Assembly (NCBI GenBank): GCA_019637095.1
Contig: JAHBWG010000088.1
Coordinates: 1 to 38,463, forward strand
Source of the DNA: Sandaracinaceae bacterium
GTDB taxonomy: Bacteria > Myxococcota_A > Polyangia > Polyangiales > Sandaracinaceae
DNA: 38,463 nt
Direction: 5' to 3'
Each line of letters opens with the position of its first letter. The first letter of the stretch is position 1. The position numbers and the translations under genes were made by a program. The notes beneath the pieces were generated by a model. It had not been told where the DNA came from. It worked only from the letters and a program-made list of their open reading frames with translations, and did not search any database. Below are positions 1 to 38,463 of this stretch, piece after piece.

Positions 1-19
1 TTCGTCATTCCTGCCCCGC

Positions 20-146
<127 letters not shown>

Positions 147-148
147 CC

Positions 149-544
149 TCACGGGGGACATTCGGCCATCGCGTCTCGACAGCGCTCCCAACCCGCCGGC
201 ACGTCCGAGGACACCGGGAACATCAGGCAGCGCCCGCTCGCCGGCTCGATGGCGTAGTCGACCTGCAACGTGCCGCCGTGCGGCGGGGACGCGCAGCGCA
301 CGAGGACGCCCGGGTCGCGCGCGGCGGGCGCGACCGCGTAGCAGCGCTCGCCGCCGTCGGGCTCGCGCGTCACGTCGTACGCGACGATGGCCCGGCAGGC
401 CGATACGCGGTCGCACGCGTCGCGGTCGAGCTCCTCACAGCGCTCCGAGCGCTCGACCGGCGCGTCGCACGCGACGAGCGTGCACGCCGCGACGAGCGCG
501 GCCCACCCGGCGCACGTCGCCGGAGCGCGCCCCGGCTCGATCAC
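149..544 (-). CDS. Small cysteine-containing lipoprotein
   Basis: Predicted 131-aa exported lipoprotein. The start is GTG at 544, chosen because it overlaps the TGA of the upstream EGF-repeat gene as GTGA, a typical translational-coupling arrangement, and because it leaves a short signal peptide ending in the lipobox LVAC (lipidated Cys26). The mature part has about eight more cysteines, including a run CEELDRDACDRVSACR, which suggests disulfide bonding in the envelope. I do not recognise a family. Because it is coupled to the large MYXO-CTERM surface protein, it may act with it at the outer membrane, but this is inference from position only. A longer reading starting at 697 lies inside the neighbour in another frame and has an arginine-rich N-terminus unlike a real protein. 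Confidence 0.7.
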   Translation of the reverse strand: MIEPGRAPATCAGWAALVAACTLVACDAPVERSERCEELDRDACDRVSACRAIVAYDVTREPDGGERCYAVAPAARDPGVLVRCASPPHGGTLQVDYAIEPASGRCLMFPVSSDVPAGWERCRDAMAECPP

Positions 545-2991
545 CGGGCGCGCGCGCGACGCCGGCGCAGCACGCCGAGCACCACGAGCCCGAGGACACC
601 CCACGGCGCCGGCGCGCCACCGCCGCTCGCACGACAGCCACCGTCGGTCGGCGGATCGACCGGGCCGACGCCGCCCTCCGGACACATGTCGGTGCACAGC
701 CCGGCGGGCGCCTCGCCCGGCCCGCGGCCACCGGGGTCGCAGCGCTCGCCCGTGTCGAGGACGCCGTCACCACAGTACGCGCGGCGGCAGGTCGTGCGGC
801 AGCCGTCGGGCAGGTCGTCCGCGTTGCCGGAGCCCGAGTCGCACTCCTCCCCGGTGTCGACCACGCCGTCTCCGCACGAGGCGCGCGAGCAGTCGGTGCG
901 GCACGCGTTCGGCGCCGTGTCGCTGTTGGCCTCTCCGTCGTCGCAATCTTCGTTGACGTCGACGAACGCGTCGCCGCACGTGCGTACGCACGTCGACTCG
1001 AGGCCCATCGGCTCCCAGCACGTCCAGCCGCGCTCCACGAGGCACCACTCGTCGCACCCGTCGCCGGGCGTCGTGTTGGCGTCGTCACAGGTCTCGCCGG
1101 GGCCGATGCGCCCGTCGCCGCACGCGGGGACGCAGTCGCCCGCGTCGTTGCGCGCGAAGCCCGCCGCGCAGACACAGATCGGCGGCATGCCGATCTGGTT
1201 CACGCATCGCTCCATCGCCGTGCAGTCGTGGCGGCGCTCCGCGCACTCGTCGATGTCGACGCAGTCGAAGCCCGTACCGCGGTAGCCGTCACGGCACGCG
1301 CAAGAGAACGCGCCCACCGTGTTCGTGCAGCTCGCACCCACGTGGCAGGTGTGCGTGCCACGCGCGCACTCGTCGACGTCCGTGCAGGTGAATCCGTCGC
1401 CCTCGTAGCCGGGCGCGCAAGCGCACCGCCACGAGCCGGGGAGGTTCTCGCACATCGAGCCCGTCGAGCAGCGCGCGCGGATGTCCGGATCGAGGCACTC
1501 GTCCACGTCGGTGCACGTGCGCCCGTCGCCGACGAACCCATCGTCGCACTCGCAGGTCCAGCGGCCGGGCGTGTTGACGCAGCGCGCGCCCATCGGGCAG
1601 TCGTGGCCGCCGGTCGCGCACTCGTCGATGTCGACGCACGCGACGAGGCCGTCGCCGCGGTAACCCGCGTCGCACGCGCACCGGTACGAGCCAGGGAGGT
1701 TCTGGCAGCGCGAGTTCGCGCGGCACGTCCCGGCGAGGATCGGATCGGCGCACTCGTCGACGTCCATGCACACGCGGCCGTCGCCGACGAACCCGGACGG
1801 ACACTCGCACCGGAACGAGCCGGGGAGGTTCACGCAGACCCCGGCGCCGCTGCAGTCGTGCGCGCCCGTCGCGCACTCGTCGATGTCGCGGCACCCGTTC
1901 GCGCCGTAGCCGCCCCCGAGGAAGCCAGCCGGGCACGTGCAGGTCCAGTCGTCCGGACCGGGCGACGGATCCATGCACACCGCGAAGGGCGAGCAGTCGG
2001 CGAGGCCGCCGGTGCACTCGTTGCCGAGGATGCACCGCGTGCCGTCGAAGTCGTGGCCGGCGCGGCACGCGCAGGTGTAGCCGGGCGGCGACCACGCGGT
2101 CAGCGCCAGCTCGGTGCAGCCGGAGCCGTCCTGGCCGCCGACGCCGTCGGCGCCACACGGCGCGCCGACGCACTCGTTCACGTTCGTGCAGCCCGTGCCG
2201 GCGAGGCGACCGTCGCCCACGTAGCCCGCGTGCGGGCAGCGGCAGGTGAACTCGGCGGAGCTCCCCGGCGTGTCGATGCACTCGGCGGCCGGGTGGCACG
2301 TGTGCGTGCCCGCGAGGCACGCGTCGACGAGCTGGCAGCCCATCGCGCCCTGCAGGTAGCCGGGCGGACAGCCGCACGTGTAGCCGGGGCTCGCCCAGCC
2401 GGGGCCGAGCGGGATCTGCGTGCACGTGCCCGGCGCGCACGGGTTGCCCGCGCACTCGTTCGGGTCGAGGCAGCGGTCCTCCCAGTTCGTGTCGCTCACG
2501 ACCGGCGCGGGCGACGCGCCCAGGACGCACTGGAACTGGTAGGAGTAGCTGTTGCGCGGCGTCGAGCTGAAGGACGCGCGCACCTGCACGCGGCTCGTGC
2601 CGCAGTCGAGCCAGATGCCGGCGAAGCTCGCCGCCTGCAGCATCGAGCAGCCCGCGGCCTCGGCGCCCTCGGGGAAGCCCGCCGAGCCCACACGGTTCAG
2701 CTCGGTGCTGTTCGCGAGGCCGTCGCCGTCGGCGTCCTGCGTGGCGACCGCCGCGTACGTGCCCGCCTCGCGGTACGCGCGCCCGAACGGGTTCAGGCAC
2801 GGCGCCCGCGGGTGCACGGTGCTCGGCATGAGGTTGCACATGCCGCCGCCGAGCGGGTGGACGTGGCAGTCGATGCACTCGTATGCGAGGGCAGGGAACG
2901 CGGGGTCGACGAAGGTCGGCTCCGCGAACGCCGGTGCGGCGAAGAGCGAGCACAAGAACGCCAAGACGAGCCCTTGGAAGGATGCGCGCAT
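541..2991 (-). CDS. EGF-repeat surface protein with MYXO-CTERM tail
   Basis: Predicted 816-aa secreted, surface-sorted protein. Residues 1-23 form a clear signal peptide cut after AFA. A CIDCH motif at 39-43 resembles a c-type heme site, and D86-E97 (DADGDGLANSTE) resembles a calcium loop. About ten EGF-like modules follow from residue 178, most of the calcium-binding kind opening with DxDEC. Then come four Myxococcus-type disulfide repeats (CGDG...GExCD) and a C-terminal Cys-Arg-Ala-Ser-Gly element, a hydrophobic stretch and an Arg-rich end, matching the MYXO-CTERM sorting signal. ATG 2991 is preceded by GAAGGGG about 11 nt upstream. Longer open reading to 4047 is antisense-like arginine-rich sequence and is excluded. 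Calcium-EGF arrays usually make rod-like adhesins; an adhesion or surface-structure role is inferred. The heme motif near the N-terminus is unusual in this context. Confidence 0.88.
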   Translation of the reverse strand: MRASFQGLVLAFLCSLFAAPAFAEPTFVDPAFPALAYECIDCHVHPLGGGMCNLMPSTVHPRAPCLNPFGRAYREAGTYAAVATQDADGDGLANSTELNRVGSAGFPEGAEAAGCSMLQAASFAGIWLDCGTSRVQVRASFSSTPRNSYSYQFQCVLGASPAPVVSDTNWEDRCLDPNECAGNPCAPGTCTQIPLGPGWASPGYTCGCPPGYLQGAMGCQLVDACLAGTHTCHPAAECIDTPGSSAEFTCRCPHAGYVGDGRLAGTGCTNVNECVGAPCGADGVGGQDGSGCTELALTAWSPPGYTCACRAGHDFDGTRCILGNECTGGLADCSPFAVCMDPSPGPDDWTCTCPAGFLGGGYGANGCRDIDECATGAHDCSGAGVCVNLPGSFRCECPSGFVGDGRVCMDVDECADPILAGTCRANSRCQNLPGSYRCACDAGYRGDGLVACVDIDECATGGHDCPMGARCVNTPGRWTCECDDGFVGDGRTCTDVDECLDPDIRARCSTGSMCENLPGSWRCACAPGYEGDGFTCTDVDECARGTHTCHVGASCTNTVGAFSCACRDGYRGTGFDCVDIDECAERRHDCTAMERCVNQIGMPPICVCAAGFARNDAGDCVPACGDGRIGPGETCDDANTTPGDGCDEWCLVERGWTCWEPMGLESTCVRTCGDAFVDVNEDCDDGEANSDTAPNACRTDCSRASCGDGVVDTGEECDSGSGNADDLPDGCRTTCRRAYCGDGVLDTGERCDPGGRGPGEAPAGLCTDMCPEGGVGPVDPPTDGGCRASGGGAPAPWGVLGLVVLGVLRRRRARAR

Positions 2992-3047
2992 CGTGACCGG
3001 AACCCCTTCGAGCGCCACGTTACACCCTGTCGCGCGGCGTTGCACTG

Positions 3048-4154
3048 CTATGTGCCAGGGACGGCGTGGAGCCCGAGCAGGAACGCCTCGAGGCGCCGCA
3101 GCACCGCGTGCGCGTCCGGAGGCTCGAGCGCGACGCCGTCCGCCACGACCGTCGCGAGCAGCACGTCGTCGAGGAGCAGGCACGCCACGAGCTCGACGCG
3201 CCCCTCGGGCAGCACCTCGCGCGCGGCGGCGAGCACGCGGTAGCGCCGCCCGTCGGTCAGGGCGATCGTGCCGGGCTCGCCCGGGCGCACGCGGCCCGTG
3301 AGCGCCGACGGGGCGAGCTCGCGCGCGAGCCGCGCGCGCAGCGCCTCGTCCGCGTCGGCGGGCGGCGCGATGGGCGCGAGCGCGCCCCACGCCACGCCGT
3401 ACTGCCTCTTCGTGAAGCGCGCGAGGTCGGGGCTGCCGTCGCCCTGCGCGACCGCGAACGCGGCGAAGTCGAGCCCGCCGAAGCTCGCGCGCAGGCCGAC
3501 CGGCGCGAAGCCGTGGAGGAACGCCTCGTTCGGATGCACCTCGACGAGCGGGCCGCGCTCGAGATCCGGCACGCGCACGTCGGAGACGAGCGCGTCGGCC
3601 GCGAGGCCGGGGACCCCTTCGGCGCACACGACGCGCGCGCCGTTGGGCACGTCGCGCAGCGCCACGAGCACGCCCTCGCCCTCGTAGACGTGGCAGCGCT
3701 CGGGCGCGCGCTCGAGAGTCACCGTGCCCTCGCCGTGGATCGCGCCGGACCCCTTGGGCGAGATCACGACGCGCAGCGCGCCGTACTCCCAGCGGCCGAG
3801 GTACGGATCGCTCGCCGCCTTCACGCCCGGGATCCGCACCAGGCGCTCGAACACGATCGGCGCGGCGCCGTCCCGATCGATCACCACGCGGAGCTTGTCG
3901 CCGGGATCGAGCGTCGCGCGCAGGCGAGCGTCCTCGCCGCGCACCCACGCCTCCTCGCGCGCCGACGCCAGCCCGAGCTCGTGGCGCCCGCTCGCGTCGA
4001 GCCAGCGCACGTGGCGCGGGGAGAGCGCGTAGATCGGCGGATCCCACGCGCCGCCGCCCGCCTCCGCGGGGCGCACGATCCGCAGCCGGCTGCGCACGAC
4101 CTCGGGCGTTCGCTTCACCTCGTCATGGATCGCGCGGACCGTCTGCCGACGCAA
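3048..4154 (-). CDS. Hypothetical protein, about 368 aa
   Basis: A well-behaved coding frame with normal amino-acid composition, but no family that I recognise. There is no signal peptide, lipobox or transmembrane segment, so it is probably cytoplasmic. Alternating hydrophobic/charged stretches through residues 60-340 suggest a mostly beta-rich protein, and the C-terminal third has a leucine- and valine-rich segment around DALEPPDAHAVLRRLEAF. The first codon in this frame is TTG at 4154; GTG at 4118 (giving VKRTPEVV) is an equally possible start and neither has a convincing ribosome binding site. It lies between a surface-protein gene and a toxin-antitoxin pair, 56 nt before the former, on the same strand; context gives no functional clue. 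Confidence 0.7.
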   Translation of the reverse strand: MRRQTVRAIHDEVKRTPEVVRSRLRIVRPAEAGGGAWDPPIYALSPRHVRWLDASGRHELGLASAREEAWVRGEDARLRATLDPGDKLRVVIDRDGAAPIVFERLVRIPGVKAASDPYLGRWEYGALRVVISPKGSGAIHGEGTVTLERAPERCHVYEGEGVLVALRDVPNGARVVCAEGVPGLAADALVSDVRVPDLERGPLVEVHPNEAFLHGFAPVGLRASFGGLDFAAFAVAQGDGSPDLARFTKRQYGVAWGALAPIAPPADADEALRARLARELAPSALTGRVRPGEPGTIALTDGRRYRVLAAAREVLPEGRVELVACLLLDDVLLATVVADGVALEPPDAHAVLRRLEAFLLGLHAVPGT

Positions 4155-4172
4155 GCCCGACGGACCGGCGTC

Positions 4173-4544
4173 TCAGACGCGGAGCACGCGCACGTTCGGA
4201 AACACGGCGCGCAGGCGCTCGAGGTCCTCGATGTCGCCCGTGAGGACGTGGTCACCACGCATGGCCGCCGACGCCATGACGATGGCGTCTATCGCCCCCG
4301 CGTCGACCCGCGCGAGCGCCTCGCCCGCAACTCGCGCGAGCGCGACACCGAGCGGCTCCACCTCGAATGCGTCGAGGGCCCGCGCGATCGGACCGCGTTG
4401 CCCGCGCCACCACTCGGTCACGACCGGCGCGGGGACCGTGATCGGAAGCCCGCGCCCGCGAACCGTGCGCACGAGCGCCGCCGCGCGACGGCGCCCACGC
4501 TCGAGCGCGACGAGTGCGCCGGTGTCCAGGGTCAGACCGTTCAC
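4173..4544 (-). CDS. VapC-type PIN-domain toxin
   Basis: Predicted 123-aa PIN-domain ribonuclease. It starts at GTG 4544, overlapping the antitoxin stop as GTGA, and begins with the usual beta strand LTLDTGALVALE. The acidic metal-binding set is visible: D7, E44 in VVTEWW, D86 in AIDAIVMASA and D104 in TGDIEDLERL. PIN toxins of this family cut tRNA or rRNA when freed from their antitoxin; substrate cannot be read from sequence. It is the downstream gene of a two-gene unit with the RHH-like protein at 4541-4795. The reading frame upstream of GTG 4544 is arginine-rich and not protein-like. Confidence 0.88.
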   Translation of the reverse strand: MNGLTLDTGALVALERGRRRAAALVRTVRGRGLPITVPAPVVTEWWRGQRGPIARALDAFEVEPLGVALARVAGEALARVDAGAIDAIVMASAAMRGDHVLTGDIEDLERLRAVFPNVRVLRV

Positions 4545-4795
4545 GCGCGATCGAGCTCGCGCTCGGCCGCGGCCAACTCCTGCGCATCGAGGGGCTCGCC
4601 GCCGGTGATCCACGCCTCGAGCTCCGCCCACGCCGCGGCTCGCGCGGCCTCACGGGCTGCGCGATCGCGTGCGCATCGCGCCGCCTCGGTGAGCACCGCC
4701 GAGACGCTCGTCTGCGAGCGCTCGGCCTGCTCGCGTGCCCAGGCATACTCCTCCGCGCCGAGCGCGATGGTGACCTTTCGGACCGTGGAGGACAT
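4541..4795 (-). CDS. RHH-type antitoxin partner of PIN toxin
   Basis: Predicted 84-aa antitoxin. The N-terminus VRKVTIALGAEEYAWAREQA followed by TSVSAVLTEAARC fits a ribbon-helix-helix fold (beta strand, two helices) that would dimerise on DNA. The C-terminal half is alanine- and glutamate-rich and amphipathic, as expected for the toxin-wrapping segment. Its TGA overlaps the GTG of the PIN toxin. The ATG at 4795 sits inside a pair of 9-base direct repeats (4795-4803 and 4806-4814) that could be the binding site of this protein, giving autorepression. No strong Shine-Dalgarno is visible, which fits a repressed, weakly translated antitoxin gene. Confidence 0.82.
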   Translation of the reverse strand: MSSTVRKVTIALGAEEYAWAREQAERSQTSVSAVLTEAARCARDRAAREAARAAAWAELEAWITGGEPLDAQELAAAERELDRA

Positions 4796-4814
4796 GGTGT
4801 GACGTTGGTATGAC
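4795..4814. promoter_or_regulatory. Candidate RHH operator, direct repeats
   Basis: Two imperfect direct repeats TGGTGTGAC (4795-4803) and TGGTATGAC (4806-4814) differ at one base and are spaced 11 bp start to start, one turn of the helix. They overlap the antitoxin ATG. Ribbon-helix-helix repressors usually bind as cooperating dimers to direct or inverted repeats at such spacing, so this is a plausible autoregulatory site for the downstream antitoxin. No binding evidence is available. Confidence 0.45.
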
Positions 4815-4831
4815 CGCCACGCGGCGGGCCG

Positions 4832-5740
4832 TCAAACCGCGACGGCGCGAACCGCCTCGATGACGGTGGCGCAGTCGCGGCGCAGGGTCGACCAGCCGTA
4901 GTGCTCGCGGAAGAAGAACGCGCCGACGTCGGGGTAGCCGCGCACGATCTCGAAGAGGTAGCTCGCCGGGTCGACGGCCTCGAGCGGCGGCGCCGCCTCG
5001 TGCGCGAGCACCTGCTCGCAAAAGCCGATCGTGTCCTCGGCGACCTCCTCGAACGTCCACGCGGTCTTCTGGATCGCGTTCTCCTGCGCGAGGCACGCCG
5101 CGAGCGCCTCGCGCACCTCGGCGAGGTCGGGGGCGTGCCGGTGGAGGTTGGCGACGTCGAAGACGTGCTTGAGGCGGTGCGCGTCCTTGCCCTTGCCGAG
5201 CGGGATCCCGACGGTCTTCGGAGAAATGCACAGCATCTTGTCGGCGAGCAGCCCGCCGATCGTCGGCAGCTCGACCTCGTGCGGCGCCTCGTAGAGCGCG
5301 CCGCACGCGATCGGGCGGGTCACTCCGCCGTAGGGCGCGGGCTCGAGCACCGCGTCGAGCAGCACGCACGCGTCGGGCGTGTAGATCGAATCGAAGAAGA
5401 GCTTGAAGCTGAGGATCGGGAGCCAGGGCTTGGTGCGGTGCGGCCGGACCTCGCAGCGGCTGAACGCGGCGCTCTCGAGGACGATCGCCTCGACGACCCG
5501 CGTGAGCTCGACCTTGTCGACGGTGGTGACGATGTCGACGTCGATCGAGAACCGCGCCGGCGACTCGAGCAGGACGAGCTGGGAGTTGCCGCCCTTGAAG
5601 CGGAACGGGAGCCCCGAGCGCGAGAGCAGCGCGACGAGCTCGAGGCAGTGCACGACGAGCTCCGCGAGGTGAGGCGGCGCGACGCCCCGGTGCGCCTCGT
5701 AGTGCTCCCGCACGAACAACGACGGATCTCCGAGCCGCAT
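4832..5740 (-). CDS. AbiEii-type nucleotidyltransferase, solo
   Basis: Predicted 302-aa nucleotidyltransferase of the AbiEii/AbiGii toxin family. The N-terminal core has the signature FKGGNSQLVLL followed by RFSIDVDIV: G50-G51, S53, R63, S65 and metal ligands D67/D69. A second conserved patch, ADKMLCISP...KDAHRLKHVFDV, corresponds to the family's later Lys/Arg/Asp motif. Family members add nucleotides to target molecules, such as tRNA acceptor ends, and act in abortive phage defence with an AbiEi-type antitoxin. No AbiEi-like gene is adjacent: upstream is oligoribonuclease and downstream the RHH/PIN pair. ATG 5740 is chosen for the strong GGGAGGGGAC just upstream. Whether it is a toxin or an orphan enzyme is uncertain. 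Confidence 0.82.
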   Translation of the reverse strand: MRLGDPSLFVREHYEAHRGVAPPHLAELVVHCLELVALLSRSGLPFRFKGGNSQLVLLESPARFSIDVDIVTTVDKVELTRVVEAIVLESAAFSRCEVRPHRTKPWLPILSFKLFFDSIYTPDACVLLDAVLEPAPYGGVTRPIACGALYEAPHEVELPTIGGLLADKMLCISPKTVGIPLGKGKDAHRLKHVFDVANLHRHAPDLAEVREALAACLAQENAIQKTAWTFEEVAEDTIGFCEQVLAHEAAPPLEAVDPASYLFEIVRGYPDVGAFFFREHYGWSTLRRDCATVIEAVRAVAV

Positions 5741-5759
5741 GTCCCCTCCCCTCGCCCCG

Positions 5760-6302
5760 CTACCGGAAGATCGTGCGCCGGTAGAGCGCGAGCTCCTCGA
5801 TGGACTCCTTAATGTCGGCGAGCGCGCGATGACCACCCGCCTTCGTCAGCGCCTCTGCCTTCGGGTACCAGCGCTTGCGCAGCTCCTTGATCGTCGTGAC
5901 GTCGACGAGCACCGGCGCGAGGAACCCGTAGAGCTCCGGCATGTGCGCCCTGAGGAAGCGCGCGTCGAGCCCGATCGAGTTGCCGCAGAGCGGCGACTGC
6001 CCGGCGCTCGTGTGCTCGCGCAGGAACGCGAGCGTCTGCGCCTCGGCGTCGCGCAGCGACACCGTCGACTCGCGCGACGCCTGCGTCAGCCCGCTCGCGC
6101 CGTGGTGCTCGATGCACCACGGGCTCATCGTCGCGAGCGCGGTGTCGGAGAGGTGGATGACGAGGTCCGGCCCCTCCCCGATCACGTTCAGATCGGCGTC
6201 GGTGACGATGCTCGCGATCTCGAGGATCGTGCACGTCTTCGGATCGAGCCCCGTCATCTCGAGGTCGATCCACACGAGCGGTCCGTTCGGCTCATCGGCC
6301 AT
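5760..6302 (-). CDS. orn: Oligoribonuclease
   Basis: 180-aa 3'-to-5' exoribonuclease of the DEDDh family, which degrades RNA dinucleotides (including pGpG from cyclic-di-GMP turnover) in the cytoplasm. Catalytic residues are all visible: D13 and E15 in WIDLEMTGLDP, D113 in GNSIGLDARFL, and H158/D163 in HRALADIKES. The length and the terminal ELxxYR segment match typical Orn. ATG 6302 gives MADEPNGPLVWIDLEM, the normal N-terminus. It lies 19 nt upstream of the AbiEii-like gene on the same strand. Identification is secure; the placement next to a defence-type nucleotidyltransferase is probably accidental. Confidence 0.96.
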   Translation of the reverse strand: MADEPNGPLVWIDLEMTGLDPKTCTILEIASIVTDADLNVIGEGPDLVIHLSDTALATMSPWCIEHHGASGLTQASRESTVSLRDAEAQTLAFLREHTSAGQSPLCGNSIGLDARFLRAHMPELYGFLAPVLVDVTTIKELRKRWYPKAEALTKAGGHRALADIKESIEELALYRRTIFR

Positions 6303-6344
6303 GCCGGGCGCGATGATAGCGGAAGTGCAGCGCGCCCGTAACGC

Positions 6345-7028
6345 TCACGCGGCGACGACGAGGCGCAGCGCGCCGCGCAGGCCGTCTCGCCCGCCGACGC
6401 GCGCGGGCTCGAGCGTCATGATGCGGTCCGGGTCGTTCGAGAAGCAGGTCGGCGGTCCGCAGCTGTCGGCCGCGCCGAGGAACGCGTCGCCTGCGAAGTA
6501 GACCTGCGTGACGAGCCGGTCGCCGCCGTCGGGCGCGTAGACGCGCAGGTGCAGGTGCGCCGGCCGCGGGCCCGCGCCCGTCTCGTAGAAGCCGGGCTTG
6601 ATCGTCTCGAGCGCGAAGCGGCCGTCGGCGCCCGTCGCGATGCGGCCGCGCAGGCGGTGCCCGCTCGCGCCAGCCGCGTGGTAGTTGCCGTCGACGTCGG
6701 CCTGCCAGACGTCGATCACGTAGCCGGCGAGCGGGCGCGCGCAGTCGGCGGCGTCGAGGAGCGAGCCCTCGACGAGCAAGCGCTCGCCGGCCTCGTCGGG
6801 CGCGGCGATCACCATGCGCATGGGAGAGCCCTCCTCGAAGAACGGGCCGAGCGCGTCGCGGCCGCTCGGCCGGCAGACCGCGGCGTCCGCGCCGCCGGCG
6901 CCGGCGTCGGGCGCGGCCACGCCGGCGTCGAGCGCGCGCACCGCCTCGCCGCAGCCGGCGAGCGCGAGCGGCGTGGCCGCGAGGAGCCGCAGCGCGCGGC
7001 GGCGGGGAAGGACGACTCGTTCACTCAT
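6345..7028 (-). CDS. Intradiol dioxygenase-like Tat lipoprotein
   Basis: Predicted 227-aa exported protein related to catechol/protocatechuate intradiol dioxygenases. The N-terminus has RRRALRLL and lipobox LAGC (Cys26), so it looks like a Tat-exported lipoprotein. The non-heme Fe(III) ligand set is present: Y116 (DGNYHA), Y148 (PGFYET), H158 and H160 (RPAHLHLRV). A short Asp/Gly/Ala-rich linker follows the lipidation site. ATG 7028 has a perfect GGAGGT five bases upstream. Cytoplasmic relatives cleave aromatic diols; exported ones are known in several bacteria but their substrates are mostly unknown. There are no aromatic-degradation neighbours, so a substrate cannot be suggested. Confidence 0.88.
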   Translation of the reverse strand: MSERVVLPRRRALRLLAATPLALAGCGEAVRALDAGVAAPDAGAGGADAAVCRPSGRDALGPFFEEGSPMRMVIAAPDEAGERLLVEGSLLDAADCARPLAGYVIDVWQADVDGNYHAAGASGHRLRGRIATGADGRFALETIKPGFYETGAGPRPAHLHLRVYAPDGGDRLVTQVYFAGDAFLGAADSCGPPTCFSNDPDRIMTLEPARVGGRDGLRGALRLVVAA

Positions 7029-7163
7029 CGATGACCTCCGTCCTCTACGATGCGCGCACCTCGGGCGACGCGCCCATACGATCCCGGCAAGGCACCCATA
7101 GGCGGCGCCCATGACGCCCACGTCGAGCGGCCGCCACGGCGGCGTGAGCGCGCGACGACACGG

Positions 7164-8303
7164 TCACCCGACCGGCGCGACGTCACTCGGCGCGGCGTCG
7201 CTCGGCGCGCTCGGCGCGGCGTCGCTCGCTGCGACCTCGCTCGCTGCGACCTCGCTCGCCGCGACCTCGCTCGCCGCGACCCCGCTCGCTGCGACCCCGC
7301 TCGCTGCGGCATCGCTCGCCGCGACCTCGCTCGCTGCGACCCCGCTCGCTGCGACCCCGCTCGCTGCGACCTCGCTCGCTACGGCATCGCTCGCCGCAGC
7401 GTCGCTCGGCGCGCTGGGCGCGGCATCGCTGGGCGCGGCATCGCGGGGCGCGACCTCGCTCCGCGTCGCGCCGGCCTCCGTGGAGGAGGCCGCCGCGTCG
7501 GGTCGGGGCGCGACGCCGACGCGCGCGGGCGTGACGACCTCCGACGAGCGCGGAGCATGCGGCGCCGGCGCATCGCCCCCGCCCGCGAACACGCCGGGGC
7601 TCACCGCGTGGAGCAAGATCAGCTTCTGCCAGATCTTGCCCTGCAGCCCGACGGTCAGCGCCTCGATCTCGTTGACCGCCTCGAGCGCCTCCGAGTCGCC
7701 GAAGCCCTCGCCGTAGAGCGCGGCGATCTTCCCGGTGAGCGACAGCATCTCGGTGCAGTAGTCGAGGTAGCGGCCGAGCTCGAACGCGCTGAGCTTGCGC
7801 GCCGGTGAGCTCGCCGTCCGCCACGCCTCGTGCCCGATCACCTCGGGCGTCTTGGTGAGCTGGTGCGCGTCGATCAGGTGCGCGAGCGTGCGCAGCTGGT
7901 GGAGCGCCTTGACCACCTTGCCTCGCTTGAAGCGCGTCTCGAACGAGACGAAGAAGTAGATCGCCGCGCCGAGCAGCACGAGATCGTTCGCGCCCGCCTC
8001 CGCGACCTGGACGAGCTCGGCCCACGAGATCGTCTCGCTCGAGCTCATCGCCGTGAGCCCGAACACCGCGGCGGCGATCGACGCGACGAGCAGCAGCGCG
8101 ATGCCGCCGACGACCACGATCCGCACCGTCCAGTTCGGACGCGCGAGCTCGCGACACGTCTCGTGCGCGCGCGAGGCGAGCTCGACGAGCTGGTCCGCGA
8201 CGTCGAGGAGCCCGGCGCTCGGGAAGCGCTCCGCGATCCGCTCGCGCAGGCGGCGCGCGGTGCGGAGGATCTCGTCCGCGCTCAGCTTCTCCAGGTCCGT
8301 CAA
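7164..8303 (-). CDS. Two-TM membrane protein, Val-Ala-Ala-Ser repeat tail
   Basis: Predicted 379-aa inner-membrane protein of unknown function. Residues 1-58 are charged and helical; TM1 is about 60-83 and TM2 about 108-125. A well-conserved-looking cytoplasmic domain follows (around HQLRTLAHLIDAHQLTKTPE and YCTEMLSLTGKIAALYGEGF). From about residue 245 the protein changes to a low-complexity Ala/Ser/Pro/Asp tail, with about a dozen pentads of the form (E/G/D)-(V/A)-A-A-S. TTG 8303 is the first start in frame and gives LTDLEKLSADEILR; no good Shine-Dalgarno is visible, so the start is uncertain. The tail could span or coat, or be an expandable linker. No family recognised. Confidence 0.75.
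   Translation of the reverse strand: MTDLEKLSADEILRTARRLRERIAERFPSAGLLDVADQLVELASRAHETCRELARPNWTVRIVVVGGIALLLVASIAAAVFGLTAMSSSETISWAELVQVAEAGANDLVLLGAAIYFFVSFETRFKRGKVVKALHQLRTLAHLIDAHQLTKTPEVIGHEAWRTASSPARKLSAFELGRYLDYCTEMLSLTGKIAALYGEGFGDSEALEAVNEIEALTVGLQGKIWQKLILLHAVSPGVFAGGGDAPAPHAPRSSEVVTPARVGVAPRPDAAASSTEAGATRSEVAPRDAAPSDAAPSAPSDAAASDAVASEVAASGVAASGVAASEVAASDAAASGVAASGVAASEVAASEVAASEVAASDAAPSAPSDAAPSDVAPVG
7180..7440. repeat. 15-bp tandem repeat array inside gene
   Basis: An imperfect tandem array of the 15-base unit GCGACCTCGCTCGCT (plus-strand sense) encodes the pentads of the membrane protein's C-terminal tail on the minus strand. Unit variants alternate between Glu, Gly and Asp at the first pentad position. 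The plus strand is also open across it, but its Ala-Thr-Ser-Leu translation is a shadow. Confidence 0.8.
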
Positions 8304-8382
8304 CGCGCCGGAGGATAGCTCGCCCGGTCGCCGGCCGCGCGGCGCGAGCGTCCGCGCACTCGATGGCAGAGCGAGGGGCGCC

Positions 8383-8763
8383 TCACCGCTCGTCGAGCGT
8401 CGCCAGGTGGAGCCCTTCGACGCGGGAGAAGTGCTTGCGGTTGCGGGTCATCAGCATCGCCTTCTTCGAACGACAGATCCCCGCGATGAGCGTATCGGCC
8501 GTCCCGATCGGCGCCGCCGCGAGCTCGCGCTGGATCGCGGCGGCCTCCTTCGCCGCGGCGGCGTCGAGGGGGAGGTGGACCATGGCGGCGAGGAGCACGT
8601 GGACCCGCGCGCGCTCGTCGTCGTCGCGAGCCCCGCCGAGGAGCTCGAACACGGTGATCGCCGTCGTCGCGAGCCGGCCGGTGCCGAGCTCGATGTGCAC
8701 TCGCTCCATGGCGCCGCGACCACGCAGCGCGTCGATGAGGACATCGGTGTCCGCGACGATCAT
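8383..8763 (-). CDS. VapC-type PIN-domain toxin
   Basis: 126-aa PIN-domain ribonuclease toxin. It opens with MIVADTDVLIDALRG (D5 as the first metal ligand), then E40 in TVFELLGG, D90 in IGTADTLIAGI, and a C-terminal TRNRKHFSRVEGL that matches the late motif of the VapC family. ATG 8763 overlaps the TGA of the RHH antitoxin as ATGA, so the pair is translationally coupled. Length and motif order are normal, so the toxin looks intact. Confidence 0.93.
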   Translation of the reverse strand: MIVADTDVLIDALRGRGAMERVHIELGTGRLATTAITVFELLGGARDDDERARVHVLLAAMVHLPLDAAAAKEAAAIQRELAAAPIGTADTLIAGICRSKKAMLMTRNRKHFSRVEGLHLATLDER

Positions 8764-8999
8764 CGCCAGTCGCTCCGCGCACGACGCATCGACTCGGCGA
8801 GGCGCTCGCCCGCGTCGTCATCGAACGTGCCGAGCACCCCCTGCGCAGCCCGTACGCGCTCGAGGCGCCCCGCCTGCTCCTCGAGATACTTGTCCACGGC
8901 TTCGCGGATGAGCGGAGAGAAGCCCTTGAGCCCCCGCTGCGCCGCGAGGTCCAAGAGCTTGGCGCGCTGCGCGTCGGTGAGCTCGATCGTCGTCCTCAT
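8760..8999 (-). CDS. RHH/CopG-type VapB antitoxin
   Basis: 79-aa antitoxin beginning MRTTIELTDAQRAKLLDLAA, the short basic beta strand and helix of ribbon-helix-helix proteins, followed by GFSPLIREAVDKYLEE for the second helix. The C-terminal part (LGTFDDDAGERLAESMRRAR) would wrap the PIN toxin. ATG 8999 lies inside a perfect 14-bp inverted repeat, a candidate binding site for this protein. It is transcribed with the toxin gene, which starts in its stop codon. Confidence 0.9.
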   Translation of the reverse strand: MRTTIELTDAQRAKLLDLAAQRGLKGFSPLIREAVDKYLEEQAGRLERVRAAQGVLGTFDDDAGERLAESMRRARSDWR

Positions 9000-9032
9000 G
9001 CATGTGCATGATGCTCCGCATGCACATGCATG
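8997..9032. promoter_or_regulatory. 14-bp inverted repeat over antitoxin start
   Basis: A perfect inverted repeat: left arm CATGCATGTGCATG (8997-9010), right arm CATGCACATGCATG (9019-9032), with an 8-base spacer. The left arm contains the start codon of the RHH antitoxin (cat at 8997-8999). Each arm itself holds repeated TGCATG/GCATG units. The AT content of the arms is clearly above the surroundings. Position and symmetry fit an autoregulatory operator for the toxin-antitoxin pair; the same sequence could also fold as a hairpin that hides the start in the mRNA. Confidence 0.7.
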
Positions 9033-9073
9033 TCAACGACGGTGCGGGGTCAGGAATGCACGACGGCTACGGC

Positions 9074-10006
9074 TCACGCCGAGCGCAGGCGCTCGGCGGC
9101 GCGCTCGGGCGCGACGACCACGACCATCTCGCCGCCTGCGAGCTCGTAGCCGGCGTCGCCGCCCGTGCGGGGCAACAGCTCGAGGTGCCAGCTCGCGGCC
9201 TCGCCGCGCACGCGCGCCGGCGGCAGGCGCAGGACGAGGTTGTGATCGCGAACGCTCGTCGCCGCGCGCAGCGCGCGCGCCGCGGTCGAGAGATGCGCGG
9301 CGAGCGCCGCGAGCGCCGGGTCGCTCGCGTCCGCGAACGCGCCCGGCGCGCGCGGCGCGAAGCGCACCTCGAACGGTCGGCTCGGCGCGTACGGACAGAA
9401 GGACGCGATCTCGGTGTCCGATCGCAAGACACGTGGCCCCTCGAGCTCCTCGCGCAGGACCGAGACCGCGAGCGGCTCGCCGTGCGCCGCGCGGTGCGCC
9501 TCGGCGCGCGCGAAGCGGAGCGCGACCTCCGCCGGGACCCAGCTCGTCGCCGCGATCTGTCCGTGCGGGTGCGGCTGCGAGCTCCCCGCGCGGCGGCCGC
9601 GGTTGCGGAAGAGGAGCACCGCCGCGATCGACGGGTCCGCCTCGAGCGCGGCGACGCGCGCGCGCCAGACGCGCAGCAAGCCGGCGAGGTGCGCCTCGTC
9701 GAGGTCCGCGAGGTCCGCCTCGTGCAGCGGCGACTCGATCACGACCTCGTGGCGGCCCGGCGCGCCCTCGTACCCGGGGGCGACGACCGGGTACCTGTTG
9801 GCGACCACGCGCACCTGCCACGCGCCCTCGTCGGGCCAGCGCGCGATCGTCGCCTCCGTGTCGGCCTCGTTGCCGGGACAGAACGGACAGCGCGCGTCGC
9901 TCGGCTCCGGCGGGCCCGCCGGCCGCACGCCGCCGAGCCCGAACCGACCCGGCGCGACGAGCACGCTCCGGCCGGTGAACGGGTCGATACGGCGCTCCGT
10001 CGTCAC
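9074..10006 (-). CDS. galT: Galactose-1-phosphate uridylyltransferase
   Basis: 310-aa GalT of the HIT superfamily, which exchanges UMP between UDP-glucose and galactose-1-phosphate in the Leloir pathway. Zinc ligands are seen as CPFC (C40, C43), H95 and H146. The active-site motif HPHGQ (146-150) gives the nucleophile H148. GTG 10006 is chosen because GGGAGGAG lies just upstream and the protein then begins MTTERRIDPFTGRSVLVAPG, the usual GalT start. The C-terminal half contains the second HIT-like fold with HNLVLR and SWHLELLPR. No galK or galE is adjacent; neighbours are toxin-antitoxin genes. Confidence 0.95.
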   Translation of the reverse strand: MTTERRIDPFTGRSVLVAPGRFGLGGVRPAGPPEPSDARCPFCPGNEADTEATIARWPDEGAWQVRVVANRYPVVAPGYEGAPGRHEVVIESPLHEADLADLDEAHLAGLLRVWRARVAALEADPSIAAVLLFRNRGRRAGSSQPHPHGQIAATSWVPAEVALRFARAEAHRAAHGEPLAVSVLREELEGPRVLRSDTEIASFCPYAPSRPFEVRFAPRAPGAFADASDPALAALAAHLSTAARALRAATSVRDHNLVLRLPPARVRGEAASWHLELLPRTGGDAGYELAGGEMVVVVAPERAAERLRSA

Positions 10007-10031
10007 GGCTCCTCCCGTCAGCCGCGTCGCC

Positions 10032-10475
10032 TCAGAGGTCGGACACCAGCACGACGCGCGCCTCGTCGACCCGACGCATGTCCGCGTCATTGGTGAGGAA
10101 CGCGTCGCACCCAGCCTGAATCGCCGCGGCGACTTGGAGCGCGTCGGGGGTGCGCAACCCATGGCGGGCGCGCAGCTCCGCCCCCCGGACAGCGATGGCG
10201 ACGTCGATCGGGACGACGCGGACGTGCGCGTGGGCCTCGAACAGTCGACGATAGGCCTCGCCGAGATCGGTCCGTCCGTGACGCAGGGGCTGCGCGAGCA
10301 GCTCCGTGAGCGTGATGACCGAGGCGACCGCGCCGATGGAACCCTCGTCGACGCGACGAGCGACCTCTCGCATCGGCTCGAGGAACGATGGGTGCTTCTC
10401 GATGAGATAGATCAGGGGCGCGGTGTCGAACCCGAGCGTCCTGACGCCTTCGAGCGACTCGAGCGAGCGAGCCAC
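10032..10475 (-). CDS. PIN-domain toxin, third TA pair
   Basis: Predicted 147-aa PIN ribonuclease. Motifs: D17 in LGFDTAPLIYLIE, E58 in TLTELLAQP, D111 in LRTPDALQVAAAI and D130/D132 in FLTNDADMRRV. The phrase RTPDALQVAAAI and the terminal TNDADMRR are typical of a PIN subgroup distinct from the other two in this window. GTG 10475 lies 4 nt past the stop of the small upstream partner and gives a sensible N-terminus; ATG 10508 is an alternative that would overlap the partner. It likely cuts RNA under control of the 72-aa protein upstream. Confidence 0.87.
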   Translation of the reverse strand: MARSLESLEGVRTLGFDTAPLIYLIEKHPSFLEPMREVARRVDEGSIGAVASVITLTELLAQPLRHGRTDLGEAYRRLFEAHAHVRVVPIDVAIAVRGAELRARHGLRTPDALQVAAAIQAGCDAFLTNDADMRRVDEARVVLVSDL

Positions 10476-10479
10476 GCGC

Positions 10480-10698
10480 TCACCACTCGTCGCGAAGGCC
10501 GCGCACATAGGCGTCGGCGTCGACGTCGCGCCAGACGTCATCGCCGAGGCCCACGAGATCGGCGAGCCGGGCGCTCTTCGGCGCTGCGCTCGTGAGTCGG
10601 TCGCGGATCAGCGCGGCGAGCCGCGCCTTCGTCTCGTCGGACAACGGCGCGATGTGCTCGTCGTAGAGCGCCTCGAGATCGCGGAGCGGCTCACCCAC
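10480..10698 (-). CDS. Small antitoxin partner of PIN toxin
   Basis: Predicted 72-aa acidic/amphipathic protein starting at GTG 10698. It has no ribbon-helix-helix or AbrB-like segment that I can see. The C-terminus, GLGDDVWRDVDADAYVRGLRDEW, ends in the LRDEW-type tail common in small helical antitoxins encoded directly before PIN toxins. The gene ends 4 nt before the toxin start. Without an obvious DNA-binding domain it may neutralise the toxin without strong autoregulation. Start codon choice is uncertain because no clear ribosome site is visible. Confidence 0.72.
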   Translation of the reverse strand: MGEPLRDLEALYDEHIAPLSDETKARLAALIRDRLTSAAPKSARLADLVGLGDDVWRDVDADAYVRGLRDEW

Positions 10699-10771
10699 AT
10701 CGCGGAGTATGCGCGGGTGTGCCGTGCGCCGCCACCGTCGCGCGCCGGAGCGAACGAACGTCGATGGTCCG

Positions 10772-12178
10772 TCACGGCGCGAGCAGCCTGCGCTTCTGGA
10801 CCTTGCCCATCGCGTTCTTCGGCAGCGCGTCGACGAAGCGCACCTCGCGCGGGCGCTTGTGCGGGGTGAGCGACGAGGCGACCCGCTCGACGAGCGCCTC
10901 CGCCGCCACCTCGCCGCGCGCGACCACGAACGCGACGATCCGCTCGCCGAGGTCGTCGTCGGGCGCGCCGACCACCGCGACCTCGGCCACGGCCGGGTCC
11001 TCGAGCAGCGCCGCCTCGACCTCGCCTGCGCCGACCTTGTAGCCCCCCGTCTTGATGAGGTCCGTCGAGCGGCGGCCGACGATGCGGATCGCGCCGTCCG
11101 CCGCGCGGGTCGCGAGGTCGCCCGTGTAGAACCAGCCGTCAGCGTCGAGCACCTCCGCGGTCGCGCCCGGCCGACCGAGGTATCCACAAAACACGTTGTC
11201 GCCGCGGATCGCGACCTCGCCGATCGTCACGTCGTCGCGCGCGTCGAGCGGCCGGCGCTCGTCGTCGACGAGCCGCAGCGCGACCCCGTCGAGCGGCCGG
11301 CCCACGGAGCCGGGGCGCGGCCCGTCCGTCGCGCGAACCGCGCAGTCGATGAGCGTCTCGGTGAGCCCGTAGCGCTCGAGGATCCCGCGCCCCGTCGCGG
11401 CCTCGACCCGCCGGTGCTCGCGGACGGGCAGACCGGCCGAGCCGCTGATCCAGAGCCGCGCGGCGCCGAGCGCGCGCGCGATCTCGACGTCCTCTTCGGC
11501 CTCGGTCGCGAGGCGGTGCACCATGGTCGGCACGCTGAAGAGCAGCGTGCTCGCGTCCTCGCCCAGCGCGCGCGCGAGGCGCGCGGGCTCGAAGCGCTCG
11601 AGCCAGTGGAGCGCGCCGCCGGCGCGGAGCGCGCCGTAGAGCCCGAGCACGAGCCCGTGCACGTGGAAGAGCGGCAGCGCGTGCACCACCGTGTCGAGCG
11701 CCGACCACTCCCAGGCCGCGGCGAGCGCGTCGAGGTCGAACGCCACGTTCTTGCCCGAGATCACCGCGCCCTTGGGCGGGCCGGTCGTCCCCGAGGTGTA
11801 GAGGACGAGCAGCGGGGCCTCGCCGACCTCGGCGAGCGGCAGCGCGCCGGACGGGTCGAGCGCGGGCTCGAGCGCGCGCGGATCGATCACGCGCGCGGGC
11901 GCGGCGTCGGCGAGCACGTGGGCGCGCGCGGCGTCGCCGAGCTTGGGGTCGAGCGGCACGCTCACGATCCCGGCCGCGGCGTGCGCGGCGAGCACGACCG
12001 GCGTCATCGCGCACGGGTGCGTCCAGACGGCGACCCGCTCGCCGGGCGAGGCGCCGAGCCCCGCGAGGTACGCGCGGCACGCGCGGGCGAGCTGCCGGTA
12101 CGTCAAGACGTCTCTCCCGAAGCGGAGCGCGGGCCGATCGTCGGGCGCCGCGAGGCGCGAGAAGAGGGGCCCGCTCAC
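10772..12178 (-). CDS. MatB-like acyl-CoA ligase
   Basis: 468-aa AMP-forming acid-CoA ligase. Motif A3 YTSGTTGPPKG (127-137), A5 GILERYGLTET, A7 DGWFYTGDL, A8 IVGRRSTDLIKTGGYKVGA and catalytic K459 in NAMGKVQ are all present. The segments PLFHVHGLVLGLYGALRAGG and SVPTMVHRL and the short length are most like malonyl-CoA synthetase (MatB/ACSF3), which activates malonate with ATP and CoA. The start GTG 12178 overlaps the amidase stop as GTGA, so the two are coupled. Substrate malonate is a guess from family resemblance; methylmalonate or another short dicarboxylate is possible. Confidence 0.88.
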   Translation of the reverse strand: MSGPLFSRLAAPDDRPALRFGRDVLTYRQLARACRAYLAGLGASPGERVAVWTHPCAMTPVVLAAHAAAGIVSVPLDPKLGDAARAHVLADAAPARVIDPRALEPALDPSGALPLAEVGEAPLLVLYTSGTTGPPKGAVISGKNVAFDLDALAAAWEWSALDTVVHALPLFHVHGLVLGLYGALRAGGALHWLERFEPARLARALGEDASTLLFSVPTMVHRLATEAEEDVEIARALGAARLWISGSAGLPVREHRRVEAATGRGILERYGLTETLIDCAVRATDGPRPGSVGRPLDGVALRLVDDERRPLDARDDVTIGEVAIRGDNVFCGYLGRPGATAEVLDADGWFYTGDLATRAADGAIRIVGRRSTDLIKTGGYKVGAGEVEAALLEDPAVAEVAVVGAPDDDLGERIVAFVVARGEVAAEALVERVASSLTPHKRPREVRFVDALPKNAMGKVQKRRLLAP

Positions 12179-13668
12179 GCGTGCGTCGGCGCGCGCCGGT
12201 CGAACCAGGGCTGCGCCTCCTCGAGCTGTCGCGCCAGGCGGAGCACGGTGATCTCGTCGCCAGGACGCGCGGTGATCATCGCGCCGAGCGGCAGCCCGTC
12301 CTCGGTCCAGTAGAGGGGTACGCTCGCCGACGGCTGGCCGGTGACGTTGAAGGGCGGCGTGTAGGGCGCGAAGTCGTACGCGCGCGCGATCGCGCGGTCG
12401 AGCAGGCCCGGGAGCCGGAGCACGGCGGGCGTGTCGGCGTAGGCGAGGACGTCCTGCAGCCGCGCCTCGAGGCCCGTGGGCAAGAGCGCGCCGTGCTCGA
12501 TCGGCGCCGTGCCCGTCGTCGGCGTGAGGAGCACGTCGTAGTCCCCGAAGAACGACACGATCTTCGCCGCCTCGACGTGCAGCACGCGGCGCTCGACGAC
12601 CGCGTCGCCGCCGTCGATCGAGCGGCCCGCCATCGCGAGCACCCAGGTGAGCTGCTCGACGTCGGACGCGCGCGCCGGGCGGTGCAGGTGCCGCTCCGCC
12701 CACTTCAGCTCGCCCGCGACGGCGATCGCGAAGTGGTAGAAGAAGGCCTTGGCGAAGGCGCCGGCGTCGAAGCGCGGGCGCGCGCGCTCGACGTGGTGCC
12801 CGAGCGACTCGCAGAGGCTCGCCGCGCGCTCGACCGCGCGCGTCGCCTCGACGTCGCGCGGCGCGGGCAGGAGCGGCTCGTCCGTGAACGCGATGCGGAG
12901 CGGGCCCGTCGAGGGCGCGTCGAGCGCGGCGAGGAACCCGCTCGCGGGCCGCGGGAAGTACATCGACGTCGGCTCTTCGCCTGCCGTCGCGTCGAGCATC
13001 GCGGCGCTGTCCCGCACGCTGCGCGTGAGCACGTGCTCCGAGGAGAACCCGAAGAACCGCTCGGGCTCGTCCGGGCCGACGGGCATGCGGTACTTCGAGG
13101 GCTTGAGCCCGAAGAGCCCGCAGCAGCTCGCGGGGATGCGGATCGAGCCGCCGCCGTCGCCGCCGTGCGCCATGGGGACGAGGCCCGCCGCCACCGCCGC
13201 CGCGGCGCCGCCGCTCGAGCCGCCCGGCGTGCGTCCGTGCCGCCACGGGTTGTGCGTGGGGCCGTGGAGCGCGGGCTCGGTGACGGGGAGGATGCCGAGC
13301 TCGGGCGTGTTGGTCTTGCCGAACACCACGAGGCCCGCGGCGAGGTAGCGGCGCACGAGCTCCGAGTGCTGCGCCGGGCAGTACCCGCGGTACATGCGGC
13401 TGCCGCTCTCGAGGCGCACCCCCGCGTACGCGCTCGAGAGGTCCTTGAGGAGGAACGGCACACCAGCGAACGGCCCCTCGAGCGGATCCTTCGCGACGCG
13501 CCGCCGCGCCTCGTCGAACATCTCGATCACGATCGCGTTGACGCGCGGGTTGACGCGCTCGGCGCGCGCGATCGCTTCGTCGAGCAGCTCGGCCGGGCTC
13601 ACCTCGCCGCGTCGGACGAGCTCGGCCAGCCCGAGCCCGTCGTAGCGGTCGTACTCCGCGAATCCCAT
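12175..13668 (-). CDS. Amidase-signature family hydrolase
   Basis: 497-aa amidase of the amidase-signature family, using a Ser-cisSer-Lys triad: K75 in FLLKDLSS, S151 in TPGGSSGG and nucleophile S175 in GGGSIRIPA; the 24-residue spacing of the two serines equals that of known members. Length is usual for the family. Broad relatives include 6-aminohexanoate-cyclic-dimer hydrolases and various aryl/alkyl amidases, so the substrate is not determined. There is no signal peptide. It is the first gene of a two-gene unit with the MatB-like ligase. A pathway in which the amidase frees a carboxylate that the ligase turns into a CoA thioester is a reasonable inference. Confidence 0.92.
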   Translation of the reverse strand: MGFAEYDRYDGLGLAELVRRGEVSPAELLDEAIARAERVNPRVNAIVIEMFDEARRRVAKDPLEGPFAGVPFLLKDLSSAYAGVRLESGSRMYRGYCPAQHSELVRRYLAAGLVVFGKTNTPELGILPVTEPALHGPTHNPWRHGRTPGGSSGGAAAAVAAGLVPMAHGGDGGGSIRIPASCCGLFGLKPSKYRMPVGPDEPERFFGFSSEHVLTRSVRDSAAMLDATAGEEPTSMYFPRPASGFLAALDAPSTGPLRIAFTDEPLLPAPRDVEATRAVERAASLCESLGHHVERARPRFDAGAFAKAFFYHFAIAVAGELKWAERHLHRPARASDVEQLTWVLAMAGRSIDGGDAVVERRVLHVEAAKIVSFFGDYDVLLTPTTGTAPIEHGALLPTGLEARLQDVLAYADTPAVLRLPGLLDRAIARAYDFAPYTPPFNVTGQPSASVPLYWTEDGLPLGAMITARPGDEITVLRLARQLEEAQPWFDRRAPTHA

Positions 13669-13721
13669 CGGAGCGGTTGTACCTCAACGCCCGCCGCTCC
13701 GCCGAGCGGTGTTGCGCGCGA

Positions 13722-14561
13722 TCAGAACGCGCCGCCGAGCCCGGCGACCGCGCCGCCCTCGACGGGCGAGACGTCGAAGCGCAGGCCCGCTGCGCGCTGC
13801 GGCTCGGCGTCGGGGACCTGGACGGCGAGCCCGACGATCATCACGACGAGCCCCGCGATCTGCGAGAAGCCCATCACCGGGTGGAAGATCCCCGTCCAGC
13901 GCGGGACCGAGTCCCACTGCAGCGTGGGGAGCTGCCCGAACGGACCGCCGAGCGGCACGAACGAGAGCCCGACGTACTGGCCCGCGAGCGAGTCGCCGCG
14001 GTTGAGCGCGAGGCTCGTGGAGAAGTTCGCGACCCACGTGCCGGCGAACACCGCCATGCCGGGGATCGCGAGCTCCCAGAACGGGCGCGTCGAGCGCACG
14101 ACCAGCGGCGGCGTGCTCGCGACGGGCGCCGCCATGCCGTAGGCGGAGGGAGCAGAGGTCGCCGGCGCCGTGACGCCGTAGGCGGGCGGAGGCGCCGCGC
14201 GCGACGCCGCCCCTGCGAGCTGCGCGTCGATCTGCGCGCGCAGCGCGTCGGCGTGGCTCGCGTACTCCGGCCCCGGCCGCTCGCGGTGAAACGAGGGCTC
14301 GTGCGTGAGCTGGTAGCGCGCGCCGTCGTAGCGGATGCGCACGCGCAGCGTACCGGTCGCGAGGCGCGCGACGAGGTCGCCCGGCGCCTCGCCCTCGGGG
14401 ACGAAGCCGCGCGCCGCGAGCCCCTCGAGGATGGCGACGCGCATCGCGCCCGCGTCCATCGGGCGCGGCGCCGTCCCCGTGCGCGCCGCGCCGAGCGCCG
14501 GACCGCGAGCGCAGCCGAGCGCGCCGAGCGCGAGCAGCGCCACGACGACCGCGCGCGTCAC
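13722..14561 (-). CDS. Lipoprotein with two hydrophobic segments
   Basis: Predicted 279-aa lipoprotein. GTG 14561 overlaps the Lgt-like gene's stop as GTGA. The signal peptide ends at lipobox LGAC-like ALGC (Cys17). The mature N-terminal domain (about 35-130) is soluble with RVRIRYDGARYQLTHEPSFH; a Pro/Ala/Tyr linker with repeated P-x-Y-G-V/M-A-P follows, then two hydrophobic stretches (about 165-185 and 235-255) that could be membrane-spanning, unusual for a lipoprotein. No family recognised. Last gene of the envelope run that begins at 18631. Confidence 0.75.
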   Translation of the reverse strand: MTRAVVVALLALGALGCARGPALGAARTGTAPRPMDAGAMRVAILEGLAARGFVPEGEAPGDLVARLATGTLRVRIRYDGARYQLTHEPSFHRERPGPEYASHADALRAQIDAQLAGAASRAAPPPAYGVTAPATSAPSAYGMAAPVASTPPLVVRSTRPFWELAIPGMAVFAGTWVANFSTSLALNRGDSLAGQYVGLSFVPLGGPFGQLPTLQWDSVPRWTGIFHPVMGFSQIAGLVVMIVGLAVQVPDAEPQRAAGLRFDVSPVEGGAVAGLGGAF

Positions 14562-15406
14562 GCCGCCTCCGCGCGCGCGGGTGCGGCGGGCGCGCGCCAC
14601 ACCCGGACGAGGCCGATCCCGGCGATGGCGACGACGATCGCGAGCGAGGTCCACTGCGCGGTGCTCAGGCCGGCGTAGAGCCCGCGCGAGGCGTCCGCGC
14701 GGAACGCCTCGACCAGCGCGCGCCCGATCGCGTAGAGCACGAGCCACACGGCGAACGCGGCGCCCGACGGGAGGCGGCCGCCGCGCGCGGGACGATAGAC
14801 CGCGAGCGCGCCGAGGCTCGCGACGAGCGCGACCGCGCCCTCGTAGAGCTGCGTCGGGTGGGTCGGCAGGCTCGCCATGCCGGCGGGGACGAGGCCCGCG
14901 TGCGCGTGCTCGAGCGCGGCGAGCGAGCCCGCCGGGTAGCGCACGGCGAGCGCGAGCTCGGAGGGGACGCCGTAGTCGCACCCCTCGAGCAGGCAGCCCA
15001 CGCGCACGAGCGCGTAGACCACGCCGAGGAAGAGCGCGATGCGATCGAAGAACGCGCCGACCGGCGCGCGCGAGACGCGCAGGTGCGCCGCGGCGCCGAG
15101 CGCGGCGAAGAGGAGCCCGCCGTACGCCGCGCGCCCGACGTGGAGGTACGGCGCGACGGACCCCGAGAAGAGCGCCTCGGGCGTGACGCGCAGCCACTCG
15201 TAGACGTAGCCGCCCGCGAGCGCGCCGCCGTACGCGATCAAGAGGGTGGTCGCGGTCCGACGTACGTCGCCGCCCTCGCGGCGCGTGAGCCGGAGCACGC
15301 CGGCGGCGGCGAGCAGGGCGGCGATCCCGGCCAACGTGCCGTACCCCGGCACGAGCGCGTCGGGCACGCCGTGCTCGAGCGCCCACGCGACGAGCACCGG
15401 CCTCAC
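14558..15406 (-). CDS. Lgt-like diacylglyceryl transferase paralog
   Basis: Predicted 282-aa multi-pass membrane protein related to prolipoprotein diacylglyceryl transferase, which puts the first lipid on lipoprotein cysteines. Family hallmarks: AAYGGLLFA (GG96-97), VRVGCLLEGCDYG (R135, C138), and HPTQLYE (183-189). Compared with Escherichia coli Lgt, the essential His103 position holds Tyr95 and the Asn146 position holds Cys138, changes that occur in divergent family branches. GTG 15406 has GGAGG five bases upstream and overlaps the upstream gene's TGA. Coupling to the cysteine-rich lipoprotein upstream and a lipoprotein downstream suggests a dedicated modifying enzyme, but it could also be the cell's general Lgt or a non-Lgt lipid transferase. 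Confidence 0.82.
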   Translation of the reverse strand: MRPVLVAWALEHGVPDALVPGYGTLAGIAALLAAAGVLRLTRREGGDVRRTATTLLIAYGGALAGGYVYEWLRVTPEALFSGSVAPYLHVGRAAYGGLLFAALGAAAHLRVSRAPVGAFFDRIALFLGVVYALVRVGCLLEGCDYGVPSELALAVRYPAGSLAALEHAHAGLVPAGMASLPTHPTQLYEGAVALVASLGALAVYRPARGGRLPSGAAFAVWLVLYAIGRALVEAFRADASRGLYAGLSTAQWTSLAIVVAIAGIGLVRVWRAPAAPARAEAA

Positions 15407-16347
15407 CCGCGCCTCCTTCGCCACGCGAGGTACGCGACGGGGACGAGGAGCCAGAGCGGGTCGAGCGGCGCGCCGGCGGGGCGCGCGTGCTCGTGCTCGG
15501 CCGCGGCGCAGTGGACGCCGCGTCCGTCGGGCCCGCACTCGCACGCGCACTCGCCGCAGTCCCAGCCGCAGTAGTTGCAGCGCCAGGTCGTGCAGTCGCA
15601 CGTGCAGCTCTGGTAACAGCCCCAGCCCGTCGAGGTCTCGCGGTGATGGTCGAACGGGCCGGAGGAGCCGATGAGCGGCGACGACGACGCGCCGAGCTCG
15701 CCCGCGCGCGCGTGCTCGTCGAGCTCCGCCTCGAGCACGAGCCACACCGGGTTCACGAACAACCGCTCGCCCCGCGCGGCGAGCGCCGCAGGCATCCGCG
15801 GCGCCAGCCGCACCGTGCGCGCGCCGGTCCGCGCGGCGAGCTGCTCGATCACCTCGCGCGCGCGGCCGCGCAGCCCCGACGCGAGCGGCTCCTGCGCGAA
15901 GGCCGGGTCCTCGAATGCCAGCGCGGGCGCCGCCTCGGGGACGGCGCCGTCGGCGTCCATCATCGCGAGCGTGAGGAGCTGCGCGTCGAGCCCGACCGGC
16001 TCGATCGCGAGCGCGACGAGCGCGTCGGCGCCGCGCTGCGCGCGGCCGAGGTCGTGCGCCTCGACGAGGTCGGGCGCGTCGATCGCCTCCGCGGCCTCCG
16101 CGGCCTCCGCGGCCGCGAGGAGGCCGCGCTCGCGCTGCGTGCGCACGGCGGCGTCGAACCGCGTCGCGAGCGCCATGCGTCGCTCGAGCGGCAGCGCGAG
16201 GATCTCCTCCGGCGAGGACGAGAGCGCCTCGCGCAGCGGCGCCCCGCCCTCGGAGCTCACGCCCGGCGGCTCCGCGCAGGCCGCGGCGAGCAGCGCCGCG
16301 AGCCCCGCGACGCGCAGGGAGTGCCCGCCCTTCACCATCGACGCCAT
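15403..16347 (-). CDS. Cysteine-rich lipoprotein with C-terminal anchor
   Basis: Predicted 314-aa lipoprotein. Signal peptide ends at lipobox AAAC (Cys24). The middle (residues 45-230) is helical with AAEAAEAAEA and no known domain. Residues about 245-281 contain eleven cysteines in 37 residues, several as CxC or CxxC pairs, followed by a His/Glu patch, a hydrophobic segment (PLDPLWLLVPVAYLAW) and a final RRRRG. That tail resembles rhombosortase/MYXO-CTERM-type sorting signals. ATG 16347 is the first start; ATG 16338 is an alternative. The stop is coupled by GTGA to the Lgt-like gene. The Cys cluster could be disulfide-bonded or bind metal. Confidence 0.78.
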   Translation of the reverse strand: MASMVKGGHSLRVAGLAALLAAACAEPPGVSSEGGAPLREALSSSPEEILALPLERRMALATRFDAAVRTQRERGLLAAAEAAEAAEAIDAPDLVEAHDLGRAQRGADALVALAIEPVGLDAQLLTLAMMDADGAVPEAAPALAFEDPAFAQEPLASGLRGRAREVIEQLAARTGARTVRLAPRMPAALAARGERLFVNPVWLVLEAELDEHARAGELGASSSPLIGSSGPFDHHRETSTGWGCYQSCTCDCTTWRCNYCGWDCGECACECGPDGRGVHCAAAEHEHARPAGAPLDPLWLLVPVAYLAWRRRRG

Positions 16348-16393
16348 CGTCGGCGCGCGCGCGACGCGCGTCAAGACGTGGCCGCGCCGCGGG

Positions 16394-16834
16394 CTACCAC
16401 GGCGCCGGCAGCTCGCCGCGGGCGAAGCGCGCGAGCAGCTCGCACGTCGCCTCGCCCGCGAGCCCGCCCGGCAGCGTGGCGTCGGCGTCGGCGGCCGCCG
16501 CGCGGTCGAGCCAGCGGTAGGCGACGTGCTCGTCGCCGAGGCGCACGTCGGCGTGCGCGCTCGACGCGACGAACATGTGGATGCGGAAGAGCAGCGCGCG
16601 ATCCGGCGCGCGCACCTCGCGCACCCCGAGCGCGCGCTCGAGCGCGACCTCGAGCCCCGCCTCCTCGCGCGCCTCGCGCCGCGCGGTCTCTTCGATCGAC
16701 GCGTCGCGCGGCTCCATGCCGCCGCCGGGCACGCACCACCGATGCGCGAAGGAGCGATCGTCGGGCCGCCGTCGCAGCACGAGCGCGCGCTCCTCGTGGA
16801 TGACGAGCACCGCGGCGGCGACGAAGCGACGCAT
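16394..16834 (-). CDS. Nudix hydrolase
   Basis: 146-aa MutT/Nudix hydrolase that would cleave a nucleoside diphosphate linked to another group. The N-terminus MRRFVAAAVLVIHEERALVLRR and the Nudix region GGGMEPRDASIEETARREAR/EEAG are clear. Compared with the consensus GX5EX7REUXEEXGU, the spacing before REAREEAGL is one residue longer and the first Glu is Asp, a modest departure. ATG 16834 lies 7 nt past the M23 peptidase stop, so it is probably in the same transcript. Substrate cannot be predicted. Confidence 0.9.
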   Translation of the reverse strand: MRRFVAAAVLVIHEERALVLRRRPDDRSFAHRWCVPGGGMEPRDASIEETARREAREEAGLEVALERALGVREVRAPDRALLFRIHMFVASSAHADVRLGDEHVAYRWLDRAAAADADATLPGGLAGEATCELLARFARGELPAPW

Positions 16835-16841
16835 CGCCGCC

Positions 16842-18023
16842 TCAGCGCCGCCGGCGGAGCGCGACGAAGGCGAGCACGAGCGCGCCGAGCGGGGCGCCAG
16901 GCGCGCGCGCGCCGATCGTGCGGCAGGTGCAGGTGCCGTCGAGCGAGCTGCCCCCGCGCCCCGCGTCGAGGCCCGGCGCGACGGCGCCGTCCAGCGGCGG
17001 GAGCGCGGCGTCGAGCGCGGACGCGCCGCCGTCCTCGCTCGCGCCGCCATCGAGCGCGGGGACCCCCGCGTCGAGCGGCGCACACGGCAGATCGGCGCCG
17101 TCGCAGTCCTGATCGATCCCGTCGCCGCAGACCTCCGGGTTGCCGGGGAAGCGCCCGGGGTCGGCGTCGTCGCAGTCTTCGTCGGCCGGGCTCCCGTCCC
17201 CGTCCGCGTCCGGCGGCGGCGCGCACACGTCGTCGGTGCCGACCGGCATCGACACGCAGCCCCAGCGGCACGGCTCGGTCATGTCGTTGCCGTCGATGCA
17301 GCGCCGCCGGCTCGTGCGCCCCGCGTCGCACGTCCAGATCGGGTAGGTGCCGGACGGGCACGTCGCGGTCCCGTCGCACGTCGGCGCGGGCATGGACCGG
17401 TGCCCGCCCTGCGCCGTCCAGCGCGAGGGCGAGGTCGGCGAGCAGCCGCCTGCGAACGGATCGAACGCCGTCGTGTACGCGCCGCCGAGGGGCCGCGTCT
17501 CGAAGTGCAGGTGCGCGCCCGTCGAGCAGCCGCTCGAGCCGATCTGCCCGATCGCGTCGCCGCAGCGCACCGTGTCGCCCGGCCGCACGCGCACGCTCCC
17601 CTGCCGCAGGTGCGCGTAGATCGTGCGGTAGCTGCCGTGGTTGATCACGACGTGGTTGCCGTACCCCGAGCCGAACCCCGTCCCGCAGCGCGCGTCGACC
17701 GACGCGTTGCACGTGCGGCAGCGATCGTAGTGGCCGTCCTCGGTCGAGACGACCATCCCGTCGGCCGCGGCGACCACGTCGTGGCCCGCGGGGATCGCGT
17801 CGACGTTGCCGGCGAGGCTGAAGTCGGAGCCGCGGTGCCCGTCGTAGGTGGACATCGCGCAGTTCCAGTCGCGCAGCCCCGCGCCGGCGAGGTTGTCGAA
17901 GTAGTACCAGTTCGCGATGCACGCGTCGCACGCCACGGGGCGCCGGAAGGTCTGCGCGTGCGCGGAGGCGCCGTGCCCCGCCACGATCCCGAGCGCGATC
18001 CCGATCGCGAGCGCGAGCCTCAC
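16842..18023 (-). CDS. M23 peptidase with MopE repeat, MYXO-CTERM-like tail
   Basis: Predicted 393-aa secreted LytM/M23 endopeptidase, which cuts peptidoglycan cross-bridges. Signal peptide ends near HAQ (residue 24). Zinc ligands and catalytic residues: H63 and D67 in HRGSDF, H138 in YAHL, and H171/H173 in GAHLHFE. After the peptidase comes a Cys-rich region, then DADGDGSPADEDCDDADPG...DGIDQDCDG, a MopE-type metal-binding motif, an Ala/Asp/Gly linker, and a C-terminal CTCR, hydrophobic stretch and RRRR resembling MYXO-CTERM. GTG 18023 overlaps the upstream lipoprotein stop as GTGA. The tail implies surface anchoring, odd for a wall hydrolase and suggesting action on other cells or at the outer surface. 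Confidence 0.88.
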   Translation of the reverse strand: MRLALAIGIALGIVAGHGASAHAQTFRRPVACDACIANWYYFDNLAGAGLRDWNCAMSTYDGHRGSDFSLAGNVDAIPAGHDVVAAADGMVVSTEDGHYDRCRTCNASVDARCGTGFGSGYGNHVVINHGSYRTIYAHLRQGSVRVRPGDTVRCGDAIGQIGSSGCSTGAHLHFETRPLGGAYTTAFDPFAGGCSPTSPSRWTAQGGHRSMPAPTCDGTATCPSGTYPIWTCDAGRTSRRRCIDGNDMTEPCRWGCVSMPVGTDDVCAPPPDADGDGSPADEDCDDADPGRFPGNPEVCGDGIDQDCDGADLPCAPLDAGVPALDGGASEDGGASALDAALPPLDGAVAPGLDAGRGGSSLDGTCTCRTIGARAPGAPLGALVLAFVALRRRR

Positions 18024-18631
18024 GGGGCCTCCAGCTGCGACGGATCCTCCGGCGGCGGCACGAACGCGTCGCCCCACGGCTCGCCGGTCCGCAGCGCGCA
18101 GTTGGTGACGCAGCGCGCGCCGTCGGCGTCGGCCCACCACACGCCGGCGACACCGCCGGGCACCGCGCCGACGAACCGCACGCGCGCGCCATCGACGCGG
18201 AGCATCGCCGCGGACGAGAGCCCGCGCGCCCAGGTCCGCGGCCCCTCGCCATCGTCGACGCGGAGCTCCACCTCGAGGTCGCGCTGCACGACGTACGCGA
18301 GCCGCGCGCCGTCGCTCGCGAGCGCGGTCACGCCCGCCGCGAGCATCCGCGGCGCGCCGCCGGGCGCGACCTCGTAGAGCCGCCGCTCCGGGTCGACGAG
18401 CGCGCCCCCCTCGCGCCAGCGCGGCACGAAGGCGGCCGCCTCGAGCGCCACCGGCGTGAGCGCGCCGTCGGCGCCGCGGAACGCCAGGCGCAACCGCGGC
18501 GGCGCGTCACCGACCGCGGGGCCGACGTCCTCGAGGGCGACGAGCTCGCCCGCCTCGGCGAGCGGCGCGCGCGACGGCGAGGACGCCGCGCAGCCCGCGA
18601 GGACCCAAGCGCAGAGGAGCACGAACCGCAC
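18020..18631 (-). CDS. Lipoprotein of unknown function
   Basis: 203-aa predicted lipoprotein, start GTG 18631, lipobox LAGC (Cys14). The mature part is beta-rich, with repeated runs such as RMLAAGVTALASDGARLAYVV and ARVRFVGAVPGGVAGVWW, which resemble blades of a small propeller or TolB-like segments, though I cannot assign a family. Its TGA overlaps the GTG of the M23 peptidase, so the two are coupled and probably act together in the envelope. Confidence 0.78.
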   Translation of the reverse strand: MRFVLLCAWVLAGCAASSPSRAPLAEAGELVALEDVGPAVGDAPPRLRLAFRGADGALTPVALEAAAFVPRWREGGALVDPERRLYEVAPGGAPRMLAAGVTALASDGARLAYVVQRDLEVELRVDDGEGPRTWARGLSSAAMLRVDGARVRFVGAVPGGVAGVWWADADGARCVTNCALRTGEPWGDAFVPPPEDPSQLEAP

Positions 18632-18662
18632 CCGTCGAAGGTACTCCGATCGCGGGCGGCCG

Positions 18663-20048
18663 TCAGCGGCGGCCGCCGAGGCGGCCGAGGCAGTCGTACG
18701 CCGCGTACTTGTAGCTCTCCGCGAGCGTCGGGAAGTTGAAGACCATGTCGATGAAGGCGTCGACCGTCCCGCCGCACTGCATCACCGCCTGACCGATGTG
18801 CACGAGCTCGCTCGCGCGCTCGCCGATCACGTGCACGCCGAGCACCGCGCGCGTCTCCGCGTGCACGACGAGCTTGGTGATCCCCTCGACGTCGCCGGTG
18901 ATCGCGCCGCGGGCGTTGTCGCGATAGAGCGCGCGGCCGACCACGTGGGGGATGCCCTCCCTCGCGCACGCCTCCTCGGTCTTGCCGAGCGCGCTCACCT
19001 CCGGGATCGTGTAGATCCCGAAGGGCAAGAGGTCGGCGACGGCGCGCTTGTACTCGAACCCGAACGCGCGACACACCGCGACGCGGCCCTGCTCCATCGA
19101 CGTCGAGGCGAGCGCGGGGAACCCGATCACGTCGCCCGCCGCGAGGATGTGCGGCACGCGCGTGCGGTACGCGTCGTCGACCTCGAGGTAGCCGCGCGGC
19201 CCCGGCGCGAGGCCCGCGCGCTCGAGGCCGAGGTCCGCGGTCGCGCCGATGCGGCCGGCCGCGTAGAGCAGATCGTGGGCGGCGAGCTCGTCCCCGTCCT
19301 CGAGCATCACGCGGATCGCGTCGCCCGCGCGCTTCACCTCGGACCACGCGCGCCCGAGCCGCAGCGCGACGCCGAGGTGCTCCATCGCGACCTCGAGCCG
19401 GCGCACGATCTCCGCGTCGAGGAACGGCAGGATCGCGCCGCGCGCGTCGACGAGCACGACGCGCACGCCGAGCGCCGCGAACATGCACGCGTACTCGCAG
19501 CCGATCACGCCGGCGCCCAGGACGATCATCGAGTCCGGCAGCCGCTCGAGGTGCAGCACCTCGTCCGAGTCGTGGATCTGCGGATCGGGGAAGTCGATGT
19601 CGGGCGGCTGGTAGGGCTTGCTCCCGGTCGCGATGAGGATGCGCTCGCCGCGCACGCGCCGTCCGCCGACCTCGACGGTGTGCGGATCGACGAAGCGCGC
19701 GTGGCCGGTCACGTAGTCGACGCCGTGGCGCCGGTAGTTCGCCCGGATGCGCGCGGACTCCATCTGCGCGATCGCGTCCTTGCGCTCCATCAGGAGCGGG
19801 ACCTTCGCGTGGTGGTCGAGCTCGACGGTGACGCCGTAGAGGTGCCGGCTCCGGTGGCCCGAGACGTAGATGGCCGTCTCGCGCAGCGTCTTGCTCGGCA
19901 GCGTCCCCGTGTGGACGGCGGCGCCGCCGGGCTCCGGCTCGCGCTCGATCACGAGCACGCGCTTGTCGAAGTACGCGGCCTGCGCGGCCGCCTTCTCGCC
20001 CGCAGGGCCCGATCCGATCACCACCAGGTCGTACGCGTCGCTGCTCAC
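18663..20048 (-). CDS. sthA: Soluble pyridine nucleotide transhydrogenase-like
   Basis: 461-aa FAD-dependent class-I pyridine nucleotide oxidoreductase. FAD motif GSGPAGE (12-18), NAD(P) motif VLGAGVIGCEY, the second FAD motif ILAAGDVIG, and a C-terminal NFPTLAESYKYAAYDCLGRL match soluble transhydrogenase (Sth/UdhA), which equilibrates NADH and NADPH. The dihydrolipoamide-dehydrogenase active-site disulfide is absent: the two cysteine positions are A44 and T49 in GGAAVHTGTLPSK. This agrees with transhydrogenase rather than disulfide reductase function. GTG 20048 gives the normal N-terminus. Divergent from the plus-strand lipoprotein gene, 67 bp away. Confidence 0.9.
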   Translation of the reverse strand: MSSDAYDLVVIGSGPAGEKAAAQAAYFDKRVLVIEREPEPGGAAVHTGTLPSKTLRETAIYVSGHRSRHLYGVTVELDHHAKVPLLMERKDAIAQMESARIRANYRRHGVDYVTGHARFVDPHTVEVGGRRVRGERILIATGSKPYQPPDIDFPDPQIHDSDEVLHLERLPDSMIVLGAGVIGCEYACMFAALGVRVVLVDARGAILPFLDAEIVRRLEVAMEHLGVALRLGRAWSEVKRAGDAIRVMLEDGDELAAHDLLYAAGRIGATADLGLERAGLAPGPRGYLEVDDAYRTRVPHILAAGDVIGFPALASTSMEQGRVAVCRAFGFEYKRAVADLLPFGIYTIPEVSALGKTEEACAREGIPHVVGRALYRDNARGAITGDVEGITKLVVHAETRAVLGVHVIGERASELVHIGQAVMQCGGTVDAFIDMVFNFPTLAESYKYAAYDCLGRLGGRR

Positions 20049-20115
20049 CGCGCGCAGGATACGCCGGTGACGCGCCTCGCGGCGATCGCGCGCGAGCCGC
20101 GTTAGACTGTCCCCC

Positions 20116-21390
20116 GTGCCGCGGCGGTGGTGGTGGCTCGCGCTCGCGTCGCTCTTCGGGTGCGACCCGGGGACCGGCTTGCTCGTCGTGAGCTTGCGGA
20201 CCGACCTCGCCGCGGAGATCGAGATCGACGAGGTCGTCGTGGCCATCGACGGGCTCGATCCGCGTCGCCGCCCGCTCACCGGCGCCGATGCGCTGCTCGA
20301 AGGCGCGCGGATCGCCGAGCTCGACGACGTGCCGACGGGCACGCGGCGCCTCGACGTGACGCTCCTGCGCGGCGGGACGCCGGTGGTCACGCGCCCGACG
20401 AGCGTCACGGTCGGCCCCGCGACCGCGGTGACCGTGGTGCTCACGCGCGACTGCCGCGGCGTCCTCTGCGCCGATGAGCGCGCGCAGGCGTGCGTCGGCG
20501 CGCGATGCGTCGCGCCGGAGTGCAGCCCCGAGACGCCGGACGCGTGCCCGATGCCCGCGTGCGTCGAGGCGTCCGACTGCGCGCCGGCGGCCGCGTGCGC
20601 GGCGGTCGCGTGCGCCGGCGGCGCGTGCCTCTACGGCGACGGCGGCGGGTGCGCCGCGGCGGAGTACTGCGCGCCCGAGCGGGGCTGCGTTCCGCGCCCT
20701 GGTCAGCGACCGACGCCGCGGTTCGTGGTCAGCCTCTCACCGGATCGCGCGAGCCCAGTCGCGCTCGAGGGAGCGCACCTCGACGCGCCGGTCCACGTCT
20801 TCGCGGAGGGCGTCGAGGGCGTCACGCGCATCGACTATCGGATCGATGGCACGGAAGACTGGCGCCCGGCCGAGGCGCGCGACGCACCGCCGTTCGACCT
20901 CGTGTCGGGGAGCACGGCAGAGGTCGCGGCGCCGCTGAACGTCGCCTGCCTGCCCATCGGCGCACATACGCTGCGCGCGACGCTGACGCGGGACGATGGC
21001 ACGACCGAGGACGTGCTGACCTCGTTCACGACCGAGGGCGCGAGCGAGGGATGGTACTGGACCGACGACCCCTACCGACGTGGGCTGCGCCCGCTCGACG
21101 AGGGGACGAGCCTCGCGGGCGTCGTCTACCTGCTCTGGGCGCCCGGCGCGCGGCGCGACGTCCGGCGCGTCGTGTTCACGCGCAGCTGGGATGCTCCCGG
21201 CACCGAGCGCCTCGAGAACGCGGCGCCCTACGACGTCATGGGCACCGGCGGTACGACGCCGTATGGGGCGGCGAGCCCGCTCGATCTGACGGCGCTCACC
21301 GGCGAGCAGCGGGTGACGGCGGTGATCCGGCTCGAGCCGAGCGGGACCCTCGGCGACACGCTCGAGGTGAGCTTCGGCGTCGCGCCATGA
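20116..21390 (+). CDS. Cysteine-rich lipoprotein, 424 aa
   Basis: Predicted lipoprotein: GTG 20116, signal peptide with WWW, lipobox LFGC (Cys16). Residues about 20-115 form a beta-rich domain with VTVGPATAVTVVLTRDC; then a Cys-rich segment (115-205) with many C-x-x-C spacings, and a second beta-rich domain (205-424). The pattern VLC...C...GARCV resembles one in the lipoprotein at 32683-33174, so the two share an architecture common in myxobacterial surface lipoproteins. ATG of the thioredoxin gene overlaps its stop as ATGA. Function unknown; no recognised family. Confidence 0.82.
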   Translation: MPRRWWWLALASLFGCDPGTGLLVVSLRTDLAAEIEIDEVVVAIDGLDPRRRPLTGADALLEGARIAELDDVPTGTRRLDVTLLRGGTPVVTRPTSVTVGPATAVTVVLTRDCRGVLCADERAQACVGARCVAPECSPETPDACPMPACVEASDCAPAAACAAVACAGGACLYGDGGGCAAAEYCAPERGCVPRPGQRPTPRFVVSLSPDRASPVALEGAHLDAPVHVFAEGVEGVTRIDYRIDGTEDWRPAEARDAPPFDLVSGSTAEVAAPLNVACLPIGAHTLRATLTRDDGTTEDVLTSFTTEGASEGWYWTDDPYRRGLRPLDEGTSLAGVVYLLWAPGARRDVRRVVFTRSWDAPGTERLENAAPYDVMGTGGTTPYGAASPLDLTALTGEQRVTAVIRLEPSGTLGDTLEVSFGVAP

Positions 21391-21932
21391 TCGCACGCGG
21401 AAATCATGGCGGGCGCCCGGCGCGTTCGTCCGGCGTGCCTCGTCCTGCCACGCTCGCGCTCGCCGCCGCGCTCGCGGCCGGCATCGCGTCCGTCGCGGCG
21501 GCGAGCCCCGCCGACCTGGTCGGCCAACCCGCGCCGCCGATCCGCGCGCGCCCGCTCGACGGAGACCGCGAGGTCGGGCTCGAGGAGTACCGCGGCCGCG
21601 TGGTCCTGCTCGCGTTCGTGGCGACGTGGTGCGGCGCGTGCCGGCAGCTCGCCCCGGAGCTCGACGCGCTCGCCGCCGAGCACCAGGCGCGCGGGCTCGT
21701 CGTGGTCGGGCTCACGCGCGAGCCGCGCGAGCGCATCCGCGCGCACGTCGCCGCGCACGCGATCGCGATCCCGTGGATGCAGTGCACCGGGCGCACCGCG
21801 GCGAGCTACGACGCGCGGGGGCTGCCGACGCTGGTGCTCGTCGATCGCGCGGGGCGCGTGCGCGCCGCGCACCAGGGCGCGACGCCGGGCGTCGCGGCTC
21901 GCCTCCGGCGGGACGTCGCCGCGATCCTGTGA
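21387..21932 (+). CDS. TlpA-like periplasmic thioredoxin
   Basis: 181-aa secreted thioredoxin of the TlpA/AhpC-TSA type. An N-terminal hydrophobic segment (21-40) ending AAAS is a signal peptide or anchor. The active site reads TWCGAC (C82, C85), with Ala in place of the usual Pro. The later cis-Pro is in GLPTLVLVDRAG. The preceding GQPAPPIRARPLDGD is the family's start motif. ATG 21387 overlaps the upstream lipoprotein's TGA. It could keep or reduce disulfides in the cysteine-rich lipoprotein it is coupled to; this partner role is inferred from position. Confidence 0.9.
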   Translation: MIARGNHGGRPARSSGVPRPATLALAAALAAGIASVAAASPADLVGQPAPPIRARPLDGDREVGLEEYRGRVVLLAFVATWCGACRQLAPELDALAAEHQARGLVVVGLTREPRERIRAHVAAHAIAIPWMQCTGRTAASYDARGLPTLVLVDRAGRVRAAHQGATPGVAARLRRDVAAIL

Positions 21933-22025
21933 CGACGCCGCGCGCGCCGTTGAAATCGGGGTGACGTTGCGCGCTGCGCCAAGGTCCTCGGAACGACGCG
22001 GGTCGGTCGCTGTCGGAGGGACTCG

Positions 22026-25000
22026 ATGGGACAGGTACGCGTGTCGTGGCTGGCGGCGGTCCTCGCCGCCTGCGCCGGGGGAGGTGCGCCGTCGGCGCCG
22101 ATCGAGTCCGCCGCGGGCGAGGCGCGACGCGCCGCCGAGGCAGAGGCGAGCGCGACGCGCGTGCGGGTCGCCTCGACGCGGATCGGCGACGACGTCGCCC
22201 TCGGCGGCGTCGCTGGCGCGGTCGATGGCGCGGCCGCGCCCCGCCCGGAGGCGCCGATCCCCGCGGACATCGTCGCGCTCAGCTCCCGGATGCGGCCTCG
22301 GCCGCTCGCGATCCCGCCGACGCGCCCGGGGAACACGAACCGCTTCACCTTCGACGGGCACCGCCGCGGCTGGCTCGCCCGCGTCCCAGGATCGCAAGCC
22401 TTGTTGACGCCCGCCTACGCCGACGGAAAGGTCTACCTCGGCGGCGGCTTCGGGAGCTCGCAGTTCTACGCGTACAACGCCCGCAGCGGCGACCCGCTCT
22501 GGGCCGCGAGCGCGCCGGACGGCGGCCCCACGGCGGCGATCGTCGAAGACGACCGGGTGATGTTCAACACGGAGAGCTGCACGCTCTTCGCGATCCACGC
22601 GGACACCGGCGAGCACCTCTGGCGCCGCTGGCTCGGGGACCCGCTGATGGGGCAGCCCGCTTCCGGCAGCGGGATGGTCTTCAGCGGCCACGTGATCGAT
22701 CGGCGCTCGCCCGGCGGGCTCGGCGCGGGCACGACGGGCTGGGGCGTCGGCGGCGGCCGGCGCTACGGGTTCACCGCGATGCGCGCCAACGACGGACGCC
22801 CGCGCTGGACGCGCGCGATCAGCGCGGACGTGATGAACGGCCCGATCCTCGACGGCGCGAGCGTGTTCTTCACGACGATGGACGGCGACGTCTACCACCT
22901 CGAGCAGCGCTCGGGCCGCCAGAGGTGGCGGAGGAACCTCGGCGCCACGAGCGCGCCGTGGCTCCACGGCGGCGAGGTCCACGTGACGGTGCGCGCGCGC
23001 GCCGGTGACGGCGACCCGGCCGAGGGCGCGCGCGAGCGCACGGTGGTGCTCTCCCACGCGCGCGGCGAGACGCTGCGCGAGCACGATCCGGTCGAGGCGC
23101 CCTTCCTGCGCGAGCGCGCGGACACCGGCGGCGTGCGCGCGGGCTGGGCCTACGAGGGCTCGCGTCCGACCGTGGTCGACGGCCGCAGCTACCAGACGAT
23201 CGGCAACGAGGTGCACTGCCGCGACGTGCGCACCGGCGCGCTGCTCTGGCGTCGCCAGTACACGCAGGACTCGAGCGCGCGCGCGGCGAGCCCGCCCGCG
23301 GTCGCGGGAGGACAGCTGGTGTTCGGGACGCGCCAGGGGCAGCTCTTCGCGCTCGACGTCGACACGGGCCTGACGGCGTGGACGTACGAGGTCGGCGAGC
23401 CGATCGCGGCGCAGCCCTCGATCGCGCACGGCTGGGTCTACGCAGCGACGACGCAGAGCGGCCTCGTCGCGCTCGAGGTCGCGGACCCCGCGTTCGACGG
23501 CTGGCACATGTGGGGCGGGAGCGCCGGCCACAACGGGCCGACCCTCGGGACCACCGCGCCGTTCGAGGACGAGAGTCGTCCTACGGAAGGTACGTTGCGC
23601 CTCGCCGAGGAGCCGAACGCCGGCGAGCTCGGGGGCTTCCCGATCCAGGCGACGCGGGTCACCGCGCGCGTGACCGGCTTCGTCGCGCGCGTGTCGGTCA
23701 CGCAGACCTTCGAGAACCCGTACGAGCGCCCGATCGCGGCCGAGTACCTGTTCCCGATCCCCGAGGGCGCGATCGTGTCGGGCATGCGCCTCTCGAGCGG
23801 GGGGCGCGTCGTGCGCGCCGAGGTGCGCTCGCGCGAGGCGGCCGCCGCCGCGACGGCCCAGGAGGGACAGACGACCACGACCGTGCTCGAGCAAGAACGA
23901 CCGGACCTCTTCCGCCAGCACGTACGCAACGTCGCGCCCTCCGAGCGCGTCGAGGTGACGTTCGAGTACACGCAGATCCTGCCCTTCGCCGACGGCGCCT
24001 ACCACCTGCGGTACCCGCTCGCTGCGGGCCCGCGCCACGAGCGCGCGCGCGAGGGCAGCCTGAACGCGGCGGGGACGCCGCTCGAGCGCGTGCTCTCGCC
24101 GACGGACGCGCGCCCGGAGCGCGTCGAGGTCGTCGTCGAGGCCGAGTCGGGGAGCGGCCTCGCGGGCCTGCGCTCGGCGTCGCACGAGCTCGCGGTCAGC
24201 GCGGACGGGGACCGGATCGCGCGCGCGCGGCTCGCCGGCGACGCGCCGCCGGACCGCGATCTCGACGTGCGAATCGAGGTCGCGCGGGACGAGCCCTCCG
24301 CCGCGCTCGTCGCGAGCCCGCCGTCCGGACGCGAGCCGGGCTACCTCGCGCTCGCGCTGCACCCGCGGCTCGACGCCGGCGACGAGGTCACGCCGCGCGA
24401 GCTCGTCGTCGTGCTCGATCGCTCGAGCTCCATGCGCGGCGCGCCGCTCGAGCTCGCGAAGGCGGTCGCCCTGCGCGCGCTCGCCGGGCTCGACCCGCGC
24501 GACACGTTCCGCGTGACCGCGCTCGACGGCGCCCTGCCCGGCCTCGGCGACGGGCCGCTCGCCGCGAGCCCGGCCAACGTCGCGCGCGCCGCGGCCGCCG
24601 TGCGCCGCCTGCCCATCCTCCCGAGCGCGAGCCGCGAGGGCCTCGCGCGCGCGCTCGCGAGCGCGCCCCCGGCCGATCGCGTCCGCGTCGTCGTCCTCGC
24701 GACCGACGGCTACCTCGGGGACGAGCGCGAGGTCCTCTCCGAGCTGCGCGGCGCGCTCGGCGAGGCGCGCCTCTACGCGCTCGGCGTCGGCACCGCGGTC
24801 AACCAGTACCTGCTCACGCGCGTCGTCGAGCTCGGCCGCGGCGAGCTCGAGATCCCATCGCTCGGCGCGCCCCCCGCCGAGGTCGCCGAGGCGTTCCACG
24901 CGCGCATCGCGCGCCCCTACCTCACCGACCTCAGCGTCGCGTTCGAGGGCCTCGCGGTCGCCGACGTCTACCCGCGGCGTCTGCCCGACGTGCACGCGGA

Positions 25001-25466
25001 CCGCCCGCTCGTGGTGCACGGCCGCTACGAGGGCGGCGGCGACGGACGCGTGATCGTGCGCGGCCGCGTGGCCGGCCGCCCCTTCGAGCAGGTGCTCGAG
25101 GTCACGCTGCCGTCCGCCGGGCCCCCGCGCCCCGAGCTCGCGAGCGCGTGGGCGCAGACGCGGATCCGCGACTCGCTCGGCGCGATGGCGCTGCAGCCGA
25201 GCCCCGCGCTCGCGCGCGACGTCACTCGCCTCGGCGTCGCGCACGGCGTCTTGACACCGTTCACGACGTTCGTGGCCGTCGATCCGGGCGATCCGCGCCG
25301 CGTCGCGCGCGCGGGCGCGCCGGCCGCCGAGGCGCCCTCGAGCACGCGGCCCGAGCGGGACGCCAACGCGTACATCGTCGCCTGCTACACCGAGGCCCGC
25401 GACGAGGACGGCGCGATCGACCAGGACGCCCTCGCCGACTGCCTCGCGCGCCACGCGCCCCCTTGA
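22026..25466 (+). CDS. PQQ-propeller/VIT/vWA fusion lipoprotein
   Basis: 1146-aa predicted lipoprotein, ATG 22026 with GGAGGG upstream, lipobox LAAC (Cys16). Domains in order: low-complexity N-terminal linker; PQQ-like beta-propeller repeats (about 110-505, with repeated LFALD/A-x-x-G-x-x-x-W phrases such as LFAIHADTGEHLWRRW and LFALDVDTGLTAWTYE); a VIT domain (about 530-670, VTQTFENPYERPIAAEYLFP); a vWA domain (about 785-960) with an intact MIDAS start VVLDRSSSM and VVLATDGYLGD; and a C-terminal region with a tail rich in Arg/Pro. VIT-vWA pairs occur in inter-alpha-trypsin-inhibitor-like proteins; fusing them to a propeller is unusual. A role in binding extracellular ligands is inferred. Confidence 0.88.
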   Translation: MGQVRVSWLAAVLAACAGGGAPSAPIESAAGEARRAAEAEASATRVRVASTRIGDDVALGGVAGAVDGAAAPRPEAPIPADIVALSSRMRPRPLAIPPTRPGNTNRFTFDGHRRGWLARVPGSQALLTPAYADGKVYLGGGFGSSQFYAYNARSGDPLWAASAPDGGPTAAIVEDDRVMFNTESCTLFAIHADTGEHLWRRWLGDPLMGQPASGSGMVFSGHVIDRRSPGGLGAGTTGWGVGGGRRYGFTAMRANDGRPRWTRAISADVMNGPILDGASVFFTTMDGDVYHLEQRSGRQRWRRNLGATSAPWLHGGEVHVTVRARAGDGDPAEGARERTVVLSHARGETLREHDPVEAPFLRERADTGGVRAGWAYEGSRPTVVDGRSYQTIGNEVHCRDVRTGALLWRRQYTQDSSARAASPPAVAGGQLVFGTRQGQLFALDVDTGLTAWTYEVGEPIAAQPSIAHGWVYAATTQSGLVALEVADPAFDGWHMWGGSAGHNGPTLGTTAPFEDESRPTEGTLRLAEEPNAGELGGFPIQATRVTARVTGFVARVSVTQTFENPYERPIAAEYLFPIPEGAIVSGMRLSSGGRVVRAEVRSREAAAAATAQEGQTTTTVLEQERPDLFRQHVRNVAPSERVEVTFEYTQILPFADGAYHLRYPLAAGPRHERAREGSLNAAGTPLERVLSPTDARPERVEVVVEAESGSGLAGLRSASHELAVSADGDRIARARLAGDAPPDRDLDVRIEVARDEPSAALVASPPSGREPGYLALALHPRLDAGDEVTPRELVVVLDRSSSMRGAPLELAKAVALRALAGLDPRDTFRVTALDGALPGLGDGPLAASPANVARAAAAVRRLPILPSASREGLARALASAPPADRVRVVVLATDGYLGDEREVLSELRGALGEARLYALGVGTAVNQYLLTRVVELGRGELEIPSLGAPPAEVAEAFHARIARPYLTDLSVAFEGLAVADVYPRRLPDVHADRPLVVHGRYEGGGDGRVIVRGRVAGRPFEQVLEVTLPSAGPPRPELASAWAQTRIRDSLGAMALQPSPALARDVTRLGVAHGVLTPFTTFVAVDPGDPRRVARAGAPAAEAPSSTRPERDANAYIVACYTEARDEDGAIDQDALADCLARHAPP

Positions 25467-25866
25467 GCGCGTCAGCCGCGCGACGTCGACGTCGTGGCCC
25501 GCCTGTCCGCCTGTCCGCTCCATTTCCCGCGCGGCCGGAGCGGTCGTCTCCGCACCGTTGCCCCGCGGCGGTGCGCCTCCGCGAGCGAGAGCGCGATGCG
25601 GAGCGCGGATGCTCGTGCCGCGGGGCGTGCAGCGGTGGGGCCGAGCTGCCTTGACGTCGGAGTGAGCCACCGGCAGGCTGATGCGCCGTCGGATCCGACC
25701 TGGGCAGGCCGCGCCAGATCGCGAGGTCCACGTCGTGGCGCGCGGCGCAGCGCACCTGCACGCGTTCGCCGTAGGTCGCGGGCATCGGCTCGGACATCGG
25801 AGCGCCGACGACATTCGAGCTCGAAGAACGGTACCCCGGGAGCCGCAGGGAGAGCGCCGTAGCCGG
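25467..25866. other. Intergenic, decayed coding remnants
   Basis: About 400 bases after the PQQ-VIT-vWA gene. All six frames have open stretches but none is convincing. A ParE-like toxin reading starts further right at 25941 and loses similarity around 25867; two minus frames beyond that point each contain pieces (one reading GSGYGALPAAPGVPFFELE) that could be the displaced continuation. A 5-bp stem, GCGCG/CGCGC (25467-25471/25477-25481), follows the stop but has no T-run, so it is not a convincing terminator. Confidence 0.5.
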
Positions 25867-25941
25867 ACCCCGCTCGCGCTCGTACCAAGCGGCCGCCGCC
25901 TCGAGCTCGTCGGCGGCCGCGGACTCGAACGGCAGGCGCAT
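25867..25941 (-). pseudogene. ParE/RelE-like toxin, N-terminal remnant
   Basis: ATG 25941 begins MRLPFESAAADELEAAAAWYERERG, which matches the first helix of ParE-family toxins (phe/his, acidic-Ala-Ala-x-Glu-Leu, then Glu-Ala-Ala-Ala-Trp-Tyr-Glu). After about 25 residues the frame turns into unrelated sequence, while another minus frame continues with SGYGALPAAPG, consistent with a frameshift near 25865. The expected C-terminal ParE core is not recognisable. The start ATG overlaps the stop of the preceding frame as TGATG, as in a toxin-antitoxin pair. Probably inactive. Confidence 0.5.
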
Positions 25942-26297
25942 CAGATCCGACGAAGCGTCTCGCGGACCCGCGCCTCGACCTCGTCGCCGACCAGTTGGCC
26001 GAGGACCCCGTCGATGAGGTCCTGCTGCTCGCGGGCGCGCGCGAGCCCCGCGTGGACGTGGGCCGACGCGAGCAAGTCGTCGTGACGGATCCGGACGAAG
26101 CCGGGCGGCAGAGGATGGTCGAGGGAGCGACGCAGGAAGACGCAGGGCGCGAGCGAGGCTCGCTTGCCGTGGGGCCGACCGATCCACCTCCACGCTCGTG
26201 GACACCGTCCTCGAGAAAGCGAAGTTCGAGACCGCGCGGCGGGGAGCGAGTTGCTCTCGAGCGTGACCACGCCGATGCGCTCGAGGCGAGACAGCAC
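25941..26297 (-). CDS. Doubtful small protein, possible antitoxin relic
   Basis: A 118-codon frame starting at GTG 26297. The last 55 residues (from about PLPPGFVRIRHDDLLA, through AREQQDLIDGVLGQL, to VRETLRRI) read like a real helical protein, whereas the first 60 are Arg/Ser-rich and not protein-like. Its stop overlaps the ParE-like start (TGATG). This fits the 3' part of an antitoxin gene whose 5' part has been damaged, but the family is not recognised and the whole frame could be spurious. Confidence 0.3.
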   Translation of the reverse strand: MLSRLERIGVVTLESNSLPAARSRTSLSRGRCPRAWRWIGRPHGKRASLAPCVFLRRSLDHPLPPGFVRIRHDDLLASAHVHAGLARAREQQDLIDGVLGQLVGDEVEARVRETLRRI

Positions 26298-26363
26298 GGC
26301 GGGGCGACACGTCGACGCGCTGGACCACCGCCAGGCGCCGCGGCGGCGCAGGCTCGCCTCGGT

Positions 26364-26951
26364 TCACCCGTCGGAGCCGCGCTTCGCCGTCGCGAGCGCC
26401 CGATCGAGCCGCTCCTCGACTTCCCACTCGCGCGCCCAGTACCTCAGGCGCGCCTCGTCCTCGGGCGCACGCCCGAAGCGGAGCAACCGATCGACGTCGG
26501 CGACATCTTGCGGGCGTCCGGCGATCAGCTTGTAGACGACGAGGTCGTCGGGAGCGACGACGTAGCTCCGAACGCCCAAGACCTCGATCCGCCTGCGCCG
26601 CGCGAGCGCCTCGCGCTCGAACTCGGTGCCGGCGCAGAGGAGATCGATCGCGAGCGGCGGCTCGGCGTCCCGTGCGTACTGGAGTCGCACCGAGCCTCCG
26701 CGAGCGGCGTGGGTCAAGTCTCCCCGCGCGACCCGGAGGCCGGCTCGCTCGAGCGCCCGCTCGAACGCGCCGGTGTCCGCGGGCACGGCGATGGCGAGAT
26801 CGCAGTCCTTGGTCCCGCGCGGCTCCGTCCACGCGCCAACCGCGAGCCCGCCCACGATCATCCAGTCGACGCCCTGCTCGTCCAGGATCCGCCCGAGCTC
26901 GCCGAGTAGGCGCTGGAACGTCTCGGCGAGCTCCGCGACGGTGTAGATCAT
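26364..26951 (-). CDS. Nucleotidyltransferase-fold protein of TA type
   Basis: 195-aa protein with the minimal nucleotidyltransferase core: MIVGGLAVGAWTEPRGTKDCDLAI, giving G34-G35 and metal ligands D49/D51. A later VYKLIAGRPQDVADVDRLL matches the AbiEii/DUF6036-like helper motif (Lys, Asp). Such proteins act as toxins or antitoxins with a small partner. ATG 26951 overlaps the stop of the 78-aa gene as ATGA, so the pair is coupled. The overall fold is recognisable, but whether it is the toxic or the neutralising half is unknown. Confidence 0.82.
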   Translation of the reverse strand: MIYTVAELAETFQRLLGELGRILDEQGVDWMIVGGLAVGAWTEPRGTKDCDLAIAVPADTGAFERALERAGLRVARGDLTHAARGGSVRLQYARDAEPPLAIDLLCAGTEFEREALARRRRIEVLGVRSYVVAPDDLVVYKLIAGRPQDVADVDRLLRFGRAPEDEARLRYWAREWEVEERLDRALATAKRGSDG

Positions 26952-27184
26952 CGCCCGCGGAGGCGCTCCCATCGCTCCCTGAGCGATGGCGGGACGTCGC
27001 CTTCCAGACGCCTGCGGAGATCGTCGGGATCGGTCGCCTGTCGCGCCAGCTCGGCGATCGTCACGCACGCCCACGCGACCGCGTCGTCCGCCCGCTCGGA
27101 GAGCGTGCGTGCGTCGGAGCGCGCGCGGGCATCCGCGAGGTCGCTCGCCTCCGCCTGCTCGAGCCACGCGATCCGCCGGGCCAC
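26948..27184 (-). CDS. Small partner of nucleotidyltransferase
   Basis: Predicted 78-aa helical, charged protein from GTG 27184, ending PPSLRERWERLRGR. It has a run ADDAVAWACVTIAELARQ but no DNA-binding motif I recognise. Its TGA overlaps the nucleotidyltransferase ATG. The arrangement (short helical protein followed by a nucleotidyltransferase) is that of two-gene toxin-antitoxin or defence pairs. Function inferred only from context. Confidence 0.68.
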   Translation of the reverse strand: MARRIAWLEQAEASDLADARARSDARTLSERADDAVAWACVTIAELARQATDPDDLRRRLEGDVPPSLRERWERLRGR

Positions 27185-27384
27185 GCAGAAACGCTAGCAC
27201 GGCGCTGCCCAAGGGTCCTTTCGACCGAACGACCGCCTCGGCGGGTAGCGTCGAGATCGACTCCGTCCTCCCCGGCAGCCAGACCCGCAGTCCCAGCGCG
27301 CGTTGGTGCTCGTCGAACGCCTCCCCGTCGTCGAGGAGAGCGTGCAGCGCGGTCTCCGCTTCGTCGGACCTCGGACAGAGACCT

Positions 27385-28203
27385 TCAGCCGGCGAGCACG
27401 CGTGTCCCGCGCCGAGCCCCGCGCAGCGCAGCGACGAGCTCACCTCGACGCGGACCGACGACGTGGACGCGGCCGACGCCGCCACGCGTCGCGTGGATCG
27501 CCGCGTCGAGCTTCGGAATCATCCCGCCGGTGGCGACCTTCGCCGCGATCGCCGCCGACGCCGCGCTCGTGCTGAGCTCGCCGATCGATCCACCTCCACG
27601 CTCGCGCACCCCGCCGACCTCGGTGACGAGGACGAGACCGACCGCACCCACGGCGACGGCGATCGCGGCGGCCGCCGTGTCGGCGTTGACGTTGAGCGCC
27701 TCGCCGGCTGCGTTCACGAACACCGGCGCGACGACCGGGACGTGGCCGCGCTCGACGAGCCGATGCACGAGCTCCGCGCAGACCTCCGTCGGACGCCCGA
27801 CTCGTCCCTGCACGGCCTCGGCGACCAGCCAACCAGCGTCGCGACCGCTGAGCCCGACCGCGACGAGCCCCCGTCGAGCGAGCGCGGCGACCACGCGCGC
27901 TCGCACCGGCCCACAGAGCACCGCCTCGACGACCTCGACCGTCACGTCATCCGTCGCGCGCAGTCCGTCGGCGTGGGCGATCGCGGCCCCCCTGGCCCGG
28001 AGCGCCGCGTCGATCTGCGGCCCCCCGCCGTGCACCACGAGCGGCCGCGCTCCCGCCCGAGCGAGGCTCGCGACGTCTTCCGCGCAGGCCGCGAGCGCCA
28101 CGTCGTCTGCGACGATGGCGCCGCCGATCTTGATCACGACGAAGCGACCGGCGATCGGTCGCGGGGACGCCGAGGAGGAAGCGTTCAGCAGCTCGGCGTC
28201 CAC
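27385..28203 (-). CDS. argB: Acetylglutamate kinase
   Basis: 272-aa amino-acid kinase of the ArgB type, phosphorylating N-acetylglutamate on the way to ornithine and arginine. Motifs: VVIKIGGA (Lys for the gamma-phosphate), VVHGGGPQI (glycine loop), DGLRATDD (acetylglutamate binding), NVNADTAAAAIA (catalytic Asp region) and GGMIPKLDAA (conserved Lys). Slightly shorter than typical ArgB. GTG 28203 lies inside the end of the N-acyltransferase gene (19-nt overlap), so the two are co-translated. Coupling to an OlsB-like gene suggests that it helps provide ornithine for lipid synthesis, though it could simply be the cell's ArgB. Confidence 0.92.
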   Translation of the reverse strand: MDAELLNASSSASPRPIAGRFVVIKIGGAIVADDVALAACAEDVASLARAGARPLVVHGGGPQIDAALRARGAAIAHADGLRATDDVTVEVVEAVLCGPVRARVVAALARRGLVAVGLSGRDAGWLVAEAVQGRVGRPTEVCAELVHRLVERGHVPVVAPVFVNAAGEALNVNADTAAAAIAVAVGAVGLVLVTEVGGVRERGGGSIGELSTSAASAAIAAKVATGGMIPKLDAAIHATRGGVGRVHVVGPRRGELVAALRGARRGTRVLAG

Positions 28204-29015
28204 TTGCGCTCGCAGGTCAGACTCTCACGGACGCGCGGCGGCATCGCCTCGACGTCGAGCACCACGAAGAGATCGATCACCTTGAACGCGCGGTCGACCG
28301 CCGGCGCCCCGCACACCTTCGCCCCGAGCGCCAGGTAGCTCTGGAGGAGCGGCGGGAGCTCGGAGGGCGTCGGCGAAGCCACCGTCCCCTTCGCGACGCG
28401 CAGCCCGCGCAGGGCGTCCACGTGCCACCGAGGGTGGACCTGACCGGCCGCCTCGAGCTCGTCGAGCACCCGCACCGCCGCGCTCTCGTCGAGCGTCGGC
28501 AGCGAGCAGCAACCGAACAGATAGCGCTTGTGGTTCCACGCGACGTAGCGGCCGAGGCCACGCCAGAGGAGGTGGATCACGCGCCCGTTGCGGTGGTCGG
28601 CGTGCACACAGGCGCGGCCGAGCTCGACGCCTTGCTCGACCACCTCGTCCGGGAGCGTCCGAAGGTCGTACTCGCTCTCCGAGTAGAAGCCGCCGCGCGC
28701 GTCCGCCATCGGCCGGAGCATCAAGCGGTACGTGCCGATGACGCGGCCGCTGGCGCGGTGCTCCACCATGAGGTGGTGACAGGCCGCGTCGACCTCGTCC
28801 TCGTCGCGCCCCGTGAGGTACGCGCTCTCGAGCCCCTCCGCGAGCTCGACGTTGAAGACCTCGAAGCGCAGGCGCTGCACGGCGTGCAAGTCGGCGAGCG
28901 TGCGCGCGAACCGCAGGACGTAAGGCCCCGCGCGCATCTCCCCCTCGGGGAGCGCGCTGCGGAGCACCGGGTAGCTCGGCGGCGCGATGGGTTGGAAGTA
29001 GGGCTCCGCGTACAT
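28185..29015 (-). CDS. OlsB-like ornithine N-acyltransferase
   Basis: 276-aa GNAT-fold acyltransferase of the COG3176/OlsB group, which in relatives transfers a 3-hydroxyacyl chain from acyl carrier protein to the alpha-amino group of ornithine, forming lyso-ornithine lipid. Visible family signature: LRFEVFNVELAEG, CHHLMVEH, VIGTYRLMLRP, GGFYSESEYDL, ELGRACVHADHRNG and YLFGCCSLP. ATG 29015 has GAGGGGAG upstream. Relatives were also annotated as putative hemolysins. Substrate ornithine is inferred from family plus the argB gene overlapping its end; other amino acids are possible. Confidence 0.8.
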   Translation of the reverse strand: MYAEPYFQPIAPPSYPVLRSALPEGEMRAGPYVLRFARTLADLHAVQRLRFEVFNVELAEGLESAYLTGRDEDEVDAACHHLMVEHRASGRVIGTYRLMLRPMADARGGFYSESEYDLRTLPDEVVEQGVELGRACVHADHRNGRVIHLLWRGLGRYVAWNHKRYLFGCCSLPTLDESAAVRVLDELEAAGQVHPRWHVDALRGLRVAKGTVASPTPSELPPLLQSYLALGAKVCGAPAVDRAFKVIDLFVVLDVEAMPPRVRESLTCERKWTPSC

Positions 29016-29161
29016 GGGCGCTCCCCTCTCGACGAGCCGCGAGGAGAGCCTCGCGGGTGTGGATCGATGCGGGTGGAGCATGATCGAGGTCGGCGCCACC
29101 GTCTGAGAGGGTCGGGTGAACGACGTGACGAAAGTTGACGGTCAGGCGTCGAACGCGACGC

Positions 29162-30178
29162 TCAGCCGTACCAGAGCGCGAACGCCTCCGTCGCGAGCCG
29201 TTCGCGCTCGCCGTCGCGCGGAAACCACGAGGGGCCCGACGCGGTGGCGCGGAACAGCAGATCGAACAGCGGGAGGTGGCGCCGCAAGGTCCGGCGCAGC
29301 CGATGGGGCTTGATCGGGTTGAAGCCGCCGAGGAGCGAGAGCGCCTGACGCGGGTTCTTCTTCACCCAGAGCCACGAGCCCATCTCGAGCGTCAGCGGCA
29401 AGAACGCGCCTTCCGCGGGGCGCGCCGCGCGCATGTCGTAGAGGTGATCCCAGAGGTCGCCGCGCACCGTGTACGACAGCGACTGCGGCTCGAACCGGTA
29501 GACGTGGTTCGGGAGCGTCGCGTCGAGCAGGTGCTTGAGCGCGTAGGCCTCGGGCAGGAGAGGGAACGGCCTGCGCGTGCGCGCGTACGGAAACCAGATG
29601 CGATCGGTGAGACCGAACCCGGAGTGGCAGTCGATCGCGATCGCGACGCTCGCGTCGAGGACCTCGCGCTCGACGAAGCGAACCAGCGCCTCCGCCTCGG
29701 GCTCCATCGGCGCGTCGCGCTCGCCCATGTACCAAGGCAGCCGCGGGCTGATGCGGTGACCGCCGACGAGCCAGCTCCCGCTCCCGTCCGCGGCGGGGGG
29801 CGCGTTGCGCATGAGGTCGACCCCGCGCGCGTTGCCGCGCGTGCCGAGCGCGAACCCCCACGGGTTGACGAGCGGCACCGCCACGACGCGGGTGCGGGCG
29901 AGCACGTCCGCGAGCACCCGGTCCCACTCGAGCAGCTCGGCGAGCGTGTGCAGCCACGCGAGCACGACCTCCGTCCCGATCCGCTCGAGCCCATGCACGC
30001 CGCCGGTCACGGCGAAGACCGGAGCGGACGGGTCCTCGGCGCCCAGGGCGAGGCCGTAGATCGGCAGGCGCGCGCCGCCGTGACCGACCCGCGCGAGCAC
30101 CTCGACGCGCGCGTGCGCGCCGAACCTCCCGATCAGCGCCTCGAGCCGCTCGAGTTCGGGGATCTCGGGGCGGCTCAC
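29162..30178 (-). CDS. M14 zinc carboxypeptidase-like protein
   Basis: 338-aa M14-family metallocarboxypeptidase. The zinc set is HGLE (H62, E65) and H185 in AIDCHSGFG; the catalytic Glu is E265 in TLEMGSW. Arg in NARGVDLMRN is the usual substrate-binding position. No signal peptide, so probably cytoplasmic. GTG 30178 overlaps the stop of the acyltransferase gene as GTGA. It lies between OlsB-like and OlsA-like genes, so it may process an amino-acid or lipid precursor of that pathway, or remove a blocking residue; this is conjecture. Confidence 0.87.
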   Translation of the reverse strand: MSRPEIPELERLEALIGRFGAHARVEVLARVGHGGARLPIYGLALGAEDPSAPVFAVTGGVHGLERIGTEVVLAWLHTLAELLEWDRVLADVLARTRVVAVPLVNPWGFALGTRGNARGVDLMRNAPPAADGSGSWLVGGHRISPRLPWYMGERDAPMEPEAEALVRFVEREVLDASVAIAIDCHSGFGLTDRIWFPYARTRRPFPLLPEAYALKHLLDATLPNHVYRFEPQSLSYTVRGDLWDHLYDMRAARPAEGAFLPLTLEMGSWLWVKKNPRQALSLLGGFNPIKPHRLRRTLRRHLPLFDLLFRATASGPSWFPRDGERERLATEAFALWYG

Positions 30179-30936
30179 GAGGCGAGCGCCGCCACGATGG
30201 ACTCGCGCGCCGCCTCCGCGAGCGCCGCAGGGCTCGCGGCCGAGCGCGGGTCGAGGAGCGCGCCGAACGTCAGCTCCACGCGCGCCGCGGGGTGCGCGGT
30301 CATGCCGAGGTAGTGAGGCAAGAACCACGTGTCACCGACCCACGCGAGCTCCGCGGGCGAGTAGCGCACCGCGACGGGCGCGACGGGCGCGCCGAGCCGG
30401 CGCGCGACGCCGAAGATGCCGCGCTTGAACGGGAGCACGCGATCGCCCCGCGTCGTGGTGCCCTCGGGGAACGCGAGGACCGATGCGCCGGACGCGAGGT
30501 GTGCGAGCGCGCTGCGCAGGACGCGCGCGCCGCTGTACGGGTCGCCGCGGTCCACGAGCAGCACGCGGTGCTCGCGGACGAGCTCCCCGACGACCGGCCA
30601 ACGCGAGAGCTCGCGCTTGGCGATGGGGATCGCGGGCGCGACGCTCGCGAGCGCGGGCGGGTCGAGGTAGCCGAGGTGGTTGCCGACGATGACGGCGGGC
30701 GCGGCAGGCGGCGGCCCGCGCACGACCACCTGCACTCCGTGGAGCGCGCAGACGTTCTCGGCGATCCAGCCGATGCGGCGCGCGAGCGCGGGGCCATCGG
30801 AGGGCACGGGCGCCGCGCCCCAGAGCCGATCGAGCGCGAACGAGAGCGTGCGCGCGAGCCGGCGCGTCGAGCGCGTGAGCGCCGCGGGGCCGGTGGCGAG
30901 CCGAGGCAGGAGCGCGTCGAGCGGGGCGGCGTGCAT
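30175..30936 (-). CDS. PlsC/OlsA-like O-acyltransferase
   Basis: 253-aa lysophospholipid-type acyltransferase. Motif I is NHLGYLD (H87, D92), motif III FPEGTTTRGD (156-165), and motif II VLLVDRGDPYSG between. The GDRVLPFKRGIFGVARR stretch is typical. Family members acylate glycerol-3-phosphate derivatives, or, as OlsA, lyso-ornithine lipid. ATG 30936 gives a clean N-terminus. GTGA coupling to the M14 gene and nearness to the OlsB-like gene and argB favour the OlsA role, but a general PlsC cannot be excluded. Divergent from the PhoD-like gene by 100 bp. Confidence 0.85.
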   Translation of the reverse strand: MHAAPLDALLPRLATGPAALTRSTRRLARTLSFALDRLWGAAPVPSDGPALARRIGWIAENVCALHGVQVVVRGPPPAAPAVIVGNHLGYLDPPALASVAPAIPIAKRELSRWPVVGELVREHRVLLVDRGDPYSGARVLRSALAHLASGASVLAFPEGTTTRGDRVLPFKRGIFGVARRLGAPVAPVAVRYSPAELAWVGDTWFLPHYLGMTAHPAARVELTFGALLDPRSAASPAALAEAARESIVAALAS

Positions 30937-31036
30937 CGCGCAACGTTCCGTCGACCCTGTCTCGGCCCGGCGTCCACCTCGTGAGACCCTCGTGAACTCC
31001 GCTTCCCGCGCGCGAAGAGGCGGTAGAGAATGCGGC

Positions 31037-32635
31037 GTGCGCAGAGCGGACGCGCGGAAGCCGAAGGTGACGCGCCGGGCGTGGCTCCGCGGCGCGCTCG
31101 CCGCCGGCGCGCTCGGCGGGTGCGAGCCGCGCCGCCCGCGGCTGCCGTTCGATCCGCGGCTCGCGCCCGATGGCGGGCTCTTCGGCACGCTGGAGCCGCC
31201 GCGCCCGCGCTCCTACGCCACGTTCGAGCACGGCGTCGCGAGCGGCGATCCGCTCGCCGACGCGGTCGTGCTGTGGACGCGGGTCACGCCCGGCGGGCCC
31301 GACGAGGCGCCGGAGGAGCGCTACGAGGTCCGCTACGAGGTGGCGCGCGATCCGCGCTTCGAGGCGGTCGTCGTCGCGGACGTGACGAGCGCCGAGGCGC
31401 GCCGCGACTGGACGGTGAAGCTCGACGTCGGCGGCCTCGCGCCGGCGACCACCTACTACTACCGCTTCCACGCGCGCGGCGACGTCTCGCCGGTCGGCCG
31501 CACGCGCACCGCCCCGGACGGGTCCGCCGAGCGCCTGCGCTTCGCGCTCGCCTCCTGCGCGAGCCTCGGGCACGGCTTCTTCCACGCGTACTCCGCGATC
31601 GCGCGGCGCGACGACCTCGACGCGGTGATCCACCTCGGTGACTACCTGTACGAGTACGCGTCGGGCACCTACGGGCTGCGCCGCGCGCTCGAGCCGGCGC
31701 AGGCCCTCGTCGGCCTCATGCAGTACCGCGCCCGCTACGCGCAGTACCGGCGCGAGCCGTCGCTCGCAGAGGCGCACCGCCGCCACCCGTGGATCACCGT
31801 GTGGGACGATCACGAGTCGGCGAACGACTCCTGGCCCGGCGGCGCGGAGAACCACGACCCGTGGCGCGAGGGGCCCTGGGAGGACCGGCTCGCCGCGGCG
31901 ATGCGCGCGTACCGCGAGTGGATGCCGGTCCGCGACGGCGCGGACCCGCGGCGGCTGTTCCGCGCCCTGCCCTTCGGCGAGCTGTGCGAGCTCGTGGTGC
32001 TCGACACGCGCGCGTGGGGCCGCACGGCGCAGGTGTGGGACGATCACGATCCGCGCCGCCACGAGGTCGAGCGCGAGCTGCTCGGCGCCGACCAGCACGC
32101 GTGGCTGTTCGAGCGGCTCGCGAGGACGCGCGCGCGGTGGAAGCTCGTCGCCCAGCAGGTGATGCTGAGCCACGTGCGCGGCATCCCCCACGCGGACCAG
32201 TGGGACGGTTACCCGGCGGCGCGCGCGCGCCTCTTGCGCGACCTCGAGGCGTCTCGCCCGCGCGACGTCGTGTTCCTCACCGGCGACGTGCACTCCTCGT
32301 GGGCGTTCGACGTCGCGGCGAGCCCGTTCGACGCGGCGGCGTACGACCCGGCGACCGGCCGCGGCGCGCTCGCGGTGGAGATCGTGACGCCCGCGGTGAG
32401 CTCGCCGGGCCTCGACGCGGGCTCGGCCGCGCGCCTCGTCGCGAGCCACCCGCACCTCGCGTGGGCGAACCTCTCCGCGCGCGGCTTCGTGGTCGTCGAC
32501 CTCGACGCCGAGCGCGCGCGCGCGGACTGGATCCACGTCGGCGACGTGGAGGACGAGCACGACGAGACGGAGACGCTCGCGGCGTCGTTCGAGACGCGCG
32601 CTGGCGTGAGCCACCTCGTCCCGACGCCGCCATGA
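31037..32635 (+). CDS. PhoD-like Tat-exported phosphatase
   Basis: 532-aa PhoD/alkaline phosphatase D-type enzyme. The Tat signal is TRRAWLRGALAAGALGGC, with lipobox Cys29, so it is a Tat lipoprotein. The N-terminal Fn-like domain has EHGVASGDPLADAVVLWTRV. The phosphatase core has HLGDYLYEY, WDDHESANDSW and LTGDVHSSW, the metal-binding Asp/His clusters. GTG 31037 is the first start in frame; GTG 31067 (VTRRAWL) with GGAAG upstream is equally possible. Such enzymes liberate phosphate from phosphodiesters or phospholipids outside the inner membrane. Next to a lipid-synthesis cluster transcribed divergently. Confidence 0.88.
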   Translation: MRRADARKPKVTRRAWLRGALAAGALGGCEPRRPRLPFDPRLAPDGGLFGTLEPPRPRSYATFEHGVASGDPLADAVVLWTRVTPGGPDEAPEERYEVRYEVARDPRFEAVVVADVTSAEARRDWTVKLDVGGLAPATTYYYRFHARGDVSPVGRTRTAPDGSAERLRFALASCASLGHGFFHAYSAIARRDDLDAVIHLGDYLYEYASGTYGLRRALEPAQALVGLMQYRARYAQYRREPSLAEAHRRHPWITVWDDHESANDSWPGGAENHDPWREGPWEDRLAAAMRAYREWMPVRDGADPRRLFRALPFGELCELVVLDTRAWGRTAQVWDDHDPRRHEVERELLGADQHAWLFERLARTRARWKLVAQQVMLSHVRGIPHADQWDGYPAARARLLRDLEASRPRDVVFLTGDVHSSWAFDVAASPFDAAAYDPATGRGALAVEIVTPAVSSPGLDAGSAARLVASHPHLAWANLSARGFVVVDLDAERARADWIHVGDVEDEHDETETLAASFETRAGVSHLVPTPP

Positions 32636-32682
32636 GCGGCCGCGCGAGGGCGCGGGCGGCGTCCTCGCCTCGAGACCGACCT

Positions 32683-33174
32683 TCAGAGGCCCGCGTCGAG
32701 GACGAGATCGGGCAGCGACGGAGCGTGAACGAGCCCGTCGACGCAGGCCCCGCGCTCGCATCGCTGGCCCTCGCACAGCACGGACGCGCACGCGTCGTCG
32801 ATCTGGAGGTCGAGGCGCTTGGTGCGCTCCGGCGCGTAGCCGCCCCGGAGCGTCGAGCGCGTGCGCGCGGTCCCGTCCTCGTCGCGCGTCTCGACCGTCA
32901 CGAGCCAGCCGCGCGCCGGCTCGAGCTCGAGCGGCACCATCGCGACGCGGAAGGGAAACGCGGGCTCCGGGTGGGTGCGCACGTAGCGCGACGCGTACGT
33001 CGTCGTCGGCTGGCCCTCGAGGCCGCCCAGGACGTGCACGTAGAGGACACGCGCGTCCCGCGCGACCGCCGGCTCCGCGTCGATCACGAGCATCACCTGC
33101 GTGCGCGGCGTCGCCTCGGCGCAGCCGGACGCGATCCAGAGCGCGCAAGTCGCGTAGACCGTGACGCCACGCAT
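32683..33174 (-). CDS. Lipoprotein, unknown
   Basis: 163-aa predicted lipoprotein with lipobox ASGC (Cys18) after MRGVTVYATCALWI. Beta-rich mature part, ending CASVLCEGQRCERGACVDG, a Cys pattern similar to the one in the lipoprotein at 20116-21390. Its ATG overlaps the TGA of the upstream TPR gene as TGATG. Function not recognised. Confidence 0.78.
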   Translation of the reverse strand: MRGVTVYATCALWIASGCAEATPRTQVMLVIDAEPAVARDARVLYVHVLGGLEGQPTTTYASRYVRTHPEPAFPFRVAMVPLELEPARGWLVTVETRDEDGTARTRSTLRGGYAPERTKRLDLQIDDACASVLCEGQRCERGACVDGLVHAPSLPDLVLDAGL

Positions 33175-33776
33175 CACGGCCACGCCACGAGCGTGTAGGC
33201 CACATCGCCCGCGTCCCCGGCGATCGGCTCCTCGAGCCCGGGGCCGCTCGTGAGCGCGAGCGCCACGGCGATCCCCGCGATCGCCACGACGGCGACGATC
33301 GCCCAGAGCCACGGCTCGTCCAGGACATCGCGGCTGGGCTCCGCGGGGGGCGGCTCGCTCGAGGCCGGGGGCGGATCGCCCGCGGGGGCGGCCTCGACGG
33401 GCGCCTCGGCGCGCGCGTCGAGGACCGCGAGCCGCGCCCGCCACTCCGCGGCGCGCGGGTGGTCGTCCGCGATGCCGAGCAGCGCGCGCAGCGCCCGCGC
33501 CTGCGCCGCCGCGTCGCCGAGCGCGCCGAACACGTCGGCGAGCGCCCAGCCGCGGGCCGCGGTCGGAGCGAGCTCGAACGCCCGCGCGAAGTCCGCGCGC
33601 GCGCCCGCGAGATCGCCGCGACGCAGCGCGAGGGCGCCCGCCGCGTCGCGCAGCGCCGCCTCCTCCTCGGCGGGATCCTCGGCGGCGAGCGGCGCGGGCT
33701 CGCGCTCCGGCGCGTCCTGCGCGACGGCGCGGGGTGGACACAGGCCGAGCAGGACCAGCAACGCGACCGAGCGCAT
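33174..33776 (-). CDS. TPR-like protein with C-terminal TM
   Basis: 200-aa protein with an N-terminal signal-like segment (LVLLGLCPPRAVAQ), an alanine-rich helical repeat (about 40-115, LRRGDLAGARADFARAFELAP and similar, one or two TPR units), a Pro/Ala/Glu linker, and a transmembrane segment around 152-175 (LWAIVAVVAIAGIAVALALT) before a short tail. ATG 33776. Coupled to the downstream lipoprotein by TGATG. TPR units suggest protein-protein contact at the membrane. Divergent from the PP2C gene. Confidence 0.78.
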   Translation of the reverse strand: MRSVALLVLLGLCPPRAVAQDAPEREPAPLAAEDPAEEEAALRDAAGALALRRGDLAGARADFARAFELAPTAARGWALADVFGALGDAAAQARALRALLGIADDHPRAAEWRARLAVLDARAEAPVEAAPAGDPPPASSEPPPAEPSRDVLDEPWLWAIVAVVAIAGIAVALALTSGPGLEEPIAGDAGDVAYTLVAWP

Positions 33777-33851
33777 CGCGGGCGGATGTAGCCGACGCGC
33801 CGCGCGCGCGCACGTCCCCCGCGCGGCCCGCGCTTGGCCTATACTCGCCGG

Positions 33852-34922
33852 ATGGGCGACGTCCCGAGCATCGTGCCCCTCCGCATCCACGCGGCGGGAG
33901 ACACGCACATCGGCGGTCGCGGGCACAACGAGGACGCCGTCCTCTTGCGCCCGGACCTCAACCTCTACCTCGTCGCCGACGGCGCGGGTGGGCACAACGC
34001 GGGTCACCTCGCGAGCGCGCTCGCCACGACCGCCGCCGCGCACTACTTCGAGTCGACGCAGGCCGAGGCGGCGAGCGCACCGGCGTTCGACGAGATGGGG
34101 CTGAGCTGGTCGGCGCGGCGCCTCGCGACCGCGTTCCAGCGTGCGAACCGCGAGGTCCGCGAGATCGCCGCGAGCGCGCCGCGCTTCGAGGGGATGGGCA
34201 CCACCCTGGTCGCCGCGTACTTCGATCTCGCCAACGCGACGCTGGTGCTCGCCCACGTCGGCGACAGCCGCTGCTACCGCTTGCGCGAGGGGCACCTCGA
34301 GCGGCTCACGCAGGACCACACGCTCATCAACGAGGTCCTCGAGCTCGCGCCGGACATCGACGCGGACCGCGCGCGCAACCTCCCGCGCAACGTGATCACC
34401 AACGCGCTCGGGATGGAGGATCGCGTGCGCGTCTCGGCGCGCACGCACGAGGTGGTCCCTGGCGATCGCTACCTGCTCTGCTCCGACGGGCTCACCGACG
34501 AGATCGACGACGGCCAGATCCAGCAGGCGCTCTCGCTCGGCAGCTCCTCGTCGGAGGCGGCGCGCCTCCTGATCGATCTCGCCATCGACGGCGGCGCGCG
34601 CGACAACGTCGCGGTCGCCGTGCTCTTCTGCAAGGTCGCGCAGGGCGTCGGCAAGCTCCCCGCGATGCCGATCCCGCCGCGGCGACGCCACCGCGAGGAG
34701 CCGGCCGTCACGGCGCAGAGCGACTTCCCGGAGGTCGAGATCGGCGCGGCGGACTCGATCGAGCTCTCGCTCGAGAGCGCCGACGACTACGAGGTCATCC
34801 GCGTCGAGGACCCGGACGACGACGACGCGCCCGAGATCGAGATCGTGATGAACCGGCGCGCCCGCGAGGAAGAGCGGCGGCGCCGCGCGGACGACACGAT
34901 CATCACCAAGCCCGAGCGGTGA
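33852..34922 (+). CDS. PP2C-family protein phosphatase
   Basis: 356-aa PPM/PP2C Ser/Thr phosphatase. Motifs: GRGHNEDA (N26-D28), VADGAGGHN (D43), GMGTTLVAA, HVGDSRCYR (D138), LTQDHT, CSDGLTDEI (D212) and ARDNVAVAV (D251), giving the manganese-binding aspartates. A C-terminal extension (about 270-356) is acidic (DPDDDDAPEIE) and then Arg-rich, ending DDTIITKPER; the Thr might be a phosphorylation site, an inference. ATG 33852 is chosen over an upstream TTG. Such phosphatases oppose PpkA-like kinases to control type VI secretion in some bacteria, and a VgrG unit lies just beyond. Confidence 0.9.
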   Translation: MGDVPSIVPLRIHAAGDTHIGGRGHNEDAVLLRPDLNLYLVADGAGGHNAGHLASALATTAAAHYFESTQAEAASAPAFDEMGLSWSARRLATAFQRANREVREIAASAPRFEGMGTTLVAAYFDLANATLVLAHVGDSRCYRLREGHLERLTQDHTLINEVLELAPDIDADRARNLPRNVITNALGMEDRVRVSARTHEVVPGDRYLLCSDGLTDEIDDGQIQQALSLGSSSSEAARLLIDLAIDGGARDNVAVAVLFCKVAQGVGKLPAMPIPPRRRHREEPAVTAQSDFPEVEIGAADSIELSLESADDYEVIRVEDPDDDDAPEIEIVMNRRAREEERRRRADDTIITKPER

Positions 34923-34982
34923 GGTCGGTGGAGGGTTGTCCGAACCCCTCGTCGAGTAGTCGGCCACGTGCGCGCTCGACCA

Positions 34983-35267
34983 GTCGCCGGACCTTCAGCT
35001 CGCGCCAAGACGCGAAGGCGCCGCGCCCTCTGCGCGCTCGCCCGCCGAATCGCCCGCCAAGCCGGCCGAAACCCGGCCCTTCCCTTCGCGGCTTGGCGCC
35101 TTCGCGCGAGCCACCGTCGTTCTCGCGCCAAGACGCGAAGACGCGAAGGCGCCGCGCCTCTGCGCGCTCGCCCACCGAATCGCCCGCGGAGTCGCGCCGA
35201 AACCCGGCCCTTCCCTTCGCGGCTTGGCGCCTTCGCGCGAGCCACCGATCCGTCGCCGGACCTTCAG
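34983..35267. repeat. Double palindromic repeat flanked by 16-bp direct repeats
   Basis: Two tandem copies of a roughly 118-126-base element (34999-35116 and 35122-35247) lie between 16-base direct repeats GTCGCCGGACCTTCAG (34983-34998 and 35252-35267). Each copy starts CTCGCGCCAAGACGCGAAGGC and ends with a partial inverted match (GGCGCCTTCGCGCGAG), so it can fold as a large hairpin. The right flanking repeat covers the stop codon of the gene at 35264. The element resembles dispersed REP/BIME-like repeats in myxobacterial genomes. The flanks look like a target-site duplication, suggesting insertion after the gene. Confidence 0.8.
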
Positions 35268-35623
35268 TCCTCGTCGGGGTCGGCGACGCCGTCGAGCTGT
35301 ACGTTCGCGCGCCCGAAGAGGCGGAAGCGCGGCAGCGCGTCGGGCTTGCCTTGCTCGAGCGCGAAGCGGTTCCACGCCGACGCGAACGAGCTGACCATCT
35401 CGAAGAACTTCTCGGGGCTCGTCCGCATCGACGCGACGATGCGCTCGCGCGGCTCGAAGGAGCCGGGCGCCGCGCCGCGCCCGAGGAACGGCTGGTACTC
35501 GGTGAACACGAGGGCGACTCCGTCGCCCGTGATCGCGAGGCGCACGCCGTTGGTGAAGACCGGGTCGCCCTCGGTGCCCCAGTCGACCTCGGCCGGGGCG
35601 TCGTCACGTCGTCGTCGCGTCAT
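35264..35623 (-). CDS. Small protein after VgrG, unknown
   Basis: 119-aa protein starting at ATG 35623, one base from the VgrG stop. Mixed beta/helix reading (GVRLAITGDGVALVFTEYQP, then EKFFEMVSSFASAWNRFA). No signal peptide or membrane segment. The stop codon lies in the right flanking repeat of the palindromic element. It could be an adaptor/chaperone or immunity protein of the neighbouring secretion unit; family unknown. Confidence 0.7.
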   Translation of the reverse strand: MTRRRRDDAPAEVDWGTEGDPVFTNGVRLAITGDGVALVFTEYQPFLGRGAAPGSFEPRERIVASMRTSPEKFFEMVSSFASAWNRFALEQGKPDALPRFRLFGRANVQLDGVADPDED

Positions 35624-35624
35624 G

Positions 35625-37070
35625 TCAGCAGTCGTCGTCCAGCTCGATCGTCACCCCGCTGCCGGTGACGATCCGGCTGTGCGTGGCGTTCGGGCCGACG
35701 ACCGGGCTCGCCGTCTCGGCGTTCGGCACCGCGCCGACGATCACCGGGCGGTCCGGGTCCCCGTTGACGAAGCCGATCACGCACTCCGTCCCGATGTGCA
35801 GCGGCAGGTGCATGCCGTAGCCGCTGCCCGCCGAGGGCTGCGCGCGCCGCACCCAGCGCGACGCCTTGCCGCCGCCGACCCCCGTCTCGTCGCCCGGGAT
35901 CACGACCTTGTAGCGCCCCTCCGGATCGATCGGGGTCATCGTGCTGCGCGCCTCGCCGTCGATCTTCGCGTTGATCAGCCCGTCGATGCGCGGCCACGCC
36001 GCGCGGCGCTGCGGCCGGAACGGCACGCGCGCGGGGATCGCCTCGATCGTCTTGACGAAGCGGCCCTCGCCGTCCTTGCCCAGGCCCTGCGCGATCCCGG
36101 TGACCACGTACTCCTGGTCGAGATCCGGGTTCGGGTGGCCCGTCAGCTCGAAGCGCGCGCCGGGGAAGAGGAAGCGCGAGCCCGTCTCCATCACGAACGT
36201 GTCGTGCGTGACCATCATCTGCTCGGCGCGGATGCGCGCGACCTCGTCGCCCTCCCCCGCGTCCGCGAAGTGGTCGCCGAACAGATCGATGAGCCCGTGC
36301 CCCGTCGCCTCGTCCACCGCGTGCTCGCAGCGGAGCGGCGTCGTCGGCGTGCGCCAGTTGTACTCGCGGACCTGTACCGTCGCGGGCCGGATGCGGCGGA
36401 AGCGGCGCAGGCTCGAGACGCTCCGCGTGTCGTCGCCGCTCGCCGAGGTCGGCGCGTAGTGCAGCGTCTCGTGGTCCGCGACCGGCTCGAAGGCGCCGTT
36501 GTCGTCGCCGAGCACGATCAGCTCGCCCTCCGGGCGCATCTGGAAGTGGAAGTGGATGCCGTAGTGCTCCATCAGGCGGCTGATGAAGGCGTAGTCCGTC
36601 TCCTCGTGCTGCACCGTGTACTCGACCGCCTCGTACGAGCCGTTGCACGCGTCGTCGACGTGCGAGCCGGCGGCGAGGCCGTGCTCGTCGAGCACCGCCT
36701 TGACGATGTCGAGGTAGGACATGTCCTGCCACACGCGGTTGCGCCGCGTCAGCGTGAGGAAGTACAGCTTGGGGACGATGCGCAGCCGGTAGAGCGCCTG
36801 CCCCGCGGTGCGCATGCTGAGCATCTCGAGCTCGCGCACGATCCCGTGCACGTCGTGCTCGCTCGACTCGCCGAAGCCGACGCGCACCGGGTTGGTGAGC
36901 AGGCTGTCGATCGCGTCGTCGCTCAGCCCTCCGTCCCCGAGCACCTCGAGATCGACCTCGTACTCGTAGAGGTCCGAGATCCATTGGCGCCCGTGCCCGG
37001 AGCGACCGACGATCTGCGCGTCCCCGATCTCCGCGTTGCCATGATCGAACACGATGTAGCGACCGCTCAT
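35625..37070 (-). CDS. Short VgrG, type VI secretion spike hub
   Basis: 481-aa VgrG-family protein. The gp27-like hub (about 20-330) has LYRLRIVPKLYFLTLTRRNR, ETDYAFISRLMEHYGIHFHF and GFARFELTGHPN-like phrases; the gp5-like OB fold (about 370-455) has KVVIPGDETGVGGGKASRWVRRAQP and HIGTECVIGFVNGDPDRPVIVG. The protein stops at VTIELDDDC just after the OB fold, so the usual triple-helical needle is absent. ATG 37070 has GGGAG upstream. It forms part of the injected spike of type VI secretion. The needle may be supplied by the DUF3540-like protein encoded before it. Confidence 0.92.
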   Translation of the reverse strand: MSGRYIVFDHGNAEIGDAQIVGRSGHGRQWISDLYEYEVDLEVLGDGGLSDDAIDSLLTNPVRVGFGESSEHDVHGIVRELEMLSMRTAGQALYRLRIVPKLYFLTLTRRNRVWQDMSYLDIVKAVLDEHGLAAGSHVDDACNGSYEAVEYTVQHEETDYAFISRLMEHYGIHFHFQMRPEGELIVLGDDNGAFEPVADHETLHYAPTSASGDDTRSVSSLRRFRRIRPATVQVREYNWRTPTTPLRCEHAVDEATGHGLIDLFGDHFADAGEGDEVARIRAEQMMVTHDTFVMETGSRFLFPGARFELTGHPNPDLDQEYVVTGIAQGLGKDGEGRFVKTIEAIPARVPFRPQRRAAWPRIDGLINAKIDGEARSTMTPIDPEGRYKVVIPGDETGVGGGKASRWVRRAQPSAGSGYGMHLPLHIGTECVIGFVNGDPDRPVIVGAVPNAETASPVVGPNATHSRIVTGSGVTIELDDDC

Positions 37071-37120
37071 CCCACGTCTCCCGGTTCGCGCGCCAGAGGC
37101 GAGCGCGCGCGAGGTGTGCC

Positions 37121-37975
37121 TCAGTCGAGGTAGATCGTCTCGCCCTTGAGCTTCATGTCCTGCCGCGCCTTGAAGAGCGTGCGCTCCCCGAGGATGCGGA
37201 ACGTCTCCTCGGCGACCATGCGCACGCGCCCCGCGCGCGTCTGCGCGAGGCCCTCGACGTCGCGGTAGCTCTCGCCGAGCCGCTCGACGAGCTGCGTCGC
37301 CTCCACGCTCACGCGCCGCGCGACGGTGCGCACCACGTCGGAGGCGAGCTCGAGCGTGTCCGCGCTGAGCTTGGCGTCGCCCTCGACCTCGGTCACCGCG
37401 CGGCCGAGCTTCGCGCGCAGCTCCTCGACCACGAGCTGCACGCCGCGGCGCGCGAGCGAGAGGTGCGCGCCGCCCTCGACCTCGAGCTGCACCGAGCGCG
37501 CCGAGCGCACCTCGACGCCCTCGGCTCCCTCGATGCGCACGCGCTTGGCCGCGCTGAGCATGAGGTCGCCGGCCTCTGCGCGCAGCTCGAGCGCGCCGCG
37601 CGGCGCGACGACACGGCTCTTGCCGTCGCGATGCTCGAACAGCACGGTGCCGTCCGCCGCCTCGACGGTGAGCGTCTCGCCGCCCTCGTCCGAGAGCCGC
37701 ACGCGCGTGCCGTCGGAGGTCTGGGCGAGCACCTCGACCTCGCGCAGGCGCCGCAGCACGCCGATCACGTAGCGGGCGCCGTCGCCGCCGTCCGCGACGA
37801 GGACCTCGTCGCCGACGCGCGGCCGCTCGGCGATCGCGAGGCGCGCCCCGACCACGCCTCCGTCGAGCGCGAGCTCGAGCTCCGCGCCGCGCCCCCCCAC
37901 GACCTCGGCAGGCCGAAACGGGGCGGGCGAGGGGATGGACGCGAGGCGGGGAGCGTTCGAGGTGCGGCGTGACAC
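37121..37975 (-). CDS. DUF3540-like beta-helical spike-associated protein
   Basis: 284-aa protein. N-terminal linker, then an OB-like domain (about 30-95) and a long run of short beta strands (about 100-284) with repeating Val/Arg/Ala/Glu patterns such as LELRAEAGDLMLSAAKRVRIEG and VQLEVEGGAHLSLA, ending MKLKGETIYLD. This fits the DUF3540 family, known next to type VI genes, and the C-terminal needle of VgrG. GTG 37975 is the start; no strong ribosome site is visible. Located 50 nt upstream of the short VgrG on the same strand, so they are probably made together. Identification rests on composition and context. Confidence 0.75.
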   Translation of the reverse strand: MSRRTSNAPRLASIPSPAPFRPAEVVGGRGAELELALDGGVVGARLAIAERPRVGDEVLVADGGDGARYVIGVLRRLREVEVLAQTSDGTRVRLSDEGGETLTVEAADGTVLFEHRDGKSRVVAPRGALELRAEAGDLMLSAAKRVRIEGAEGVEVRSARSVQLEVEGGAHLSLARRGVQLVVEELRAKLGRAVTEVEGDAKLSADTLELASDVVRTVARRVSVEATQLVERLGESYRDVEGLAQTRAGRVRMVAEETFRILGERTLFKARQDMKLKGETIYLD

Positions 37976-38080
37976 GGCGTGAGTCTAGACCAGAACGCCG
38001 ACCCGTTCGACTCCACGTCGCGCGCGGCGCGGCCGCGGCGGCCCGGACGCGCGACCTGCTACGCTCCGCGCCCGGGCGGC

Positions 38081-38463
38081 ATGGTCGGAGAGCGCGCAGA
38101 GACCGTCGTGGTCGAGGGACGCGTCGCGCACGGCGAGCGCGTCGAGGTCGAGCTCCGCGTCGCCGGCGCGGTCGTGGCGCGCGCGGCGCGCGGCGACGCG
38201 CTCAGCGTCTCGACGGGCGACGCAGAGGTCGCGCTCGACGTCTCCGCGCTCGCGCTCGACGGCGTCGAGGCGGAGACGCGGCGCGGCGCGTGGCGAGCGC
38301 TCGCGGCGCACCCGGAGGCGGCCCTCGTCGCGGACCGCGCGCCCGCCCCGCACGTCGCGGCCGAGCTCACCGTGCGCCGGCTCGGTCCGGGCGCCGAGGT
38401 CGCGATCGAGGGCGAGGCGAGCGCGCACGGGTTCGCGGAGGGCACGACGAACCGCGAGCCGGC
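38081..38463 (+). CDS. Partial hypothetical gene, runs off right edge
   Basis: A plus-strand reading from ATG 38081 stays open to the last base (127 codons seen). It begins MVGERAETVVVEGRVAHGER and is Val/Ala/Arg/Glu-rich with alternating hydrophobic and charged residues, resembling beta strands. No signal peptide. Divergent from the DUF3540-like gene, 105 bp away. The family is not recognised and the C-terminal part is missing. Could be a real gene because its composition differs from antisense shadow frames. Confidence 0.55.
   Translation, partial: MVGERAETVVVEGRVAHGERVEVELRVAGAVVARAARGDALSVSTGDAEVALDVSALALDGVEAETRRGAWRALAAHPEAALVADRAPAPHVAAELTVRRLGPGAEVAIEGEASAHGFAEGTTNREP

Follow-up and report, generated by a model that had tools for sequence, protein, structure and literature searches.

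An Lgt-family clade linked to a single cysteine-rich, tail-anchored partner: a candidate pair for lipidation near the C terminus

An Lgt-family paralog encoded in the genome of a Sandaracinaceae bacterium belongs to one clade that is linked to a single Cys-rich, tailed protein and that keeps the Arg network of Lgt. The gene pair was analyzed in a window of 38,463 nucleotides, this being the whole stretch of DNA under study (contig JAHBWG010000088.1). From these sequences we propose, as an evenly balanced judgment, that the pair forms a dedicated one-enzyme, one-substrate module in which the paralog would lipidate cysteines near the tail of its partner by a putative chemistry. The features of the pair and of the gene next to it are as follows.

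13722-14561, minus strand: lipoprotein-like gene downstream of the Lgt gene, overlapping its stop by 4 bases (ATGA)
14558-15406, minus strand: Lgt-family paralog (PF01790), 282 residues, GTG start
15403-15406, minus strand: GTGA, a 4-base overlap of the lipoprotein stop and the Lgt start, read from the sequence
15403-16338, minus strand: Cys-rich tail-anchored lipoprotein, 311 residues from the second ATG (the first ATG, at 16347, gives 314 residues)
15409-15456, minus strand: predicted tail helix with Pro, and Arg residues at its end (predicted helix residues 295-310; tail profile)
15508-15618, minus strand: Cys-rich segment, 11 Cys in 37 residues by count
15688-16251, minus strand: N-domain (PLREAL... 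VNPVWLV)
16276-16278, minus strand: codon of the lipobox Cys (LAAAC), which is Cys in all 11 rows of the lipoprotein alignment

The gene pair and its conservation

The lipoprotein consists of a signal peptide with a lipobox, an N-domain, the Cys-rich segment and a tail helix, and its tail reads LDPLWLLVPVAYLAWRRRRG. Its twelfth Cys is that of the lipobox. The binomial probability of eleven Cys in 37 residues is 7e-14 for a Cys content of 1% and 5e-12 for 1.5%. The model of the N-domain (residues 35 to 217) is of fair to good confidence, with pLDDT mostly 80 to 97; this domain has no match in Pfam or NCBIfam, and the fold search gave no PDB match to the lipoprotein or its N-domain at E ≤ 0.001. 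The enzyme carries the motifs GRAAYGGL and VRVGCLLEGCDYG and is without a C-terminal barrel extension. It is a member of the Lgt family by its match to PF01790 (E = 8.5e-28; 97.7 bits, with a gathering score of 24.9) and lies below the cutoffs of the NCBIfam equivalogs TIGR00544 (36.4 versus 118.9) and NF000778 (81.4 versus 334). An earlier note, made from the letters of the window, had described a lipoprotein with eleven Cys in 37 residues, a GTGA overlap with the next gene, and an Lgt-like enzyme lacking the usual His and Asn; all three descriptions were confirmed (nucleotides 15618-15508; positions 15403-15406; Tyr95 and Cys138 by comparison with 5azb). The gene at 13722-14561 had no counterpart in the relatives that were read and is, on the sequence, probably not part of the module.

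The lipoprotein was searched for in 183 genomes of the order. Seventeen matched, including that of the window. Of the remaining 16, 15 proved to be true relatives, and in every one of them the lipoprotein is followed by the Lgt paralog; the last match (L032) was rejected as a chance similarity to a large transporter. A profile of the paralog found it in 20 of the 183 genomes at E ≤ 1e-60, in one copy each, and a scan of named genomes gave 35 loci, of which 13 belong to this clade, including Sorangium cellulosum, Polyangium and Labilithrix records. The 21 clade loci of this first set all show the 4-base overlap [AG]TGA, and each of their upstream proteins carries a lipobox Cys (read by eye in four) and a tail helix with Arg or Lys at its end. 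With a wider profile that includes distant members, 33 of 317 genomes of the class carry the clade at 223.9 bits or more, the lowest member scoring 223.9 and the next score, 215.2, belonging to another Lgt type.

Two of these neighborhoods (G257 and G568) are not visible, because the contig ends or a stretch of N falls at the place of the partner. In all 31 visible neighborhoods, an adjoining gene encodes a protein with a Cys-rich segment and a membrane tail that contains Pro and ends in Arg. The partner lies upstream with a 4-base overlap in 27 of them (the 21 of the first set and six further loci) and downstream in four (G049, G126, G154 and G155), three of which have the 4-base overlap. An automatic rule for a Cys-rich segment with a tail flagged, at its final setting, 26 of the 31 clade loci and 3 of 80 other Lgt rows; stepwise loosening of its settings had given 23, 24 and 26 of the clade loci and 2, 3 and 3 of the controls. 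The three control flags, at L115 (two rows) and L136, are all tandem Lgt genes in two loci. The rule missed L106, L180, L189, L214 and L216, where the partner was found by eye in every case (for L189 through L179 of the same genome); the domain start had been set too early in the last four, and the miss at L106 (G049) is ascribed to a charged residue in the tail. Across 377 genomes of the phylum, the N-domain profile and a paralog score above 390 bits pointed to the same seven genomes, with a Fisher probability of 5e-15 that is indicative, since relatedness makes the genomes non-independent and the scoring covered just a few candidates in each. In three further genomes of this search (G197, G204 and G222) the paralog scores 204 to 209 bits, and the partner was missed by the N-domain profile.

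Residues of the paralog and the other Lgt genes

The paralog aligns with E. coli Lgt (PF01790; structures 5azb and 5azc) over most of the chain, and the clade profile matches 5azb with E = 3.8e-14. In this alignment the signature RLGNFINGELWG falls on RVGCLLEGCDYG of the window protein, and the His of HGGL is replaced by Tyr. The window protein has Tyr95 for His103, Cys138 for Asn146 and Cys143 for Glu151, and it keeps the equivalents of Arg143, Gly154, Tyr235, Arg239, Glu243 and Arg246 (R135, R229, E233 and R236 being those of Arg143, Arg239, Glu243 and Arg246), so that the Arg/Glu/Tyr/Gly network is retained. The profile alignment gives the same changes as those first reported for His and Asn, which do not realign otherwise. 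These six equivalents are invariant in the clade alignment A7, and the accessible text of PMC4728403 and PMC13251419 names them as Arg-network residues central for E. coli Lgt. Conservation in the clade is incomplete at Glu202, which is Leu in G049, and at Tyr26, which is Trp in three loci, and the equivalents of His103, Asn146 and Glu151 are changed in every member of alignments A2 and A7. The paralog differs from Lgt in these three positions, in having one linked partner and, in many members, in a fusion to a barrel-like domain.

According to the same accessible texts, E. coli Lgt altered at His103 or Asn146 does not complement (PMC4728403, PMC13251419). Natural variants have Y, W or F at His103 in some species, and distant Lgts have C at Asn146 and C or D at Glu151 (PMC13251419, 2026). 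Mycobacterium smegmatis MSMEG_5408 and Leptospira interrogans Lgt resemble the paralog in having Cys for Asn146, and differ from it in that a dedicated Cys-rich partner is not described in the part of the source available (PMC13251419). In E. coli, the L. interrogans protein restored morphology and restored viability poorly (PMC13251419, accessible text).

The genome of the window (9.25 Mb in 197 contigs) has seven PF01790 genes, from eight matching rows of which two are one gene on C90, and the paralog is therefore not its sole Lgt. His and Asn are both present in one of them, on C111, and the other six lack both. PF01790 was matched in 112 of 114 genomes of the class that were searched, mostly several times per genome. 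Eight genomes (G210, G231, G242, G244, G252, G255, G260 and G261) have a single detected Lgt, and in all eight Cys replaces the Asn of this protein, while its His is replaced by Tyr, Trp, Phe or Thr; the listed completeness of these genomes is 90 to 98%, so that some of them may have a further copy that escaped detection. An LspA match is present in seven of the eight and absent in G252. Since genomes with a sole detected Lgt and published natural variants share these states, the loss of His and Asn was discarded as the mark of a changed enzyme and is no argument for a new activity. The dedicated lipid-transfer pair suggested in the earlier note, which might act on the internal cysteines, holds well as a genetic linkage, seen in both gene orders and with four partners that have no lipobox, and loses the part of its case that was built on the missing residues.

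In a tree of 102 Lgt sequences, the 21 paralogs then known form one group with an SH-aLRT of 99. Cys-type Lgts lie on one side of this clade, and the His/Asn type and the single-copy type lie on the other; the tree comes from a quick search and has several long branches outside the paralog clade.

The changed residues could also mean that the paralog has lost or altered its catalysis and acts in the membrane as a partner or receptor, holding the tail protein without lipidating it and, where fused, bringing a barrel. The replacement of His103, Asn146 and Glu151 throughout A2 and A7 and the variation at Glu202 and Tyr26 would fit such a role. We consider it unlikely, given that the network of Arg143, Arg239, Glu243 and Arg246 is invariant in A7, that the sole detected Lgt of eight genomes, seven of them with LspA, also lacks His and Asn, and that L. 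interrogans Lgt with its Cys at Asn146 has the partial effect in E. coli cited above.

Other Lgt genes were observed in varied settings. On C110 of the same genome (L011:7463-10287), a gap of 117 bases separates an Lgt with an HDHPG motif, whose type is elsewhere single-copy, from an amidase-like lipoprotein that has Cys-rich C-terminal repeats, no tail helix and no overlap with the Lgt gene. On C90 (L012:7500-14202), a GCCYG-type Lgt and an LspA-like gene overlap; an isoleucyl-tRNA synthetase-like gene (by eye) is nearby, and there is a second LspA match just upstream. Some genomes of the class have two tandem Cys-type Lgt genes (L115, L135 and L136).

Cysteines, lipobox and tail of the partner

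The number and spacing of the Cys vary widely among the partners, and between 9 and 48 residues separate the last Cys from the tail helix in 21 loci, which is a poor fit to one membrane-proximal acceptor site. This variable spacing to the membrane, together with the Cys-x2-Cys and Cys-x3-Cys repeats of many members, is what would be expected if the segment bound metal or were disulfide bonded and the paralog acted on another Cys or on another substrate in the complex. That explanation leaves unaccounted for the presence of an Lgt fold as the linked partner in all 31 visible cases, and we regard it as improbable.

A lipobox was recognized by eye in 26 of the 27 partners of the upstream type, that of G222 in a neighboring frame, and a standard lipobox is not clear in the partner of G559. 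The four downstream partners (G049, G126, G154 and G155) have no lipobox Cys. They are proteins of approximately 180 to 220 residues with an N-terminal membrane helix, a linker rich in Gly, Pro and Gln, and 8 to 12 Cys; in one example the tail is SSALWLLAPIAVLVAWRRRALR, and no Cys lies near the N terminus. Because of these four, it is the Cys-rich segment with the tail, and not the lipobox, that is common to all visible partners, and it is chiefly on this ground that we place the paralog's action at the tail region. The known reaction of Lgt is N-terminal lipidation, and the paralog might be reserved for this reaction at the lipobox of its partner, possibly drawing on a different lipid donor, with the presence of the Cys-rich tail being incidental. 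The high frequency of the lipobox among upstream partners favors this reading. It is made quite doubtful by the downstream partners, which keep the Cys-rich segment and the tail without a lipobox Cys, by the unclear lipobox of G559, and by the other Lgt-family copies counted in carrier genomes (G000, G147, G149 and G164). Chance adjacency or operon hitchhiking, for which one could cite the short intergenic spacing common in the window, is contradicted by 31 of 31 visible neighborhoods in both gene orders and by a rule that flagged only tandem Lgt genes, in 3 of 80 other Lgt rows, and it may be practically dismissed.

A profile of 11 tails was used to search eight carrier genomes. It gave a clear match (E of 8e-10 or better) in six, always to the pair, and no other match under 0.02 in those six. 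In the other two it was weak, with E = 0.004 for the pair of G147 and E = 0.32 for that of G123, the latter no better than background. The MYXO-CTERM model gave 36 to 106 matches (E ≤ 1) in each of the same eight genomes. Set beside these 36 to 106 matches, the tail of the pair is, by sequence, a separate signal and, in the six genomes with a clear match, apparently one with a single user.

The tail had been called MYXO-CTERM-like, which holds in outline: it shares with the MYXO-CTERM/myxosortase MrtX system (TIGR03901; PMC11980579, as far as its text is accessible) a C-terminal region containing Cys, a membrane helix and an Arg cluster. It differs in a conserved Pro and in scoring below the TIGR03901 cutoff, which gave no match to the window lipoprotein and a subthreshold one (E = 0.039) for one of 11 family members. 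The TIGR03901 scan and the tail profile, with no more than a single clear match in any genome, speak against an ordinary MYXO-CTERM tail, and that reading was rejected. Elsewhere in the window, the protein at 541-2991 combines Cys-rich acidic repeats (myxo_disulf_rpt) with a MYXO-CTERM tail scoring above the TIGR03901 cutoff (22.4 versus 20 bits). TIGR03901 gives no hit for the MYXO-CTERM-like tail of an M23-type peptidase at 16842-18023; the model therefore misses some members.

An Lgt-like enzyme has been proposed as the acyltransferase for the MYXO-CTERM Cys and is stated, in the accessible text of PMC11980579, to be still unidentified. The paralog was rejected as a general enzyme of this kind, since its clade is found in only 33 of 317 genomes of the class, whereas MYXO-CTERM matches were found in 11 of 11 genomes searched; moreover, G210 and G260 have 57 and 15 MYXO-CTERM matches (E ≤ 1) and a single detected Lgt of another type. 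The paralog is too rare for that general role; proof that it acts on its tail would make it a direct precedent. A comparable arrangement is that of MrtJ and JDVT-CTERM, in which one sorting enzyme adjoins a single target with a C-terminal signal; MrtJ is a CPBP-family protease, in contrast to the Lgt-family enzyme of the present pair (PMC11980579, accessible text).

Barrel fusions and the proposed module

In 20 of the 33 clade members, the paralog is fused to a C-terminal domain (16 of the 19 complete paralogs of the first set, and G257, G259, G559 and G568, with the fusions of G257 and G568 seen only in part). The Lgt domain is followed by a basic, hydrophobic, signal-peptide-like segment with AxA before Gln or Glu and then by the C-terminal domain, which is preceded in most fusions by a linker rich in Pro or Gln. 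The window protein and ten other members are without the fusion, and G123 and G167 run off the contig. In the AlphaFold2 model of the L075 fusion, a beta domain at residues 423-568 has pLDDT mostly near 90, and it is most similar in the PDB to NspA, OmpA, Ail and OmpX (NspA 1p4t with E = 4e-5 and a target-length TM score of 0.67); for the Lgt part, the fold search gave 5azb with E = 6.8e-6. No homolog of the barrel was seen in the window, in L071 or L076, or in the other Lgt loci of the same genome. If the predicted AxA site is cut, the fusion would be a polyprotein of an inner membrane enzyme and an outer membrane barrel. FbcH of Bradyrhizobium offers a precedent, being a bacterial polyprotein in which an internal signal peptide separates a membrane protein from an exported domain, and the Lgt-barrel fusion shows the same order, with a predicted cleavage. 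In three fusions (L104, L105 and L046, from G146, G147 and G145), a further small domain (ADAIVLDTGERLTGVITE...) follows the signal-like segment and precedes the barrel.

In the lipidation module proposed here, the tail helix would dock the partner in the inner membrane beside the Lgt paralog, which would move diacylglyceryl from a phospholipid to one or more Cys of the segment. Relative to a lipobox, this geometry would be inverted, the membrane helix coming after the Cys and not before it. The housekeeping Lgt and LspA may also treat the N-terminal lipobox of most members, which would then carry lipid at both ends. The small outer membrane barrel-like domain, encoded behind a predicted signal peptidase site in the fused enzyme genes, suggests, speculatively, that the modified protein is destined for the outer membrane or the cell surface. 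The variable Cys spacing, the variation at Glu202 and Tyr26, the failure of E. coli Lgt altered at His103 or Asn146 to complement, and the weak tail matches in G147 and G123 weigh against the module.

In its full form, the proposal describes a post-translational system in which an Lgt paralog diacylglycerylates internal or C-terminal Cys residues beside a C-terminal membrane tail, free of a lipobox, on one dedicated substrate and mostly as a polyprotein with its own barrel. This broader reading of the sequences we offer tentatively, leaning somewhat toward doubt. If it is true, the N-terminal lipoprotein pathway would have a dedicated counterpart at the C terminus, and the system would serve as a model for the enzyme that lipidates the MYXO-CTERM Cys. 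The natural partners without a lipobox remove confusion with normal lipoprotein processing, and the pair is small enough to be studied in isolation. Extra Lgt copies are numerous in these genomes, and the pair points to a use for at least one of them. The literature searched, with most subscription journals outside its scope, yielded no paper on such a pairing of an Lgt with a Cys-rich tail.

At L046 (positions 1726-2031; G145), a CPBP-like protease open reading frame (EELVWRG, by eye) lies approximately 3 kb upstream of the pair lipoprotein and is, on its sequence, a possible candidate for a tail protease. At the end of the window, a VgrG-like gene (35625-37900) stands beside another secretion-type gene, as judged by eye.
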